DNA from: Rhizobium tropici CIAT 899
GTDB lineage: Bacteria; Pseudomonadota; Alphaproteobacteria; Rhizobiales; Rhizobiaceae
Reading direction: 5' to 3'
Length of the DNA stretch: 64,000 nt
NCBI RefSeq assembly: GCF_000330885.1
Contig: NC_020059.1
Location: forward strand, 3,151,001-3,215,000
A program made the position numbers and the translations under genes. Positions 1 through 64,000 of this stretch are shown here, in pieces. Numbering within the stretch: the first letter of the stretch is position 1; each line of letters starts with the position of its first letter. Under the pieces are notes generated by a model that was not told the DNA's origin, did not search any database, and worked only from the letters and a program-made list of their open reading frames with translations.

Positions 1-1
1 C

Positions 2-106
2 TTCGGCGACATGGAAGAGCCGCCGTCTAAGGAAGAGATCGACTATGTCGTGCGCGGCGCCGTGCGGGTTTTCCTGGCGGGCTACGGTCCGGATCGCAGG
101 GATTAG
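2..106 (+). CDS. C-terminal fragment, probable TetR-family regulator
   Basis: The window opens inside a gene. Thirty-four codons are visible before a TAG stop, and the 5' part lies outside the window. The tail (KEEIDYVVRGAVRVFLAGYG) resembles the last helix of TetR/AcrR ligand-binding domains, which often end in a 'GAVRLFLAGY'-like string. With no DNA-binding domain in view, this is a family guess from the tail alone. Confidence 0.45.
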   Translation, partial: FGDMEEPPSKEEIDYVVRGAVRVFLAGYGPDRRD

Positions 107-222
107 GATGATCAGGCCTCTCCTGCCGTCCGCGGGCGTGTAGTAATTCAACTCCGCAATAGCGATCAAGCGTCGCCAATGTCGGGAGCCTATGACTGGC
201 CCGGCAACCAGGGGAGTTGAAA

Positions 223-1062
223 ATGAGCGCGATCGGCAGAGCGATATGGTTTATCGAAAGCCATTTTAAATCCGACATCTCGCTCGAAGAGATCGCCGAG
301 ATAGCCGGGCTGTCGCGCTTTCATCTTTCGCGCGTCTTCGGCATGACGACGGGCCACTCGATCAGCAGCTATATCCGGAGCCGCCGCCTTAGCGAAGCGG
401 CTCTTGTACTGACGGACGGCTCCTCCTCCATTCTCCAGGTTGCCCTCGATGCGGGCTATGGTTCGCACGAGGCTTTCACCCGTGCCTTCCGCGAGCAATT
501 CGGCATGACGCCGGAAAACCTGCGCAAGCAGGGGCACGTTCGCAACCTCGCTCTACAGGAACCGATCAGAATGGACGACACCCGCCTTCCCAAACTCGAG
601 GCACCGCGCTTCGAAAGCCATCCCGCAATGCTGCTTGCCGGCCTTGCGGAAACCTATGCCTATGAGGCGACACAGGCCATCCCCTCGCTCTGGCAGAAAT
701 TCAACCAGTATTTCGGCCATATTCCCGGCCAGATCGGCAATGTCGCCTATGGCGTCTGCACCCAGGCGGAAGAAGGTAGCGAAAGCTTCCGTTACATGTC
801 GGCAGCCGAAGTTTCCGCCGCGGACGGCCTGCCCGAAGGTTTCGCGACGACGAAACTGCCGCAACAGCGCTACGCGATCTTCACGCATCGCGGCCATATC
901 TCCGGTATTTCCAGCACCGTGGATCAGATCTTCAGCGAATGGCTCCCGCAATCGGGCCAACAACACGGCGGCACCCCGGATATGATGGAACGCTATGACG
1001 ACCGCTTCGACTCACGCACGGGCACGGGCGTGACGGAAATCTGGATCCCCCTCAAAGCCTAG
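223..1062 (+). CDS. AraC-family regulator with GyrI-like effector domain
   Basis: A 279-residue transcription regulator. The N-terminal ~105 residues form two AraC-type helix-turn-helix motifs (ISLEEIAEIAGLSRFHLSRV, then ILQVALDAGYGSHEAFTRAF). The rest (about 120-279) looks like a GyrI/Rob effector-binding domain, ending in TEIWIPL as that family does. This HTH-first order is that of Rob and SoxS-like fusions that sense small hydrophobic ligands. The ATG at 223 is chosen because GGGGAG at 211-216 gives good spacing; a TTG six bases earlier is in frame but too close to that site. The gene stands alone, and its ligand and targets cannot be read from the sequence. Confidence 0.85.
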   Translation: MSAIGRAIWFIESHFKSDISLEEIAEIAGLSRFHLSRVFGMTTGHSISSYIRSRRLSEAALVLTDGSSSILQVALDAGYGSHEAFTRAFREQFGMTPENLRKQGHVRNLALQEPIRMDDTRLPKLEAPRFESHPAMLLAGLAETYAYEATQAIPSLWQKFNQYFGHIPGQIGNVAYGVCTQAEEGSESFRYMSAAEVSAADGLPEGFATTKLPQQRYAIFTHRGHISGISSTVDQIFSEWLPQSGQQHGGTPDMMERYDDRFDSRTGTGVTEIWIPLKA

Positions 1063-1098
1063 AAACCAAGCCTGGGAACAAGAACTGGAAACAAGGCT

Positions 1099-1118
1099 GC
1101 CGCCATGAAAATGGCGGC
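1099..1118 (+). promoter_or_regulatory. GAAA-tetraloop hairpin between araC-like gene and terC
   Basis: An 8-bp perfect stem (GCCGCCAT / ATGGCGGC) closed by a GAAA loop lies 36 bases after the araC-like stop. There is no T-run after it, so it is a weak terminator candidate. It could instead be the first helix of a terC leader RNA. Confidence 0.4.
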
Positions 1119-1179
1119 GGCGCTTGTACGAACCATGACACTCCTTACATTACGGCCATTCTGGAGAGGCCATGCTGGG

Positions 1180-1203
1180 GGTCAGCATTGGCAAATGCTG
1201 ATC
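1180..1203 (+). promoter_or_regulatory. Hairpin in terC 5' leader
   Basis: The arms GGTCAGCAT and ATGCTGATC pair over 9 bp with one G-T wobble and a 6-base loop. The hairpin ends just upstream of the AAAGGGGG ribosome-binding site of terC, so it could mask or expose that site. Some terC/ykoY genes elsewhere carry the yybP-ykoY manganese riboswitch, but its conserved core was not recognised here. Confidence 0.35.
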
Positions 1204-1219
1204 AAAGGGGGCATCGTCA

Positions 1220-1963
1220 ATGGATATTGTGGGGCTGATACAGGACCCGGGGGCGTGGGTGGCACTCGTCACGCTCGTCGTCATGGAAGTGGTCCTCGGC
1301 ATCGACAACCTCATCTTCATCTCGATCCTGACCAACAAGCTGCCGGCCGAACATCGCGACAGAGCCCGCAAGATCGGTATCGGCCTCGCCCTTATCATGC
1401 GCCTTGCGCTGCTCGGAACCGTCGCCTGGATCGTCCAGCTCACCCAGCCGGTCTTCGAAATCTTCGGCCAAGGCTTCTCCTGGAAGGATATGATCCTCAT
1501 CGGCGGCGGCCTCTTCCTTGTCTGGAAGGCGACGAAGGAGATCCATCACAATGTCGATCCGCAGGAACAGGGTGAGGATTTCATCGCCAAATCCACCACC
1601 TCGACCTTCGCTTCGGCGATCGGCCAGATCCTGCTGCTCGATCTGGTCTTCTCGATCGACAGCATCATCACCGCCGTCGGCATGACGCCGCACCTGCCGA
1701 TCATGTTCGTCGCGGTCATCGCCGCCGTTACGGTCATGCTGGTCGCCGCCAACCCGCTCGCCAATTTCATCGAGAAAAACCCGAGCATCGTCATGCTGGC
1801 GCTCGCCTTCCTGCTGATGATCGGCACGACGCTGATCGCCGAAGGCATGGGCGTGCATGTTCCCAAGGGCTACATCTACGCCGCCATGGCCTTCTCCGCT
1901 CTGGTCGAAGTGCTGAACATGATGGCGCGCAACCGTCGGAAAAAGACCTCAGGCAGCCACTAA
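1220..1963 (+). CDS. TerC-family integral membrane protein
   Basis: A 247-residue polytopic inner-membrane protein of the TerC/YkoY/Alx family. Members are implicated in metal efflux (notably manganese) and, in plasmid ter clusters, in tellurite resistance. Family hallmarks are the acidic intramembrane motifs [11 protein letters not shown] near the N-terminus and [17 protein letters not shown] near residue 140, which are internal repeats carrying conserved aspartates. Seven or so hydrophobic segments are visible. A GGGGG Shine-Dalgarno lies about 8 bases before the ATG. It appears monocistronic behind a structured leader. No other ter genes are nearby, so a metal-homeostasis role is likelier than tellurite resistance. 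Confidence 0.88.
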
Positions 1964-2008
1964 TCGGGAAAGCCGCCCCCATGATGAGGTGCGGCTTCAT
2001 CACATCGA

Positions 2009-2419
2009 TCAATCCTGGACGTGCACGTCGACCCATTCGCCGATATCGCCGCGGCCATAAATGTCGACCTTGATCCAGACGTTGCCGCGAACGATATAGT
2101 TCCCGGCATCATCGGCGATATTGCCGTTTGCCAGCATGGCTTCCAGCTTCTGGCGATTGGAGGGCAGTGAGAAGAAACTGTCGCCCTGGTCGCCACGGTC
2201 ACGGCGGCGATAGGCGTGATAGTTGGCGCGGTCCTGGCGGATGATCTGCCAGGGTGCCGTCAGGCGCTCGCCCTTGGAATTATAGAGATCGTCGTTGCCA
2301 ATGTAGGCGCGATAGGATTCGATCAGTTTCGCCGAGCCATCGCGCGTAATAGTCGATTGGGCAGCGGCGGCGTCGGCCATCGAGACCGCCAATAGCAAGC
2401 TCAAAATTAGTTTCTTCAT
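2009..2419 (-). CDS. Small exported hypothetical protein
   Basis: A 136-residue protein with a clear Sec signal peptide (MKKLILSLLLAVSMADAAAAQ, cleavage probably after AAAAQ or just before). The mature part is about 115 polar residues, rich in Asp, Arg and Tyr, with the segment NVWIKVDIYGRGDIGEWVDV near the end. No cysteines or catalytic motif stand out. The start was placed at the signal peptide; an in-frame codon 32 residues upstream would add a non-signal extension. The gene points away from gltX and appears to be a single-gene unit. Function unknown; periplasmic location is inferred from the signal. Confidence 0.7.
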   Translation of the reverse strand: MKKLILSLLLAVSMADAAAAQSTITRDGSAKLIESYRAYIGNDDLYNSKGERLTAPWQIIRQDRANYHAYRRRDRGDQGDSFFSLPSNRQKLEAMLANGNIADDAGNYIVRGNVWIKVDIYGRGDIGEWVDVHVQD

Positions 2420-2779
2420 GGGATCCCCGGAATGAACGATTGAAAACCTATTTCGCCACTGCCGCGAAAATTGCAAATCAAATTGGGCAAGCGTAAGGCT
2501 TTTCTCCTGAAACACTTACGAAGTGTAAAGACGCTTCGTGAAATTGGAAGGCAGGCCCTTTTCGATGCATCACGGCGTCCTCGGTGGCTCTGCCTGCCCT
2601 CGCGGCGCAGTTTCCCTTGACGTCACCCCTTGAATATGGCCTAAGGCCAGCCATACGGAAAACGCTGATAGAAGCGGCAAGACGCCCTTTTCCGGCCGGT
2701 TTCCTGATCCAGATAGACATTTTCGGCTGGACGGCGCTTGTCCCAAGCGCGGCCCGGCCTTTTATGACGGGCAAACAAG
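2420..2779. other. Intergenic region between divergent genes (360 bp)
   Basis: It should hold the promoters of both the exported hypothetical (minus) and gltX (plus). No strong repeat, hairpin or RNA gene was recognised in it. Short open frames here have no supporting ribosome-binding site. Confidence 0.5.
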
Positions 2780-4237
2780 ATGACCACTTCAGGCGTTCGC
2801 GTCCGCATCGCACCCTCCCCCACCGGCGAGCCGCATGTCGGCACCGCTTACATCGCGCTGTTCAACTATCTTTTCGCCAAGAAACACGGCGGCGAGTTCA
2901 TCCTGCGCATCGAAGATACCGACGCGACCCGCTCCACCCCGGAATTCGAGACGAAGGTGCTCGACGCGCTGAAATGGTGCGGCCTGAAATGGTCCGAAGG
3001 TCCGGATATCGGCGGCCCTTACGGCCCCTACCGCCAGAGCGACCGGAAAGACCTCTACAAGCCCTATGTCGAGCAGATCGTCACGGCCGGTCACGGCTTT
3101 CGCTGCTTCTGCACGCCGGAGCGCCTGGAAAAGATGCGCGAGGCGCAGCGCGCAGCCGGCCTGCCGCCGAAGTATGACGGCCACTGTCTGAACCTCTCGG
3201 CCGAGGAAGTGACCTCACGCGTTGCTGCCGGTGAACCGCATGTCGTGCGCATGAAGATCCCGACCGAAGGCTCGTGCAAGTTTCATGACGGCGTCTACGG
3301 CGACGTGGAAATCCCGTGGGATGCCGTCGACATGCAGGTCCTGCTCAAGGCCGACGGCATGCCGACCTATCACATGGCCAACGTCGTCGACGACCATCTG
3401 ATGAAGATCACCCATGTCGCGCGTGGCGAGGAGTGGCTTGCCTCGGTGCCGAAGCACATCCTGATCTATCAGTATCTCGGCTGGGAGCCGCCGGTGTTCA
3501 TGCACCTGTCGCTGATGCGCAATGCCGACAAGTCGAAACTGTCGAAGCGCAAGAACCCGACCTCGATCTCTTATTACACCGCGCTTGGCTATATCCCCGA
3601 AGCGCTGATGAACTTCCTCGGCCTGTTCTTCATTCAGATCGCCGAAGGCGAAGAGCTCTTGAGCATGGACGAGCTTGCCGCAAAATTCGATCCGGAAAAC
3701 CTCTCCAAGGCCGGCGCGATCTTCGACATCCAGAAGCTCGATTGGCTGAACGGCCGCTGGATCCGCGAGAAGCTGTCGGAAGAAGAGTTCCAGCATCGGG
3801 TACTGACTTGGGCGATGGAAAATGATCGCCTGAAGGAAGGCCTGAAGCTGTCGCAGTCGCGCATCACCAAGCTTGGCGAACTGCCTGATTTGACCGGCTT
3901 CCTGTTCAAGTCCGACCTCAACCTCGATCCTTCCGCCTTCGCGAAGATCAAGTCGACGCCGGAAGAGCTGCTGGAAATCCTGAACACCGTGCAGCCGGAT
4001 CTGGAAAAGATCCTTGAATGGAATGTCGAGACGATCGAAGCCGAGCTGCGCGCCATTGCGGACCGCATGGGCAAGAAGCTGAAGGTCATCGTCGCTCCGC
4101 TTTTTGTCGCCATATCGGGCTCCTCGCGCTCCCTGCCGCTTTTCGATAGCATGGCGATCCTCGGCCGGTCCGTCGTCCGCCAGCGGCTGAAACTTGCCGC
4201 GCAGACCGTTGCGACCCTCGTCGGCCCGAAGAACTGA
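2780..4237 (+). CDS. gltX: Glutamyl-tRNA synthetase
   Basis: A 485-residue class I aminoacyl-tRNA synthetase that charges tRNA-Glu in the cytoplasm. The Rossmann-fold signature appears as APSPTGEPHVGTAYIALFN (the HIGH box reads HVGT), with the KMSKS loop as KSKLSKRK near residue 255. The C-terminal anticodon-binding helical region follows, and the length is normal for bacterial GluRS. Alphaproteobacteria often carry two gltX copies, one of which may act on tRNA-Gln as well. Which copy this is cannot be decided here. lysS follows after 16 bases, which suggests cotranscription. Confidence 0.95.
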   Translation: MTTSGVRVRIAPSPTGEPHVGTAYIALFNYLFAKKHGGEFILRIEDTDATRSTPEFETKVLDALKWCGLKWSEGPDIGGPYGPYRQSDRKDLYKPYVEQIVTAGHGFRCFCTPERLEKMREAQRAAGLPPKYDGHCLNLSAEEVTSRVAAGEPHVVRMKIPTEGSCKFHDGVYGDVEIPWDAVDMQVLLKADGMPTYHMANVVDDHLMKITHVARGEEWLASVPKHILIYQYLGWEPPVFMHLSLMRNADKSKLSKRKNPTSISYYTALGYIPEALMNFLGLFFIQIAEGEELLSMDELAAKFDPENLSKAGAIFDIQKLDWLNGRWIREKLSEEEFQHRVLTWAMENDRLKEGLKLSQSRITKLGELPDLTGFLFKSDLNLDPSAFAKIKSTPEELLEILNTVQPDLEKILEWNVETIEAELRAIADRMGKKLKVIVAPLFVAISGSSRSLPLFDSMAILGRSVVRQRLKLAAQTVATLVGPKN

Positions 4238-4253
4238 ACCGGACTTTAAAACC

Positions 4254-5750
4254 ATGAACGACAAGACCGAAGCCTCCGCCCTCTCCTCCGACGCAACGGA
4301 AGTTCGCCGCCAGAAGCTGAAGCTGCTGCGCGAACAGGTCGGCGACGTCTATCCGGCGCATTTCCACCGGACGATGACGAATGCCGAGCTCGCTGCGAAA
4401 TACGAAGGCCTGGAGCCGGATACGGAAACCGGCGATGTCGTCACCGTTGCCGGGCGCGTCTATTCCTCGCGCAACTCCGGCATGTTCATGGACATCCACG
4501 ACGCCTCGGCCAAGATCCAGATTTTCAGCCACAAGGACGTGACCTCGGAAGAAGCTCGCGCGTTGCTGCCGATGATCGATATCGGCGACATCATCGGCGT
4601 CACCGGCGTCGTGCGCCGTACCAAGCGCGGCGAGCTGACCATCAATGCCCAGCAGATCACCATGCTGACCAAGTCGTTGCTGCCGATGCCGGAAAAGTGG
4701 CACGGCCTCTCCGATATAGAGCTGCGCTACCGCAAGCGTCATCTCGACATCATGACGAACGAGGAATCGAAGCTCCGCTTCCAGCAGCGCAGCCGCATCG
4801 TTTCCGGCATCCGCCGTTTCATGGAAAATGACGGCTTCATGGAAGTCGAGACGCCAATGCTGCATTCGGTCTATGGCGGCGCGACGGCCGAGCCGTTCAA
4901 GACGCATCATAACACGCTGAAGCTCGACATGTACTTGCGCATTGCGCCGGAACTGTTCCTGAAGCGCACGCTGGTTTCCGGCCTCACCGACAAGGTCTTC
5001 GAGATCAACCGCAACTTCCGTAACGAAGGCGTCTCCACCCGGCACAATCCTGAATTCACCATGATGGAGTGCTATTGGGCCTATGCCGACTACGAGGACA
5101 TCATGGACCTTGTCGAGCGTCTGTTCTCGACGCTCGCCATGTCGATCCATGGCAGCACCGAATTCGCGTTCGGCGACAAGCAGATATCCTTCAAGGGCCC
5201 GTTCCGCCGCGTGCCGATGCCCGATGCCGTCAAGGAAGCGACCGGCATCGACTTTCTGGCGATCAAGACCGACGAAGAAGCACGCGCCGCCTCCAAGGCT
5301 GCCGGCTTCGCCGTCGAGAAGGACGCGACCTGGGGTGAATGCCTTGCCTTCATCTTCGAAGAGAAGGTCGAGGGCACGCTGATCCAGCCGGCACACGTCA
5401 CGCATTTTCCGAAGGACATCTCGCCCTTCGCCAAGGAAGTGCCGGGCGAGCCGCGCCTCGTCGAACGTTTCGAGACTTATTGCAACGCCTGGGAACTCGG
5501 CAACGCCTTCTCGGAACTCAACGATCCGGAAGAGCAGCGCGCCCGCATGGTCGACCAGCTCCAGCAGGCGCATGCACGCGGCGAGAAGGAAAAGCAACTG
5601 GACGAGGAATTCCTCGATGCCATCGACCAGGGCATGCCTCCGGCAGGCGGTCTCGGCATTGGTGTGGACCGCCTCATCATGCTGTTGACCAACTCGCCAT
5701 CGATCCGCGACATCATTCTTTTCCCGGCCCGTCGCAACAAGGCCGATTGA
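4254..5750 (+). CDS. lysS: Lysyl-tRNA synthetase, class II
   Basis: A 498-residue class II synthetase. An N-terminal OB-fold anticodon-binding domain (about residues 60-170) is followed by the catalytic core: motif 2 reads FRNEGVSTRHNPEFTMMECY and motif 3 GLGIGVDRLIMLLTNSPSIR, ending at the usual FPA. It charges tRNA-Lys. The ATG at 4254 is chosen over an in-frame codon at 4194 because the earlier one overlaps the gltX end and gives a non-homologous N-terminus. It directly follows gltX in the same direction, so both synthetases are probably made from one message. Confidence 0.95.
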   Translation: MNDKTEASALSSDATEVRRQKLKLLREQVGDVYPAHFHRTMTNAELAAKYEGLEPDTETGDVVTVAGRVYSSRNSGMFMDIHDASAKIQIFSHKDVTSEEARALLPMIDIGDIIGVTGVVRRTKRGELTINAQQITMLTKSLLPMPEKWHGLSDIELRYRKRHLDIMTNEESKLRFQQRSRIVSGIRRFMENDGFMEVETPMLHSVYGGATAEPFKTHHNTLKLDMYLRIAPELFLKRTLVSGLTDKVFEINRNFRNEGVSTRHNPEFTMMECYWAYADYEDIMDLVERLFSTLAMSIHGSTEFAFGDKQISFKGPFRRVPMPDAVKEATGIDFLAIKTDEEARAASKAAGFAVEKDATWGECLAFIFEEKVEGTLIQPAHVTHFPKDISPFAKEVPGEPRLVERFETYCNAWELGNAFSELNDPEEQRARMVDQLQQAHARGEKEKQLDEEFLDAIDQGMPPAGGLGIGVDRLIMLLTNSPSIRDIILFPARRNKAD

Positions 5751-5787
5751 GACCGGTTTGGTCCTTCGAACATCAAAGGTGCGTATT

Positions 5788-6069
5788 ATGACGGATAAAG
5801 AGATGCCAGCCGCAGACGATAGCGAGCATCAGCGGCTGGCCGATCTTGCTGAGATCGGCGACATCGATCTCTCGCAATACGCACCGGGAACGTTCGGTTG
5901 CCACGAGGCGATGCACACGGTGTCGATCATGCTTGACATGACCGACGACCTGCTGCTTCAGCACCCCGCCATCCTGGCGAATCCGGACTTCTACCGCCTT
6001 GCAGGTGAGGTTCACGAGGCGCTTTTCGCGCTCTACCAGGCTATCGGCGAAAAACATCTGGCGGAATAA
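5788..6069 (+). CDS. Conserved small hypothetical protein
   Basis: A 93-residue acidic protein 37 bases downstream of lysS, with AAAGG about 9 bases before the ATG. It is soluble, with two likely helices; the string FGCHEAMHTVSIMLDMTDDLL suggests an amphipathic helix with paired histidines. No catalytic motif is evident. Similar short genes behind lysS are familiar in rhizobial genomes, but no function is known to me. The position suggests cotranscription with gltX and lysS. Confidence 0.7.
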   Translation: MTDKEMPAADDSEHQRLADLAEIGDIDLSQYAPGTFGCHEAMHTVSIMLDMTDDLLLQHPAILANPDFYRLAGEVHEALFALYQAIGEKHLAE

Positions 6070-6110
6070 GACTGTTACTTGTCCGCCGGATGGCGCGAAG
6101 CCAGTTTTGA

Positions 6111-6947
6111 TCAATTGGTGACGGGCGAGCGGCGGTCGGCTGCACCCGTCATGGTCGGGTCCAATCCCGGTGATGGGCTCTTGTCTTTGGAACCGGCATC
6201 GGCCCCGATGAACTCGCCGTTCTCATCATAGCCCGGCTGCACATTGCCGGTCGATTTCGGCTCCGGCAGCGGCGGCTTGGCATCGCGGCTCTCGGGCTGT
6301 TTTGCGGCCGTCTTCTCTTCCGCGGCGATCGCCGCCTTCATCTTGTCCTTCTTGGCGTCGCCGCCATTGTCCGCTGCCAGCGCATTGCCACAGTCGGACA
6401 GATCCTTCAATCCAGCGATCGCCGCATCGATATCCTGCGGCAGCATGGTAATCTGCTCGCCATAAAACAGGCCGGCATTGCTGGCGCCACCGTCGTAATA
6501 GCGTGCCGTCAGCGGTGCTTCGGAGCTGCCATCGACCAGCCGGTCGGGATGGGCCACATAGACGACATCGGCGCCCAGAGCCCGGCCGCGCAGGTCGGAA
6601 CGCAACGTCGGCCCGTTCTGGTCGAGAACTACAACCTGTACGAGATCCGGCTTCTGTTCCTGATAGACGGCCTTGGCAACGCGGAGCGCGGTTCTGACCC
6701 GCGTCAACCCATCGGTCGGCTCGGTGCGAATATATTTGCGAACCCAGAAGCGGTTGTCCTTGCGGATCGTGATGAGATTGACGTCGGTGCACTGGAGCCC
6801 GTCGGGGGAAGCAGATACAAGACCAAGCAACCTGTCCTTGCCAACATAAAGCGCAAGAACGCCGGAGGACCCCACGAGAAGGGCCACTCCGCCGATCAGT
6901 ACGACAAGTTTCCGGGGTACCCGGAAAATGTGCAGTAAGGCGCTCAC
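6111..6947 (-). CDS. Membrane-anchored hypothetical protein
   Basis: A 278-residue protein with a single N-terminal membrane segment (KLVVLIGGVALLVGSSGVLA, about residues 13-34). About 160 folded residues follow, then a low-complexity C-terminal tail rich in Ala, Lys, Pro and Asp. The GTG at 6947 is chosen because GGAGCA precedes it; the frame stays open 53 codons further upstream but without a good ribosome-binding site. Topology suggests a periplasmic C-terminal domain. No known domain was recognised. It is divergent from the LysR gene, but nothing shows that the two are linked in function. Confidence 0.65.
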   Translation of the reverse strand: MSALLHIFRVPRKLVVLIGGVALLVGSSGVLALYVGKDRLLGLVSASPDGLQCTDVNLITIRKDNRFWVRKYIRTEPTDGLTRVRTALRVAKAVYQEQKPDLVQVVVLDQNGPTLRSDLRGRALGADVVYVAHPDRLVDGSSEAPLTARYYDGGASNAGLFYGEQITMLPQDIDAAIAGLKDLSDCGNALAADNGGDAKKDKMKAAIAAEEKTAAKQPESRDAKPPLPEPKSTGNVQPGYDENGEFIGADAGSKDKSPSPGLDPTMTGAADRRSPVTN

Positions 6948-7142
6948 GCCAACTGCTCCCTCATAGACCACTCCAAGGCGACAAAAATGATCAACCCTCA
7001 CGTTAGGGAACTGGCGTTTCGGAATACTTAAAACCGAGGTAAAACTTGCATCGTCTTCGACATCGTTACCAAAAAAGGTCCAAACTTTCACAGCTATGAC
7101 GAGCACTTGCCTTTCTCAGCGCGAACATGCTCTAACCGGAGC

Positions 7143-8051
7143 ATGGCCTTCACGCTGAGACAGCTGCAATACTTCGTCGCCGTGGCGGAACAGGGCTCCG
7201 TGACGCGGGCCGCCCAGAACCTGTCGATCTCGCAATCCTCTGTGACCGAAGCCCTCAAGGAGCTGGAAAGCGACCTCGGCGTCGAGCTGTTCGAGCGCCA
7301 TCCGCGTGGGCTGTCGATCACGCACAACGGCCACCAATTCCTGCGTCACGCAACGAAGATCCTGGCAACCGTCTCCGACGCGCGCACCAGCTTTTCCGGA
7401 AAGCGGAACGAAGCCGGCGGCACGCTGAATATCGGCGTAACGTCGCTTGTCGCCGGCTATGTTCTATCAGATCTTCTGGCGCGCTATCGCCGTGCCTGCC
7501 CCGGGGTCGAAGTCAGCGCCATCGAGGACAATGGCGGCTATCTGGAACATCTTCTGGTGGGTGGCGAACTCGACGTCGCCGTCATGGTCATTTCCAACCT
7601 GCGCGACCGCATGGCCCTGCAGGCGGAGATCCTCGAAACTTCGCCCTACCGGCTCTGGCTGCCGATGGGCCACCCCCTCGTCTCGGCCGATATCATCAGC
7701 GTCGCCGACATCACCCGTGAGCCGTTGATCATGCTGACCATCGACGAAATCGAGGAAAACACCGGCAAGCTTTTGACCGCGCTCGGCGCCCGCCCGCATG
7801 TCGCCTTCCGCACCCGCTCGGTCGAAGCGGTGCGCAGCCTGGTTGCGACGGGCGCCGGTGTCGCACTGCTGCCCGATCTCGTCTATCGCCCCTGGTCGCT
7901 GGAAGGAGATCGCATCGAAAGCCGCGACGTCTCCGGCTCGCTGCCGGTCGTGCAGGTCGGCATGGTCTGGCGCAAGGGATCGAGCCTGCCGCAAGCCGCC
8001 CGCGATTTTGTCGGCGTGGCCGAAAGCATGCGCTCGGGGCGGCAGCGGTAG
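7143..8051 (+). CDS. LysR-family transcriptional regulator
   Basis: A 302-residue LTTR. The N-terminal winged HTH is typical (LRQLQYFVAVAEQGSVTRAA, then the recognition-helix region SISQSSVTEALKELE). A periplasmic-binding-like co-inducer domain covers residues ~90-300. It lies 170 bases upstream of, and in the same direction as, a putrescine-type transport and oxidation operon, so local control of that operon is likely but inferred. E. coli ydc genes have a MocR-type regulator (YdcR) instead, so the regulator class differs here. The ATG at 7143 begins the conserved LTTR N-terminus. Confidence 0.88.
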   Translation: MAFTLRQLQYFVAVAEQGSVTRAAQNLSISQSSVTEALKELESDLGVELFERHPRGLSITHNGHQFLRHATKILATVSDARTSFSGKRNEAGGTLNIGVTSLVAGYVLSDLLARYRRACPGVEVSAIEDNGGYLEHLLVGGELDVAVMVISNLRDRMALQAEILETSPYRLWLPMGHPLVSADIISVADITREPLIMLTIDEIEENTGKLLTALGARPHVAFRTRSVEAVRSLVATGAGVALLPDLVYRPWSLEGDRIESRDVSGSLPVVQVGMVWRKGSSLPQAARDFVGVAESMRSGRQR

Positions 8052-8221
8052 CAGAGGCCCGCTACCGGCTCATGCATATGCACTAGGAATCGGAATTTCC
8101 GATATCGCCTTTCTGATAAATGAATTTGCGAATGCGGCAAAATCGCGTCACCTTTTCTTCCGGGAACAAGAAGCCAGCCACTGGCTCCACAATATCAAGG
8201 CTCAAAAACCGGGAGAGTCCG

Positions 8222-9382
8222 ATGAAGCATCTGCTGAAATCATGCACGGCCGTACTCGCATGCCTTAGTTTCGCAACGCAGGTCATCGCCGCCGAGCCAT
8301 TGAAGACGCTCGGCAAGGGCGAAGGTGCGGTCAGCATCGTCGCATGGGCCGGCTATATCGAACGCGGCGAAAGCGACAAGAATTACGATTGGGTCACCGG
8401 CTTCGAGAAGGAGACCGGCTGCAAGGTTAGCGTCAAGACCGCGGCAACATCGGACGAAATGGTCGCGCTGATGAACGAAGGCGGCTTCGACCTCGTCACC
8501 GCATCCGGCGATGCCTCGCTACGGCTCGTTGCCGGCAAGCGCGTGCAGCCGATTAATACCGACCTGATCCCCAGCTGGAAGAACCTTGACGAGCGACTGA
8601 AGAATGCGCCCTGGCATACGGTCAACGGCGTTCACTACGGCGTGCCCTATCTCTGGGGCCCGAACGTGCTGATGTACAACACCGCCGCCTTCAAGGACCA
8701 GGCACCGAAGAGCTGGAACATCGTCTTCGAAGAAATGAACCTGCCTGACGGCAAGTCCAACAAGGGCCGCGTGCAGGCCTATGATGGCCCGATCTATATC
8801 GCCGATGCCGCCCTCTACCTCATGGCCCACAAGCCGGAGCTGGGCATCAAGGACCCCTACGAACTCAACGAAGATCAGTACAAGGCTGCCCTCGAATTGC
8901 TGCGCGGCCAGCGCAAGATCGTCAGCCGCTACTGGCATGATGCCATGATCCAGACCGACGACTTCAAGAACGAAGGCGTCGTCGCTTCGGGCTCATGGCC
9001 GTTCCAGGTGAACCTTCTGCAGGCTGACAAGCAGAAGATCGCCTCCACCTTCCCGGATGAGGGAACGACGGGCTGGGCCGATACCACCATGCTGCATGCC
9101 GACAGCGAGCATCCGAACTGCGCCTATATGTGGATGGAACACTCGCTGCAGGCCAAGGTTCAGGGCGATGCCGCCGCCTGGTTCGGCGCCGTACCTTCCG
9201 TTCCGGCCGCCTGCAAGGGCGATGAGCTCCTGACCGACAGCGGTTGCGCCACCAATGGCTATGACCACTTCGACAAGATCAAGTTCTGGAAGACGCCGGT
9301 CGCGAAATGCAGCACGCAGAGCGAATGCGTGCCCTATCATCGCTGGGTCTCCGACTATATCGGCGTGATCGGGGGCAGATAA
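8222..9382 (+). CDS. Polyamine ABC transporter substrate-binding protein (YdcS/PotD-like)
   Basis: A 386-residue periplasmic solute-binding protein with a signal peptide (residues 1-23, ending TQVIAAE). The mature start, GAVSIVAWAGYIERGE, and the motif YGVPYLWGPNVLMYN are characteristic of the spermidine/putrescine group (PotD, PotF, YdcS). It captures the polyamine for the permease encoded downstream. GGGAG precedes the ATG. The next gene starts 185 bases later, and that gap holds two strong hairpins. Such spacers commonly protect the binding-protein message and give it a higher expression than the membrane components. Substrate choice (putrescine versus spermidine) is inferred from the operon, not from pocket residues. 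Confidence 0.88.
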   Translation: MKHLLKSCTAVLACLSFATQVIAAEPLKTLGKGEGAVSIVAWAGYIERGESDKNYDWVTGFEKETGCKVSVKTAATSDEMVALMNEGGFDLVTASGDASLRLVAGKRVQPINTDLIPSWKNLDERLKNAPWHTVNGVHYGVPYLWGPNVLMYNTAAFKDQAPKSWNIVFEEMNLPDGKSNKGRVQAYDGPIYIADAALYLMAHKPELGIKDPYELNEDQYKAALELLRGQRKIVSRYWHDAMIQTDDFKNEGVVASGSWPFQVNLLQADKQKIASTFPDEGTTGWADTTMLHADSEHPNCAYMWMEHSLQAKVQGDAAAWFGAVPSVPAACKGDELLTDSGCATNGYDHFDKIKFWKTPVAKCSTQSECVPYHRWVSDYIGVIGGR

Positions 9383-9390
9383 CTCTTCCT

Positions 9391-9540
9391 CTTCTCCCCA
9401 GCGGGGGAGAAGATGCCCGTCAGGGCAGATGAGGAGGATGAGGAGCGAAACGACGAATGTCCTGAGCAACAAGCGAAGGACAGCTCATGTCGCCCCCTCA
9501 TCCGGCCCTTCGGGCCACCTTCTCCCCGCTGGGGAGAAGG
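9391..9540. repeat. Palindromic intergenic element between binding-protein and ATPase genes
   Basis: Two hairpins sit here: 9391-9412 (CTTCTCCCC / GGGGAGAAG, 4-base loop) and 9518-9540 (CCTTCTCCCC / GGGGAGAAGG, 3-base loop). The second is preceded by a GGCCC-TTC-GGGCC inner hairpin. The whole has the 'CCTCATCC...CTTCTCCCC' look of a dispersed rhizobial repeat; a relative is at 58866-59017. Its place inside an operon makes an attenuator or mRNA-stability role plausible. Confidence 0.7.
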
Positions 9541-9567
9541 AAAGACAACCTTTTCCTGGAGAAACCA

Positions 9568-10554
9568 ATGAACGCCGTTCGCTTCCAGCAGGTGTCGCGC
9601 CATTTCGGCCAGGTCCGCGCTGTGGACCACGTCGATCTGGAGATCGCGCCCGGCGAATTCTTCGCCATGCTCGGCCCTTCCGGTTCCGGCAAGACCACTT
9701 GCCTCCGGCTGATCGCGGGTTTTGAGCAGCCGACAGGCGGGCATATCGAAATCTTTGGCGAAACCGCCGAAGGCGTGCCGCCCTATAGACGCAACGTCAA
9801 CACGGTCTTCCAGGATTATGCGCTCTTTCCGCATCTCAATATCCTCGACAACGTTGCCTACGGGTTGATGGTCAAGGGTATCGGCAAGGCCGAACGGCTG
9901 AAGGCCGCCGAACAGGCGCTGGAGCTGGTGAAACTGCCCGGCTATGGCGCCCGCCGCCCCGGCCAGCTCTCCGGCGGCCAGCGGCAGCGCGTGGCGCTCG
10001 CCCGCGCGCTGGTCAACAAGCCGAAAGTGCTGCTGCTCGACGAACCGCTCGGCGCGCTCGACCTGAAACTGCGCGAGCAGATGCAGGAGGAGCTGAAGAG
10101 CCTGCAGCGCGCGCTCGGCATCACCTTCGTCTTCGTCACCCACGATCAGGGCGAAGCCTTGTCCATGGCCGACCGCGTCGCCGTCTTCAACGACGGCCGC
10201 ATCGTGCAGCAGGGCACCCCGCACGACATCTATCAGCGACCAAAGACCCGCTTCGTCGCCGATTTCGTCGGCTCCTCCAATGTCATTGCCCCCGAAACCA
10301 TGTCGTCGCTCGGCGGCGAACGGCGTTGGGCCAGCCTGCGCCCCGAAGCCATCCGGTTGACTGAGGAGAGCGGCGTGGCGGCGACCGTGAAAACGACAAG
10401 CTTTCTCGGTGCCGCTACCCGCCTCTCCGTCGAAGCAAACGGCACCCGGCTGCATGTGACGGTACCCGCCGGACAACTAGCCCCGGATACCGGCGCATCC
10501 GTCCGCCTCGCATGGCTGCCTGCCGATGTGCACTACATGGATGACGCCGCATGA
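9568..10554 (+). CDS. Polyamine ABC transporter ATPase (YdcT/PotA-like)
   Basis: A 328-residue ABC ATPase that powers import by the two permeases downstream. Walker A is GPSGSGKTT (near residue 38), the signature motif is [15 protein letters not shown], and Walker B is VLLLDEPLGALD. A C-terminal TOBE-type regulatory domain follows (about residues 240-328), as in PotA. The start at 9568 gives the conserved family N-terminus MNAVRFQQVSRHFGQ; an earlier in-frame codon would translate the repeat. Its stop overlaps the next start by 4 bases (ATGA), which indicates translational coupling. Confidence 0.93.
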   Translation: MNAVRFQQVSRHFGQVRAVDHVDLEIAPGEFFAMLGPSGSGKTTCLRLIAGFEQPTGGHIEIFGETAEGVPPYRRNVNTVFQDYALFPHLNILDNVAYGLMVKGIGKAERLKAAEQALELVKLPGYGARRPGQLSGGQRQRVALARALVNKPKVLLLDEPLGALDLKLREQMQEELKSLQRALGITFVFVTHDQGEALSMADRVAVFNDGRIVQQGTPHDIYQRPKTRFVADFVGSSNVIAPETMSSLGGERRWASLRPEAIRLTEESGVAATVKTTSFLGAATRLSVEANGTRLHVTVPAGQLAPDTGASVRLAWLPADVHYMDDAA

Positions 10555-11525
10555 ACGCCGCAGCCTTCCCCGCCTCGGCGAAGCAAGCGCCGGCCTCGAT
10601 CCTGCCGAGGCGCAGCGGCATCTTCGGCCGCCTCTCCGACCTCTTCTGGCGCCGCCCGAAGCTGCTGCTGTTCCTGATGCTGACGCCGCCGTTGCTCTGG
10701 CTCGGCATCATCTATATCGGCTCGCTGATCGCGCTTTTGCTGCAGAGCTTCTTCTCGATCGACGACTTCTCGGGAATGGTGAATTACGAATTCACGCTCT
10801 CGACCTATGCGCAGCTCCTCAACACAGCCAATTTCGACATCATCGTGCGCACGGTGGTCATGGCCGCGCTCGTTACACTCGCCTCCGCCTTCGTCGCCTT
10901 CCCCATCGCCTATTATGCAGCACGCTATGCACAGGGCAAATGGAAGGCACTATTCTATCTCGGCGTCATGCTGCCGCTCTGGTCGAGCTACCTCGTCAAG
11001 GTCTATGCCTGGAAGCTGATCCTCGCCAAGGAAGGCATCCTCACCTGGATCTTCGACAAGCTGCACATCGGCTGGCTGCTCGATGGCGTGCTTGCCCTAC
11101 CCGTCATCGGCGGCAATTCGCTCTCGGTCAGCTATATCGGCACCTTCCTTGTCTTCGTCTATATCTGGCTGCCCTATATGATATTGCCGACGCAGGCCGC
11201 TCTCGAGCGCGTGCCGGCCAACCTGCTGGAAGCCTCGTCCGATCTCGGCGCAACACCGAACCAGACCTTCCGAACGGTGCTCCTGCCGCTCGCGCTGCCC
11301 GGGATCGTCGCCGGCTCGATCTTCACCTTCTCGCTGACATTAGGCGATTACATCATCCCGCAGATCATCGGGTCATCGCGTCTGTTCATCGGCCAGGCGG
11401 TCTATACCCAGCAGGGAACCGCCGGCAACGTGCCGCTGGCCGCCGCCTTCTCGGTCGTACCGATCGTCATCATGGCCATCTATCTCTGGGTCGCCAAGAA
11501 ACAGGGAGCTTTCGATGCGCTCTGA
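10551..11525 (+). CDS. Polyamine ABC transporter permease (YdcU/PotB-like)
   Basis: A 324-residue inner-membrane permease with about six transmembrane segments. The cytoplasmic EAA loop appears as [20 protein letters not shown] around residues 225-245 and docks onto the ATPase. The N-terminus carries an extra ~40 polar, Arg-rich residues before the first membrane segment, as in PotB-type proteins. It is coupled to the ATPase gene (4-base overlap) and overlaps the next permease gene by 11 bases. Together they would form the heterodimeric channel. Confidence 0.92.
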
Positions 11526-12330
11526 TCGTGGCCAACGTGCCTCCCTCCCCCTGAAGATCGCAGCCGCCGGCGGCCTGCTCTTCCTGCATCTGCCGATCCT
11601 GCTGATCTTCGTCTATGCTTTCACTACCGAGGAAAAGAGCTATCAGTGGCCGCCACCGGAGCTGACGCTGCAATGGTTCGGCATCGCTTGGAACAGGCCG
11701 GATGTCTGGTCGGCACTGGGGTTGTCGGTGCAGGTCGCGACCGTCGCCACCATCATCGCATTGATCCTCGGCACGCTCTGCGCCGCCGCCGTCAGCCAGA
11801 CGAAATTCTTCGGCCGCGAGGCGATCTCGCTTCTGGTCATCCTGCCGATCGCGCTTCCGGGCATCATCACCGGCATCGCACTGCGCTCCGCCTTCAGCCT
11901 GTTCGATATCCCGTTCTCGGTCTGGACGATCATTCTCGGCCATGCCACCTTCTGCGTCGTCGTGGTTTACAACAATGCCGTCGCCCGTTTCCGTCGCACC
12001 TCCGGCTCGCTGATCGAGGCGTCGATGGATCTTGGCGCCGATGGCTTCCAGACCTTCCGCCATGTCGTCCTGCCGAATATTGGCACGGCGCTGCTTGCCG
12101 GCGGCATGCTTGCCTTCGCGCTGTCCTTCGATGAGGTCATCGTCACCACGTTTACCGGCGGCCAGCAGATGACGCTGCCGATCTGGATGCTGGAGGAACT
12201 CATCCGCCCGCGCCAGCGACCCGTCACCAACGTCGTCGCCATGGTTGTCGTGCTTGTCACCTTCCTGCCGATCCTGGCAGCCTACTATCTTACCCGCGAC
12301 GGCGACCAGATCGCCGGCGGCGGCAAATGA
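11515..12330 (+). CDS. Polyamine ABC transporter permease (YdcV/PotC-like)
   Basis: A 271-residue permease, the second half of the channel. The EAA loop reads [20 protein letters not shown] near residue 165-185, followed by the typical [14 protein letters not shown] segment of PotC-like proteins. About six membrane segments are visible. Its start lies within the previous gene (11-base overlap), and the dehydrogenase gene begins 13 bases after its stop, all in one direction. The operon order matches E. coli ydcSTUVW. Confidence 0.92.
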
Positions 12331-12343
12331 AAGGGAGATAAAT

Positions 12344-13771
12344 ATGGATACCCAGATGCTGATCGGCTCCCGCTTCGAGGCCGGCACGGAAACGGAAGAA
12401 CGCGTTCTCAACCCGAAGACGGGCGAGACCGTTCTCAACCTGCCCGAGGCGTCACTTGGCCAGATCGATGCCGCCGTCGACGCAGCCGAAAAGGCCTTCA
12501 CGAGCTGGTCGCAGACGACGCCAAGCCAGCGTTCGGCCTATCTCCTCAAGATCGCCGACGCCATCGAGCGCGATGCCGAAGGCTTCGCCGCGCTCGAAGC
12601 GTTGAACTGCGGCAAGCCGATCAATGCCGTGCTCAATGATGAAATTCCGGCGATCGTCGACTGCTATCGCTTCTTTGCCGGCGCGGTTCGCAACCTGCAC
12701 GGCCCGGTCGCCGGCGAATATCTGCCCGGCCACACCTCGATGATCCGCCGTGATCCCATCGGCATCGTCGGCTCGATTGCACCGTGGAACTATCCGCTGA
12801 TGATGATGGCCTGGAAGCTGGCGCCAGCCATTGCCGGCGGCAATACCGTCGTCTTCAAGCCCTCCGAGCAAACACCGCTGACGGCGCTGAAGATGGCGAA
12901 GCTGCTGGCAGATGTCCTTCCCGAGGGCGTCGTCAACGTCATCCTCGGCCGCGGCGAGAGCGTCGGCAATGCGCTGATCAACCACCCGAAGATCAGCATG
13001 GTCTCGATCACCGGCGATGTCGCAACCGGCAAGAAAGTCTTGCAGGCTGCGGCCAAGACGGTGAAGCGCACGCATCTCGAACTCGGCGGCAAGGCTCCGG
13101 TCATCATCTTCGACGATGCTGATATCGACTCCGTTGTCGCCGGCATCCGCACCTTCGGTTACTACAATGCCGGCCAGGACTGCACCGCCGCCTGCCGTAT
13201 CTATGCCGACGCCAAGGTCTACGACAATTTCGTCGCCGACCTCACCTCGGCCGTGTCTAACATCAAGTTCAACCTCGCCGACGACACCGAGAACGAAATC
13301 GGCCCACTGATCTCCAAGCGCCAGCGCGACCGTGTCGAAAGCTTCGTCACCCGCGCCGCCGAACACAAGCACATGGAGATCACGACAGGCGGCAAGATCT
13401 CCGGCGAGCGCGGCTTCTTCTACGCACCGACCATCGTCGCCGGCGCGACGCAGGACGACGAGATCGTTCGCCGCGAAGTCTTCGGCCCCGTCGTCTCCGT
13501 CACGCGCTTCACCAACCCCGACGACGCCGTCACCTGGGCCAATGACAGCGACTACGGCCTCGCCTCCTCGGTGTGGACGAAGGACATCAGCCGAGGCATG
13601 CAAACCGCTGCCCGCCTGCAATATGGCTGCACCTGGATCAACACCCATTTCATGCTGGTCAACGAAATGCCGCATGGCGGCCTGAAGCAATCCGGCTACG
13701 GCAAGGATATGTCGGTCTACGCTATCGAAGACTACACGGCCGTGCGGCATGTGATGATCAATCATGGGTGA
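12344..13771 (+). CDS. Gamma-aminobutyraldehyde dehydrogenase (YdcW/PatD-like)
   Basis: A 475-residue NAD-dependent aldehyde dehydrogenase. The catalytic cysteine lies in [11 protein letters not shown] and the general-base glutamate in LELGGKAP. The cofactor-binding stretch reads [16 protein letters not shown]. The start [12 protein letters not shown] and the end [20 protein letters not shown] are typical of the YdcW/Prr group, which oxidises 4-aminobutanal, the putrescine breakdown product, to GABA. AAGGGAG precedes the ATG. Following a polyamine importer directly, it fits putrescine uptake and oxidation. The putrescine aminotransferase needed for the first step is not in this window. Confidence 0.88.
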
Positions 13772-13820
13772 GGAATAGTGGGGTAAAACAAACACCTCTA
13801 TATTTGCCCCACCGCTGTCC

Positions 13821-13850
13821 CCCCCTCTGTCACTATCGTGACAGAGGGGG
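13821..13850. repeat. Short palindrome, relative of the larger CCCCCTCTGTC elements
   Basis: A perfect 13-bp inverted repeat (CCCCCTCTGTCAC / GTGACAGAGGGGG) with a 4-base loop lies downstream of the dehydrogenase gene. The same arm sequences bound the larger elements at 21495-21718 and 61432-61625, so it looks like a reduced copy. It could serve as a transcript end for the polyamine operon. Confidence 0.7.
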
Positions 13851-13967
13851 TGCGCACTCTCCACAGCATCCACCAAAACCAGGCAACTCGCCAAAACCAA
13901 ACCGCCCTCGGAACAAATCACCCTTCTCCCGCGTCTTTAAGAAGTACAACGCAGAGGAGATTGCTAA

Positions 13968-14141
13968 ATGCTGAAATGGGCTCTCATTTTCTTTGTGATT
14001 TCTTTGATCAGCGGCTTTTTCGGCTTTTCCGGCGTGTCCGCCGCAACCGCAACCATCGCGCGCGTTCTCTTCGCCATCTTCCTGATCATCTTCCTGGTAT
14101 TCCTGATCCTGGCCGTCATGGCCGGCAACGCCGTCGTTTGA
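13968..14141 (+). CDS. DUF1328-family small membrane protein (YtjA-like)
   Basis: A 57-residue protein made almost entirely of two hydrophobic helices ([20 protein letters not shown] and [20 protein letters not shown]). The start [20 protein letters not shown] is the DUF1328/YtjA signature. GAGGAGA lies about 10 bases upstream of the ATG. Such proteins are common in proteobacteria, often as stress-related inner-membrane peptides, but the mechanism is unknown. It is a single gene with no obvious operon partner. Confidence 0.85.
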
Positions 14142-14172
14142 CGACGGGGATCATCGATGCATCGGGGCGGGC

Positions 14173-14277
14173 CTGGAGCAGTTCCAGCAAAAGTGCGAAG
14201 CGGTTTTGCGTCCGGAACAGCGTAAAAACAAGAAGATAGAGCGTTTTCGCGATTCGAAGAAAAGCGGAATTGCTCTA
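14173..14277. repeat. Dispersed intergenic repeat, copy 1
   Basis: About 105 bp bounded by the inverted ends GGAGCAGTTCC and GGAATTGCTCTA, with an inner run AAGTGCGAAGCGGTTTTGCG. It is nearly identical to 18815-18920 and related to 17858-17947. It resembles the RIME-type mosaic elements described in rhizobia. The IS element is inserted immediately at its right end, where CTA is also the stop codon of the facing DUF1345 gene. Confidence 0.8.
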
Positions 14278-15136
14278 GGCTATGGTGACGATTTAACTAT
14301 TTGAGCCAGATTGCAATTGCAGCGATGATGACGAACCCTCTGAAGTTGACGAGGAGTTTGTCGTATCGGGTAGCCACGCGACGGAATTGCTTGAGCTTTG
14401 CAAAGAAGCGCTCCACGAGGTTGCGTTCCTTGTAGAGGCCCCAATTGCAGGCATGCGGGCGTCGTCGCCCGGGTCGTGGTGGAATGACCGGAACAGCGCC
14501 GGCGTCCAGAATGGTGTCGTGGAAGTGTTCGGCATCATAGGCTCGGTCGGCGATGACGTGGCTGGGATTGAGGCCATGGAGCAATTCCTTGCCATAAATC
14601 ACATCGCCACGGTGTCCCGGTGCAAGTACGAAGCGCACCGGTAGCCCCAAAGCATCCACGACGGCGTGGATCTTGGTGCCTAGCCCGCCGCGTGAGCGGC
14701 CAAGGCCCTGGGCGTCCGCTCCCCCCTTTTTCGCCGGGCGCCAGCGGCTTGAGGCTGGGCACGGATGGAGGTGGAATCGATCGAGACCCAGTCAAGGTCC
14801 GCTTCTCGCGCTAACGCCTCGAACAAACTTTCGAGGACACCCATCTCGATCCAGCGGTAATAGCGCCGCTTGACGGTCTGGTAGTTGCCATAACCTTCGG
14901 GTAAATCACGCCAACGTCCACCAGAGCGGGCCATCCAGACCAGCGCCTCGACGAACCGCCTGTTATTGGAGCGCGGACCACGACGCCCCTTGCGTCCTCC
15001 CGGCACAAACGGCTCGATCCGAGACCACTGTTCCGCACTGAGCCTATCGATATCCATGACCGACCTCCAAAAATCAGTCTTGAATCTGATTTGCTCCTCA
15101 CTGGGAACCCCAAATCCTTAAATCGTCACCACAGCC
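14278..15136 (-). mobile_element. IS5-family insertion sequence (IS427-like), 859 bp
   Basis: The terminal inverted repeats are 14278-14295 and 15119-15136, matching at 17 of 18 positions. A TA dinucleotide flanks both ends (14276-14277 and 15137-15138), consistent with the short target duplication of this group. The single transposase is read from the minus strand in two overlapping frames. Ends, frames and the DDE residues all look complete, so the copy may still be active. Confidence 0.88.
14297..15057 (-). CDS. IS5-family transposase, two frames joined by -1 frameshift
   Basis: Frame A (start 15057, stop at 14680) carries the DUF4096-type N-terminus (RLSAEQWSRIEPFVPGG) and the first catalytic Asp in DWVSIDSTSIRA. 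Frame B (to the stop at 14297) carries the second Asp in HVIADRAYDAEHF and the Glu in ERNLVERFFAKLKQFRRVAT. A run of A5G6 at 14731-14721 lets a -1 slip join them into about 253 residues, restoring ADAQGLGRSRGGLGTKIH across the joint. Programmed -1 frameshifting is known in this IS group. A sequencing or inactivating indel is the alternative. Confidence 0.85.
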
Positions 15137-15810
15137 TAGATCAGGCTCGCCCCAACGTTTATGGCGAGCGCCAGGATCGTCGTGTTGAACAGGAACGACA
15201 GGATCGCATGGAGAAGTGCCAGCTTACGCATCGAGACGGTGGAAATACCGATATCGGCGGTCTGCGCCGCAACGCCGATAGTGAAAGAGAAGTAGAGGAA
15301 ATCCCAATAAATCGGCTCCTCCAAAGGCTCCGCGAATTTCAGCCCCTGCCCCTTGCCCGGAATGCTGTAAAACCGGTGCGCATAGTGGATGGTGAACAGC
15401 GTGTGCAGGAAGGTCCATGATATCAGGATCGTCACGATCGCCATCATCACCCGGAAGAGAGCGACCTCGGGCGGGGCATCCTTGACCCCAAGCAGATCAA
15501 GCGCGATGCCGCCGATGCTTGCGAGCGCTGCCGCAATCGACAGGAACAGCAGAAACCCATCCGAGAAATCGAGATCGGCGGAGCGCTTGCGGATGCGCTG
15601 CGGATCGGCCGTCAGCATGCGGTAGAGACTGTAGACGATGTAGACGACCGCCGTCGTATCCCAGGCGATCAGCAAATTGCTGGCATTGAAGTCTCTGGAG
15701 GTCAGGAGCAGAAAGACGGCAATACCCGCGAGCACCGAGATCACGATCACATGGTGCTTGCGCCACAGCACGAGGCCTCTTGAACGATATAAGAATCCGT
15801 TCGCATCCAT
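15136..15810 (-). CDS. DUF1345 membrane protein
   Basis: A 224-residue inner-membrane protein of the DUF1345 family, with about five hydrophobic segments and the family string EPIYWDFLYFSFTIGVAAQT near residue 165. Function unknown. The ATG at 15810 follows GGGAGAG; the frame extends 58 codons upstream through the terminator of the neighbouring gene, so the longer form is unlikely. Its TAG stop is formed by the outermost base of the IS element plus the duplicated TA. Before the insertion the same codon would have read TAG from CTA in the flanking repeat, so the protein is unchanged. Confidence 0.85.
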   Translation of the reverse strand: MDANGFLYRSRGLVLWRKHHVIVISVLAGIAVFLLLTSRDFNASNLLIAWDTTAVVYIVYSLYRMLTADPQRIRKRSADLDFSDGFLLFLSIAAALASIGGIALDLLGVKDAPPEVALFRVMMAIVTILISWTFLHTLFTIHYAHRFYSIPGKGQGLKFAEPLEEPIYWDFLYFSFTIGVAAQTADIGISTVSMRKLALLHAILSFLFNTTILALAINVGASLI

Positions 15811-15866
15811 GCCGCTCTCCCGATCGCAAATCGCCCGTCGCAAACCGATTCGCAAACGAGAGTGGC

Positions 15867-15899
15867 AAATAAAAGGAGGCCCCGCAACACGAAGCCTCC
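15867..15899 (-). terminator. Rho-independent terminator after SDR gene
   Basis: On the minus strand, GGAGGC and GCCTCC pair around a 13-base loop, followed directly by TTTTATTT. It lies 18 bases past the SDR stop and before the DUF1345 start, so it separates those two transcripts. Confidence 0.7.
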
Positions 15900-15916
15900 G
15901 ATAGCGAAAAACGGCT

Positions 15917-16648
15917 TCAGCCTGTCCAACCGCCGTCAATGACGTGGATCTGGCCTGTGGTGAAACCCGCCTCGTCGCCGGCAAGGTAAGTCACCAGCGC
16001 AGCGATCTCCTCGGCGGTCGCAATGCGGCCCATCGGCTGGCGGGCGATGAAATCCTTCAGCGCCTTGTCATAGTCACCGGTTGCCTTCAGCCGCTCATGC
16101 AGCGAGGGACTATCGACCGTGCCAGGGCAAATCGCATTGGCACGGATACCCTTGGCAACAAAATCGGCAGCGATCGACTTGGTAAGGCCGATTACGGCAG
16201 CCTTGGAGGCGCAATAGGCGAAACGGTTGGGCACGCCCTTCACGCTGGAAGCAACGGAGGACATGTTGACGATCGAACCCTTGCCCTTTTCCAGCATGCC
16301 CGGCAGGAAGGCGCGGCAGGTCGTATACATCGCCTTGGCATTGAGGTTGAAGGAGAAATCCCAATCCTTTTCCTCGCAGTCGAGGATCGTGCCGGCATGC
16401 ACGAAACCGGCGCAGTTGAAGAGCACGTCGATCGGGCCAAGCTCTTCCGCGTAAGCCTTGACGGCGGCACTGTCGAGCACATTCAAGACATGCTTGGTCG
16501 CACCGTCGAGCGTCGAAACTGTCTGCTCGTTGATATCGGTGGCATAGACATGCGCACCAAGCGAGATGAAGCGCTCCGCCGACGCCCGGCCGATACCCTG
16601 TCCCGCCGCCGTGATGACGACCTTCTTGCCTTCCAACCCGTGACCCAT
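15917..16648 (-). CDS. SDR oxidoreductase, probable 2-keto-3-deoxy-L-fuconate dehydrogenase type
   Basis: A 243-residue short-chain dehydrogenase. The NAD-binding motif is TAAGQGIGRASA near residue 14. The catalytic Ser is in NMSSVASSVKG, the YxxxK in FAYCASKAAV, and the C-terminal VIDGGWTG is the usual end. The closest remembered group is BDH2/DHRS6-like dehydrogenases, which includes 2-keto-3-deoxy-L-fuconate dehydrogenases. The divergent IclR regulator and a nearby L-fuconolactonase-like hydrolase favour a sugar-acid role, but 3-hydroxybutyrate-type activity cannot be excluded. Start codon ATG after AAAGGAT. Confidence 0.8.
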   Translation of the reverse strand: MGHGLEGKKVVITAAGQGIGRASAERFISLGAHVYATDINEQTVSTLDGATKHVLNVLDSAAVKAYAEELGPIDVLFNCAGFVHAGTILDCEEKDWDFSFNLNAKAMYTTCRAFLPGMLEKGKGSIVNMSSVASSVKGVPNRFAYCASKAAVIGLTKSIAADFVAKGIRANAICPGTVDSPSLHERLKATGDYDKALKDFIARQPMGRIATAEEIAALVTYLAGDEAGFTTGQIHVIDGGWTG

Positions 16649-17016
16649 AATCCTGATCCTTTCCTCCGGACCATGATCCTATCCCAGTTCCGCCAGCTGC
16701 ATCGCCGGCGCCAGAGATAAGATCATGCAATAACAATTAGTTGGCGTAGCCTTGCGCTACCTTCTGAGGACCGCACAAAGCGGCCGCTCAGCTTGTCAAC
16801 GAAGACTGTATGTTGTTCGCCACTTGGCAGTCCATCGCTAATCACTCCCCTCCAGGCTGGGACCAATCGTCCGATTGCCCTCTGGACCCTTTACAGGCCA
16901 ATAATTTATAAGCAAACATCTTATTCACTGATCGTCAAGTCGCGTTCACTCACTTGTAAAATTCCATCATTCATATATGAATGATTGATATATTTTGTCG
17001 CATGAGGGCTTTGTTC
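16649..17016. other. Divergent intergenic region, SDR / iclR (368 bp)
   Basis: It should hold the SDR and IclR promoters. The right part is A+T-rich and contains the 20-bp palindrome at 16966-16985. The left part (16680-16860) shows no other clear site. No open frame here is credible. Confidence 0.5.
16966..16985. promoter_or_regulatory. Perfect 20-bp palindrome, candidate IclR operator
   Basis: ATCATTCATATATGAATGAT equals its own reverse complement over all 20 bases. It lies about 30 bases upstream of the iclR start and in the region shared with the divergent SDR gene. IclR proteins bind short palindromes in just such positions, so autoregulation is likely. A partial match (GAATGAAT) recurs at 17818-17825, upstream of the lactonase gene. 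Confidence 0.6.
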
Positions 17017-17808
17017 ATGAGCATAGAAGACGACAGTGATCGTTATCGGGCACCGGCCTTGGACAAGGGGCTCGACATTCTCGAATTGCTGGCGAGGATC
17101 GATGGCGGGCTGACGCAGGCGGAAATCGCCAAGGCGCTTAACAAGAGCCCCAACGAATTCTATCGCATGCTCGATCGTCTCGTGCGGCGCGGCTATGTGC
17201 AGCGGCAGGACGGCGATCGCTTCTATCTGACCCTGAAGCTTTTCGGCCTGGCGCATTACCATGCGCCGGTGCGCCGCCTCGTCTCCTTCGCCACGCCCCT
17301 GATGCGCGAATTCTCCAACAGAGCCGAGCAGGCCTGTCATCTGGCGATATACGATCGCGGCTCCGTCGTCGTCATTGCCCAGCAGGATTCGCCGACCTAT
17401 TGGGGCATCTCGATCCGCGTCGGCGCCCAGCTCAATCTCTACAATACCGGCTCGGGCCATATTCTCCTGGCATTCAAGGATGAAAAGCAGCGCCAGATGA
17501 TGATTGACGAGCAGAGGCGCCAGGAACCGGACCCTGAGGAGCCGCCTGCCGATCTCGAAGAGAAGCTCTCGGCAATCCGCGAGAACGGCTTCGAAACCAT
17601 GGACAGCCTGCAGACGAGTGGCGTTCACAATATTTCCGCGCCCGTTCTGGCGATGGACGGTAATGCGCTGGCCGCGTTGACCTGCCCCTATATCCAGGCC
17701 GTGAACCCGAAGGCGCCGACGCGTCAGCAAGTGGTCGAATATGTGCGGCAAACAGCCAAAGCGATCTCCGAAATCGTCGCGGGGACTGTTGACCAGGCCG
17801 AGCTATAA
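17017..17808 (+). CDS. IclR-family transcriptional regulator
   Basis: A 263-residue regulator. The winged HTH covers residues ~10-75 (GLTQAEIAKALNKSPNEFYR is the recognition region) and an IclR effector domain follows (YNTGSGHILLAF and similar strings). ATG 17017 is preferred because GAGGG lies 8 bases upstream; in-frame starts at 16981 and 17002 overlap the palindrome or lack a site. It lies between an SDR gene (divergent) and a lactonase gene (same direction), and probably controls both in response to a sugar acid. Confidence 0.88.
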   Translation: MSIEDDSDRYRAPALDKGLDILELLARIDGGLTQAEIAKALNKSPNEFYRMLDRLVRRGYVQRQDGDRFYLTLKLFGLAHYHAPVRRLVSFATPLMREFSNRAEQACHLAIYDRGSVVVIAQQDSPTYWGISIRVGAQLNLYNTGSGHILLAFKDEKQRQMMIDEQRRQEPDPEEPPADLEEKLSAIRENGFETMDSLQTSGVHNISAPVLAMDGNALAALTCPYIQAVNPKAPTRQQVVEYVRQTAKAISEIVAGTVDQAEL

Positions 17809-17857
17809 TTTTTATTTGAATGAATAATTTTTCTGTGAGTATGTAGGAAGCCAGCAG

Positions 17858-17947
17858 CTAGAGTAATTCCACGAAAAGTGCGGAGCGGTTTTCCGTCCGG
17901 AATTGCATGAAAATACAGAGATAGAACGGTTCAGACTAAACCGCTCC
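17858..17947. repeat. Dispersed intergenic repeat, diverged copy 3
   Basis: It starts CTAGAGTAATTCC and ends GAACGGTTCAGACTAAACCGCTCC, with the shared core AAAAGTGCGGAGCGGTTTTCCGTCCGGAA. It is clearly related to the copies at 14173 and 18815 but shorter and changed at the right end. It stops directly before the AAGGGAGG ribosome-binding site of the lactonase gene, so it forms most of that gene's leader. Confidence 0.7.
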
Positions 17948-17961
17948 AAGGGAGGAACGCC

Positions 17962-18798
17962 ATGCTTTTCGACAGCCATCTTCACATCGTCGACCGCAAG
18001 CGGCTGGGCTATCCCTGGCTGGCAGATGCCGGCGCACTCAATCGTGACAGCCTTTATGAAGATTATGCGCGAGAGGCCAAACGCCTTGGGATCACTGACA
18101 CGCTGCACATGGAAGTCGATGTCACCGAAGAGGATATCGAGCGCGAGACCGAATATGTCAAAGGCCTGAGCCGCGAGCCCGGCAGCCTGCTACGCGGCGC
18201 CATCGCCGCCTGCCGTCCCGAAAGTGCAAACTTTCCCGCATATCTCGAACGCGCGCTCGCCGACCCGTTCGTCAAGGGCTTCCGCCGTGTGCTGCATGTC
18301 GTGCCGGATGATGTCTCGGAGGGTGTTCTCTTCCGCGAAAACCTGAAGCGGCTCAGCGATACCCGTCTTACCTTCGATCTCTGCGTCCTGCCCCATCAGA
18401 TATCCAGGGCGATCGCACTCATCGACCTCAATCCCAATGTTCGCTTCATCCTCGACCATTGTGGCGTGCCGGCCGTGAAGGATGGGCTGAGCGAAAGCTG
18501 GTCGTTGGGCGTCAGCGAGGTGGCGAAACGGCCGAATGTCATCGTGAAGATCTCCGGCGTTGTCGCCTATGCCGATCCGGACAACTGGTCGCCGGAAACG
18601 CTACGGCCATTCGTCGAACATTGCATCGCAAGCTTCGGCTGGGACCGCGTCATCTGGGGCAGCGATTGGCCCGTCTGCACGCTTGGCGGCAATCTCTCCA
18701 CCTGGGTCGCCGCCACTCATGCCCTGATGTACGGTGTCAGTGCCGACGAACGCGATCGGCTCTATCACCTCAATGCAAAGCGCCTCTGGTCTCTCTAA
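17962..18798 (+). CDS. Amidohydrolase-2 family lactonase (L-fuconolactonase-like)
   Basis: A 278-residue metal-dependent hydrolase of the COG3618 group, which includes L-fucono-1,5-lactonase and L-rhamnono-lactonase. The N-terminal metal motif is FDSHLHIVD, later ligands are in RFILDHCGVP, and the catalytic Asp lies in VIWGSDWPVC, all in the expected order. It would open a sugar lactone to the acid before dehydration. AAGGGAGG precedes the ATG. With the SDR and IclR genes it suggests an L-fucose/L-fuconate-type pathway. The dehydratase and the final hydrolase or aldolase are not in this window. Confidence 0.78.
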   Translation: MLFDSHLHIVDRKRLGYPWLADAGALNRDSLYEDYAREAKRLGITDTLHMEVDVTEEDIERETEYVKGLSREPGSLLRGAIAACRPESANFPAYLERALADPFVKGFRRVLHVVPDDVSEGVLFRENLKRLSDTRLTFDLCVLPHQISRAIALIDLNPNVRFILDHCGVPAVKDGLSESWSLGVSEVAKRPNVIVKISGVVAYADPDNWSPETLRPFVEHCIASFGWDRVIWGSDWPVCTLGGNLSTWVAATHALMYGVSADERDRLYHLNAKRLWSL

Positions 18799-18814
18799 GG
18801 CTGCGCGCATGCCG

Positions 18815-18920
18815 TCTAGAGCGGTTCCAGCAAAAGTGCCAAGCGGTTTTGCGTCCGGAACTGCGTAAAAATAAGGAGATAGAGCGCTTTCGCGATTCGA
18901 AGAAAAGCGGAAATGCTCTA
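18815..18920. repeat. Dispersed intergenic repeat, copy 2
   Basis: It runs from TCTAGAGCGGTTCC to GGAAATGCTCTA, so the ends are inverted copies of each other. It is nearly identical over its length to 14173-14277. It lies between the lactonase gene and the transaldolase terminator. A fold-back RNA is expected if it is transcribed. Confidence 0.8.
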
Positions 18921-18949
18921 ACTGCGGCGACCTCAAAGCTCTGTCTTCA

Positions 18950-18982
18950 AATAAAAAGGGCGCCGCATCCCTGCGACACCCT
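18950..18982 (-). terminator. Rho-independent terminator of tal
   Basis: On the minus strand GGGTGTCGCA pairs with TGCGGCGCCC over 10 bp (two G-T wobbles) around GGGA, then TTTTT follows. It lies 44 bases past the tal stop. Confidence 0.85.
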
Positions 18983-19025
18983 GACGAATCATAGCTCCCC
19001 TCGACGGAGAGAAGCCCGATCACCG

Positions 19026-19991
19026 TCAAGCGGCTGCGAGCTGCAGTTCCTTGCTGACCATGGCGCGCAGCGTGCCGAGATCCTTGGCGAAGGCGCGGAT
19101 GCCTTCGGAGAGCTTCTCGGTAGCCATCGCATCTTCGTTCATCATCCAGCGGAAGGTCTTTTCGTCGACCGCGATCTTTTCGACCGAGCCCTTGGGCTCC
19201 GGCGAGAGCTTGCGCTCCAGCTTGCCTTCATCCTTGGAAAGTTCGTCAAGCAGGTTCGGGCTGATCGTCAGGCGATCACAGCCGGCCAGCGCTTCGATTT
19301 CGCCTGTATTGCGGAAGGAGGCCCCCATGACGATCGTCTTGATGTCGTTGGCCTTGTAGTAGTGGTAGATGTCACGCACCGAGACGACGCCCGGATCTTC
19401 CTCTGCCGTGTAGTCCTTGCCGGTCGACTTCTTGTACCAGTCGAGGATGCGGCCGACGAAGGGCGAGATCAGGAAGGCCTTGGCATCAGCGCAGGCAATC
19501 GCCTGGGCCTTGCTGAAGAGCAGCGTCAGATTGCAGTCGATGCCTTCCTTTTGCAGCACTTCGGCGGCGCGGATGCCTTCCCAGGTGGAAGCGAGCTTGA
19601 TCAGAATGCGGTCACGCTCGATGCCGCGCTCTTTGTAGGCGGCGATGATGGCGCGGGCCTTGGCAAGCGAAGCTTCCGTGTTGAAGGAGAGGTCGGCATC
19701 GACTTCGGTCGAGACGCGGCCGGGAACGAGGCCGGAAAGAGCCGCACCGACGGAAATCGCCAGGCGGTCGGCAACGGCGGCAACGACGGTTTCAGAGGCA
19801 CCGCCCTGCTTCTTGCCCCAGGCAACGGCTTCCTTGATCGCATCGGCGAACATCGGCGTGCCGAGCGCCTTCAACACGATCGTCGGATTGGTGGTGCAAT
19901 CCACCGGCTTCAGGCGGGCGACTGCCTCGATATCGCCGGTGTCGGCCACGACCGTGGTCATGGCGCGGAGTTGATCAAGCTTGGAAGTCAT
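19026..19991 (-). CDS. tal: Transaldolase
   Basis: A 321-residue transaldolase of the TalB type, which moves a dihydroxyacetone unit between sedoheptulose-7-phosphate and glyceraldehyde-3-phosphate in the pentose phosphate pathway. The N-terminal motif [12 protein letters not shown] and the Schiff-base lysine in [18 protein letters not shown] are present, as is [15 protein letters not shown]. The length matches E. coli TalB rather than the shorter TalC type. AAGGA lies ahead of the ATG. Monocistronic, divergent from a SorC-type sugar regulator that may control it. Confidence 0.95.
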
Positions 19992-20490
19992 AACAGGTAT
20001 CCTTGTTGAATGAAGCCCATTGGGATGGGAGATGTTGGCAGCAGATCCGGTCTTTTCGCCGGACGGGACCGAAGGCGTCAGGGTGCAGCCTTCCTTCTCC
20101 TATGTGTCGGTAACGGGATAAAACGCGCTGGAGTTCCATTTCCGGTGAACGGCCGAGCGGTGAAGAAACAACCTTGCGAAAGCAGGCTTTTCACCGGCAC
20201 CGGGCGCCCTATATGGCTCCCCGTCCGGTCTGGCACTTGCTTGCAGCAGCACTCGCACATTGTCCTCCTCGGTTGGACAAGACCGAATTCCTCATCACCG
20301 ACTATCAGCAATCTCGCATCGAAAAGTCAAGGACATTTGTGCAATTCGATTGACATAAGTTTCATGTCATAGAATATCGGCAGCAGAAGAGCCGATCTCG
20401 CCTGCTCCTGTCATCCGCCATCATTCCTTTTCGCATCTCAGATGGATCATGACGTTAAACGGCGCATGCGACAATCTCGCCGGAGGACCT
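19992..20490. other. Divergent intergenic region, tal / sorC-like regulator (499 bp)
   Basis: A long spacer with the tal promoter on the left and the regulator promoter on the right. The only site that stands out is the TTGACA / inverted-repeat segment near 20350. An open frame at 20010-20372 has no ribosome-binding site and an unlikely Arg/Cys-rich product. Confidence 0.5.
20350..20375 (+). promoter_or_regulatory. Candidate promoter/operator of the SorC-like gene
   Basis: TTGACA at 20350 is followed by ATGTCATAGAATAT. The arms TGACAT (20351-20356) and ATGTCA (20364-20369) make a 19-base inverted repeat that overlaps the -35 region. That is the arrangement expected for an autoregulated promoter. 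Spacing to a -10 box is not ideal. Confidence 0.4.
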
Positions 20491-21480
20491 GTGGCCAAAC
20501 TGAGACGCGGAACCCACACCGCCTATTCGGAGACCTCCTCCCTGAGGCTTCGCGCCGCCTGGCTTTATTACAACCAGGGCCTGACGCAAAAAGATGTCGC
20601 CGAACAGCTGGGCATCAGCCGCACCACCGTCATCCGCCTGCTGGATGAAGCCATGCGCCGCGCCGAGGTGCAGATCTGGATCACCGAAGGCATCGATGAC
20701 TGCGTTGAACTGGCGATCAAGCTCGAGCGCACCTTTGGCCTCGATGAAGCGATCGTCGTTCCCGAGCCGGCCAATGGAGATGTGAATGCACAGGCAAAGA
20801 GCGTCGGCCTGGCGCTCGGCCAGTTCCTGACCGAAGCCATCCCCGACAACTATACGATCGGCGTCGGTTGGGGACGGACGATGACGGCTTCGCTCGCGAG
20901 CTTCCGTCCGACCCGCCGTGACAATTGCAAGGTGGTTTCCCTGCTCGGCGGCATCGTCGCCGTCCATCAGACCAATCCGATCGATTACACCTGGCGTCTG
21001 GCGAGCCAGCTCGGCGCGGAGTGCTACATGTTCCTGGCGCCGCTTCTCGTCGACTCGGTCGAGACCAAGCGCAATCTCATCGAGAAATGCGGCCTCGAAG
21101 CCATCTACCGGCTGGCGGAAAATCTCGATCTCGCCATCGTCAGCTGCGGCGATATCGGCCCGCACTCGACATCGCTGTCGGAAGGTTTCATTTCGAAACG
21201 CGAGCTGGAAGAGCTGATCGAAATGGGCTGCGTCTGCGACACCATGTTCAACTTCCTCGATGCCGACGGCAATTCGGTTGATCATCCGATCAACAAGCGC
21301 GTCATGTCCGTCGATCTCGATACGCTGAAAAAGGCCAAGCACATCGTGATCTCCTCCGGCGGCGCCCACCGCGCCCGGGCGATCAGCGCCACCATCAAGC
21401 GCATCGGCTGCAATACTTTGATTACGGATGAAAGTGCTGCGAAGGCGCTGCTGCAGATGGCTATGGCGAAGGCGGCTTGA
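20491..21480 (+). CDS. SorC-family sugar-binding transcriptional regulator
   Basis: A 329-residue regulator. The N-terminal HTH (LRAAWLYYNQGLTQKDVAEQLGISRTTVIRLLDEA, given as a region around residues 20-55) is typical of SorC/DeoR-like sugar regulators. The rest is a phosphosugar-binding domain, with GVGWGRTMTA near residue 130 and an end ITDESAAKALL like SmoC at 34205-35158. The GTG at 20491 is preferred because GGAGGA lies just ahead; the ATG at 20449 has no good site. It is divergent from tal, so it may sense a pentose-phosphate or sugar-phosphate intermediate. Confidence 0.85.
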   Translation: MAKLRRGTHTAYSETSSLRLRAAWLYYNQGLTQKDVAEQLGISRTTVIRLLDEAMRRAEVQIWITEGIDDCVELAIKLERTFGLDEAIVVPEPANGDVNAQAKSVGLALGQFLTEAIPDNYTIGVGWGRTMTASLASFRPTRRDNCKVVSLLGGIVAVHQTNPIDYTWRLASQLGAECYMFLAPLLVDSVETKRNLIEKCGLEAIYRLAENLDLAIVSCGDIGPHSTSLSEGFISKRELEELIEMGCVCDTMFNFLDADGNSVDHPINKRVMSVDLDTLKKAKHIVISSGGAHRARAISATIKRIGCNTLITDESAAKALLQMAMAKAA

Positions 21481-21494
21481 GCAATTGCATTTGA

Positions 21495-21718
21495 GTTTGC
21501 GGAGGGTGCATACCCCCTCTGTCACTTCGTGACATCTCCCCCACAAAGGGGGAGATTGTAGGGAGTTTGCGGCTCTCTCCAGTGAATACTCCACAATGGC
21601 AATTTCAGCGAATTCGATATCTGCTTTGAACTAGGAAGCCGCTCCAGATTACCAATCTCCCCCCTTGTGGGGGAGATGTCGCGATAGCGACAGAGGGGGG
21701 TGGACACCCTCCGCAAAC
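21495..21718. repeat. Nested inverted-repeat element, 224 bp
   Basis: The outer arms read GTTTGCGGAGGGTG and CACCCTCCGCAAAC. Inside them, CCCCCTCTGTCAC...GACATCTCCCCC on the left mirrors GGGGGAGATGTCGC...GACAGAGGGGGG on the right, and each half can form its own hairpin. The centre is about 100 bp of plain sequence. The inner string TTACCAATCTCCCCCC recurs at 61572. It separates the SorC-like gene from ada-like and may end both transcripts. Confidence 0.8.
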
Positions 21719-21738
21719 TTCAGAGCCTCAGTCCTCCC

Positions 21739-22611
21739 TCAAGCATCCCCCGCTTCCCATCCCAGCATCGCCCGCTTGCGCGTCAGCCCCCAGTGATACC
21801 CCGTGAGCTGCCCGTTCTTCCCGAGCGCACGATGGCAGGGCACGACAAAAGAGATCGGGTTGCGGCCGACAGCCGCGCCCACGGCCCGCATCGCCGTCGG
21901 CTGACCGATATCCTTGGCGATATCGGAATAGGTCACGGCACGGCCCATCGGAATCTTCAAAAGGCTCTCCCAGACGCGGAGTTGGAAATCCGAACCGATC
22001 AGCACGACCCGCAGCGGCTGATCACTGGACCAGTTCCCCCGCTCGAAGATGCGTGCGGCGTAAGGTGCGGTCGCATGCGGATCCTCGATGAACTCTGCAT
22101 TCGGCCAGCGGCAGGTCATGTCGGCGAGACAAGCCTTCTCATTGCCGGAATCGCTGAAGGCGAGACCGGCAAGACCGCGATCGGTGACCATGATCAGGGC
22201 AAGACCGAAGGGCGAAATGTGAAACGCATAGCGCATCACCAGACCGCTGCCCCTCGCCTTCCACTCACCCGGAGACATCGCCTCATGTGTCACGAAAAGA
22301 TCGTGCAGCCGGCTTGGCCCGGAAAGGCCGACCTCGAAAGAGGTCTCCAGCAGCGGCAGATCCTCCTTGCGCAGGAGCCGCTTGGCATGGTCGAGCGTGA
22401 CGGCCTGAAGGAAAGCCTTGGGTGATAGCCCGGCCCAGCGTGTAAACGTCTTCTGCAGCTGGGTCGGCGACTGCCCGAGCCTTTCGGCCAGCATCTCCAG
22501 TGAGGGCTGGTCGCGATATTCCTCAGTGATGAACTCGATGACCTCCCGCACGGTGTCGTAATCCTGACCTTCCGGGGTGATGTCTTTCTTCAGCTGTGCA
22601 ATCGCATTCAT
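21739..22611 (-). CDS. Ada-like HTH / methylated-DNA-protein-cysteine methyltransferase
   Basis: A 290-residue DNA repair protein. An AraC-type HTH region (residues ~35-115, SLEMLAERLGQSPTQLQKTF) is joined to an O6-alkylguanine methyltransferase domain. The methyl-acceptor Cys lies in VVPCHRALGKNGQLTGYHWG, which follows the usual NPISF. The zinc-binding N-terminal domain of E. coli Ada, which takes methyl groups from phosphotriesters, is missing, so any regulatory switch must work differently. AAGGAG precedes the ATG at 22611; a start 10 codons upstream is less likely. Confidence 0.9.
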   Translation of the reverse strand: MNAIAQLKKDITPEGQDYDTVREVIEFITEEYRDQPSLEMLAERLGQSPTQLQKTFTRWAGLSPKAFLQAVTLDHAKRLLRKEDLPLLETSFEVGLSGPSRLHDLFVTHEAMSPGEWKARGSGLVMRYAFHISPFGLALIMVTDRGLAGLAFSDSGNEKACLADMTCRWPNAEFIEDPHATAPYAARIFERGNWSSDQPLRVVLIGSDFQLRVWESLLKIPMGRAVTYSDIAKDIGQPTAMRAVGAAVGRNPISFVVPCHRALGKNGQLTGYHWGLTRKRAMLGWEAGDA

Positions 22612-22722
22612 GATCTTTCTCCTTGGAAAGGAGAAAACCACGGCAAGACGGCTAAAACCACCCGTTTCTTGCGCCAGTGGTCTCTCTGCAAAAATGTGAT
22701 GTCGCCGGGCTGTAAAGGCCGC

Positions 22723-23226
22723 TCATATCCGTTGCGTCACCGTCGCCAAGGCACGCTTGAAGGCCTTGGCAAAGCTCTCACGATCTTCCGGATTGAGGAA
22801 GGAGCCGACATCGGTGTCGTGGTTTCTGTCGCGGACATGCATGGAAACAACGCCGATCTCGCTGTGACGGCGAACCAGGAACCGCGTCCAGAACGGATTG
22901 AAATCATGTTCCACCATGCGGCCCGTCGGCGAGAATTTGCGGATGGAAACGTTGGTGCGCGATACCGTCACCTCTTCGCGCACACGGCCCGAGCGGTAGT
23001 TCAGCCAGAAGGCGCCATAGAGCAGGAAGAAATCGGCGCCGAAGAAAATGCCGATCGGCCAGGCGCCCCGCGTGACGAAGAGAATGCTGTAGACGAGACA
23101 GAAGATGCCCGCCAAGGCCAGCATGACCCTGAACCCCTTTCGCGGCAGCGAGCGATGGGGAAACAATTCGGCAGCGAAAACCGGCCTGTTGCCGTCTCCA
23201 GCCGTATCGGCGTTGCGTTTCGTCAT
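22723..23226 (-). CDS. DUF2244 membrane protein
   Basis: A 167-residue protein of the DUF2244 family: two adjacent membrane helices (about 36-55 and 60-80) after a short N-terminal segment, then a soluble domain with FNPFWTRFLV and the closing FAKAFKRALA. Function unknown; these genes often lie near cytochrome oxidase or nth genes in alphaproteobacteria. Its start codon is only 22 bases from the divergent nth start. An in-frame start 30 codons earlier would lie inside nth and is rejected. Confidence 0.85.
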   Translation of the reverse strand: MTKRNADTAGDGNRPVFAAELFPHRSLPRKGFRVMLALAGIFCLVYSILFVTRGAWPIGIFFGADFFLLYGAFWLNYRSGRVREEVTVSRTNVSIRKFSPTGRMVEHDFNPFWTRFLVRRHSEIGVVSMHVRDRNHDTDVGSFLNPEDRESFAKAFKRALATVTQRI

Positions 23227-23248
23227 AGGACTTGAGTATAGGTCGCTT

Positions 23249-24028
23249 ATGGCAATTCCAAAGATCAAATCCAGCGCCCAAACCGCGAAAAAGTCAAATG
23301 CGACCGCAGGCCGCAAGCCGGCGGGAAAGAGCCTTTATTCCAAAGCGGACCTGGAAGAGATCTTCCGGCGCTTCTCCATCCAGCGGCCGGAACCCAAGGG
23401 CGAACTGGAGCACGTCAATCCTTTCACGCTGGTCGTTGCCGTGGCGCTTTCAGCGCAGGCGACCGACGCCGGCGTCAACAAGGCGACGCGCGCCCTTTTC
23501 GCCGTTGCCGATACCCCGCAGAAGATGCTCGATCTCGGCGAGGAGCGCATCCGCGAATATATCAAGACGATCGGCCTTTACCGGAACAAGGCGAAAAACG
23601 TCGTGGCTCTGTCGGAAAAGCTGATCACGGATTTCGGCGGCGAGGTGCCGCGCACCCGTGAAGAATTGATCACCCTGCCCGGCGTCGGCCGCAAGACCGC
23701 GAACGTCGTGCTTTCCATGGCTTTCGGCCAGGCGACTATGGCCGTCGACACACATATCTTCCGCATCGCCAACCGGCTGCTATTGGCTCCGGGCAAGACG
23801 CCCGACGAAGTCGAACACCGGCTTATGAAGATCATTCCCGACCAGTATCTCTACCACGCGCACCATTGGCTGATCCTGCATGGCCGCTATGTCTGCAAGG
23901 CGCGCAAGCCCGAATGCGAACGCTGCGTAATCGCAGACCTCTGTCGCTCGCCGGAAAAGACCTGGGACATACCTGCTCCTCTGGTCGAACTTCCGCCTCA
24001 GATCATCGGAGCTGAAGCGGCGAGCTAA
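23249..24028 (+). CDS. nth: Endonuclease III
   Basis: A 259-residue base-excision repair glycosylase/AP-lyase for oxidised pyrimidines. The helix-hairpin-helix is LPGVGRKTANVVLSMAF with the catalytic Lys, and the catalytic Asp is in AVDTHIFRIANRL. The C-terminal [4Fe-4S] cysteines follow in CKARKPECERCVIADLC. The N-terminus carries ~30 extra Lys/Ala-rich residues compared with E. coli Nth, as is common in rhizobia. Divergent from DUF2244 and convergent, with 2 bases between stops, with the CysZ-like gene. Confidence 0.94.
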   Translation: MAIPKIKSSAQTAKKSNATAGRKPAGKSLYSKADLEEIFRRFSIQRPEPKGELEHVNPFTLVVAVALSAQATDAGVNKATRALFAVADTPQKMLDLGEERIREYIKTIGLYRNKAKNVVALSEKLITDFGGEVPRTREELITLPGVGRKTANVVLSMAFGQATMAVDTHIFRIANRLLLAPGKTPDEVEHRLMKIIPDQYLYHAHHWLILHGRYVCKARKPECERCVIADLCRSPEKTWDIPAPLVELPPQIIGAEAAS

Positions 24029-24030
24029 GC

Positions 24031-24747
24031 CTATATTGACCGCAGCTTCGCCTCCCTGTGCGAGATCAGCTTGTGCAGATGCACCATCATGCCGGCAGCA
24101 AAGAGCGGCGTCAGCAGATTGAGCAGCGGGATCGCCAGAAACGCGGCGATCACCAGGCCGGCCAGGAAGACCGTGAGGGCGTGCTTGACGCGGAATTCCC
24201 GCGCCTCGTCCGGCGAACGGAAACGCATGGCGGCAAATTCGAAGAATTCCCGCCCGAGCAGATAGCCGTTCACCAGAAAGAAGGCGACGAGATTGACGCC
24301 CGGAATGAACAGCAGGAACAGCGCCACGATATTGCCGACGATGACGACGCCGAGAAAGCGTAGGGAACTCTTCATCGCCGCGACGATCGGCATCGCCGTT
24401 CCCGGCGTATCGCCCGGATAGTCGCGCTTTTCCACCACTTCGGCGACATCGTCGAGAAATAGGCCGGCAATCAGCGCCGTGACCGGTGAAATCAGCAGCG
24501 CCATCGCCAATGCCAATGCAATCCCGGCGAAGATGGCAAGAAGGAATGTGAGCCAACCCGTCCAATCCGAGGTGGATGGCATAAAGCCCTGCAGCCAAGG
24601 CAATACGAGGAAATTAAAAACGCCCCGCAGGACGAACCACAGCACGAGGAGCGCCAGCAATGTAAGGCCGAGTACCTTCCAGAAAACTTTGCGCGTTTCA
24701 GGCGCAAAAAGATTTTCGAAGGAGCGGCGGGCGGCAAGGCCAATCAT
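24031..24747 (-). CDS. EI24/CysZ-like membrane protein
   Basis: A 238-residue inner-membrane protein of the EI24 (formerly DUF540) family, to which the sulfate transporter CysZ belongs. Four hydrophobic stretches are visible, with FIPGVNLVAFFLVNGYLLGREFFEFAAMR being the conserved family motif (quoted here in part: FIPGVNLVAFF and LLGREFFE). The start MIGLAARRSFENLF is chosen, 8 codons inside the longest frame, because this is the typical family start. Sulfate transport is possible but not shown; no cys genes are near. Confidence 0.8.
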   Translation of the reverse strand: MIGLAARRSFENLFAPETRKVFWKVLGLTLLALLVLWFVLRGVFNFLVLPWLQGFMPSTSDWTGWLTFLLAIFAGIALALAMALLISPVTALIAGLFLDDVAEVVEKRDYPGDTPGTAMPIVAAMKSSLRFLGVVIVGNIVALFLLFIPGVNLVAFFLVNGYLLGREFFEFAAMRFRSPDEAREFRVKHALTVFLAGLVIAAFLAIPLLNLLTPLFAAGMMVHLHKLISHREAKLRSI

Positions 24748-24955
24748 TCGTTCTACCTCTCTTGGTGGCAAATGGACACTTAAGAAGCGGTTGTATCGAT
24801 ATCAATATCCCGCAGAGATATATGAATGTGACAATTAAAAATTTGAATTATTGTAATACATTTTGCACTAATATATTCTGTACGCCACATTAGGAACAAC
24901 AACCGCAACAAGAACGGCGGCCATATCAAAATTGAATAGCCAATGGGCGTAGAAA

Positions 24956-25852
24956 TTGGCGCGACATAACATCGAAAAGACCATCAAAGAGGCGCAAAAC
25001 TTGGAAGACCTTAGCCAGAAACTTAGACAATATATAAAGATCGGCACTCCGGCCGAACGAAGAATTGCTAAGTATTTCTCCGAGCATTTGAATGAACTAC
25101 CCTTCGAGACGGCCTCCTCCGTTGCCGACAGGCTGGAATTGAGCCCGATGACGGTAGGCAGGTTTCTGCGGTCGCTCGGCTACCACGGCCTCGATGGGAT
25201 AAAGGTTCACCTCAAGGAGAATGCGCCCAGTATCACGTCGCAATTGCCCAATATCCTGGAACAGTTGCAGAAGGACGCAAGCGAAGGGCGCCCGCTTGCG
25301 ACGCAGATTGCCGAACAGGTCGAGATGCTGCAGCATATCTACAACCTCGCCGGTCAGCCGCAATGGCGCGACGCGGTTTCGACAATTCTGTCCTCCGGAC
25401 ATGTCTTTGTCACCTCTCACCCGAGTCTCGCAGGGATCGGTCGTTATTTTCGCGATCGCCTCACCTTTGCCCGCGATCAGGTCCTTTTCCTTGACGGCGC
25501 CAATGGCAGCTACATCGAGCTGTTCGGCGAGCCCGCCGAAGACGGATTGCTTGTCGTCATCGACTCCCCGAGCTTTGTCACCTCACGGCTTCTGGCTCGC
25601 TCGGCTCGTCGGGCAGGCTACAAGGTATTGCTGTTAACTGGACAATTCACGGAATGGGCGCATGAATTCGCAAACATCACGCTGTCGCTGCCGCCGCAGC
25701 GCGCCAACAGCCGTGAAAATCTTTCAGCCCTAATGGCGCTGCTGGAATATCTGGCGACTTCGGTTGCTCACGCCGCGGGCGAGGCGGCGGAAACGAGGAC
25801 GCGCCGCATAGAAGAGCTTCAGGGCATGTTCGCCCAGGCACCGCTCCGGTAA
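24956..25852 (+). CDS. RpiR/MurR-family regulator with SIS domain
   Basis: A 298-residue regulator: an N-terminal HTH_6 domain (residues ~25-85, ERRIAKYFSEHLNELPFETA; LELSPMTVGRFLRSLGYHGL) and a SIS sugar-phosphate-binding domain (~125-265). The only in-frame start is TTG at 24956; the ATG at 24943 is out of frame. No good Shine-Dalgarno is visible, so weak translation or an error in the start is possible. The gene is convergent with the pentulose kinase (5 bases between stops), and control of the polyol operon by this protein is only a guess. Confidence 0.82.
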   Translation: MARHNIEKTIKEAQNLEDLSQKLRQYIKIGTPAERRIAKYFSEHLNELPFETASSVADRLELSPMTVGRFLRSLGYHGLDGIKVHLKENAPSITSQLPNILEQLQKDASEGRPLATQIAEQVEMLQHIYNLAGQPQWRDAVSTILSSGHVFVTSHPSLAGIGRYFRDRLTFARDQVLFLDGANGSYIELFGEPAEDGLLVVIDSPSFVTSRLLARSARRAGYKVLLLTGQFTEWAHEFANITLSLPPQRANSRENLSALMALLEYLATSVAHAAGEAAETRTRRIEELQGMFAQAPLR

Positions 25853-25857
25853 GCCAC

Positions 25858-27441
25858 CTATTCCATGGCGTCCAGCTCCGCGCGATGGCGATACATGGCG
25901 AGGAAACGCCGGTAATCGCGATCGTAGAGTTCTTTCTTTCCGGCATTCGGCAGCCGCTCATGACCGCCCGGATACATGGCGGCGCCAGCAACCCCGAGGC
26001 TTTCGTGAATCCCGCAGCAGACGGAAGCTGCGATTGCCGTGCCAAGCAGCACGGTCTCGTTCATCTTCGGGATGACCACCTTGCAGCCGGTCACGTCCGA
26101 GTAGAGTTCCATCAGCACCGAATTCTTCACATGGCCGCCGGCGACGTGCAGCGTGTCGGGCACGTAGCCGTAATCCCGCATCCGCTCCAGGATATGGCGA
26201 ATGCCGAGCGCAATGCCGACGCTGGTGCGCCAGTACAGCCGGCAGAGGCCATCGAAGGACGCATCCAGCGTCATGCCACTGATGACACCCAACGCATGCG
26301 GATCGGCAAGGGGCGAGCGATTGCCGTGAAAATCGGGCAGCACATGGATACGCCCGCCAAGGGAATCATCCTCCGCACGCCTGAGTTCCGCAATCCGCCG
26401 GACGATACGGTCGTGCAACGCCGCTGTCGGCGGCCCACCGGCCGCATGCATGCTGACGATATGGTCGAGCAGTGCGCCCGTCGCCGACTGCCCGGCCTCG
26501 GCAAGCCACATCCCCGGGAAGACAGCCTCGTAATATGGCCCCCACATACCTGTGCTGCGCTTGCGCTCGCGCGCAAAGGAAACCACGCAGCTCGAGGTTC
26601 CCGCAATCAGCGCCAGTTGATGTTCCAACGTGGTGGCATCGCCGGCATAGGCTGCAAGCGCGCCGAGCGCGCCCGCATAGGCGTCGATCATGCCCGCACC
26701 GACATGGCATTTACGGTCGAGACCCAGCGCTTGCGCCGCCTCGGCTGTCAGTGTGCCGATGGACCGTCCAACGGCAACACTCTCATCGGGCAGGCTGCCG
26801 CGTTCGCGCAGATCGCCAAGGCCGATCACATTGAGAAAATCGGCCTGCCAGCCCGGCTCGCGATGCGCAAGATAGTTCCATTTCGCCACCAGCGTCGAAC
26901 GCGACCGTGCAAGCGAACCGGTCGCCTTCCATGTCATGAAATCGGCGAGGTCGAAAAAATAGCCGGCCTCAGCCCAGGTTTCCGGCAGGTTTTCCTTCAG
27001 CCACATCAGCTTCGGCATTTCCATTTCGGGCGACATGAACGCGCCGGAATATTCAAGCACCGCGTGCTTCGTCGCCGTGCAGTAATCCGCCTCAGCCAAC
27101 GCCCGATGATCGAGCCAGACGATGGTGTCGAACCTTTTCTCGCCGCCGGTGGAAACGGTGAGCTGCCCGCCGTCGCGGTCACGCACGACCAGCGAGCAGG
27201 TCGCATCGAAGCCGATCGCGCCGATGACAGAGGAGTCGACGCCGGCAGCCTTTACCGCTGCGCGAACGACGGTGCAGACGGCAGTCCATATGTCTTCAGA
27301 ATCATGCTCGGCGTGGTTTTCACGCGGGCGATTCATCAGGATCGGATGTTCGCTTTTACCCAGCAGCGAACCGCTCGCGGTGAAGACACCAGCGCGCGCG
27401 CTGCCTGTGCCGATATCGACCGCAACCACGTGATCACGCAT
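25858..27441 (-). CDS. FGGY-family pentulose kinase (ribulokinase-like)
   Basis: A 527-residue sugar kinase. The N-terminal phosphate motif is VAVDIGTGSARAGVF and the C-terminal FGGY region includes LHVAGGHVKNSVLMELYSDV. The strings FDATCSLVVRDRDG and SPEMEMPKLMWLKENLP place it in the FGGY pentulose-kinase subgroup associated with D-ribulose and ribitol-type substrates. It is the last gene of the polyol operon. D-ribulose from ribitol, or a ketose from D-arabitol, is the likely substrate. Twenty bases separate it from the HAD gene upstream. Confidence 0.85.
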   Translation of the reverse strand: MRDHVVAVDIGTGSARAGVFTASGSLLGKSEHPILMNRPRENHAEHDSEDIWTAVCTVVRAAVKAAGVDSSVIGAIGFDATCSLVVRDRDGGQLTVSTGGEKRFDTIVWLDHRALAEADYCTATKHAVLEYSGAFMSPEMEMPKLMWLKENLPETWAEAGYFFDLADFMTWKATGSLARSRSTLVAKWNYLAHREPGWQADFLNVIGLGDLRERGSLPDESVAVGRSIGTLTAEAAQALGLDRKCHVGAGMIDAYAGALGALAAYAGDATTLEHQLALIAGTSSCVVSFARERKRSTGMWGPYYEAVFPGMWLAEAGQSATGALLDHIVSMHAAGGPPTAALHDRIVRRIAELRRAEDDSLGGRIHVLPDFHGNRSPLADPHALGVISGMTLDASFDGLCRLYWRTSVGIALGIRHILERMRDYGYVPDTLHVAGGHVKNSVLMELYSDVTGCKVVIPKMNETVLLGTAIAASVCCGIHESLGVAGAAMYPGGHERLPNAGKKELYDRDYRRFLAMYRHRAELDAME

Positions 27442-27461
27442 GCAAAAGAGGTCCCGCCCAC

Positions 27462-28136
27462 TTATCTCTTGTTGCGGACAAGTTGTATCAATTCCGGCAT
27501 CGCGTCAAACACGACTTCCGGCGAAAGTTGCTCCAATTCCGCTCGGTAACTCGGCGAATGGGCATGCGAACCACCGGTAAAGGCAAAGACCGTCATGCCG
27601 GCGGCACGCGCTGCCGTGATGCCCGCCGGGCTGTCTTCGACGACGATGCAATCCTTTGGCAGAACGCCCATCTTTTCGGCCGCATAGAGGAAAAGATCCG
27701 GCGCCGGCTTGCCGCGTTTCACCATGCTCGCACTGAATATATTCGGCTCCAGTCTGTCCAGCAGTCCGGTCACGCCGAGCGAGAGGCGGATGCGCTCCAG
27801 CTGGCTGGACGAGGCGACGCAGCGCGGCAGCGAAAGCGCATCCAGCGTCGCGCCGATACCGTCGATCGGCTTCAGCTCATGCTTGAAGCGTTCATAGAGA
27901 TCGTTGCGGATGCGGTCGAGAAATGCCTGATCGATAAAGACGTCGAATTCCGTCTGCATCGTATCGACGAGCGTCGCCAGGCTCTTGCCGAGGAAGCGGC
28001 TATAGACATCCTCTTCGCTCATCTCGACGCCGACATCATGCATCGCCTGGATGAGCACGCCGACCGACAGCGGCTCGCTGTCGACAAGCACACCATCGCA
28101 ATCGAAGATTACGAGCCCTGTTCCCGCATCCGCCAT
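27462..28136 (-). CDS. HAD-superfamily sugar phosphatase
   Basis: A 224-residue HAD subfamily IA hydrolase. Motif I is IFDCDGVLVDSEP, the motif II Ser is in VASSSQLERIRLSL, the motif III Lys in KRGKPAPDLFL, and motif IV in VVEDSPAGITAARAAG. Relatives include beta-phosphoglucomutase-like proteins and sugar phosphatases (YniC, YcjU). Within this operon it probably clears a sugar-phosphate by-product. The ATG at 28136 is used; the frame extends 20 codons upstream without a convincing start. Confidence 0.88.
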   Translation of the reverse strand: MADAGTGLVIFDCDGVLVDSEPLSVGVLIQAMHDVGVEMSEEDVYSRFLGKSLATLVDTMQTEFDVFIDQAFLDRIRNDLYERFKHELKPIDGIGATLDALSLPRCVASSSQLERIRLSLGVTGLLDRLEPNIFSASMVKRGKPAPDLFLYAAEKMGVLPKDCIVVEDSPAGITAARAAGMTVFAFTGGSHAHSPSYRAELEQLSPEVVFDAMPELIQLVRNKR

Positions 28137-28236
28137 CACAGATCCAACCTGAATTCTATTCGTAGCCTTGTCATGCCCGAAACACCGGCGGGACAATGGA
28201 AAACGGCCGGAACAGGAGAGGTCCGGCCGTTCGAAA

Positions 28237-29718
28237 TTATTCCGCGAGTTTGTTGTCCAAGTATAGCTGCAGGGTGACGCGGGTACCCTTTTCCCACAGC
28301 GTTTTCAGTGCATGCGCAAAGCGCTTGCGGAAAAGATCGGATTTGGCGACATCGCCGAAGATGTCGTCAAAGACGAGGAAGGCATTCGGATCGTCCTTGG
28401 CCTTGAGGGCTGCTTCATGCAGCCGATCGGCGCTGGCATCGTTGAAGACGATCTCCTTGCCGCTATCGCTCTTGCCGGCGAAGTAACGGCACCACAACGC
28501 CGAAACGAGCGCGAGGCCAACAATATCCTCGCCGCGGCGGAGACGATCCGCCGTCGATGGCAGGATGAATTTCGGCTGGCGGTTCGAGCCGTCCTGCGCC
28601 AGGCGCGGGATGGTATCGGCGATCTTTGGATTGGCGAAGCGGTGTTCGATCAGCTTGAAGTAATCCGCAAGCACGGTATTTGGCACCGGCGGGATGACGG
28701 AGATGATCTCGTCATTTTCGAGCTTGGCCAGAAAGGCGCGGATCAGCGGATCTTCCATGGCTTCATGCACGAAATGAATATCCATTAGCGCCGCCGGATA
28801 GGCGATCGCCGCATGGCCGCCATTGAGGATGCGGATCTTCATGTGCTCATAGGGGGTGACGTCGGGCACGAAGGTGACACCGACCTTTTCAAGCGGCGGA
28901 CGACCCGCCGGGAAATTGTCCTCCAGCACCCATTGCTTGAACTCTTCGCAATAGACCGGCCAGTTGTCTTCGATATCGAAAGCTTCTTTGAGCAAGTCGA
29001 TCTCACGCGCACCCGTTGCCGGCGTGATACGATCGACCATGCCGTTCGGGAAGGCGACGTTCGCGGCGATCCAATCGGCAAAAGCCGGATCGGAAAGCTT
29101 TGCCGTGCCGACGACGGCGGCTTTGGTGACGCCGCCATTGTGGGGGATGTTATCGCAGGACATGACGGTGAAGGGCGGCAAGCCGGCAGCGCGACGCGCC
29201 TTCAGACCGGCGACGATCAGGCCGAACACCGTCTTCGGCGCATCCGGGTTCTGCCCATCGGCCACGATTGCCGGATGGGCGGGATTGAACTTGCCAGAGG
29301 CATCGATGAAGTAACCACCCTCGGTAATCGTCATCGAAACGATGCGGATCGTCGGATCGGCAAGCTTGGCGATGGTGGCCTTGGCGTCGCCGACCGGCAG
29401 GATGTCGATCATGGGCGCGGTGACACGCGCAGCCGTGCGGTTGTTGTCCTGCTCGACAACGGTCGTCAGGAAGTCCTGGGCGGCCAGCTTTTCACGCATG
29501 GCTGCATCCGACGGCAATACGCCGGCACCGATGATCGCCCAGTCATGCGCCTCGCCGGTATTGAAAAGGTCGTCGAGATAGATTGCCTGATGGGCACGAT
29601 GGAAATTGCCGACACCGAAATGCACGATACCAGCCGAAAGCGACTTCCGGTCATAGGCAGGAATGGCCACCTTTGCAGCCACCTGCTGGAGAGTTGCGAG
29701 CGATAATTTGCACGTCAT
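28237..29718 (-). CDS. mtlK: Mannitol 2-dehydrogenase
   Basis: A 493-residue long-chain polyol dehydrogenase that oxidises D-mannitol (and often D-arabitol or sorbitol) with NAD to the 2-ketose. The NAD motif is IVHFGVGNFHRAHQA, and the catalytic KxxxxNxxH motif appears as KIRILNGGHAAIAYP near residue 300. The start MTCKLSLATL is taken, 45 codons inside the longest frame. It is 146 bases downstream of the ATPase gene, in the place where smoS and then mtlK occur in S. meliloti; here only mtlK is present. Confidence 0.92.
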   Translation of the reverse strand: MTCKLSLATLQQVAAKVAIPAYDRKSLSAGIVHFGVGNFHRAHQAIYLDDLFNTGEAHDWAIIGAGVLPSDAAMREKLAAQDFLTTVVEQDNNRTAARVTAPMIDILPVGDAKATIAKLADPTIRIVSMTITEGGYFIDASGKFNPAHPAIVADGQNPDAPKTVFGLIVAGLKARRAAGLPPFTVMSCDNIPHNGGVTKAAVVGTAKLSDPAFADWIAANVAFPNGMVDRITPATGAREIDLLKEAFDIEDNWPVYCEEFKQWVLEDNFPAGRPPLEKVGVTFVPDVTPYEHMKIRILNGGHAAIAYPAALMDIHFVHEAMEDPLIRAFLAKLENDEIISVIPPVPNTVLADYFKLIEHRFANPKIADTIPRLAQDGSNRQPKFILPSTADRLRRGEDIVGLALVSALWCRYFAGKSDSGKEIVFNDASADRLHEAALKAKDDPNAFLVFDDIFGDVAKSDLFRKRFAHALKTLWEKGTRVTLQLYLDNKLAE

Positions 29719-29864
29719 GTCTCTGGTCCTTCTGAAAGGTCTTGGCTCCGGGCGGCTGGGAAACCCGCGCCGGCTGGTATGCTTGACCGGTGCATACAGA
29801 TCGATGATGCGAACCGGAACAGATGCGTCGGCCGTGCCCGCTCCAGCGCACACGGCCTTGGCCT

Positions 29865-30869
29865 TTAAGCTGAAATCGCCAGCCCCTCGGCGTTGAACCG
29901 GTGAATATGCGCCTTGTCCGGTGTCAGGTAGACGGTATCGCCGGCCCGGGCCGGGAAATCGCCCGAGCCGCGCGCAGTCACCGTGCCGATCCCGTCAACG
30001 TCGATGTGCAGGAAAGTGTCGGAACCGAGATGTTCGGCCACGAGCACCTTGCCCTGCCAGTCGCCCGACGTGGTCGACAGCAGCACGTGTTCCGGCCTGA
30101 CGCCGATCGTGTCGCCGCCGAGGCTCTGGGCATAGGCGCCCTTGACGAAGTTCATCTTCGGCGAGCCGATGAAGCCCGCGACGAAGAGGTTGCGCGGGCT
30201 GCGGTAGAGCTCCAGCGGCGAGCCGACCTGCTCGATATTGCCGCGGTTGAGCACGACAATCTTGTCGGCCATGGTCATGGCCTCGACTTGGTCATGCGTC
30301 ACATAGACCATCGTCGTCTTCAGCTGCTGATGCAGCTCGCTGATCTCAAGGCGCATGTTGACGCGCAGCGCCGCATCGAGGTTCGACAAGGGCTCGTCGA
30401 ATAGGAAGGCGGCCGGCTGGCGCACGATGGCGCGACCGATGGCGACACGCTGGCGCTGACCGCCGGAAAGCTGGCGCGGCTTGCGCTCCAGATAGTCAGT
30501 CAGGTTGAGGACGCGCGCGGCATCCGCCACCTTCTTGTCGATTTCCGCCTGCGGCATGTTCGCCATCTTCAGCGGAAAGGCGATGTTCTTGCGCACGCTC
30601 ATATGCGGATAAAGCGCGTAGGACTGGAACACCATGGCAAGGCCGCGATCGGACGGCTTCAGATTGGTGCCGTCCTTGCCGTCGATCATGATCTGACCGC
30701 CGGAGACGTCTTCGAGGCCGGCGATCAGGCGCAGCAGCGTCGACTTGCCACAGCCCGACGGGCCGACGAAGACGACGAACTCGCCATTATCGATCTCCAG
30801 GTCGATGGAAGGGATGACCTTGGCTTCGCCGAAGACCTTGGAGACTTGTTTGAGAACAATGCTACCCAT
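29865..30869 (-). CDS. smoK: Polyol ABC transporter ATPase
   Basis: A 334-residue MalK/UgpC-type ATPase for the sorbitol/mannitol importer. Walker A is GPSGCGKST, the signature [15 protein letters not shown], and Walker [12 protein letters not shown], with a C-terminal TOBE/OB region (about 235-334, ending [13 protein letters not shown]). The N-terminal [20 protein letters not shown] is the normal start. Eleven bases separate it from the smoG stop. The name follows the smo gene order; substrate range is inferred. Confidence 0.9.
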
Positions 30870-30880
30870 GTTTCTCTTCC

Positions 30881-31723
30881 TTACTTAACCGCGCCGAAGG
30901 TCAGGCCGCGAACGAGTTGCTTCTGGCTGAACCAGCCAAGGATCAGGATCGGAGCGATCGCCATGGTCGATGCCGCCGAAAGCTTGGCATAGAACAGGCC
31001 CTCGGGGCTGGAATAGGAGGCGATGAAGGTGCTCAGCGGCGCCGCATCGACCGCGGAGAGGTTGAGCGTCCAGAAGGCCTCGTTCCAGGCGAGGATGATG
31101 TTGAGCAGCATCGTCGAGGCAAGGCCGGGAATCGCCATCGGCGTCAGGACATAGATGATCTCTTTTGCCAGCGTCGCACCGTCCATGCGGGCCGCTTCGA
31201 GGATTTCGCCGGGAATTTCCTTGAAGTAGGTATAGAGCATCCAGACGATGATCGGCAGGTTGATGAGCATCAGCACGACGACCATGCCCACCCGGCTGGC
31301 GAACTGGTTGTTCAGGAGGCCGAAGCTCTGGAACAACAGGTAGATCGGGATGAAGGCGCCGACCGGCGGCATCATTTTCGTCGACAGCATCCACATCAGG
31401 ACGTCCTTGGTCCGCTTGGTCGGCGAGAATGCCATGGCCCAGGCGGCGGGTACTGCGACGAGCAGGCCGAGAAAGGTCGAACCAAGGGCGATGATGACCG
31501 AGTTGCCGAAGTGGAGGAAGTAGTCCGAGCGCGACTGCACCTCGAAATAGTTCTCCAGCGTCCAGTGGAAGAAGAGGAACTGCGGCGGCGAGGCAATCGC
31601 ATCGCCTTCCGTCTTGAAGCTCGTCAGGATCGTCCACAGGATCGGGAAGAAGATAAGGATTGCCACGATCCAGGCGGCGACCGATACAACGATCTTGCGT
31701 TGCGTGGTGACTTTGCGTGCCAT
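30881..31723 (-). CDS. smoG: Polyol ABC transporter permease
   Basis: A 280-residue MalG-type permease with about six membrane segments. The EAA loop is [20 protein letters not shown] near residue 180, and the C-terminal [12 protein letters not shown] is the classic ending of this subfamily. It would pair with the product of the preceding gene to form the channel. Only one base separates its start from the smoF stop, so the two are translated together. Confidence 0.92.
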
Positions 31724-31724
31724 C

Positions 31725-32597
31725 TCAAGCCTCCAGATTCTTGCCGACTGCGCGCATCAGGAAGATCGCAACGATGTTGGCGAGGATGACGGCGATGATG
31801 CCGCCCGCCGACGCGCCGCCGACGTCCTGCGACAGAACGATCTGCGAATAGACGAGATAAGTCAGGTTCGTCGTCGCCGTGCCCGGACCGCCATTGGTGG
31901 TGACGAGGATCTCGGCAAAGGCCGACAGCATGAAGATCGTCTCGATCAGGATGACGACGGTGATGGCCCGCGCCAGATGCGGCAGGATGATATGGATGAA
32001 CTTCGAAACCGGTCCGGCGCCATCCATCTCGGCAGCTTCCTTCTGCTCCTCATCCAGCGACTGCAGGGCAGTCAGCAGGATAAGTGTCGCGAAAGGCAGC
32101 CACTGCCAGGCGATGATGATGATGATCGACAGCAGCGGAACCGTCTCCAGCCAGGTCAGCGGATCAAGCCCGAAGAACCGGAAGAGATGTGCCAGGAGCC
32201 CGTTCACCGGGTTCATGAACATATGCTTCCAGATGAGGGCCGCGACCGTCGGCATCACGAAGAAGGGCGCAAGCACCAGCATGCGCACGATGCCCTGGCC
32301 GAAGATCGGCTGATCAAGAAGGAGTGCCAGCGCAATGCCGCCGACGACCGTGATCAGCAACGCACCGCCGACAAGCAGTAACGTCACGATCAGCGAGCTG
32401 AGGAAGGCCGGATCGGTGATGAAATATTCGTAGTTGAGAAACCCGAGGAAATCGTGCGTGCCGGGATTCAGCAGATTGTAGTTCAGCGTCGAGAAATAGA
32501 TCGTCATCACGAGCGGGACGATCATCCAAGCAAAGAGGAGCAGAACCGAAGGCGCCATCATGACGCGTGCGGTGGAACGGGTGTGCAACGTTGCCAT
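31725..32597 (-). CDS. smoF: Polyol ABC transporter permease
   Basis: A 290-residue MalF-type permease of the mannitol/sorbitol group with six membrane segments. The EAA-like loop is EEQKEAAEMDGAGPVSKFIH near residue 185. The N-terminal VMMAPSVLLLFAWMIVPLVM is usual for sugar permeases of this class. The gene follows smoE after a 145-base gap that contains two hairpins. That suggests differential expression of binding protein and membrane parts. Confidence 0.92.
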   Translation of the reverse strand: MATLHTRSTARVMMAPSVLLLFAWMIVPLVMTIYFSTLNYNLLNPGTHDFLGFLNYEYFITDPAFLSSLIVTLLLVGGALLITVVGGIALALLLDQPIFGQGIVRMLVLAPFFVMPTVAALIWKHMFMNPVNGLLAHLFRFFGLDPLTWLETVPLLSIIIIIAWQWLPFATLILLTALQSLDEEQKEAAEMDGAGPVSKFIHIILPHLARAITVVILIETIFMLSAFAEILVTTNGGPGTATTNLTYLVYSQIVLSQDVGGASAGGIIAVILANIVAIFLMRAVGKNLEA

Positions 32598-32655
32598 GGC
32601 AAGTACCGACCTATCTTTAAAGGAGGGGGTGGCCGCGGACCGGCTGAAACAAAAG

Positions 32656-32726
32656 GGCCGCCAAGGGCAGTTCGGCGCTCGGCGGCCTAGAGGAAAGCAG
32701 TGCTCGAGAGGGGGCCGCTGCTTTCC
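32656..32726 (-). promoter_or_regulatory. Hairpin pair between smoE and smoF, probable attenuator
   Basis: Read on the minus strand, the first hairpin pairs GGAAAGCAG with CTGCTTTCC (32718-32726 with 32692-32700). The second pairs GGCCGCC with GGCGGCC (32681-32687 with 32656-32662) and is followed by CTTTTGTTTC. The second has the shape of a rho-independent terminator, so part of the transcripts probably stop after smoE. Confidence 0.7.
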
Positions 32727-32742
32727 TTAGCTTCGAAGGCCC

Positions 32743-34059
32743 TTACTTCGGATAGCCGGCCTTCTTCATTTCGCGTTCCGTCAGCTGCTGGGCAGCCTTC
32801 AGAGCCTGATCGACGGAGATCTGGCCGGCGAGAGCGGCCGAGAACTGCTGGCCGACAGCAGTGCCGATGCCCTGAAATTCAGGGATGGCGACGAACTGGA
32901 CGCCAACATAGGGAACAGGCTTGACGGTCGGATGTGTCGGATCAGCCGAGTTGATCGAGTCGAGCGTCATCTTGGCGAAAGGCGCTGCCTTCTGGTAGTC
33001 CGCACTCGCATAGAGCGACGTACGGGTGCCGGGAGGTGCATTCAGCCAGCCTTCTTTCTGAGCGACAAGGTTGGTGTATTCCTTGCTGGTTGCCCAGGAG
33101 ATGAACTTTTCTGCGATTTCAGCCTTCTTCGACGAAGCCGGGATGGCGAGGTTCCATGCCCAGAGCCAGTTGCCGCGCTTGCCGAGGCCCTTATCCGGAG
33201 CCAGAGCGAAGCCGACCTTGTCGGCGACCTTCGATTCCTTCGGATCGGAAACGAAGGAGGCAGCAACGGTGGCGTCGATCCACATGCCGCACTTGCCGGA
33301 CTGGAACAGAGCCAGGTTTTCGTTGAAGCCGTTGGAAGAAGCGCCCGGAGGGCCGGCATCCTTCATCAGCTTGACGTAGAAGTCGAGCGTGTCCTTCCAT
33401 TCCGGCTGGTCGAACTGTGCCTTCCACTTTTCATCGAACCAGCGAGCGCCGAACGAATTCGACATCGCCGTCAAGAACGCCATGTTCTCGCCCCAGCCAG
33501 CCTTGCCGCGAAGGCAGATGCCGTAGACTTCATGGTCCTTGTCGGTGATCTTGCGGGCCGCATCGGCAACGAAGTCCCAGGTCGGTGCGTCCGGCATCTT
33601 AAGACCGGCCTTTTCGAACAGGTCCTTGCGGTACATCACCATCGAGCTTTCGCCGTAGAACGGTGCTGCATAGAGCTTGCCGTCGGTTGTCAGACCGCTG
33701 CGAATGGCCGGGAGAAGGTCATCCACCGCATAGTCCTTGTCGGCGGAAAGCTTGTCGAGCGAGGCAAGCCAGCCGAGCTTGCTCCAGATCGGCACTTCAT
33801 AGGTGCCGATGGTCAGCACGTCGTACTGGCCGGCCTTGGTAGCGATGTCGGTCGTAACCTTCTGGCGCAATACGTTTTCTTCGAGCGTGACCCATTGAAG
33901 GTCGATGCCGGGGTTCTTGGCTTTGAAATCGTCCGTAAGCTTCTGCATACGGACCATGTCGCCGTTATTGACCGTCGCAATCGTGAGGGTTTCGGCAGAT
34001 ACCAGGCCGGCGAACATCAAGGCCGAGCAGGCGCTCAGCAGTAAAGTTTTCAATTTCAT
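32743..34059 (-). CDS. smoE: Polyol ABC transporter substrate-binding protein
   Basis: A 438-residue periplasmic binding protein. The signal peptide spans residues 1-22 (MKLKTLLLSACSALMFAGLV, cleavage after VSA). The mature protein shows family-1 binding-protein strings such as YDVLTIGTYEVPIWSKLGWL and PTWDFVADAARKITDKDHEV, as in SmoE/MtlE-type mannitol and sorbitol binding proteins. GGGAGGAAG precedes the ATG. It is the first transport gene after smoC, with its own probable promoter in the 145-base smoC-smoE gap. Confidence 0.9.
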   Translation of the reverse strand: MKLKTLLLSACSALMFAGLVSAETLTIATVNNGDMVRMQKLTDDFKAKNPGIDLQWVTLEENVLRQKVTTDIATKAGQYDVLTIGTYEVPIWSKLGWLASLDKLSADKDYAVDDLLPAIRSGLTTDGKLYAAPFYGESSMVMYRKDLFEKAGLKMPDAPTWDFVADAARKITDKDHEVYGICLRGKAGWGENMAFLTAMSNSFGARWFDEKWKAQFDQPEWKDTLDFYVKLMKDAGPPGASSNGFNENLALFQSGKCGMWIDATVAASFVSDPKESKVADKVGFALAPDKGLGKRGNWLWAWNLAIPASSKKAEIAEKFISWATSKEYTNLVAQKEGWLNAPPGTRTSLYASADYQKAAPFAKMTLDSINSADPTHPTVKPVPYVGVQFVAIPEFQGIGTAVGQQFSAALAGQISVDQALKAAQQLTEREMKKAGYPK

Positions 34060-34083
34060 ATCTTCCTCCCAGAAGATTAAAAT

Positions 34084-34100
34084 GAGCATTCGCTTTGCTC
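34084..34100. promoter_or_regulatory. GAGCA-N7-TGCTC inverted repeat upstream of smoE
   Basis: A 5-bp inverted repeat with a 7-base spacer lies about 25 bases upstream of the smoE start. The same half-site (TGAGCA / TGCTCA) forms the hairpin at 34198-34222. It may be a SmoC binding site; half-sites are short, so chance is not excluded. Confidence 0.35.
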
Positions 34101-34197
34101 GTGGGCAATTACTCACTTCTTGCGACAAAATGTCAATGCAGATTCGTTGCTGCATTGCCGAGCAAGCAGCCTATCCTTTTGTTTTTATGAGTTAAAT

Positions 34198-34222
34198 TTT
34201 TTGCTCACGCCTTGAGCAAAAA
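34198..34222 (-). terminator. 10-bp hairpin at the smoC stop codon
   Basis: TTTTTGCTCA and TGAGCAAAAA pair perfectly around a 5-base loop, overlapping the smoC TGA. On the minus strand the downstream bases are ATTTAAC, a weak U-tract. It could be a terminator or, since it shares the TGAGCA half-site with the smoE upstream repeat, a regulator site. Confidence 0.5.
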
Positions 34223-35158
34223 TTCGGCAACTGCCTCGTCGGTGATCAAACCATTGATCTGCTGACCGACGACGGCCGCCTTGATTGCCTCGAATTTGCG
34301 TCGGCCCTTGGCGATTCCGATGACGCTGCAGGTATCGCGCGACGGCAAGGGCGCACTGGCGACGCGCTCGTTGACATCATCGGGCATGAGCTTGCCATTG
34401 CCATCGAAAACCCATCCGCAGATCTCGCCGGCAGCGCCCCGATCCATCAGGGCAAGCATCTCGTCCCTCTCGAGAAAGCCGTCGAGACAGAGCGGCGCCT
34501 CGACACCCATCTCGCCGATGCCGACGAAGGTCACGTCGGCCTGCGCGCTGATATCGAGTGTCGAGCGCACCAGTGCCTGCGCATGCAACAGTTCGCGCTC
34601 CTCTGCGGAAGACACCAGTACCGGCAGCGGCATCGGAAAATGCCGCGCCTTGACGACGTCGGCCATGCTGAAAATGACGTTGTAGTAGGCGGCCGAACCG
34701 TCGGGGCCGATATTGCCCGTCAGCGACACAACCCGGTGCTGCAGACATTCGATCGCCGGCAGCTGATCGACCGCAGCCTTCAGCGTGCGCCCCGTGCCGA
34801 TCGCCAGCACGATCGGGTCGGGCCGCCGCAGCCAGCGCTCGATTTCGGCAGCACCCGCTTCGGCAATGCCAATGGTGGAGGATGTGCTGTCTGAATCGCT
34901 CGGCACGATATCGACATGCCGCAGATTGAATTTCTTCTTGAGCTCTGCCGCATATTCCAGACACGCGGCGATCGGATGGTCCAGCCGGACCTTGATCAGC
35001 CGCTCGGCGACGGCAAGCGACACCAGCCGCTGGGCCGACTGCCTGGATACTCCCATCGCGACGGCGATTTCGTCCTGCGTGCGGCCGGCAACATAATAGA
35101 GCCAACCGGCTCGCGCCGCATCATCAAGCCGTCCCTGGGAATCCAGCTTTCTCGCCAT
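34205..35158 (-). CDS. smoC: SorC-family regulator of polyol operon
   Basis: A 317-residue regulator. The HTH region is RAGWLYYVAGRTQDEIAVAM followed by GVSRQSAQRLVSLAV near residues 15-55. A sugar-binding domain with VLAIGTGRTLKAAVDQL and a closing INGLITDEAVAEFLLKA completes the SorC architecture. AAGGAAG precedes the ATG. It stands between the rbsD/fucU-like gene and smoE, as smoC does in S. meliloti, and probably responds to a polyol or its phosphate. Confidence 0.88.
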   Translation of the reverse strand: MARKLDSQGRLDDAARAGWLYYVAGRTQDEIAVAMGVSRQSAQRLVSLAVAERLIKVRLDHPIAACLEYAAELKKKFNLRHVDIVPSDSDSTSSTIGIAEAGAAEIERWLRRPDPIVLAIGTGRTLKAAVDQLPAIECLQHRVVSLTGNIGPDGSAAYYNVIFSMADVVKARHFPMPLPVLVSSAEERELLHAQALVRSTLDISAQADVTFVGIGEMGVEAPLCLDGFLERDEMLALMDRGAAGEICGWVFDGNGKLMPDDVNERVASAPLPSRDTCSVIGIAKGRRKFEAIKAAVVGQQINGLITDEAVAEFLLKA

Positions 35159-35213
35159 CGCCTTCCTTTATCGAAACAGCGCCCTTGCCGCCATCCGGAT
35201 CAAGCGTGCCTGA

Positions 35214-35669
35214 TCACTCAGCTTCCGGCGGGATGACGCCCTTGGTCAAGGTAAAACAACCGTAGAAACGGCGCTCGCCGGTCTGAATGACGCAAAAGGC
35301 ATCCTTGGCACGCTCATAGAAGGCAAAACGCTCGACCGGCGTCAGCGGCCAATGCTTGCCCTCGGCCTTGTCGATCACAGCCTGAACTTCACGCTGCACC
35401 TGCGGCACCTCATCCGGCGCACCAACCACTTCCATGCGTGCCGCCGCATCATCGATGAAAGTATCGAGCGGCATCAGCGACAGGATCGCCGCAACCGCTT
35501 CGGCAGACGACACGTTGTCGATACGCAGTAGCTCGCCCAGAACGGTCTGGCTTGCGACCGATTCGGCGGGGAAATTCGTGTCGACGACAGCGAGCATATC
35601 GCCATGCCCCATGGATTTGAGTGCGTAAAGCACATCCGCATTCAACAGCGGGGAAATTCCCTTCAGCAT
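35214..35669 (-). CDS. RbsD/FucU-family sugar mutarotase
   Basis: A 151-residue protein. The family's catalytic His lies in MGHGDMLAVVDTNFP, and the closing region FCVIQTGERRFYGCFTLTKG carries the conserved Tyr and Gly. RbsD and FucU interconvert sugar anomers (pyranose/furanose or alpha/beta), supplying the form that a kinase or dehydrogenase uses. GGAGG lies 8 bases before the ATG. It is the first gene of the polyol operon here. Sequence features suit FucU rather than RbsD (a longer C-terminal half), but the substrate is unknown. Confidence 0.85.
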   Translation of the reverse strand: MLKGISPLLNADVLYALKSMGHGDMLAVVDTNFPAESVASQTVLGELLRIDNVSSAEAVAAILSLMPLDTFIDDAAARMEVVGAPDEVPQVQREVQAVIDKAEGKHWPLTPVERFAFYERAKDAFCVIQTGERRFYGCFTLTKGVIPPEAE

Positions 35670-35885
35670 GACCGAGATCCTCCGATAGCCTCCGGCGGCA
35701 CCCGTGCCGCCTCATTCTCCGCACAAGTAACCATCGCGTTTCTGTCTGTCCATAGGTACCGGGAACGTTTTCGCTGTGTTAGCGAGCCATGAACTGTGCA
35801 TCCAGCCATGGCTTATTTCAGCCGTTATTGACCCGATAGGTCCGTCGGCATTAACTGAAGTACGTTCAACGGTTGAGAGGTGCAG

Positions 35886-36545
35886 GTGCGCATTCTTGTG
35901 GTGGAGGACGACGATACGATCGGCGGTGCGGTTCGCGACCATATCGCGGCAGGGCCTCACGCCGTGGATTGGGTCAAGAACCTAGCCGATGCGGAAGAGG
36001 TCACCAGCGCCGTGCAATACGGCCTCGTCCTGCTGGATCTGCAACTTCCGGACGGCAGCGGCATCGATTTCTTGAAGCGGCTGCGCCGCAGGCCGGATGA
36101 AACCCCGGTCATCATCCTGACGGCACGCGACCAGATTTCCGACCGGATAGAGGGCCTGAACAGCGGTGCCGACGATTATCTCGTCAAGCCGTTCAATCTC
36201 GGCGAACTCACGGCCCGCATCCTGGCGGTTGCCCGACGGTATGCGGGCAGCCCGCAGCCGACCCTGCGCTTCGACGACCTGGAAATCGATCAACCGCAGC
36301 GCCGCGTCAAGCTGGCAGGCAAGGATGTCATCCTGACAGGCCGGGAATGGGCCGTGCTCGACCTGCTGATCACGCGGCCGGGCGCCATCGTCTCCAAGGA
36401 CAAGATAGAGGAAGCGCTCTATGCCTTCGGCTCCGAGATCGAGAGCAATACGGTGGAAGTCTATGTCAGCCGCCTGCGCAAGAAGATCGGCAAGGATCGC
36501 ATAAAGACGGCCCGCGGTGTCGGCTATTGCCTGGGCGAACGATGA
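35886..36545 (+). CDS. OmpR-family response regulator (QseB/PmrA-like)
   Basis: A 219-residue two-component regulator. The receiver domain has the acidic pair in ILVVEDDDT, the phosphorylated Asp in LVLLDLQLPDG, the Thr in IILTARDQ and the Lys in DDYLVKPFNL. A winged-helix DNA-binding domain ends in NTVEVYVSRLRKKIGKDRIK and TARGVGYCLGE. GTG at 35886 is chosen because GAGAGG sits 5 bases ahead; GTG at 35880 is also in frame. It overlaps the sensor kinase start by 4 bases (ATGA). Confidence 0.9.
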   Translation: MRILVVEDDDTIGGAVRDHIAAGPHAVDWVKNLADAEEVTSAVQYGLVLLDLQLPDGSGIDFLKRLRRRPDETPVIILTARDQISDRIEGLNSGADDYLVKPFNLGELTARILAVARRYAGSPQPTLRFDDLEIDQPQRRVKLAGKDVILTGREWAVLDLLITRPGAIVSKDKIEEALYAFGSEIESNTVEVYVSRLRKKIGKDRIKTARGVGYCLGER

Positions 36546-37903
36546 GTGAGGCCAAAACCGCGAGCCGCGCCAGCATCACCCGGCGTCTGATCACGGCGCT
36601 GACCGGTACGGTCGTCATCTTCTGGCTGATCGCGGTCGGCATTGGCGTTTATGTCGTCAACAAGGAACTCTCGGAAACCTTCGACGGCGCATTGCAGGAA
36701 ACCGCCGAGCGTCTACTGCCGCTGGTGCTCGACGATCTCGCCAACCGCGACCATTCCGGCGATCCCCAGAGCCTGGAAGCGCTCAACAAGGGGCTGAACC
36801 GCGAATATCTTACCTACCAAGTGCTCGATGGGAACGGCAAGGTCATCCTGCATTCCCACGATGCCCCTCCAACCGCCTATGAGGTGCCGCTGGCAATCGG
36901 CTTCCACAATACATCACGATACCGGATCTATACGGAATCCTCGGCTGATGGGACGATCTTCCTGCATGTCGCCGATGCCTTCAAGAATCGCCGCGAGGCA
37001 TTGCGCGAGAGCGGCGTCGCGCTGCTCTGGCCGCTGCTGGCGCTCATTCCGGCGAGCATCATTGCCATCGGCATCATCGTTGGCCGATCGCTGCGGCCGA
37101 TCGACCGCTTGCGCTCCGAGATCGCCACCAAGGACGGCGGCAACATGGCGCCCCTCGAGAGCGAAACGCTGCCGCTCGAACTGCAGCCGATCGCCCGTTC
37201 CGTCAACCTGCTGCTCGAACGCCTGCGGCTCGCCCTTGAAGCGGAGCGGGAATTCACCGCCAACAGCGCCCATGAACTGCGCACACCGATTGCGGGAGCG
37301 CTTGCCCAGACGCAGCGGCTGATCGCCGAACTGCCGCAAGGGCAACTGGCGGAACGCGCCGGCCGCATCGAAACGTCTCTCTCCAATCTCGGCCGGCTGG
37401 CCGAAAAGCTGCTGCAGCTCTCTCGTGCCCAAGCCGGTATTGGCACCGGCGACAAACCGGCCGATCTTACGGCCGTCATCGAAACCGTCATCGGCGATTA
37501 CGACCGCGATACCGGCACGGCGGGCCGCGTCCTGTTGGAGAACGAGACTTCGGGAAAATTGCTCCGCAATGTCGATATCGACGCCTTTGCGATCGTGATC
37601 CGCAATCTGATCGAAAACGCTTTGATCCACGGCCCGGCCGATGAGGAAGTGACGGTCAGAGTCGACGATCGCACCGTCCAGGTCGTCAATGGCGGCGCCG
37701 TGCTATCCGCCCATGAGCTTGCCGGCCTGAAGAAGCGTTTCTGGCGCGGCAAGACGAAAGCGGCGGGCTCAGGCTTGGGATTGTCGATCGTCGAGCGCAT
37801 CGTGGGCCAGATCGGCGGTCATCTCGATCTACTCTCGCCGGCGACCGGCAGGGCCGATGGCTTCGAAGCAAGAATCACCTTGCCGCTTAAGACAACGGAT
37901 TGA
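36542..37903 (+). CDS. Sensor histidine kinase (QseC-like)
   Basis: A 453-residue membrane kinase that partners the regulator just upstream. Two membrane helices (about 17-40 and 160-180) flank a ~120-residue periplasmic sensor. A HAMP-like linker follows, then the H-box FTANSAHELRTPIAGALAQT and the ATP-binding boxes (NLIENALIHG as N-box, GSGLGLSIVERIV as G-box). The signal sensed is unknown. Organisation resembles QseBC/PmrAB pairs. No target genes can be named from the sequence. Confidence 0.9.
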   Translation: MSEAKTASRASITRRLITALTGTVVIFWLIAVGIGVYVVNKELSETFDGALQETAERLLPLVLDDLANRDHSGDPQSLEALNKGLNREYLTYQVLDGNGKVILHSHDAPPTAYEVPLAIGFHNTSRYRIYTESSADGTIFLHVADAFKNRREALRESGVALLWPLLALIPASIIAIGIIVGRSLRPIDRLRSEIATKDGGNMAPLESETLPLELQPIARSVNLLLERLRLALEAEREFTANSAHELRTPIAGALAQTQRLIAELPQGQLAERAGRIETSLSNLGRLAEKLLQLSRAQAGIGTGDKPADLTAVIETVIGDYDRDTGTAGRVLLENETSGKLLRNVDIDAFAIVIRNLIENALIHGPADEEVTVRVDDRTVQVVNGGAVLSAHELAGLKKRFWRGKTKAAGSGLGLSIVERIVGQIGGHLDLLSPATGRADGFEARITLPLKTTD

Positions 37904-38002
37904 CGGCTGCCCGCCCCGGAAGGATTGGCCCACCCGATTGATCTTGCAAAGACCGGCAAAGGGTGCGAGCAAGTGCGCCATGTTTCCAGCGGGTCGATAT
38001 CC

Positions 38003-38929
38003 ATGATCGTTTCCTTCGACATCGGCGGCAGCGCCATCAAAGGCGGCATCGCCCGCTCCATGACGGATATCGTTCCGCTGGCGCGGCGCCCGACGCCCAG
38101 GCATGACTTCGCCGAATTCGTTGCCGCTCTGCGCGACGTGATCGCGGAGGCGCAAGACAAGCCTGATCGCCTCTCCTTCTCCATCGCCGGCGTCGTCGAT
38201 CCCGATACGCAGGCGCTCACCTGCGCCAATATTCCCTGCATTCACGGCCGGCACCTTGCCGCTGACCTCGAAGCGGAACTCGGCTATCCCGTGCTGATTG
38301 CCAACGATGCCGATTGCTTCGCCATGGCCGAAGCCATGTCGGGCGCAGGCCGCGGCCATCGCATCGTGTTCGGCGCCATTCTCGGCACCGGCGTCGGCGG
38401 TGGCCTTGTCGCGGATGGCCGGCTGGTCAATGCAGCCGGCGGCTTTGCCGGGGAATGGGGCCACGGCCCGATCATCGCCTGCTTCGCTGGCAATCCGCCA
38501 GTTGCCATTCCCGCCTATGCCTGCGGCTGCGGCCAGAAGGGCTGCGTCGACACGGTCGGTGGTGCCCGCGGTATCGAACGCCTGCACAAGACGCTTCACG
38601 ACCTGGAACTCTCCAGCGAAGAGATCATCGGCGACTGGCTGAAGGGCGAAAGCCGCGCGGAACGCACGATCGACGTGATGGTCGATCTGGTCGCCTCGCC
38701 GCTGGCGCTGACCATCAACATAACCGGCGCGACCATCGTGCCCGTTGGCGGCGGCCTTTCCAACGTCGAACCGCTCCTGGCACGACTGGACGAGGCAGTA
38801 CGTGCCCGCATCCTACGCAAGTTCGGCCGGCCTCTCGTCGTGCCGAGCGAGTGCAAGCCTGAACCGGGCCTCATCGGCGCCGCCCTGCTGGGTCTGCAAT
38901 ATGCCGGGGAGCGCGGCCATGCTGCTTGA
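38003..38929 (+). CDS. ROK-family sugar kinase (N-acetylglucosamine kinase-like)
   Basis: A 308-residue cytoplasmic kinase. The phosphate-binding start is IVSFDIGGSAIKGGIA, the ATP-binding/catalytic stretch FGAILGTGVGGGLVADGRLV, and the ROK zinc site is CGCGQKGCVDTVGG. Such enzymes phosphorylate N-acetylglucosamine, N-acetylmannosamine or glucose. The start at 38003 matches the family; the open frame begins 26 codons earlier. It overlaps cutC by 11 bases, so both are translated together. Confidence 0.88.
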   Translation: MIVSFDIGGSAIKGGIARSMTDIVPLARRPTPRHDFAEFVAALRDVIAEAQDKPDRLSFSIAGVVDPDTQALTCANIPCIHGRHLAADLEAELGYPVLIANDADCFAMAEAMSGAGRGHRIVFGAILGTGVGGGLVADGRLVNAAGGFAGEWGHGPIIACFAGNPPVAIPAYACGCGQKGCVDTVGGARGIERLHKTLHDLELSSEEIIGDWLKGESRAERTIDVMVDLVASPLALTINITGATIVPVGGGLSNVEPLLARLDEAVRARILRKFGRPLVVPSECKPEPGLIGAALLGLQYAGERGHAA

Positions 38930-39629
38930 GGTCTGCGTCGAGGATATTGCCGGCCTGAAGGCCGCCGTCGAGGGCGGCGGCGATCGCATCGAGCTTTGCA
39001 GCGCGCTTCCTCTTGGTGGGCTGACGCCGAGTGCCGGGCTGATGACCGCAGCGGCGAGGATGCCCGTCCCGGCTTACGCCATTATCCGTCCGCGCGCCGG
39101 CGGCTTCGTCTACTCGGCGGACGAACTTGACATCATGAAGCGCGACATCGATGCGGCGCGGGCCGTTGGCCTGGCGGGCGTCGTGCTCGGTGCCTCCCTG
39201 CCCGATGGGCGACTTGATGTTGACATGCTTACGGCCCTCACCGCCCATGCGGAAGGCCTCGGCAAGACGTTGCACCGCGCCTTCGATCTGGTGCCCGACG
39301 TCGTGGAAGCCGTTGGTGCCGCGATCGCCCTCGGCTTCGAGCGCATCCTGACATCCGGCGGCGCAAAGACCGCGGCGGAAGGGCTCGCCATGCTCGAACA
39401 GGCGATTGCAGCCGCCGCCGGTCGCATCTCCATCATGCCCGGCTCCGGCGTGACGCTTGCGACGGTCGGCCAGCTATGGCCGCGCCTGCAGATCAGCGAG
39501 ATCCATGCCTCCTGCTCGGCACCCGTCTTCGAGATGGATCAGCGAGCCATCACCCTTGGCTTCTCGGCGCCATCGGCCCGCCGCACGGATGCCGCCACCG
39601 TCAAGGCACTCAAGACATATTTCGCCTAG
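38919..39629 (+). CDS. cutC: CutC-family protein
   Basis: A 236-residue TIM-barrel protein. The start MLLEVCVEDIAGLKAAVEGG and motif ELCSALPLGGLTPSAGL are CutC signatures, as are IRPRAGGFVYSADEL and LHRAFDLVPD. CutC was named for copper tolerance in E. coli, but that role is disputed and the true activity is unclear. Coupling to a ROK sugar kinase hints at carbohydrate metabolism. GGGGAG lies upstream of the start inside the kinase gene. Confidence 0.88.
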   Translation: MLLEVCVEDIAGLKAAVEGGGDRIELCSALPLGGLTPSAGLMTAAARMPVPAYAIIRPRAGGFVYSADELDIMKRDIDAARAVGLAGVVLGASLPDGRLDVDMLTALTAHAEGLGKTLHRAFDLVPDVVEAVGAAIALGFERILTSGGAKTAAEGLAMLEQAIAAAAGRISIMPGSGVTLATVGQLWPRLQISEIHASCSAPVFEMDQRAITLGFSAPSARRTDAATVKALKTYFA

Positions 39630-39859
39630 AGAAGGCTGCACCGAGGCGTGCAGCGGTTCCGCGACAAGAACGTGCAGAAAGCCGGAAAAACTTACTGCGC
39701 AAGAGCGCGGTCCGCTTTCAGCAACATCATGAATTGACAAAGAAACATTAGAATGATCAATCGTTCATAAACGCATATGCTGTAGTCATGAACATGGCTG
39801 CGCAACATACAGTTATTGCAGCAAGGTAAGTTTCCTCGGGAGTAGCTGTGATCTGAACC

Positions 39860-40741
39860 ATGTCGGTGGCGCCACCTCGCAAGAAAAGCAGAGCTGTCTT
39901 TTGGATTGCCGCCGTTGTCATCGGTTCGATCATTCTCGCAACCGCGCTCCTGGCTAACGATATGCGCAATCTGCGGGCGCTGGATGATCGTTATCATCTC
40001 AATCTGTTTCCGAAACCGGAACAACACGCAGCAGCGCCAACCGCCCCCGTCCAGGAACAGCAGCCATCTCACGCAGCCACGCCTCCGGCAGCGGCGCCGA
40101 AGACATCAGCCCCGGCATCAAGCAGCGTCCGCGTCAAGCCGGCGACCGTCACCGCCAAGCCATTCGTCAAGAAAAGATCCCATCTGCTGGACGAGCCTAT
40201 CGACGCGCTGCTGAGTGCCTTCGTGCGAAGCTGGCGAATATCGGGCCAGACGCTTTGCGCCGATCTTCAAAAGTTCGGCCTGTCCGTGGGCGAATGGCGG
40301 CAAAGCGAGCTGGGCGCCGGCACTTCGGAATGCAGCTATGCCGTCCAGAAGGGCGCCTATGGCGATCCCAAGGCGGCTTCCTTCTTCATCATCGCCAGGG
40401 GCAAACCATCAGGTGAAATCGATGCCATCCGCATCAAGGTCATCATGCCGGACAATGACGACGGAAAGGCCGTTGCCGGCACTTTTGTCGATACCGTCGT
40501 CCTGTTGCTGAACGAGACCCATTGGTTGGACTTTCAGGCCGCGCTTGAGGCGATCGGCAAGCTGCAGGACGTGACGCTGCAAGCCTTCGGCGCCAAGCTT
40601 GCCTTTTTCAAGGAATTCCAGAGCAACAACAATTTCAACCTGCAGCTGGAATTGCGCAGAACCTCGCCGGAGCAGCTCCGAACCGCGATCGTCTTCGACA
40701 AGGCACGCTGGACGTTGCCCTCTCCCCCATCGACCAACTGA
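39860..40741 (+). CDS. Membrane-anchored hypothetical protein
   Basis: A 293-residue protein: a cytoplasmic N-terminus of ~12 residues, one membrane helix (VFWIAAVVIGSIILATALLA), an Ala/Pro/Gln-rich linker (about 55-95), and a ~190-residue globular domain with two cysteines (TLCADLQKF and TSECSYAV). The layout implies a periplasmic domain held by a single anchor. Such proteins are seen in rhizobia without known function. GGGAG lies about 18 bases upstream, which is far, so the start is uncertain. Confidence 0.7.
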   Translation: MSVAPPRKKSRAVFWIAAVVIGSIILATALLANDMRNLRALDDRYHLNLFPKPEQHAAAPTAPVQEQQPSHAATPPAAAPKTSAPASSSVRVKPATVTAKPFVKKRSHLLDEPIDALLSAFVRSWRISGQTLCADLQKFGLSVGEWRQSELGAGTSECSYAVQKGAYGDPKAASFFIIARGKPSGEIDAIRIKVIMPDNDDGKAVAGTFVDTVVLLLNETHWLDFQAALEAIGKLQDVTLQAFGAKLAFFKEFQSNNNFNLQLELRRTSPEQLRTAIVFDKARWTLPSPPSTN

Positions 40742-40949
40742 TCATATGGATTTCCGGGGATTCAAAAGGCTGTGTTCCTGTTGCACCGCGCCCGGGATGA
40801 TGCTCATATAGGTAACGATTCCGAAGGCCGGCGGATCACCGGCCGCCAGCACCATGTTTCCCGAGAGCACGAGGCGGTTTCCGAAGGGATTCATGCAAAT
40901 CGTCAAACGCGCCGGTCCCCAGCCTGGCGTTGGAAAGCCGTTACATTCC

Positions 40950-42395
40950 ATGGATTCGATAGATCCCAATCCGCAGGGCCAGACTTTTGCGGTCGAACGC
41001 AATCCCCGCCTGCGCTACATCATCCCCGCCGTGGTCGCCGTCGCCTTCCTAATGGAGCAGCTGGATTCGACCATCCTCGTCACCGCCGTTCCCGATATCG
41101 CCAGGAGCCTCGATACGACGCCGCTTCGCATGAATCTGGCTGTCACGACCTATATTCTGACGCTTGCCATGTTCATTCCGGTGAGCGGCTGGTTCGCGGA
41201 TCGCTTCGGCGCCCGGCGCATCTTCACGCTTTCCCTCTTCATCTTCACCATCGGCTCGATTCTCTGCGGCCTGGCGACCAGTCTGCCGATGCTCATCGCC
41301 ACGCGCGCGCTGCAGGGCTTCGGCGGCGCCATGATGACGCCGGTCGGGCGCCTCATCCTCATCCGCAGTTTCCCGCGCAGCCAACTCGTGACTGCCATGA
41401 CCTACATGACCTTGCCTGCTGTCATGGGGCCCGTCATCGGCCCGGTGCTCGGCGGCTTCCTGACAACCTATCTGTCCTGGCGCTGGATCTTCTGGGTAAA
41501 TCTGCCCTTCGGGCTGATCGGCATGGCCATGGCGCTGCGCTATGTCGAGGATACCGAACGCGACGCGACCATCAGATTCGATTTTCCCGGCTTCGTCATG
41601 GTCGGCCTCGGCTGCCTGCTGCTGCAATACGGCATCGAGAATATCGGCCGCCCTGCAATTCCGGTCTGGGCCATCTTCCTCACGCTTGCCGCCGCCGGCC
41701 TGCTGCTGGTCGGCTTCATCCGCTACGCCAGAACAGCGGAATCTCCGGCCGTGGATCTCACCCTCTTCAAGCTGCGCACCTTCCGCATCGGCACTCTTGC
41801 CGGCGGCATCTGTCGTGTCGGGCTGAATGGCGTGCCCTTCCTGCTACCGCTCATGCTGCAGGTCGGCTTCGGCTTGAGCCCGATCGTCTCGGGCTCGCTG
41901 ACCTTCGTCAGCGCCTTGAGCGCGCTTGCCGTGCGGCCGGTCTCGGCAAAACTGCTGAAGCTCTATGGCTTCGATCGCATGCTCACCTGGAGCGCCGTGT
42001 TCGGCGCCGCCGTCGTGGCAGGCTTCGCATTGATCACGCCCGACACGCCGCACTGGTTCATCATCGTCTATGTTTTCATCTTCGGGCTGGCGCGGGCCGG
42101 TCAGTTCATGACGTCCAATACCCTATCCTATTCCGATACCCCTGCAGCACAGCTCAGCCGCGCCACCAGCTTGGGCGGCGTACTGCAGCAATTGAGCGTC
42201 AGCTTCGGCGTCTCCGTCGCCGCCATGCTGCTGGGGCTGGTGACCTTGGATGGATCGCCGCTGACGCCGGAGAAATTCCACATTGCATTCTTGCTGATGG
42301 CCGTGATCCCGCTGCTCGGCATACCCGGCTTTCTGAAGTTGCAGCCTGAGGATGGCATGCAGGTGAGCGGCCATCAGCGGCTGCCGAAGACATGA
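40950..42395 (+). CDS. MFS transporter, DHA2 (EmrB/QacA-like) family
   Basis: A 481-residue multidrug-type exporter with about 14 membrane segments. MFS motifs are seen in WFADRFGARRIF and in the antiporter signature AVMGPVIGPVLGGFLT. The N-terminal VAFLMEQLDSTILVTAVPDI is typical of DHA2 proteins. An in-frame ATG at 40893 has a better-placed AAGGG and would add 19 residues, so either start may be used. It has no membrane-fusion partner gene nearby, so it may work alone. Substrate unknown. Confidence 0.85.
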   Translation: MDSIDPNPQGQTFAVERNPRLRYIIPAVVAVAFLMEQLDSTILVTAVPDIARSLDTTPLRMNLAVTTYILTLAMFIPVSGWFADRFGARRIFTLSLFIFTIGSILCGLATSLPMLIATRALQGFGGAMMTPVGRLILIRSFPRSQLVTAMTYMTLPAVMGPVIGPVLGGFLTTYLSWRWIFWVNLPFGLIGMAMALRYVEDTERDATIRFDFPGFVMVGLGCLLLQYGIENIGRPAIPVWAIFLTLAAAGLLLVGFIRYARTAESPAVDLTLFKLRTFRIGTLAGGICRVGLNGVPFLLPLMLQVGFGLSPIVSGSLTFVSALSALAVRPVSAKLLKLYGFDRMLTWSAVFGAAVVAGFALITPDTPHWFIIVYVFIFGLARAGQFMTSNTLSYSDTPAAQLSRATSLGGVLQQLSVSFGVSVAAMLLGLVTLDGSPLTPEKFHIAFLLMAVIPLLGIPGFLKLQPEDGMQVSGHQRLPKT

Positions 42396-42412
42396 AACGG
42401 AGATAGAGGCGT

Positions 42413-43966
42413 TTACGCCGCGAGCGCCGAAGACCGTGGATGCACAAGATGATCGCGCAGCACCGCACCCGAGCGATCGACCTCCTGCATCAGCACGTCA
42501 TAGCTCCAGAGATCGGCCAGATGCTGCAGCACGCGCTTGGCATCCATATCGTCGAGCATCGCGCCGTTCAGCACCGTGTGCTTGACGAGCAGCCGCCTGT
42601 CGCCGGCAAGATCGACATCGACGATCTCGATATGCGGATCGATCCAGCCAACATCATATTGTCGCGACAGCTCGCGTCGGATGCGTCGGTAGCCGCGCTC
42701 ATCATGAATGGCTGCAACCCTCAGCCCCTCTTCCTCCTCGGGATCGTCTGTCAGCTGGAACATGCGCATCTTGCGCATCAGGTGCGGGCTGAGGAACTGC
42801 GCCACGAAACTCTCGTCGCGATAATTGACCCAGAGATCTCGCAGCACCGCCATGGCATCGCCGGTGCCGGCGATCTCGGGGAACCACTGGCGATCCTCCT
42901 CCTCCGGCTTCGTCACGATACGCTCGATATCCTGCATCATCGCAAAACCGATCGCGTAAGGATTGAGGCCGGAATAGCGGGGATCGTTGAAGGTCGGCTG
43001 GAAAACCACGTTGGTATGCGATTTCAGGAATTCCAGAAAATCGCCGTCGCCGATGCCGCCGAGCTCATGCAGCCGCGTCATGATGCGATAGTGCACATAG
43101 GTCGCCGTGCCCTCGTTCATCACCTTGGTCTGGCTCTGCGGATAGAAATATTGCGCGACATGCCGCACGATGCGGATGATCTCGCGCTGCCAGGGTTTCA
43201 GCCGCGGCGCCATCTTTTCCAGGAAGTAGAGGATGTTCTCCTGCGGCAGACCGGCCAGCGCACGCCGGCGCTCCAGATCGAGATCATGGGTCTTCTTGCC
43301 GGAGCCGGCCGGAACCGTGCGCCAGAGATCGTTGAAGATCTTCTCGTCATATTCGCGCCGCTCGCGCTCGCGTCTCTCCTCGTCGCGCAGGTCCGGCGTC
43401 TTCTTGCCCGCATAGCGATGCACGCCATGCGACATCAGCGCATGGGCGGCATCCAGCGTGCGCTCGACGGCAGCGTGTCCATAGCGCTCCTCGCAGCGTG
43501 CTACATAGCTCTTGGCGAAGTTGAGATAATCGAGAATGCCTTCGGCATCGGTCCAGAGCTTGAAGAGATAATTGTTCTTGAAGAAATGATTATGGCCGAA
43601 GGCGGCATGCGCGATGACGAGCGCCTGCATCGTCGCACTGTTTTCCTCCATCAAGTAGGAAATGCAGGGCGAGCTGTTGATGACGATCTCATAGGCAAGG
43701 CCGCGCAGGCCCTTGCGATAGAAAGCTTCGTGATGGGCGAAATGCTTGCCGAAGGACCAATGCTTGTAGAATAGCGGCATGCCGATCGAGGAATAGACGT
43801 CGAGCATCTGCTCGGCAGTGATGATCTCGATCTGGTTGGGATAGACATCGAGACCAAGCTCGCCAACGGCGATCTTCTCGCAGGCATCGTGAATTCGCTG
43901 GATGGTGGCGAAATCCCAGTCCGCGCCTTCGAAAAGCCGCTCCATCGATGCCTTCTTTGCCATCAT
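42413..43966 (-). CDS. SpoVR-family protein (YcgB-like)
   Basis: A 517-residue cytoplasmic protein of the SpoVR/YcgB family. Family strings include GMPLFYKHWSFGKHF, IVINSSPCISYLMEEN and FGHNHFFKNNYLF in the N-terminal third, and NEGTATYVHYRIM later. It is associated with spore cortex formation in Bacillus and with stationary-phase or stress regulation in Gram-negatives, without a known mechanism. Its start overlaps the yeaH stop by 4 bases (ATGA). It is the last gene of the prkA-yeaH-spoVR operon. Confidence 0.92.
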   Translation of the reverse strand: MMAKKASMERLFEGADWDFATIQRIHDACEKIAVGELGLDVYPNQIEIITAEQMLDVYSSIGMPLFYKHWSFGKHFAHHEAFYRKGLRGLAYEIVINSSPCISYLMEENSATMQALVIAHAAFGHNHFFKNNYLFKLWTDAEGILDYLNFAKSYVARCEERYGHAAVERTLDAAHALMSHGVHRYAGKKTPDLRDEERRERERREYDEKIFNDLWRTVPAGSGKKTHDLDLERRRALAGLPQENILYFLEKMAPRLKPWQREIIRIVRHVAQYFYPQSQTKVMNEGTATYVHYRIMTRLHELGGIGDGDFLEFLKSHTNVVFQPTFNDPRYSGLNPYAIGFAMMQDIERIVTKPEEEDRQWFPEIAGTGDAMAVLRDLWVNYRDESFVAQFLSPHLMRKMRMFQLTDDPEEEEGLRVAAIHDERGYRRIRRELSRQYDVGWIDPHIEIVDVDLAGDRRLLVKHTVLNGAMLDDMDAKRVLQHLADLWSYDVLMQEVDRSGAVLRDHLVHPRSSALAA

Positions 43967-45234
43967 CCGCTCCTTGTTTCCGCCGTCCGGCGCTGGAAGA
44001 GATCGTGGAAGACCGGATAGATCTGGCTGCGATCGCTGACACGCCGCATGGAAAGCACCGGCCAGCCTGCCTGCAGCCGTTCGTAGAGCGACCAGATCGC
44101 CGAGCCGGACGAGATTGCGACGCTGCGCGATTCTCCCACTTCGAGATAGGCGAAATATTGGCAGACGGGCAGGATCTCACTCGTCATCAGCGCGGCCGTC
44201 GTCGCATTGTCGGAATAGGCATTGTCGCCATCCGACGCCTGCGCGGCATAGATGTTCCAGTCGGAGGCCGGGAAGCGGTCCCGCACGATCTGCCGCATCT
44301 GCTCGAGCGCGCTCGAAACCTGAGTGCCGCCTGTTGCCGGGCTGCGGAAGAAGGTCTCCTCGTCCACCTCCTCGGCGACGTCAGTGTGGCGGATGAAGAC
44401 GATCTCCACGCGGCGATACTGCCGGGTCAGGAAGATGTAGAGCAGCATGTAGAAGCGCTTGGCGAGATCCTTCATATGCTCGGTCATCGAACCGGAGACG
44501 TCCATCAGACAGAACATGACGGCCTGTGCCACCGGTTTCGGCTCGTTCTCGAAACGACGATAGCGGATGTCGATCGGATCGATATAGGGAATGCGCCGGA
44601 CCTTCGATTCCAGCCTCTTGATCTCTTCTTCGAGCTGTGCGCGGCGCTTCTCATCCGTGCACTCCTCGGCCTCCTCGATGAGCTTTTCGACCGTTTCCGG
44701 CTTCGGGCGATGCAGCGCGACGCGGCGCATCATCGCAAGCCGCATCGTGCGGTTGATGGCGAGATTGGCGGGAGATCCCGTCACCGAGTAGCCTGAGCGC
44801 ACCGGGTTGATCTGATCCGCCGACATTAGGCGGCGTTTGGCAAGATCGGGCAATTCGAGATCATCGAGGAAAAGATCGAGGAACTCATCCCGCGTCAGGA
44901 TGAAGCGAAAGGCATCCTCACCCGAGCCGTCACCACCGGCGCGACCCTTGCCGCCGCCACCTTCTGGCCGCGGCAGAACATCGCCTTCGATGAAGTCCTT
45001 ATTACCGGGAAGAATATGCTCCTTCAGGCCTTCGGGGCCACGATGGAACCGAGGTTCCTCGGTTCCATCCAGGGGAATGCTGACTTCGCCACCCTTCAGA
45101 ATGTCCTGAATGTCGCGATTTTGAGAGGATTCATAGACCGCTCTCTGCACCAGCGCTTTTGCTCTTCGCAAAAATCGTTGACGATTTTCCAGACTTTTTC
45201 CGCCTGGGTTCAGGCGTCTGTCAACAATGTGCAT
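43963..45234 (-). CDS. YeaH/YhbH family protein (DUF444)
   Basis: A 423-residue protein of the DUF444 family. The C-terminal half contains a von Willebrand A-like metal site, VMFCLMDVSGSMTEHMKDLA, and EVDEETFFRSPATGGTQVSS is a strong family signature. The N-terminal MHIVDRRLNPGGKSLENRQR is also typical. A Gly-rich stretch near residue 95 (PEGGGGKGRAGGDGSG) is common in the family. It works with the PrkA/YeaG kinase in stress and nitrogen-starvation responses of E. coli. AAGGAAGAAGGA precedes the ATG. Confidence 0.93.
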   Translation of the reverse strand: MHIVDRRLNPGGKSLENRQRFLRRAKALVQRAVYESSQNRDIQDILKGGEVSIPLDGTEEPRFHRGPEGLKEHILPGNKDFIEGDVLPRPEGGGGKGRAGGDGSGEDAFRFILTRDEFLDLFLDDLELPDLAKRRLMSADQINPVRSGYSVTGSPANLAINRTMRLAMMRRVALHRPKPETVEKLIEEAEECTDEKRRAQLEEEIKRLESKVRRIPYIDPIDIRYRRFENEPKPVAQAVMFCLMDVSGSMTEHMKDLAKRFYMLLYIFLTRQYRRVEIVFIRHTDVAEEVDEETFFRSPATGGTQVSSALEQMRQIVRDRFPASDWNIYAAQASDGDNAYSDNATTAALMTSEILPVCQYFAYLEVGESRSVAISSGSAIWSLYERLQAGWPVLSMRRVSDRSQIYPVFHDLFQRRTAETRSG

Positions 45235-45252
45235 TCCTTCTTCCTTGGTGGC

Positions 45253-47199
45253 TCATCCCGCCTGTTTCACACGCATGTACCATTCCACAAGGCGCCGGAC
45301 CTGCCGTTCGGTGTAACCCCGCGCGACCATCCGCTCGACGAATTCGCCATGTTTCTTCTCCGTCTCGCCATCCTTCTTGGAACCGAACGAAATGACGGGC
45401 AGAAGGTCCTCGACCTGAGAGAACATCCGCTTCTCGATGACTTCACGGATCTTCTCGTAGCTGGTCCAAGACGGGTTCTTGCCGCCGTGGCTCGCTCGCG
45501 CCCGCAGGCAGAACTTGACGACCTCGTTGCGGAAGTCCTTCGGATTGGCGATGCCTGCCGGCTTTTCGATCTTGGTAAGCTCCTGGTTCAGAAGCTCGCG
45601 GTCGAGAAGCTGGCCGGTATCCGGATCCTTGAAGTCCACATCCTCGATCCAGGCGTCAGCATAGTCGACGTAGCGATCGAAGAGGTTCTGGCCGTAATCC
45701 GCATAGGATTCCAGATAAGCCTTCTGGATCTCGTTGCCGATGAACTCCGCATAACGTGGTCCGAGTTCGCTCTTGATAAACTCGATATAGAGCTTCTCGG
45801 TTTCAAGCGGCAGCTGTTCGCGGCGGATTGCCTGCTCCAGCATGTACATCAGATGCACCGGATCGGCACCGACTTCTGTCGTATCGTAGTTGAAGGTCGC
45901 CGCCAGCACTTTGAAGGCAAAACGTGTGGAGGCTCCATCCATGCCTTCGTCGACGCCTGCCGTATCGCGATATTCCTGCACGCTGCGCGCTCTCGGATCG
46001 GTCTCCTTCAGGCTCTCGCCGTCATAGACCCGAAGCTTGGAGAAGGCTGTCGAATTCTCGTGCTTGGAAAGCCGCGTCAGAACCGTGAAGCGGGCGAGCG
46101 TTTCCAGGGTCGACGGCGCGCAGGGCGCGTCGCTGAGCTCGGATTCCTCGATCAGCTTCTCATAGATCTTCTGCTCCTCGGTGACCCTGAGGCAATAAGG
46201 CACTTTCACCACGCAGATGCGGTCGATGAATGCCTCATTGTTCTTGTTGGCCTTGAATGTCTGCCATTCCGACTCGTTTGAGTGCGCGAGGATAATGCCG
46301 GAGAAGGGTATCGCACCGATATTTTCCGTACCGATGTAATTACCTTCCTGCGTCGCCGTCAGCAGCGGGTGCAGCATCTTGATCGGCGCCTTGAACATTT
46401 CGACGAATTCGAGAATGCCCTGGTTGGCACGGTTCAATGCCCCGGAGTAGCTATAGGCATCCGGATCATTCTGCGCGAGACTTTCGAGTTTGCGGATATC
46501 CACCTTGCCGACCAGCGAGGAGATGTCCTGGTTGTTCTCGTCGCCCGGTTCTGTCTTGGCGACGGCGATTTGCCGCAGCCTCGAGGGCTGTATCCTGACG
46601 ACGCGAAAGCGGGAAATATCGCCTTCGAACTCTTCCAGCCGCTTGAGGCACCAGGGGCTCATGAGCCCGGTCAGACGCCGGCGCGGAATGCCATAGCGCT
46701 CCTCGATCATCGGCCCCATGGTGACGGGATCGAACAGGCTGAGCGGGCTTTCGAAGACCGGACTCAGCTCGTTTCCGGCCTTCAGCACATAGATGGGATG
46801 AACTTCCATCAATGATTTCAGCCGCTCGGCAAGTGATGACTTGCCGCCGCCGACAGGCCCGAGCAGATAGAGGATCTGCTTGCGCTCCTCCAGCCCCTGG
46901 GCCGCATGTCGGAAGAAGGCGACGATGCGTTCGATCGTCTCTTCCATGCCGAAAAAGCCCGAAAAAGCCGGATAGGTCCGGATGGTCCGGTTCATGAAGA
47001 TACGCCCAAGCCTTGTATCCTTGGCCGTATCGATCAGCAGTGGTTCGCCCATGGCTGCCAGTAGCCGCTCTGCCGCATTTGCGTACATCAGCGGATCATC
47101 CCGGCAGGCTTCCAGGTATTCTGAGAATGACATCTCGACTTCGCGCCGTGCTTCAAAAGTACGGGCGAACGTGTTGAACAGAACATCGTTGTTTAACAT
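45253..47199 (-). CDS. prkA: PrkA/YeaG serine protein kinase
   Basis: A 648-residue protein, the usual length for PrkA. An AAA-type ATPase core is near residues 75-300, with Walker A LLGPVGGGKSSLAERLK. The C-terminal PrkA domain has IPFSGIILAHSNESEWQTFK and a closing ERQVRRLVEWYMRV. It is first in a three-gene minus-strand operon with yeaH and spoVR, 18 bases from yeaH. In E. coli yeaG-yeaH are RpoS- and NtrC-dependent, but no such promoter was identified here. Confidence 0.94.
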   Translation of the reverse strand: MLNNDVLFNTFARTFEARREVEMSFSEYLEACRDDPLMYANAAERLLAAMGEPLLIDTAKDTRLGRIFMNRTIRTYPAFSGFFGMEETIERIVAFFRHAAQGLEERKQILYLLGPVGGGKSSLAERLKSLMEVHPIYVLKAGNELSPVFESPLSLFDPVTMGPMIEERYGIPRRRLTGLMSPWCLKRLEEFEGDISRFRVVRIQPSRLRQIAVAKTEPGDENNQDISSLVGKVDIRKLESLAQNDPDAYSYSGALNRANQGILEFVEMFKAPIKMLHPLLTATQEGNYIGTENIGAIPFSGIILAHSNESEWQTFKANKNNEAFIDRICVVKVPYCLRVTEEQKIYEKLIEESELSDAPCAPSTLETLARFTVLTRLSKHENSTAFSKLRVYDGESLKETDPRARSVQEYRDTAGVDEGMDGASTRFAFKVLAATFNYDTTEVGADPVHLMYMLEQAIRREQLPLETEKLYIEFIKSELGPRYAEFIGNEIQKAYLESYADYGQNLFDRYVDYADAWIEDVDFKDPDTGQLLDRELLNQELTKIEKPAGIANPKDFRNEVVKFCLRARASHGGKNPSWTSYEKIREVIEKRMFSQVEDLLPVISFGSKKDGETEKKHGEFVERMVARGYTERQVRRLVEWYMRVKQAG

Positions 47200-47533
47200 G
47201 GCGCCTCGGTAGCTTGCTATTGCAATTAACGCCGGCTTTTACGAGATCACTTTATCCCGCTGTATCTAAAGTGCGGTATGACTCGTTTCGAATCAATAGG
47301 TGATCTGTCAATAATTCGTACGCTTGATTCCAAATGTCATCAATATCTTGATGGGGTCATGCACCGAATTAATGAAACGCAACCACGAAGTTGTTGCGGT
47401 GGCGCAGCACATCCAATGGTTACGCAACCTCAATCGACCTATTGCCGCATATTCTTGCAAATACACGATCTCGGCGAGGAATTGATCGAAGCCAGCGTCG
47501 AGCTTCATTGTCCGCATGATTGGGGAGAAAAGA
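47200..47533. other. Intergenic region prkA / tRNA-Phe (334 bp)
   Basis: It should contain the prkA promoter on the left. It is more A+T-rich than the genes around it. The open frame at 47278-47598 ends inside the tRNA gene and is not credible. No repeat or hairpin stands out. Confidence 0.5.
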
Positions 47534-47609
47534 TGGTGCCCAGAGCCGGAATCGAACCAGCGACACGCGGATTTTCAATCCGCTGCTCTACCAACTGAGC
47601 TATCTGGGC
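47534..47609 (-). tRNA. tRNA-Phe (GAA)
   Basis: A 76-base tRNA with an encoded CCA. The acceptor arms GCCCAGA / TCTGGGC pair fully, the D-arm contains TAGCTCAGTTGGTAGAGCA, and the T-loop is GGTTCGATTCC. The anticodon loop TTGAAAA places GAA as the anticodon, so it reads Phe codons. It lies between the yacG operon and prkA, on the same strand as both. Confidence 0.96.
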
Positions 47610-47756
47610 ATCCGTGCTTCGCGTCGAGAGAAGAGCCGTGAAAGGCGCTGGGCGGTTGGTTCACCCCGGAAGCGAGCGGGGTTATAGCATCTTGTTCGGC
47701 CATGTCCAGCCGCAAATGACTCTTTTTTGACAGGAAATCGAATTTTGCCAATTCGC

Positions 47757-47792
47757 GAACAAAATGAAGAGGTTCGCAATATCGAACCTCTT
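47757..47792 (-). terminator. Terminator of the murA...yacG gene block
   Basis: On the minus strand AAGAGGTTCG and CGAACCTCTT pair perfectly over 10 bp (6-base loop), followed by CATTTTGTTC. It lies 12 bases past the yacG stop. Confidence 0.75.
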
Positions 47793-47804
47793 GGAAAACC
47801 TCAT

Positions 47805-48020
47805 TCAGTCCTGATCGGAGCCGTCGGCCTTCGTCTCGTCCTCGGTCACGGGAATGGCATAGGAGCCGTTGAGCCACCGCGAGAGATCGACGGAGCGGCA
47901 GCGATCCGAGCAGAAGGGATAATGCTCACGCAGTGAAGGGCGGCCGCATTCCGGACAGGGACGCGCCTTTCGCAACGGCTCGACCTTCGAACCGACCTTG
48001 ATCTCTTCAGCTTTCGTCAT
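47805..48020 (-). CDS. yacG: Zinc-binding protein YacG (DNA gyrase inhibitor)
   Basis: A 71-residue protein. Four cysteines form the zinc site CPECGRPS...FCSDRCRSVDLSRWL (partly quoted), the YacG signature, and a disordered acidic tail follows. E. coli YacG binds GyrB and inhibits gyrase. The ATG at 48020 is chosen; a codon 7 positions earlier overlaps maf. It is 5 bases downstream of maf and ends the gene block. Confidence 0.9.
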   Translation of the reverse strand: MTKAEEIKVGSKVEPLRKARPCPECGRPSLREHYPFCSDRCRSVDLSRWLNGSYAIPVTEDETKADGSDQD

Positions 48021-48025
48021 GACAA

Positions 48026-48646
48026 CTATCCTTCCTGCCATCCGGCGTGGACATCGAAGCCCTCGCCTGCCAGCAGCAGCATGGTTTCATAAAGCGGCAA
48101 TCCGACGACATTGGTGTAGGAACCGACAAGCTTCTGCACGAAGGAACCGGCAAGCCCCTGAATGCCATAGGCTCCAGCCTTGCCGCGCCACTGGCCAGAG
48201 GCGAGATACATGTCGATATCACGACGGGAGAGACGCTTGAAGCGAACCTTGGTCTCGACGACCTTTTGCCGCGCCTTGCGGTCCGGCGTAATCAGGCAGA
48301 TGCCGGTATAGACGACATGGCCGCGGCCGGAGAGCAGATGCAGAGCAGCAGCAGCCTCGTCCACGAATTCCGCCTTCGGCAGGATGCGCCGCCCGACGGC
48401 GACGACCGTATCGGCCGAAAGGATATAGCTCCCCTGCCAGGCGGCATCGCTCTTGATGGCCGCAAAGGCGGCATCACCCTTCTCCGCCGACAGCCGCCGC
48501 GCCAGCGAGCGCGGATGCTCCGACTTCTTCGGCGCCTCATCGATATCCATCGGCATGAGACGCGCGGGCTCGATGCCTGACTGATGCAGGAGCTCGACGC
48601 GACGTGGCGATCCGGAGGCCAGTATCAGCTTGTGTTTCAACGCCAT
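48026..48646 (-). CDS. maf: Maf-family nucleotide pyrophosphatase
   Basis: A 206-residue Maf protein, which hydrolyses nucleoside triphosphates (often dTTP, UTP or modified bases) to monophosphates. The N-terminal [14 protein letters not shown] and [18 protein letters not shown] motifs are diagnostic. The catalytic Asp is in SADTVV, and the segment [10 protein letters not shown] is conserved. Start at 48646; an ATG 6 codons earlier is possible. It lies between infA and yacG. Confidence 0.93.
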
Positions 48647-48736
48647 CAGATCTCGACCTGTCATGCGGGAATGAGAGCCGGCTCCGGAGCATGATGCCGA
48701 AAATATCGGCGGCATCCGGCTCCAGCGAGCGGCGGA

Positions 48737-48955
48737 CTACTTGAAACGGTAGGTGATGCGGCCCTTGGTCAGGTCGTAAGGGGTCATTTCCACCAGCACC
48801 TTGTCGCCGGCCAGAACGCGGATGCGGTTCTTGCGCATGCGGCCCGCGGTGTGGGCGATGATCTCGTGCTCGTTTTCCAGCTTCACGCGAAAGGTCGCGT
48901 TCGGCAGGAGTTCGGTGACGACACCGGGAAATTCGAGGACTTCTTCTTTCGGCAT
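48737..48955 (-). CDS. infA: Translation initiation factor IF-1
   Basis: A 72-residue OB-fold protein that binds the ribosomal A-site during initiation. The sequence has the standard IF-1 strings [20 protein letters not shown] and [20 protein letters not shown]. The length is normal. It lies in the same strand block as hisD and murA, with 90 bases to maf and 143 bases from the upstream phosphatase gene, so it may have its own promoter. Confidence 0.96.
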
Positions 48956-49098
48956 TAAAGCTTCTTTTCCTGTCGGTTGGGGCCAGCGCCCATGCCAAAA
49001 AAGCGGGGGTCGCCGGAAATTTGCGCGGAAACTACACAATCGCCGCGGTTTTGTGAACCACGTTGATAAGGGTTTCTGCATTTGTTTCGCTTGCGGCT

Positions 49099-49590
49099 CT
49101 AAAGCGAGCCACGATGTTCCACAAGCCTGCTCTCGATGAGACCGAGAAGATAGTCCCTTACGCCGCGATAGGCATCGAGAATCTGCTCGCGCGTTCCGTC
49201 CGTGGCGGAGGGGTCTATCGTCGGCCAATAGATGACGTCGACGGCGTTGGCCCGTGTCAGCTCCAGCGCGGCGTGATGTGCCTCGGGAGAGAGCGTGATG
49301 ATGACATCGAAGAAATCATCCTCCAGCTCTTCCATGGTCTGTGGCTGGCGCCGGCCGAGCGAAAGCCCCATCTCGGAAAGCACGACATCGACGAAGGGAT
49401 TGCGCTCGCCGGCCCGCACGCCGGCCGAGGCGATATAGGTGCCCTGCGGCAGCATCTGCCGAGCGATCGCTTCGGCCATCGGCGAACGGATGGTATTCAG
49501 GCCGCACATGAAGAGGATGGCACCGGGGGATTTGCCCCCGGACGACCTGCCATTGTGCTCGATCGCCTGTGGCTCGTCCATGGCAGTCAC
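49099..49590 (-). CDS. Low-molecular-weight protein tyrosine phosphatase family
   Basis: A 163-residue LMWPTP/arsenate-reductase-fold protein with an extra ~25-residue N-terminus. The P-loop is [15 protein letters not shown]: the Cys and Arg of the CX5R motif are present, but the usual third-position Gly and second Cys are replaced by Leu and Ile. The Asp-Pro loop is in [12 protein letters not shown]. Substrate unknown. Its start overlaps the UPF0262 stop by 4 bases (ATGA), so the longer start at 49590 is preferred over ATG 49581. Confidence 0.85.
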
Positions 49591-50060
49591 CCGCGCCAGT
49601 AGAGCACGCAGACGAGCGTGAAGAGCCGGCGCGCCGTATCGAAATCCACGCTGATCTTGCCGTTCAGCCGGTCCATCAGCGTCTGCGAGCCTTCGTTGTG
49701 GATGCCGCGCCGGCCCATGTCGATCGCTTCGATGCGGCTTGGCGTGGCCGAGCGGATCGCCTCGTAATAGCTCTCGCAGATCATGAAATAGTCCTTCACG
49801 ATCCGGCGAAACGGCGTCAGCGACAGAATATGGGTGGCGACAACGCCACCATCTTCCATGCGGATGTCGAAGACCAGCTTCTGCTCGACCAGCGAAAGGT
49901 TCAGCAGATAGGGCCCGCCCTCGTGTCCGACGGGCGCGAAGCTGTTTTCCTCGATCAGGTCGAAAATGGCGACGGCGCGTTCATGCTCGACATCCGGCGT
50001 CGAGCGGCCGATCGTGTCGTCCAGGACCACATCGCTCAGCCGGAAGACGCCCTTTGCCAT
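49587..50060 (-). CDS. UPF0262 family protein
   Basis: A 157-residue protein of UPF0262, a family found in Rhizobiales and relatives. Conserved strings are [20 protein letters not shown] and [20 protein letters not shown]. The function is unknown. It starts 3 bases after hisD ends and is coupled to the phosphatase gene downstream. This hisD-UPF0262-phosphatase-infA order is conserved in rhizobia as I know them. Confidence 0.9.
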
Positions 50061-50063
50061 GCC

Positions 50064-51362
50064 TTACCCCTCGAGATTGAGGCGGATCGCGACCGACCGC
50101 GCATGTGCATCCAGCCCTTCGGAATTGGCAAGCGCGATCGCCGCCGGCCCAAGCGCGCGAAGCTGCTCCGGCCCAAGCCGCAGGATCGAGGTGCGCTTGA
50201 CGAAATCGAGCACCGAGAGCCCGGACGAGAAACGCGCCGAGCGGGCCGTCGGCAGCACATGGTTTGAGCCGCCGACATAATCGCCGATCACTTCGGGCGT
50301 ATGACGGCCGACGAAGATCGCGCCGGCGTTACGAACACCGGCCAAAAGCGGCTCGGGATCATCGACCGCAAGTTCCAGATGCTCGGCCGCGATTCTGTTG
50401 GCAAGCGGTATCGCCTGCTTCAGATCGGAGACCAGGATAACGGCGCCGAAATCCCGCCAGCTCGCCGCCGCCGTCTGCGAGCGGCTCAGCCGCTTCAGCT
50501 GCCGCTCGACCGCCGCCTCCACCGCCCTGCCGAATTCGGCATCGTCGGTGATCAGGATCGATTGCGCGCTTTCGTCATGTTCAGCCTGAGCTAGCAGATC
50601 GGCGGCGATCCAATCCGGATCGTTATTCTTGTCGGCGATGACAAGCACTTCCGACGGGCCGGCGATCATGTCGATGCCGACGGTGCCGAACACCTGGCGC
50701 TTGGCTGCCGCCACATAGGCGTTGCCGGGCCCGGTGATCTTGTAGACCGGCTTGATCGTCTCGGTGCCATAGGCAAGGGCCGCGATCGCCTGCGCACCGC
50801 CGATACGGTAGATTTCCTCGACGCCGGCCATGCGGGCGGCGGCAAGCACGGCCGGATTGACGGCGCCGCCCATTGTGGGGACGGCGATGACGATACGCTC
50901 GACGCCGGCGACCTTGGCCGGCACGGCATTCATCAGCACCGAGCTCGGATAGCTCGCCGTGCCGCCCGGCACGTAGAGGCCGACGGCCTCGATCGCCGTC
51001 CAGCGCGACCCCAGGCCGACGCCGAGATCGTCCTCATAGATATCGTCCTTCGGCAGCTGCCGGCGGTGATGCGATTCGATGCGGGTAGCGGCAACCTTCA
51101 GCGCGCCAAGCACTTCAGCCGGAACGGCCGCGATCGCAGCGTCGATCTCGGCTTCGGTGACACGCATCGGCGTTACGGCAAAATCGACGCCATCGAATTT
51201 TTTGGAATAGTCCGCAAGGGCTGCATCGCCGCGCGCCCGCACATCATCGATGATGCCGCGCACGACCGCATTCACATCCTCGGACACTTCCCGCTTGGTC
51301 GTCAGGAATGCGGCGAACTGCTGCTCGAACCCTTCCGACGCCTGATCCAGCCAGATAGCCAA
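50064..51362 (-). CDS. hisD: Histidinol dehydrogenase
   Basis: A 432-residue zinc enzyme that carries out the last two oxidations of histidine synthesis. Motifs include GIDMIAGPSEVLVIADKNND and AADLLAQAEHDESAQSILIT, which carries two of the zinc ligands. The active-site histidines appear in the segment LAAEHLELAVDDPE and near NHVLPTARSARFSSGLSV. Length normal. It stands apart from the other his genes, as is usual in rhizobia. DUF2948 lies 58 bases upstream. Confidence 0.95.
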   Translation of the reverse strand: MAIWLDQASEGFEQQFAAFLTTKREVSEDVNAVVRGIIDDVRARGDAALADYSKKFDGVDFAVTPMRVTEAEIDAAIAAVPAEVLGALKVAATRIESHHRRQLPKDDIYEDDLGVGLGSRWTAIEAVGLYVPGGTASYPSSVLMNAVPAKVAGVERIVIAVPTMGGAVNPAVLAAARMAGVEEIYRIGGAQAIAALAYGTETIKPVYKITGPGNAYVAAAKRQVFGTVGIDMIAGPSEVLVIADKNNDPDWIAADLLAQAEHDESAQSILITDDAEFGRAVEAAVERQLKRLSRSQTAAASWRDFGAVILVSDLKQAIPLANRIAAEHLELAVDDPEPLLAGVRNAGAIFVGRHTPEVIGDYVGGSNHVLPTARSARFSSGLSVLDFVKRTSILRLGPEQLRALGPAAIALANSEGLDAHARSVAIRLNLEG

Positions 51363-51420
51363 ACTGATATTCCTCTTTCACTGCGGCCGCCTGCGGCGGC
51401 AAAAATCCAACCGTTGCTAT

Positions 51421-51864
51421 CTATTCGCCCGCGTCGGGATGTCGAGGCTTATGGGCCGTTTCCCACGCGCCGCCAATATCCGCGAGCTGGGCCTCGATGC
51501 ATTCGACATCGAGCGCAATCGTAGCGTTGGCGGCAAGGGCAAGCTCGATCGTGCCGTCCGGGCCCTCGCCCTTCTGCTCGAAGCGGATTGCGAGCAGCGA
51601 CAGAACTTCGTCGCGGTTACGCCGGTCGAAGCCGTTGGAACGCACGGCCTGCACACGCTTGAACACCAGCGCGGAGCGATGGCGTTCGTAGGGCTTGCTG
51701 CGCTGGTCCGACTGCTCCCAGACGAAACGATTGGCCGCGAGCGAAAACTGCTCCTGCTTCGGCGCAAAGGACATGTCGCCGACCTTGAAGACGCTATCCT
51801 GCATATAGGCAGAAATGACATCCAGGTCCTCGGTGTCGAGTGCCATTAGCTTGAGATCGCTCAT
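51421..51864 (-). CDS. DUF2948 family protein
   Basis: A 147-residue protein of DUF2948. The typical start is MSDLKLMALDTEDLDVISAY and a conserved inner string is FVWEQSDQRSKPYERHRSAL. No known catalytic motif. It is found beside hisD in many rhizobial genomes. Here it lies between murA (233 bases upstream) and hisD. Because the upstream gap contains a hairpin, it may start its own transcript. Confidence 0.88.
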   Translation of the reverse strand: MSDLKLMALDTEDLDVISAYMQDSVFKVGDMSFAPKQEQFSLAANRFVWEQSDQRSKPYERHRSALVFKRVQAVRSNGFDRRNRDEVLSLLAIRFEQKGEGPDGTIELALAANATIALDVECIEAQLADIGGAWETAHKPRHPDAGE

Positions 51865-52030
51865 TCGTCCTTTTATCCCTAATCACGCCAGTCAAACGGC
51901 CGGCAAGTGCCATTGCCGAGAATTCCTTGTGATGGACATAAAATGCGAGCGCAAAAGACGCAACCGAAGAAAGCGGGCTTGCCGGCTCTCTTCGCGCCGA
52001 CGGATGGAAATAAGCCCGATCATCCAAAAT

Positions 52031-52052
52031 GCTGTCGCGCTTTTGCGACAGC
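52031..52052 (-). terminator. Hairpin downstream of murA
   Basis: GCTGTCGC and GCGACAGC pair perfectly around a 6-base loop, followed on the minus strand by ATTTTGG. It lies 46 bases past the murA stop. It is probably a terminator or a partial one, since the run of T is short. Confidence 0.55.
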
Positions 52053-52097
52053 GGAATGCTGAAAACCGGAGAACTGTCCGGCGAGAACGCGACGAAC

Positions 52098-53390
52098 TTA
52101 GTCGCTGATGCGCTCGACGATGGCGCCGCAGCGCGTCAGCTTGTCTTCCAGCCGCTCGAAACCGCGATCCAGGTGATAGATGCGCGACACCAGCGTCTCG
52201 CCTTCGGCGGCAAGGCCGGCAATGACGAGCGAGACGGAGGCGCGAAGGTCGGTCGCCATCACGGGCGCGCCCTTCAGCTTCTGCACGCCTTCGACGCGGG
52301 CGGTCTGACCGGAAAGAGAGATCTTGGCGCCGAGGCGGGCGAGCTCCTGCACATGCATGAAGCGATTTTCGAAGATGGTCTCGGTGATGTTCGAGACGCC
52401 CGACGAGCGGGTCATCAGCGCCATGAACTGTGCCTGCAGGTCGGTCGGGAAGCCGGGGAATGGATCGGTGACCACGTCGACCGGCTGGATGCCACCGCCA
52501 TTGCGCATGACGCGGATACCGTTGTTGGTCGGCGAAACCGTAGCACCGGCGCGGCGCAGGCTTTCGAGCGCCGTGTCGAGCAGCGCCACATCGGTATTTT
52601 CGAGTGTGACGTCGCCGCCGGCCATGGCGACGGCCATGGCATAGGTGCCGGTCTCGATACGGTCGGGCAGCACGCGGTGACGCGCGCCGGAGAGCGAGGT
52701 GACGCCCTCGATGGTGATCGTGCTCGTGCCGGCGCCGGAAATCTTGGCGCCCATGGCGATCAGGCAGTTGGCGAGATCGACGATCTCGGGCTCTCGAGCC
52801 GCATTGCCGATGATTGTGGTGCCGCGGGCAAGCGTGGCGGCCATCATCAGCACATGCGTCGCGCCGACGGAAACCTTCGGGAAGTCATAGCGGGCGCCGA
52901 TGAGGCCGCCCTTCGGCGCCGTGGCATTGATATAACCGCCGTCGATTTCCATAGTGGCGCCGAGCGCCTGCAAGCCTTCGATGAAGAGATCGACCGGACG
53001 CGTGCCGATGGCGCAACCGCCGGGCAACGACACGCGCGCCTGACCTTCACGGGCGAGCAGCGGCCCGATGACCCAGAAGCTCGCGCGCATCTTGGCGACG
53101 AGCTCGTATGGTGCTGTCGTATCGACGATGGTGCGGCAGGTGAAATGGATCGTGCGGGAATAGCCGTCTTCCTGGCGCTCGCGCCGGCCGTTGACGGCGA
53201 CATCGACGCCGTGATTGCCGAGAATGCGCATCAGGAGCTCGACATCGGCGAGATGCGGCACGTTTTCGAGCGTCAGTGTATCGCTTGTCAGCAGCGAGGC
53301 GATCATCAGCGGCAGGGCGGCATTCTTGGCGCCGGAGATCGGAATGATACCGTTGAGCTCATTGCCGCCGACAATCCTGATACGATCCAT
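52098..53390 (-). CDS. murA: UDP-N-acetylglucosamine 1-carboxyvinyltransferase
   Basis: A 430-residue EPSP-synthase-fold enzyme that transfers enolpyruvate from PEP to UDP-GlcNAc, the first step of peptidoglycan synthesis. The N-terminal [20 protein letters not shown] and the catalytic Cys in [18 protein letters not shown] are clear. The Cys means normal fosfomycin sensitivity is expected. Start ATG 53390; the open frame runs 25 codons further upstream. The C-terminal [14 protein letters not shown] is standard. Confidence 0.96.
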
Positions 53391-53534
53391 ATAAGCAATA
53401 CGGGCGAAGCCCGCCTTTCCTGATAGTTCCGAGCGCCCAGGTTGCGGGCGCCAAGTTTCGTGCACCTTGGTAAAAGGCGCTCTTTAGACGAAATAGATTA
53501 ACGCATCAATTCGTTTGATGATGGGCGACATCAA

Positions 53535-53819
53535 TCATTGCGATTCGTCCCTTTTTACGGCGGTTTCAGCACTATCCACAGGCTTTGCGGCCGACAAACC
53601 ATCCGTCTCGTCCGCCTGGCCTGCGCGCCGCGCCCGCACCTGCTGCTTGCGCCGAGACAGATTCTCCCGCAGCTTCTGCGCCGCCCGCTCGCGCCGCCGA
53701 TCCGCTTCCGTGACCTGCCTGCCGCCCACGGGCTCGCCCGCCTCGTCGCCGACCCCGCTTGGAGCAGAACCACCCTGCAAAGCCTGCCCGTCATCGATTT
53801 TCGTCTTGTCCGCACCCAT
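53535..53819 (-). CDS. Small charged hypothetical protein
   Basis: A 94-residue, strongly charged protein (MGADKTKIDDGQALQGG...). A central Arg/Lys-rich helix (EADRRRERAAQKLRENLSRR) is followed by KQQVRARRAGQ, which suggests a disordered or coiled nucleic-acid- or membrane-binding peptide. The start at 53819 is preferred over 53885 because homologous proteins in rhizobia start with MGADK as I recall. It lies just upstream of murA on the same strand (144 bases), and may be cotranscribed. No function known. Confidence 0.65.
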   Translation of the reverse strand: MGADKTKIDDGQALQGGSAPSGVGDEAGEPVGGRQVTEADRRRERAAQKLRENLSRRKQQVRARRAGQADETDGLSAAKPVDSAETAVKRDESQ

Positions 53820-53974
53820 GGCTTCCTCATAGCGGAAAACCTTAGGCGCCAAAAGACCGACACATTTTTTCCAACGATCTTTCAAAGAACTTTCAATTTG
53901 CGGCTTGCACTCGGCCCCGACCTATGGCAATAGCCGCCTCGCCCAATATGGCGCACCAAGCGGCGCCACGGATT

Positions 53975-54049
53975 GCTGCTATAGCTCAGGGGTAGAGCAC
54001 TCCCTTGGTAAGGGAGAGGCCGAGAGTTCAAATCTCTCTAGCAGCACCA
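53975..54049 (+). tRNA. tRNA-Thr (GGT)
   Basis: A 75-base tRNA with encoded CCA. The acceptor stem GCTGCTA / TAGCAGC pairs fully, the anticodon stem CTCCC / GGGAG encloses TTGGTAA, giving anticodon GGT. The T-arm contains GAGTTCAAATCTC. Just downstream is the lower-G+C helicase cassette. The tRNA 3' end was not found again to the right, so no att duplication is seen. Confidence 0.95.
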
Positions 54050-54218
54050 GTTTTTTCTCCGCTACTTTTCATCACTCAAGGCTCTTTGGCTTTTCAGACA
54101 CCGGTTTGCTACAGCCGTTACCCGAGGCTCTAACGTTCCGCTTAACAACCGAGAACTTTAGGGCGGTACAAATTGCTGAGACGCTACCACCTTACGGTTA
54201 GTTTGGTATAACCTTGCG

Positions 54219-54237
54219 CAAGCGGACCAGCCGCTTG
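54219..54237. promoter_or_regulatory. Hairpin upstream of helicase gene
   Basis: CAAGCGG and CCGCTTG pair perfectly around a 5-base loop, 22 bases before the helicase ATG and just upstream of the AGGAG site. It could be an operator or leader hairpin of the cassette; nothing else in 54050-54259 stands out. Confidence 0.4.
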
Positions 54238-54259
54238 TAGCAGACAGGAGTGACCGGGC

Positions 54260-56413
54260 ATGGCCTTGGAGATTGTGGTAACTACCAGCCGTTGGAAGAA
54301 TGATCCGACATCCCGAGCGCTGGTCGGCTATCTTCAAGAAAATCAATCCGTATTAGGCCTCAACGATGCCGTTATTTATTACGATTTTCCAGCATATGTT
54401 GACTATGAGGCCTCTCTTTTTCGACCGGATGTGCTCATTCTTTCGCCCTCACATGGCTTTGTTGCAGTGCGGGCTTTGGACAACTCAATGTTCCAACGAT
54501 CGAAGGAGACACTTAATGAGATCGATGCCGCACTCGATGACTTTTCAAGTAACTTGCATTCTCGCCTCATCCGTAGCCGCGAACTTCGTCGCAGCCGAAC
54601 ATCGTCCGTTGTCGAGATCCACACAATAATACTCCTTAGTCCTGACATTGGGGTATCAACCGCTGAAAGCGACAGTATAGAATCCACAGTCTGCGCGAGT
54701 TTGGAATCCCTTGCTGAGGTTCTCAAACGCGTCAGAGGAGAGCCGCTCGATGCTCCCATTGTTGCAGAGGTACGCTCTGTCGTAGAGGGAGCAAAGGCTC
54801 TAACGAAACCGTCAAAGCGGATCATCGAAGATGCAGTAAAGCAGCCGCTTGCAGCAGCGTTAGCTAGGCTGGAAAATGAGATAACGAACTTCGATGAGAA
54901 GCAACGGCGTATTGCGCTGGTGGACGTTGGCGGGCCTGCGCGCATAAGAGGGCTTGCGGGTTCAGGGAAGACGGTCATCCTAGCGATGAAAGCCGCTCAC
55001 ATCCATCTCACTAATCCCGACAGCTTAATCCTCATTACTTTTTATACGAAAAGCCTCCGAGCGACCATCAAGACGTTGGTCACCAAGTTTTATAGACTCT
55101 ACTCTGACAGCGACCCGGATTGGAAAAAAGTTCAGATTCGTCACGGATGGGGTGGTGCTAGCGTACCCGGCGTTTATTCAGATGCCTGTATGCGGAGCGG
55201 GCGACCAGCTCTAACATTGCCCGAAGCGAAACGCCTAGCAAAACGTGGCGAGACCGCATTTGGAGCCGCTTGTGCGGACCTCTTGAACAGCAATGCGGTT
55301 CGCCCATACTACGACTACGTCTTGATCGATGAGGGACAAGATTTTCCCGACAGCTTCTATCGGCTCGCGTTTCACCTCGCGAAGGGAGAACGAGACAAAA
55401 AATCGGTTATTTGGGCTTATGATGAACTTCAGGACATCTTGAATGTGAAGATTCGCCAGCCGATCGATCTATTTGGGCGGGATGAGAATGGCATACCTCT
55501 AGTTGATCTAGACAGAACATCTAACCAGGTTCCGCCTGGCGCAACTAACGACGCCGTGCTTAGCAAAGCATATCGAAATCAACGGGACGTTCTGGTTTCG
55601 GCACACGCCTTGGGGTTTGGCGTTTACAGCAATAGCGTCGTACAAATGCTAGAAAGCGCTGAGCATTGGGAAGATGTCGGGTACGAAGTACTATCCGGTC
55701 CTCTCCAAACCGGTAAGCCCGTTGAAGTCCTCAGGCCCGATCGAAATAGCCCTCTCAACATCGCAGACATTCCTGGCTGGCCTACTATTGAAACCTTCGT
55801 TGCAAGAAACCTCGAAGAAGAAGTTGATTGGGTTCTTGCACAAATCGCTTCATTCATTGGCGGAGGCCTAGAGCCTGATGAGATTCTGGTGGTTGCCCTC
55901 GATGACCGTCATGCGCGAGGATACCTCACTCGGATCGCCGAGGGATTATCATTAGTCGGCGTGTCGTCAAACAACGTAATTGCAGACCCTTACAATGAAC
56001 CACCCTTTACAATTTCAGGCAAAATCACGCTATCGACTGTTTATCGAGCGAAAGGCAACGAAGCTGCGGCTGTGATTGCGGTCGGTATTGACGCCGTCGA
56101 AACGAGATTAAGAGATGGGCGAAACAAAATCTTTACGGCCTTTACACGGTCAAAAGCGTGGCTACGTGTCAGCGGCGTGTTTCGGGCAGGGGCACCGATC
56201 ATAACGGAGCTGCAAACCGCCATCGCGAACGCTCCGAAAATAAGCTTCGTTATGCCTGACTTGAACGAAATCGAAACAATTCAGAGAGGATTCAGTAAGA
56301 AGCAAACTGCTGCACGGGCAGCGAGAGAGCAATATCTCAAAAAGCTTAGAGATGCCGGATTCTCCGATGACGAGATAGAGGAGGAAATGCAGCAAGGGCT
56401 TATAAATGAATAA
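54260..56413 (+). CDS. UvrD-like SF1 helicase with degenerate N-terminal nuclease-like domain
   Basis: A 717-residue ATP-dependent helicase. The core has a Q-motif-like DEKQRRIA (near 213), Walker A RGLAGSGKTVILAMKAA (230-246), Walker B VLIDEGQDFPD (about 354-364), motif III YDELQ, motif IV AYRNQRD (near 437), motif V STVYRAKGNEAAAVIAVG (592-609) and motif VI FTAFTRSKAWLRV (624-636). Residues 1-120 look like a NERD/PD-(D/E)XK fold: RPDVLILSPSHGFVAVRAL aligns with the D...GI.V.E.K pattern, but the E.K pair is lost. The C-terminus ends in a helical RAAREQYLKKLRDAGFSDDE. AGGAG precedes the ATG. It overlaps the DUF2290 gene by 8 bases. G+C is well below neighbours. Confidence 0.85.
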   Translation: MALEIVVTTSRWKNDPTSRALVGYLQENQSVLGLNDAVIYYDFPAYVDYEASLFRPDVLILSPSHGFVAVRALDNSMFQRSKETLNEIDAALDDFSSNLHSRLIRSRELRRSRTSSVVEIHTIILLSPDIGVSTAESDSIESTVCASLESLAEVLKRVRGEPLDAPIVAEVRSVVEGAKALTKPSKRIIEDAVKQPLAAALARLENEITNFDEKQRRIALVDVGGPARIRGLAGSGKTVILAMKAAHIHLTNPDSLILITFYTKSLRATIKTLVTKFYRLYSDSDPDWKKVQIRHGWGGASVPGVYSDACMRSGRPALTLPEAKRLAKRGETAFGAACADLLNSNAVRPYYDYVLIDEGQDFPDSFYRLAFHLAKGERDKKSVIWAYDELQDILNVKIRQPIDLFGRDENGIPLVDLDRTSNQVPPGATNDAVLSKAYRNQRDVLVSAHALGFGVYSNSVVQMLESAEHWEDVGYEVLSGPLQTGKPVEVLRPDRNSPLNIADIPGWPTIETFVARNLEEEVDWVLAQIASFIGGGLEPDEILVVALDDRHARGYLTRIAEGLSLVGVSSNNVIADPYNEPPFTISGKITLSTVYRAKGNEAAAVIAVGIDAVETRLRDGRNKIFTAFTRSKAWLRVSGVFRAGAPIITELQTAIANAPKISFVMPDLNEIETIQRGFSKKQTAARAAREQYLKKLRDAGFSDDEIEEEMQQGLINE

Positions 56414-57107
56414 AGCAGAATGGATGGCGCAAATCCGCAAGGTCTGGGACTATACAAAAGCCTTGCATGTTGACGAGATTTTTTCTGGCCCCGTAGCTCT
56501 TGAAGTGTCTGAAGACTTCAAAAGGGTAGCCGTCGATCCAAACTCGACTTACGAAGACCTTTATCTGATCGGACTTCGCGAATCCCAGTATAATATTCTG
56601 CTCAGGGATTACTCCTTCTTTCAATTCGGAGTTGGTGGTAACGACGGGGTTCGATTTGCGTACTATCCTAATCCGTTTTTCGGCGCATCCAAGACTGCGG
56701 TAGCTGAACTAACGGAAATGCAAGAATTCGTAGCAGAAGGGATCATCGACGTTGATGAGTTTCTTCACCGTGCTTCAGAAGTTAGGCGCCCCCAACATCC
56801 TCCTTTGGTCCGGTATGATTATGCGTTGGATCAATATGTCGAAGCAACGCATCCTTGTTCACATCTCCATCTCGGATTTCACGGGGAAAACAGATGGGCG
56901 GTCCGGCGGTACCTCACGGTTACCGCCTTTGCGCTGCTCGTATTTCGGCTTTTCTATCTCGAGCACTGGATGACGGCCGAACTGGTGCGGAGCGGTGAAC
57001 AGGAATTAACGATGGATAGGCTTCTTGAAATCGCTAAGACCGAATCCCGACTGCTTTATGCCAATGAATTTTCCGAAGCTGAGGGACGTCGTTTTCATCT
57101 AGCTTAA
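56406..57107 (+). CDS. DUF2290 family protein, helicase partner
   Basis: A 233-residue soluble protein. The strings LVRYDYALDQY (about 135-145) and SHLHLGFHGENRW (about 151-163), followed by the aromatic helix TAFALLVFRLFYLEHW, match the remembered DUF2290 pattern (RYDY...HLHIG...F..F....FY). The paired His residues could bind metal or act in catalysis, but no known active site is recognised. Its ATG lies inside the helicase stop region, so the two are translated together. Codon use is as A+T-rich as the helicase gene. Family function is unknown. Confidence 0.72.
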   Translation: MNKAEWMAQIRKVWDYTKALHVDEIFSGPVALEVSEDFKRVAVDPNSTYEDLYLIGLRESQYNILLRDYSFFQFGVGGNDGVRFAYYPNPFFGASKTAVAELTEMQEFVAEGIIDVDEFLHRASEVRRPQHPPLVRYDYALDQYVEATHPCSHLHLGFHGENRWAVRRYLTVTAFALLVFRLFYLEHWMTAELVRSGEQELTMDRLLEIAKTESRLLYANEFSEAEGRRFHLA

Positions 57108-57290
57108 CGTCTTCCAAAAGGTCGTTAACACGATCGCCGAGCCGTGTCTTATCTTCGTGGCAATTGAAGCGATATTCAGCGCAAACAAAGATGTTGTTGG
57201 CACTGGGCAGATTCTCCACCCCAATTCCGCTGCAATCCCCCGTTTACCCTTCTCCCATCACATCCATCCTGGCCCGGGAGAAAAGCCTCA

Positions 57291-58355
57291 ATGTCGAAAC
57301 TACGCGTCGCCGTTCTGTTTGGCGGTCAGTCCAGCGAGCATGAGGTTTCCGTCATGTCGGCCCGCAATGTCGTCAAGGCGATCGATCGCGCGAAATATGA
57401 GATCGTGCCGATCCTGATCGATCGCGCCGGGCGCTGGCTGCTGGTCCAGGAAAAGGGCGGCGTGCTGCCGGAGCCGATTGCCTATGAGGGCACAGAAGTC
57501 TGCCTGGTTCCGGGCGGCAAGGGCCGGCTGATGGCGCTGGAAGGTGCCGGGGCGCGCGAGCTGCCGGCGGTCGACGTGCTGTTTCCGGTGCTGCATGGGC
57601 TGAACGGCGAGGATGGCTCCATTCAGGGCCTTGCCCAGATCGTCGGCCTGCCCCTCGTCGGCTGCGGCATTCTGGGCTCGGCCAATGCGATCGACAAGGA
57701 TATGGCAAAGCGCCTGCTGCGCGAGGCCGGCCTGCCTGTTGCCCTCTCGGTTACGCTGACGCGTGGCGAAAAGCCCGATTTCGATGAGATCGTGAGCGCG
57801 CTCGGCTCACCCGTCTTCGTCAAGCCCACGCGCCAGGGCTCGTCGGTCGGCGTCAGCAAGGTGCAGGATGCCGCAGCCTTCGAGAGCGCGCTGGCCGAGG
57901 CCTTCCGGCATGACTGCAAGGTGCTGGTGGAAGAATTCGTGCGCGCCCGCGAGATCGAATATGCGGTGCTGGAGCAGCCGGATGGCACGCTCTTCGTCTC
58001 CGTGCCGGGCGAGATTGCGACGGCCGCGACCCACGGCTTCTATTCCTACGAGGCGAAATATCTCGACCAGCATGGCGCCGTCGTCACCGTGCCGGCGGAT
58101 ATTCCGGCCGGGACGGCGGAGGCGATGAAGCGCATGGCGGCGGATGGTTTTCGCGCGCTCGGATGCGAAGGGCTGGCGCGCGTCGATTTCTTTTTGCGGC
58201 CGGATGGCAGCGCCGTCATCAACGAGATCAATACCATGCCCGGCTTCACCAATATCAGCATGTATCCCAAGGCCATGAGCGCCTCGGGCATTTCCTATCC
58301 GGAGCTCATCAGCCGCCTGATCGAGCACGGGCTTGCGCGGGCGCGGCAGGGCTAA
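57291..58355 (+). CDS. ddlA: D-alanine--D-alanine ligase, DdlA type
   Basis: A 354-residue ATP-grasp ligase that joins two D-Ala for peptidoglycan. The N-terminal VLFGGQSSEHEVSVMSARNV and LHGLNGEDGSIQGL are diagnostic. The ATP-grasp residues are in FVKPTRQGSSVGVSKV and VEEFVRAREIEYAVL, and the end has DFFLRPDGSAVINEINTMPG. The 354-residue length is that of the longer DdlA group, as opposed to DdlB in division clusters. GGGAG precedes the ATG. It stands alone, just right of the helicase cassette. Confidence 0.95.
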   Translation: MSKLRVAVLFGGQSSEHEVSVMSARNVVKAIDRAKYEIVPILIDRAGRWLLVQEKGGVLPEPIAYEGTEVCLVPGGKGRLMALEGAGARELPAVDVLFPVLHGLNGEDGSIQGLAQIVGLPLVGCGILGSANAIDKDMAKRLLREAGLPVALSVTLTRGEKPDFDEIVSALGSPVFVKPTRQGSSVGVSKVQDAAAFESALAEAFRHDCKVLVEEFVRAREIEYAVLEQPDGTLFVSVPGEIATAATHGFYSYEAKYLDQHGAVVTVPADIPAGTAEAMKRMAADGFRALGCEGLARVDFFLRPDGSAVINEINTMPGFTNISMYPKAMSASGISYPELISRLIEHGLARARQG

Positions 58356-58376
58356 ATCAGGTAACACTGCCCGCCG

Positions 58377-58724
58377 TCAGACCTTTTCCGTCTTCTTCAC
58401 CTTGACCTTCGGCTCCACCGGCGCATCCGGCGTCGGCGCCAGGAGCTTTCTGAGCGAGGCGATCTTATCCTTGACCAGCGGGCGGAAGCGGCTGGCGCGA
58501 TAGGGCATGTCGGCGGCGCCATAGCCTTCCGGCCCGTCGTCATTGCCGCGATGGATTTCCTCCAGCTTCACGCCGATGAAGGTGCCGTCGACATAATGCG
58601 TGTACTCGCCGACCCAGCGGATGGTGTAGATCGTCCCCTTGCGGATCAGCTGATCGATGCTGACATGCTTGAATTTGTCGTCGATGCAGACGACCTTCTG
58701 GCCCACATGGAAATCGTAACTCAC
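58377..58724 (-). CDS. Hypothetical protein
   Basis: A 115-residue protein. GTG at 58724 is chosen because AAGGAGGG lies just ahead; the frame stays open 15 codons further. The N-terminal two-thirds looks like a small beta-domain (HVGQKVVCIDDKF, then KGTIYTIRWVGEYTHYVDG, as in short SH3/KOW-like folds), followed by MPYRASRFRPLV and a Lys-rich tail. Similar short proteins ending in FRASRFRP are found in rhizobial genomes and prophages. Function unknown. It is convergent with ddlA. Confidence 0.7.
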   Translation of the reverse strand: MSYDFHVGQKVVCIDDKFKHVSIDQLIRKGTIYTIRWVGEYTHYVDGTFIGVKLEEIHRGNDDGPEGYGAADMPYRASRFRPLVKDKIASLRKLLAPTPDAPVEPKVKVKKTEKV

Positions 58725-58865
58725 CCTGCCCTCCTTGAAGCGACCGAAGCGATCCGCCGCGCCGTTCACTTACAAGCATATCCGCATATGCGCCAGTGGG
58801 TAAACGCGGGCAGACGTCGCAGCCCGGGTGGATGAAATGGCAGGCAGTTGCATATGGACAGATGA

Positions 58866-59017
58866 GCCCCTCATCCGTCCTCTCACAGTTTCGCTTCGCT
58901 CAACTGCTCTAGTCCACCTTCTCCCCGCCCCTTCGACAGGCTCAGGACGGGGCGAAGGGGCTTGGCGGGATCGCCCCCTCTCCCTGTCAAAACGGGGAGA
59001 GGGTTGGGGTGAGGGGC
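58866..59017. repeat. Palindromic intergenic element, 152 bp
   Basis: The outer arms GCCCCTCA and TGAGGGGC enclose inner hairpins, including CCCCTTCGACAGGCTCAGGACGGGG-type sequence (quoted in part: CTTCGACAGGCTCAGGAC), CACCTTCTCCCC and GGGGAGAGGG. The same CCTCATCC...CTTCTCCCC look is seen at 9391-9540. No gene is seen from 58725 to 59182 (458 bp) apart from this element. Confidence 0.75.
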
Positions 59018-59182
59018 ATTTTTATATTTCATATCCGACGGCCCGACATGACTCGGTGACAAAGCAACCCGTTGACATCCTTCATGGAAGGCTGAAGATT
59101 GCGCTTCGTCCGAGCCGCCGCAAGGTCTCACGTCCATTTCCATATCCGATACCCGCAAGGCCCGCTGAAGGCTTTTCCGCCA

Positions 59183-60363
59183 ATGCCCACTCTCCGCCTC
59201 ATTGCCGACGATTTGACCGGCGCGCTCGATACCGCCGTCGAATTCGTCGGTGTCTACGGGCCAATCGCGGTCGAGCGCAGCGATGCTCTTTCCGCGAAGC
59301 TGCCGGATTGCCTGGCGATCGACAGCGGCACCCGAGAGAAAACAGCCGCCGAAGCAGCTGATATCGTCGCCGGCATTGCGCCGCTGCTGCAAGGCGCCGA
59401 TCTTGCCTTCAAGAAGGTGGACAGCCTGTTTCGCGGCCCCTGGGCGGCGGAATTGGCCGCCTGCTTCCGGCTCGGCCACTGGCGGCATTGCATCCTCGCG
59501 CCGGCCTTTCCGCATCACGGGCGGCATACACGCGGCGGCCGGCAGGTGCTTTATGCCGGCAAGGACGCCTGGCGCGACATCAGCGGCGATCTCGTCACGC
59601 ATTTGCGAGCCGAGGGATTGCCGGCCTTCAACACGACGCTCGATAACCTCGAAAACCAGCCCATTCCGGATGGCATCCATGTTTTCGATGCACATACGGA
59701 TGACGATCTCGATGCCGTCATCGCATGGGTATCGTCGCAGATGGAAGGGCCGGTCCTCTGGAGCGGCACCGGCGGTCTCGCCCGCGCTCTGGCACGCAAT
59801 ATCGACCGGGCAATGCACCACCGCTCTCACGCCAGGAAGAACGAGAGCAAACGCTACCCAACGCTATCGGTCCCCATCTCGCGCAAGCTGCAAAGGCCGG
59901 TGCTTGGCCTGTTCGGCTCGGATCAGCCGATCACGTTGGCGCAGCTCCAGGCTTGTGGCCCCAATTGGTTGAAGCTCGGCGAAGGCGCTGATGCCGACGC
60001 CATCGACAATCAAATTCAGCAAAGTGGCGTCGCCATGGTAAGCCTCGATCTGCCGACAGGGCTTGAGCGCGATGATGCTGCAAGACGGATCGCGGCGAGC
60101 TTCGGCGGCATGGCCAAGACGCTGCCGGCCCCAGGCACATTGATCGTCGCCGGTGGCGAGACCCTGCGCAATCTCTGCTCGGCGCTCGATGTGGCAGCCC
60201 TCAGCATCACCGGCCAGGCCGCACCCGGCCTCCCCCGCTCGACGATTGTCGGCGGTGCCTGGGAAGGAACGACCGTCATCTCCAAATCGGGTGCCTTCGG
60301 CGGCCCGACCCTATGGCGCGACCTCCTGAATGAAAACGGGCTGATTGCCGGAGGAGAAGAACC

Positions 60364-60367
<4 letters not shown>
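59183..60367 (+). CDS. Four-carbon acid sugar kinase family (DtnK-like, DUF1537)
   Basis: A 394-residue kinase of the OtnK/DtnK/DenK family. The N-terminal LRLIADDLTGALDTAVEFV and the substrate-region FKKVDSLFRGPWAAELA are family signatures; the C-terminal nucleotide domain has LIVAGGETLRNL and ISKSGAFGGPTLWRDLL. Such enzymes phosphorylate D-threonate, D-erythronate or related acids at C4. The partner PdxA-like gene, overlapping by 4 bases, favours D-threonate (the DtnK-PdxA2 route). Start at 59183, well inside the longest frame. Confidence 0.88.
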
Positions 60368-61380
<1,013 letters not shown>

Positions 61381-61783
61381 GCTTGGTGCCGCATCGGCCA
61401 AATACCTCTCTCGCCTATCGCACCCCTGATACCCCCCTCTGTCCCCTTCGGGACATCTCCCCCACATGGGGGGAGATCGTTCGGAGTATGTCGCCCCGTT
61501 TCAGCTAAAACAACAAGAACACAGCAATCAGCAAATTTAATGCTTGCTTGAGGCAGGAAAGTGCAGCGAGTTACCAATCTCCCCCCTTGTGGGGGAGATG
61601 TCCCGAAAGGGACAGAGGGGGGCAGCGCGCCCTCCGCGAGTTCACAATCGATATCTAAAAGACAATTCTGCCCGCCTGCATCGCGTTGAAAGGCATTTTT
61701 CAGAGCTCGGTGTCGGCATCCTGTTTCCTCAGACGTCCTCCGGCAGCTTAGCTGGAGAAGTCCATCCGAGAGAGGAGCACCCA
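61381..61783. other. Intergenic region pdxA2-like / VOC gene (403 bp)
   Basis: Most of it is the nested palindromic element at 61432-61625. The remaining 150 bases before the VOC gene should hold its promoter. No open frame here is convincing. Confidence 0.6.
61432..61625. repeat. Nested inverted-repeat element, second large copy
   Basis: The left half (CCCCCCTCTGTCCCCTTCGGG, then ACATCTCCCCCACATGGGGGG) and right half (TCTCCCCCCTTGTGGGGGAG, then ATGTCCCGAAAGGGACAGAG) are inverted copies, each able to fold by itself. The string TTACCAATCTCCCCCC is shared with 21495-21718; centre sequence is different. It is most likely the transcript end of dtnK-pdxA2. Confidence 0.8.
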
Positions 61784-62257
61784 ATGTCCAAGATTGCCCC
61801 ATGCCTGTGGTTTGCGCGGGAAGCCGAGGAGGCTGCGAATTTCTATGTCTCGCTCTTCCCCGATTCCCGGATCGACCACGTGCAAAAGAACATTGTCGAC
61901 ATGCCCTCCGGCAAGTCCGATGAGATTCTGGTCATTACTTTCACGCTCGCCGGCCAGCGCTTCATGGCATTGAACGGCGGCGACCGCATCGAATACAATC
62001 ATGCGATCTCGCTGGAGGTGGATTGCGCCGACCAGGCTGAGGTCGACCGCCTTTGGGACGGTCTTGTCGATGGCGGCACTCCGGTGCATTGCGGTTGGGT
62101 GACGGATCGCTACGGTGTCTACTGGCAGATCGTGCCGGCGGTGCTCCGCAAGTATATCGCCGATCCGGATCCGGCAAAGGCCGCTCGCGTCATGCGGGCC
62201 TGGATGGGCATGGTCAAGCTCGACATTGCCGGGCTCGAAGCCGCCTATCGCGGCTGA
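61784..62257 (+). CDS. VOC-superfamily protein (PhnB / 3-dmu-9_3-mt type)
   Basis: A 157-residue protein with the glyoxalase/VOC fold. The N-terminal PCLWFAREAEEAANFYVSLF and FTLAGQRFMALNGGD, NHAISLEVDC and the end WQIVPAVLRKYI are signatures of the PhnB-like '3-demethylubiquinone-9 3-methyltransferase' Pfam family, whose name is misleading; no methyltransferase activity should be assumed. GAGAGGAG precedes the ATG. The repeat element upstream separates it from the pdxA2-like gene. Confidence 0.88.
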   Translation: MSKIAPCLWFAREAEEAANFYVSLFPDSRIDHVQKNIVDMPSGKSDEILVITFTLAGQRFMALNGGDRIEYNHAISLEVDCADQAEVDRLWDGLVDGGTPVHCGWVTDRYGVYWQIVPAVLRKYIADPDPAKAARVMRAWMGMVKLDIAGLEAAYRG

Positions 62258-62485
62258 GCATCTTCGCTGCCGGGAGGCTGCCCAAGTATGGCCTTCCGAC
62301 AATACCGTGAAAATCCCTGCAATTTCAGCGGTTCAGACCAATGCCGACGCCCGTAAGACTTGCAGCAACTCGAAGCTTGGAATACCGTCCGTTATAGGCT
62401 CGTCCAAGGCGGGTTTCTCGACACCATTCAAGCGATTGGACTGCCGCGCCGTTGAGGCACGACCCGGCAGGAAACGGCGGATTCC

Positions 62486-63229
62486 ATGCAGCAGCAAAGA
62501 GACCGCATCGATCTCACCGGACGCGACTATGCCGCGATCTATGCGCTGAGCGACATCCACGGCTCCTATGACGAAATGGTGGAGGCGGAAAGGCGCATCG
62601 TTTCGGACGCCCGCAATCTTCCCGGCCGAAAGCTCCTGATGTACCTCGGCGATTACGTCGATCGCGGCCCGCGCTCCGGCGATGTGCTCGCGCATCTCAG
62701 CGCGCCGCCGCCCGAGGGCTTCGACCGCTACGCGCTTTGCGGCAATCACGACGATGTCTTCCTGCGCTTTCTCGATGATCCCGAGACCAACAGCCACTGG
62801 CTCGAATTCGGCGCGCTGCCGACATTCGCATCCTACGGCATAGACGCCAGACATCTTCTCTTCGATCTAGGGTATAGTATCCGGCAATTGCGCGACATGA
62901 CGCTGAACGCGATGCCGCCGGCGCATGTCGATCTGCTGCGTTCATTGGCTGTAGCCGTCATTTTAGACTCGACGCTCTTCGTGCATGCCGGCATCAAGCC
63001 CGGCATCCCCTTAAGCATTCAGACGGACGAGGATCTGATGTGGATCCGCGAACCCTTCCTGTCGGAAGGGCCGCAACTGCCGCTGCTGGTCATCCACGGC
63101 CACACACCGCATTCGCACGCCACCTTCGGCTTGGGCCGCATTGGCATCGACACCGCCGTTTCCATGGGCGGAAGCCTGACGATCCTCAAGATCGCCGACG
63201 GCAGGCCGACAATCCTGCAGTCGATCTGA
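62486..63229 (+). CDS. Serine/threonine-type metallophosphatase
   Basis: A 247-residue calcineurin-like phosphoesterase of the bacterial PPP group. The metal motifs are YALSDIHGSYDEM, LGDYVDRGPRS and LCGNHDDVFLRF, followed by VHAGIKPGI and VIHGHTPHS. It would remove phosphate from proteins or act on diadenosine tetraphosphate (ApaH-like); either is possible. A terminator lies directly after the stop. The upstream 228 bases contain no other gene. Confidence 0.9.
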   Translation: MQQQRDRIDLTGRDYAAIYALSDIHGSYDEMVEAERRIVSDARNLPGRKLLMYLGDYVDRGPRSGDVLAHLSAPPPEGFDRYALCGNHDDVFLRFLDDPETNSHWLEFGALPTFASYGIDARHLLFDLGYSIRQLRDMTLNAMPPAHVDLLRSLAVAVILDSTLFVHAGIKPGIPLSIQTDEDLMWIREPFLSEGPQLPLLVIHGHTPHSHATFGLGRIGIDTAVSMGGSLTILKIADGRPTILQSI

Positions 63230-63236
63230 ACGGTTC

Positions 63237-63273
63237 AAACAAATATCCCGGCTCGAAGCCGGGATATTTGTTT
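63237..63273. terminator. Bidirectional terminator, 16-bp perfect stem
   Basis: AAACAAATATCCCGGC and GCCGGGATATTTGTTT pair perfectly around TCGAA. A T-run follows in both directions (ATTTGTTTC on plus, TATTTGTTT on minus), so it serves both the phosphatase gene and the convergent RND gene. Confidence 0.92.
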
Positions 63274-63285
63274 CTTTCAGGCGCC

Positions 63286-64000
63286 CTACTCCGCCGCCAC
63301 CGCCGGCGGCAGCTGAACCGTATTGCCCTCTTCCTCGTCGGCCTGCTCGCTGACAACCGGCTCCGCCGATTTGCTCTTGGGATCGCGGCCGAAGAACAGG
63401 GCATAGCCGGCGGGCAGCACGAAGATCGTCAGCACGGTCGCAACCAGGATACCGCCCATCATGGCGTAGGCGAGCGGCCCCCAGAAGACACCGCGCGAGA
63501 TCGGGATCAGCGCCAGAACGGCCGTCAGCGCCGTCAGCATGATCGGCCGGAAACGACGCACGGCCGAGCCGATGATCGCTTCCTTCCTGTCCATGCCTGC
63601 CGCGATATCCTGGTCGATCTGGTCGACGAGGATGATCGAGTTGCGGATGATGATGCCGAGCAGTGCGATGACGCCGAGGATCGCAACGAAGCCGAAGGGC
63701 GCACCGCTGATGAGCAGAGCCCCTGCCGCGCCGATGATGCCGAGCGGGCCGGTGGCGAGCACCAGCATCGCCTTGCCGAAATGCTGCAGCTGCGCCATCA
63801 GGAGCACGACGATAATGACGAGCATGATCGGCGCCTTGGCGGCGATCGAGGCCTGGCTTTCGGCGCTATCTTCGGCACCGCCCTGGATTTCGATCTTGTA
63901 GCCGGCCGGCAGGCTGCTCCTCAGATCGGCCATGTCGTTGTAGAGCTTGGCTGTCACGTCGTTCGACTGCACGTTATCAGGCAAGGTTGCCCGCACTGAG
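63286..64000 (-). CDS. RND efflux pump inner-membrane protein, C-terminal part
   Basis: About 238 C-terminal residues of an AcrB/HME-type transporter; the gene continues beyond the window. The visible part has the last periplasmic loop (LRSSLPAGYKIEIQGGAEDS) and the final membrane helices with GVIALLGIIIRNSIILVDQI, the Arg/Asp-containing RND motif, and GPLAYAMMGGILVATVLTIF. A short acidic tail (SEPVVSEQADEEEGN-like) ends the protein. The substrate cannot be named. A membrane-fusion gene is expected upstream, outside the window. Confidence 0.9.
   Translation of the reverse strand, partial: SVRATLPDNVQSNDVTAKLYNDMADLRSSLPAGYKIEIQGGAEDSAESQASIAAKAPIMLVIIVVLLMAQLQHFGKAMLVLATGPLGIIGAAGALLISGAPFGFVAILGVIALLGIIIRNSIILVDQIDQDIAAGMDRKEAIIGSAVRRFRPIMLTALTAVLALIPISRGVFWGPLAYAMMGGILVATVLTIFVLPAGYALFFGRDPKSKSAEPVVSEQADEEEGNTVQLPPAVAAE

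Follow-up and report, generated by a model that had tools for sequence, protein, structure and literature searches.

A helicase–DUF2290 gene pair in a tRNA-Thr–ddl hotspot of Rhizobium tropici CIAT 899 is probably an anti-phage defence system

What do two overlapping genes of low G+C content, coding for a helicase and a DUF2290 protein, do between a tRNA-Thr gene and ddl on the chromosome of Rhizobium tropici CIAT 899, and how did they come to be there? In the 64-kb stretch of DNA analysed here (hereafter, the window) we established the gene pair and its domains, its pairing and co-inheritance, its mobility and the hotspot in which it lies, and we weighed the functions that these features suggest.

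The original prediction, made from the letters of the sequence, had described genes of 717 and 233 residues, a tRNA-Thr 210 bases upstream, a low G+C content and ordinary genes on both sides, and each of these points was borne out (Table 1). Reading of the open reading frames confirmed both genes and their 8-bp overlap, ARAGORN placed a tRNA-Thr(GGT) with the helicase start 210 bp downstream of it, and the flanking genes are ordinary-looking (murA and ddl, named by reading their translations and not by family search). The G+C content across 54055-57107 (3053 bp) is 0.502, the lowest for such a stretch in the window, since none of 1097 same-sized segments taken outside it at 50-bp steps was as low (0/1097; minimum 0.556, mean 0.601). 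A second stretch of low G+C content (0.512), with a strong AT skew, lies at 24501-25500.

Table 1. Features of the helicase–DUF2290 locus in the window (motif names are those that we take to apply).
Feature	Coordinates	Strand	Basis
tRNA-Thr (GGT), proximal edge of the hotspot, likely integration target	53975..54049	+	ARAGORN
Variable cargo segment of the hotspot, G+C about 0.50	54050..57211	.	homology of relatives resumes at ~57212-57220
SF1 (UvrD-like) helicase, 717 aa, first gene of the pair	54260..56413	+	ORF, Pfam, PADLOC, alignment
N-terminal domain, ~residues 1-180, NERD-homologous, without E-x-K	54260..54799	+	profile-profile match
Walker A / motif I, residues 231-238	54950..54973	+	invariant G231, G234, G236, K237, T238
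Motif II DEGQD, residues 357-361	55328..55342	+	invariant D357, E358, Q360, D361
Motif V (from R596) to motif VI (to W634)	56045..56161	+	alignment
DUF2290 protein, 233 aa, second gene of the pair, likely effector	56406..57107	+	PF10053, 44.5 bits
Invariant D68 codon of DUF2290	56607..56609	+	38/38
H149-P-x-x-H153 motif of DUF2290	56850..56864	+	H149, H153 in 38/38; P150 in >=90%
Conserved ddl leader, distal edge of the hotspot	57212..57290	.	comparison with relatives

The first protein matched UvrD_C_2 and UvrD-helicase in Pfam and, over nearly its whole length, the PADLOC Helicase model PDLC03002 (411.6 bits, residues 13-712 to profile positions 10-694 of 707). The same model also gave 324.2 bits to a NERD helicase without DUF2290. 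The AlphaFold2 model of the window's helicase had a mean pLDDT of 84.5 and a pTM of 0.81. The segments that we take to be motifs I, II, V and VI had been read as intact, and indeed their key residues are invariant in all 28 aligned relatives (window included), among them A597, K598, G599 and E601 in motif V and T629 and R630 in motif VI.

The N-terminal domain of the helicase proved to be homologous to that of NERD-domain helicases. A profile comparison of the first 190 residues of the 28 pair helicases with the N-terminal parts of six annotated nuclease-related-domain helicases gave an hhalign probability of 95.55% (E 1.3e-8, score 57.2), and the best of 60 column-shuffled controls scored 17.4 (0/60 as high). 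All six NERD helicases read carry E-x-K (6/6), at the place where the window's protein has R71 and L73. In none of the 28 pair helicases is aligned position 71 an E or position 73 a K, and three further plasmid copies, inspected by eye, likewise have no E-x-K at the aligned place; D57 is retained in 24/28. Retention of a NERD-type domain together with the absence of E-x-K in 28/28 points to the loss of its nuclease site. The pair helicases thus share a two-domain layout, homologous N-terminal domains and a related core with the NERD-domain SF1 helicases (PADLOC candidate C3a187 'NERD+UvrD'; PGAP 'nuclease-related domain-containing DEAD/DEAH box helicase') and differ from them in E-x-K (0/28 against 6/6); no DUF2290 was found beside those six.

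The second protein scored 44.5 bits against Pfam DUF2290 (PF10053; cut-off 25) and 52.1 bits against the PADLOC DUF2290 model PDLC02998. Its AlphaFold2 model is confident (mean pLDDT 90.7, pTM 0.86), and a Foldseek search of the PDB with it returned nothing at E<=0.001. A Pfam scan of 38 DUF2290 sequences matched DUF2290 in all of them and convincingly no other family in common, and neither search found a known nuclease family or fold. When these sequences were aligned, D68, R136, H149, H153, R163 and F175 were invariant besides M1, and the invariance of the D, H, H, R and R residues spans sequences with as little as ~20% identity. The conserved D/H/H/R pattern lies on predicted strands, which suggests a putative active site. 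The confident model without a PDB match, together with the invariant D68, R136, H149, H153 and R163, makes the DUF2290 protein the likelier effector of the two; that it is a catalytic one we consider an even call. In one relative (G074) the DUF2290 frame is still open beside a helicase remnant, so that this locus gives no hint of a toxic effector running uncontrolled. A likeness of strand motifs (R-Y-D ... H-x-H) prompted a test of kinship with the TumE toxin (PF20126), in which profiles of 22 TumE and 38 DUF2290 sequences were compared. This kinship was rejected, as the hhalign probability was 0.3-0.4%, 14/60 column shuffles scored as high and so did the reversed control.

The original prediction knew of no named system with a DUF2290 partner. 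This was mistaken, because a system named 'Helicase + DUF2290' was described and tested by Rousset et al. 2022, who report inhibition of phage T7 in E. coli cells given an ATP-dependent helicase together with a DUF2290 protein (PMC9122126), and PADLOC-DB already models both genes (PDLC03002 / PDLC02998 / PDLC02999). The same authors mention this pair in prophage hotspots of other bacteria. The tested system resembles the window's locus in having two co-directional genes, a full-length helicase match and a variable hotspot between conserved genes, and differs in its setting, a P4-like satellite, where the window's pair occupies a chromosomal tRNA-Thr–ddl site. The window's copy also belongs to a diverged branch, as judged by its place in a tree apart from an E. 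coli plasmid copy.

Gabija, a second two-gene system, consists of GajA, an OLD nuclease, and GajB, a UvrD-like helicase. The parallel with Gabija that had been drawn earlier holds as an analogy only, since GajB models gave the window's helicase at most 29.7 bits against 411.6 for PDLC03002. The pair has no OLD or TOPRIM partner, as the second protein matches DUF2290 only and not the OLD-family GajA.

The two genes occur together almost without exception. Co-occurrence, proposed earlier as a check on the pair, was found in 39/41 distinct DUF2290 loci, which carry a helicase, or what remains of one, on the same strand upstream of DUF2290; L021 and L111 are cut by contig ends with no helicase in reach. 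In 36 of those 39 the helicase borders directly on DUF2290 or overlaps it and shows no damage within the extent of the locus. The remaining three comprise a split pair (G021), the helicase remnant of G074 and a shortened helicase in a Mesorhizobium locus. Not counted among the 41 were three repeat loci (L092, L100, L110) and a remnant in G255 (L026, no profile hit), a degenerate DUF2290-like stretch with four stops, below the cut-off and with no helicase within 17 kb; pairs seen later (G071 twice, and the Lactococcus, E. coli and Acinetobacter plasmids) also stand outside this count. Among plasmid records, all 18 with a DUF2290 match were also among the 50 with a helicase match. Furthermore, the pairwise distances of both proteins correlate closely over 28 loci (Mantel r 0.964, 0/2000 permutations). 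The pairing is near-obligate and the pair travels as a unit.

Some of these loci had further features. In G021, ~3.2 kb (L015 5039-8213) with frames that by reading resemble an IS66 element lie between helicase and DUF2290. In another locus the pair is followed by a 126-aa frame (L020 7381-7761) that by eye resembles a restriction-endonuclease-type domain, and on an Agrobacterium fabrum plasmid (L088) it adjoins an AAA ATPase, a SIR2 protein and an HsdR N-terminal protein, according to annotation.

The distribution of the pair is sparse. With the window's DUF2290 as query, matches were obtained in 3/148 genomes of the genus, and the Pfam family was found in 11/394 sampled genomes of the bacterial family at E<=0.001 (10 above cut-off), in 2/337 of the class sample and in 9/398 of the phylum sample, all counts including the window's genome. 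Some trace of the pair is present in at least 5/148 genus genomes, namely the window's, G021, G071 with two pairs, G074 with its remnant and G015, where fragments of the pair lie at the ends of contigs. A scan of genome contigs gave no match with the window's DUF2290 alone and 19 loci with a 9-sequence DUF2290 alignment. A DNA search of E. coli genomes with a Proteus pair gave no match, and phage records held none for the window's helicase nor for a DUF2290 of the other branch. Two IMG/VR contigs encode DUF2290, one of them identical to a Paracoccus genome contig. The closest relative found, in a Rhizobiales isolate (79% identity for the helicase, 70% for DUF2290), lies in a different gene neighbourhood.

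A tree of 31 pair helicases and six NERD helicases (midpoint-rooted for drawing, with a long-branched Lactococcus row) separated the two groups with support of 100/100. The pair helicases fall into a smaller branch of 8 rows (100/100), including the E. coli, Acinetobacter and Lactococcus plasmid copies, and a larger one of 23 rows (100/99), within which the window's helicase lies. The presence of Deinococcales, Pseudomonas and Burkholderia among the branch rows makes transfer between phyla likely. Two members of the smaller branch scored 1060/297 and 988/277 bits (helicase/DUF2290) with PADLOC, against 411.6/52.1 for the window.

The site itself behaves as an insertion hotspot. We compared ~14 kb upstream of ddl in the 29 relatives whose ddl matched best (85-94% identity), two of them short at contig ends. 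Both tRNA-Thr and ddl are present in 26/29; of the remaining three, L069 and L157 run into contig ends and L073 retains just 23 bp from the 3' end of the tRNA. Every one of the 26 has an insert in this interval. With the window included, the inserts range from 1.0 to 7.2 kb and from 0.43 to 0.57 in G+C. At least 200 bp are shared in 18/351 pairs among the 27 inserts, and the window's insert shares as much with 0/26 relatives, so the finding that would have refuted the original prediction, the same core genes at this place in all close relatives, did not appear. The edges are sharp, as homology stops at or a few bases past the tRNA-Thr 3' end (18/18 relatives shown) and restarts at the conserved ddl leader (18 relatives and the window shown). 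A second, degenerate tRNA piece is found in L078 and L080, an intact-looking tyrosine recombinase lies directly beside the tRNA in L068, and an N-terminal-domain remnant of the same protein remains in L070, all of which fits with integration at the tRNA 3' end. The window holds neither a second tRNA piece nor an integrase. The 23-bp tRNA-Thr 3' end stands alone in L073 (9344-9366, ~4 kb from ddl) and in L157 (2029-2051, ~0.9 kb), where it is possibly an att site. Eleven more distant ddl matches had no tRNA-Thr within ~14 kb upstream, which confines the hotspot to one group of species.

In L080 (G132; 12428-12581) and in L155 (G104; 2155-2390, leader included), the first 150-240 bp of ddl occur a second time ~1.1 kb upstream of the gene, as if the ddl start were an edge for some elements.

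A PADLOC scan of 23 cargo frames from 20 of the 26 relatives gave matches in 8/20: RT_UG17 (the same cargo in L074 and L154), Drt6 (L075), HEC-01A and B (L076), Drt3a and Drt3b (L080), SIR2 and ThsA (L082), part of pAgo (L083) and AbiU as a partial match (L158). In addition, Pfam identified a SIR2-nSTAND-TPR protein in L070 and DUF4238 in L079; the PADLOC scan gave no match for L070 and its near-copy L162, and a good share of the cargo, with proteins of L077, L078, L081, L087 and others, matched no PADLOC model. The remaining cargo includes membrane-like, pentapeptide and unknown proteins, which indicates that the site is not only for defence. A near-identical 212-aa protein with an exported, outer-membrane-like start recurs in L084 (1408-2046), L155 (1409-2047) and L156 (13193-13831).

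The original prediction that the two genes form a transferable module of defence type beside a tRNA gene is upheld by the patchy distribution, the differently placed relative, the cargo hotspot and the activity of this kind of system against T7 (PMC9122126). On the basis of the PADLOC matches, this T7 inhibition, the pairing and the hotspot with its defence-like cargo, we think it very likely that the window holds a defence pair of the Helicase-DUF2290 kind. The fuller reading, an anti-phage system carried as cargo of the tRNA-Thr–ddl hotspot in which the helicase is sensor and motor and DUF2290 the effector, is probable. Anti-phage activity of the window's own copy would follow by analogy with the T7-inhibiting member. 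Against the fuller reading stand the low DUF2290 scores of the window (52.1 bits with PADLOC, 44.5 with Pfam) next to the 277-297 PADLOC bits of two copies of the other branch, the 324 bits that the PADLOC helicase model gives to a NERD helicase lacking DUF2290, the searches that returned no nuclease family or fold for DUF2290, the negative TumE comparison, the G255 stretch far from any helicase and the open DUF2290 frame of G074.

In the mechanism that we propose, the helicase would load on phage nucleic acid that is unusual or being replicated and move along it using ATP, and its NERD domain, with the nuclease residues lost, may serve as a docking or recognition part. DUF2290 would be the effector and would probably work as a nuclease or phosphodiesterase through D68, H149, H153, R136 and R163; once switched on by the helicase, it would cut phage or host nucleic acid and phage growth would stop. 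Detection and movement by the helicase is the part that rests on well-known motifs, whereas the remaining steps are what we infer. That DUF2290 cuts nucleic acid is a tentative proposal, held with somewhat less confidence than its catalytic role as such. A little more doubtful still is the possibility that the nuclease site of a NERD nuclease-helicase died once, before the two branches split, and that cutting passed to DUF2290, with an unrecognised fold and a D/H/H/R site.

The reverse arrangement, in a Gabija-like logic, would make the helicase the effector, unwinding or clearing phage replication intermediates, with DUF2290 as a non-catalytic regulator or loader. This has a modest chance of being correct; against it, D, H, H, R and R residues kept invariant down to ~20% identity look more like those of an active site than like a surface for binding. 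Abortive infection in the manner of Schlafen proteins, with a helicase that senses RNA or single-stranded DNA and a DUF2290 that cuts host RNA (e.g. tRNA) so that growth stops, appears unlikely. The predicted fold of the window's helicase is similar to the helicase part of SLFN11/SLFN14, with UvrD as close or closer; the Schlafen nuclease core is absent from the pair, and the Schlafen group 3 helicase family of Pfam matched 4/28 pair helicases weakly (best E 0.014) and the window's protein not at all. More improbable is that the pair serves mobile elements in DNA repair or plasmid maintenance and that defence is incidental. Pairs do occur on plasmids, some adjoining toxin-antitoxin or stability genes; however, a system of the same kind inhibits T7 (PMC9122126), SIR2, AAA ATPase and HsdR-like genes are among the neighbours of the pair elsewhere, and the window's site holds other defence-like cargo in relatives. 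Finally, ordinary core chromosomal genes can practically be dismissed, since, despite intact open frames and housekeeping genes on either side, the pair is carried at this site by none of the 26 relatives (0/26), is patchy in genus and family and is an outlier in G+C.

As the discovery of a system, this helicase–DUF2290 locus is ordinary, being a known kind of defence in a diverged branch, carried in a cargo hotspot. Its value lies in the loss of the NERD site, in a DUF2290 fold without a PDB match and in a bounded hotspot, which turn a listed system into a model that can be tested for the part that does the cutting and for the use of the dead NERD domain, with named targets in D68, H149, H153, R136 and R163 of DUF2290 and in the Walker A site of the helicase. 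The diverged branch also shows that models centred on one branch score other members weakly. If the proposed role is true, DUF2290 would represent a new class of immune effectors that act on nucleic acid, and the window's copy would lie in a little-sampled branch. The tRNA-Thr–ddl hotspot offers a small, well-bounded place to search for further defence genes in this group of species.
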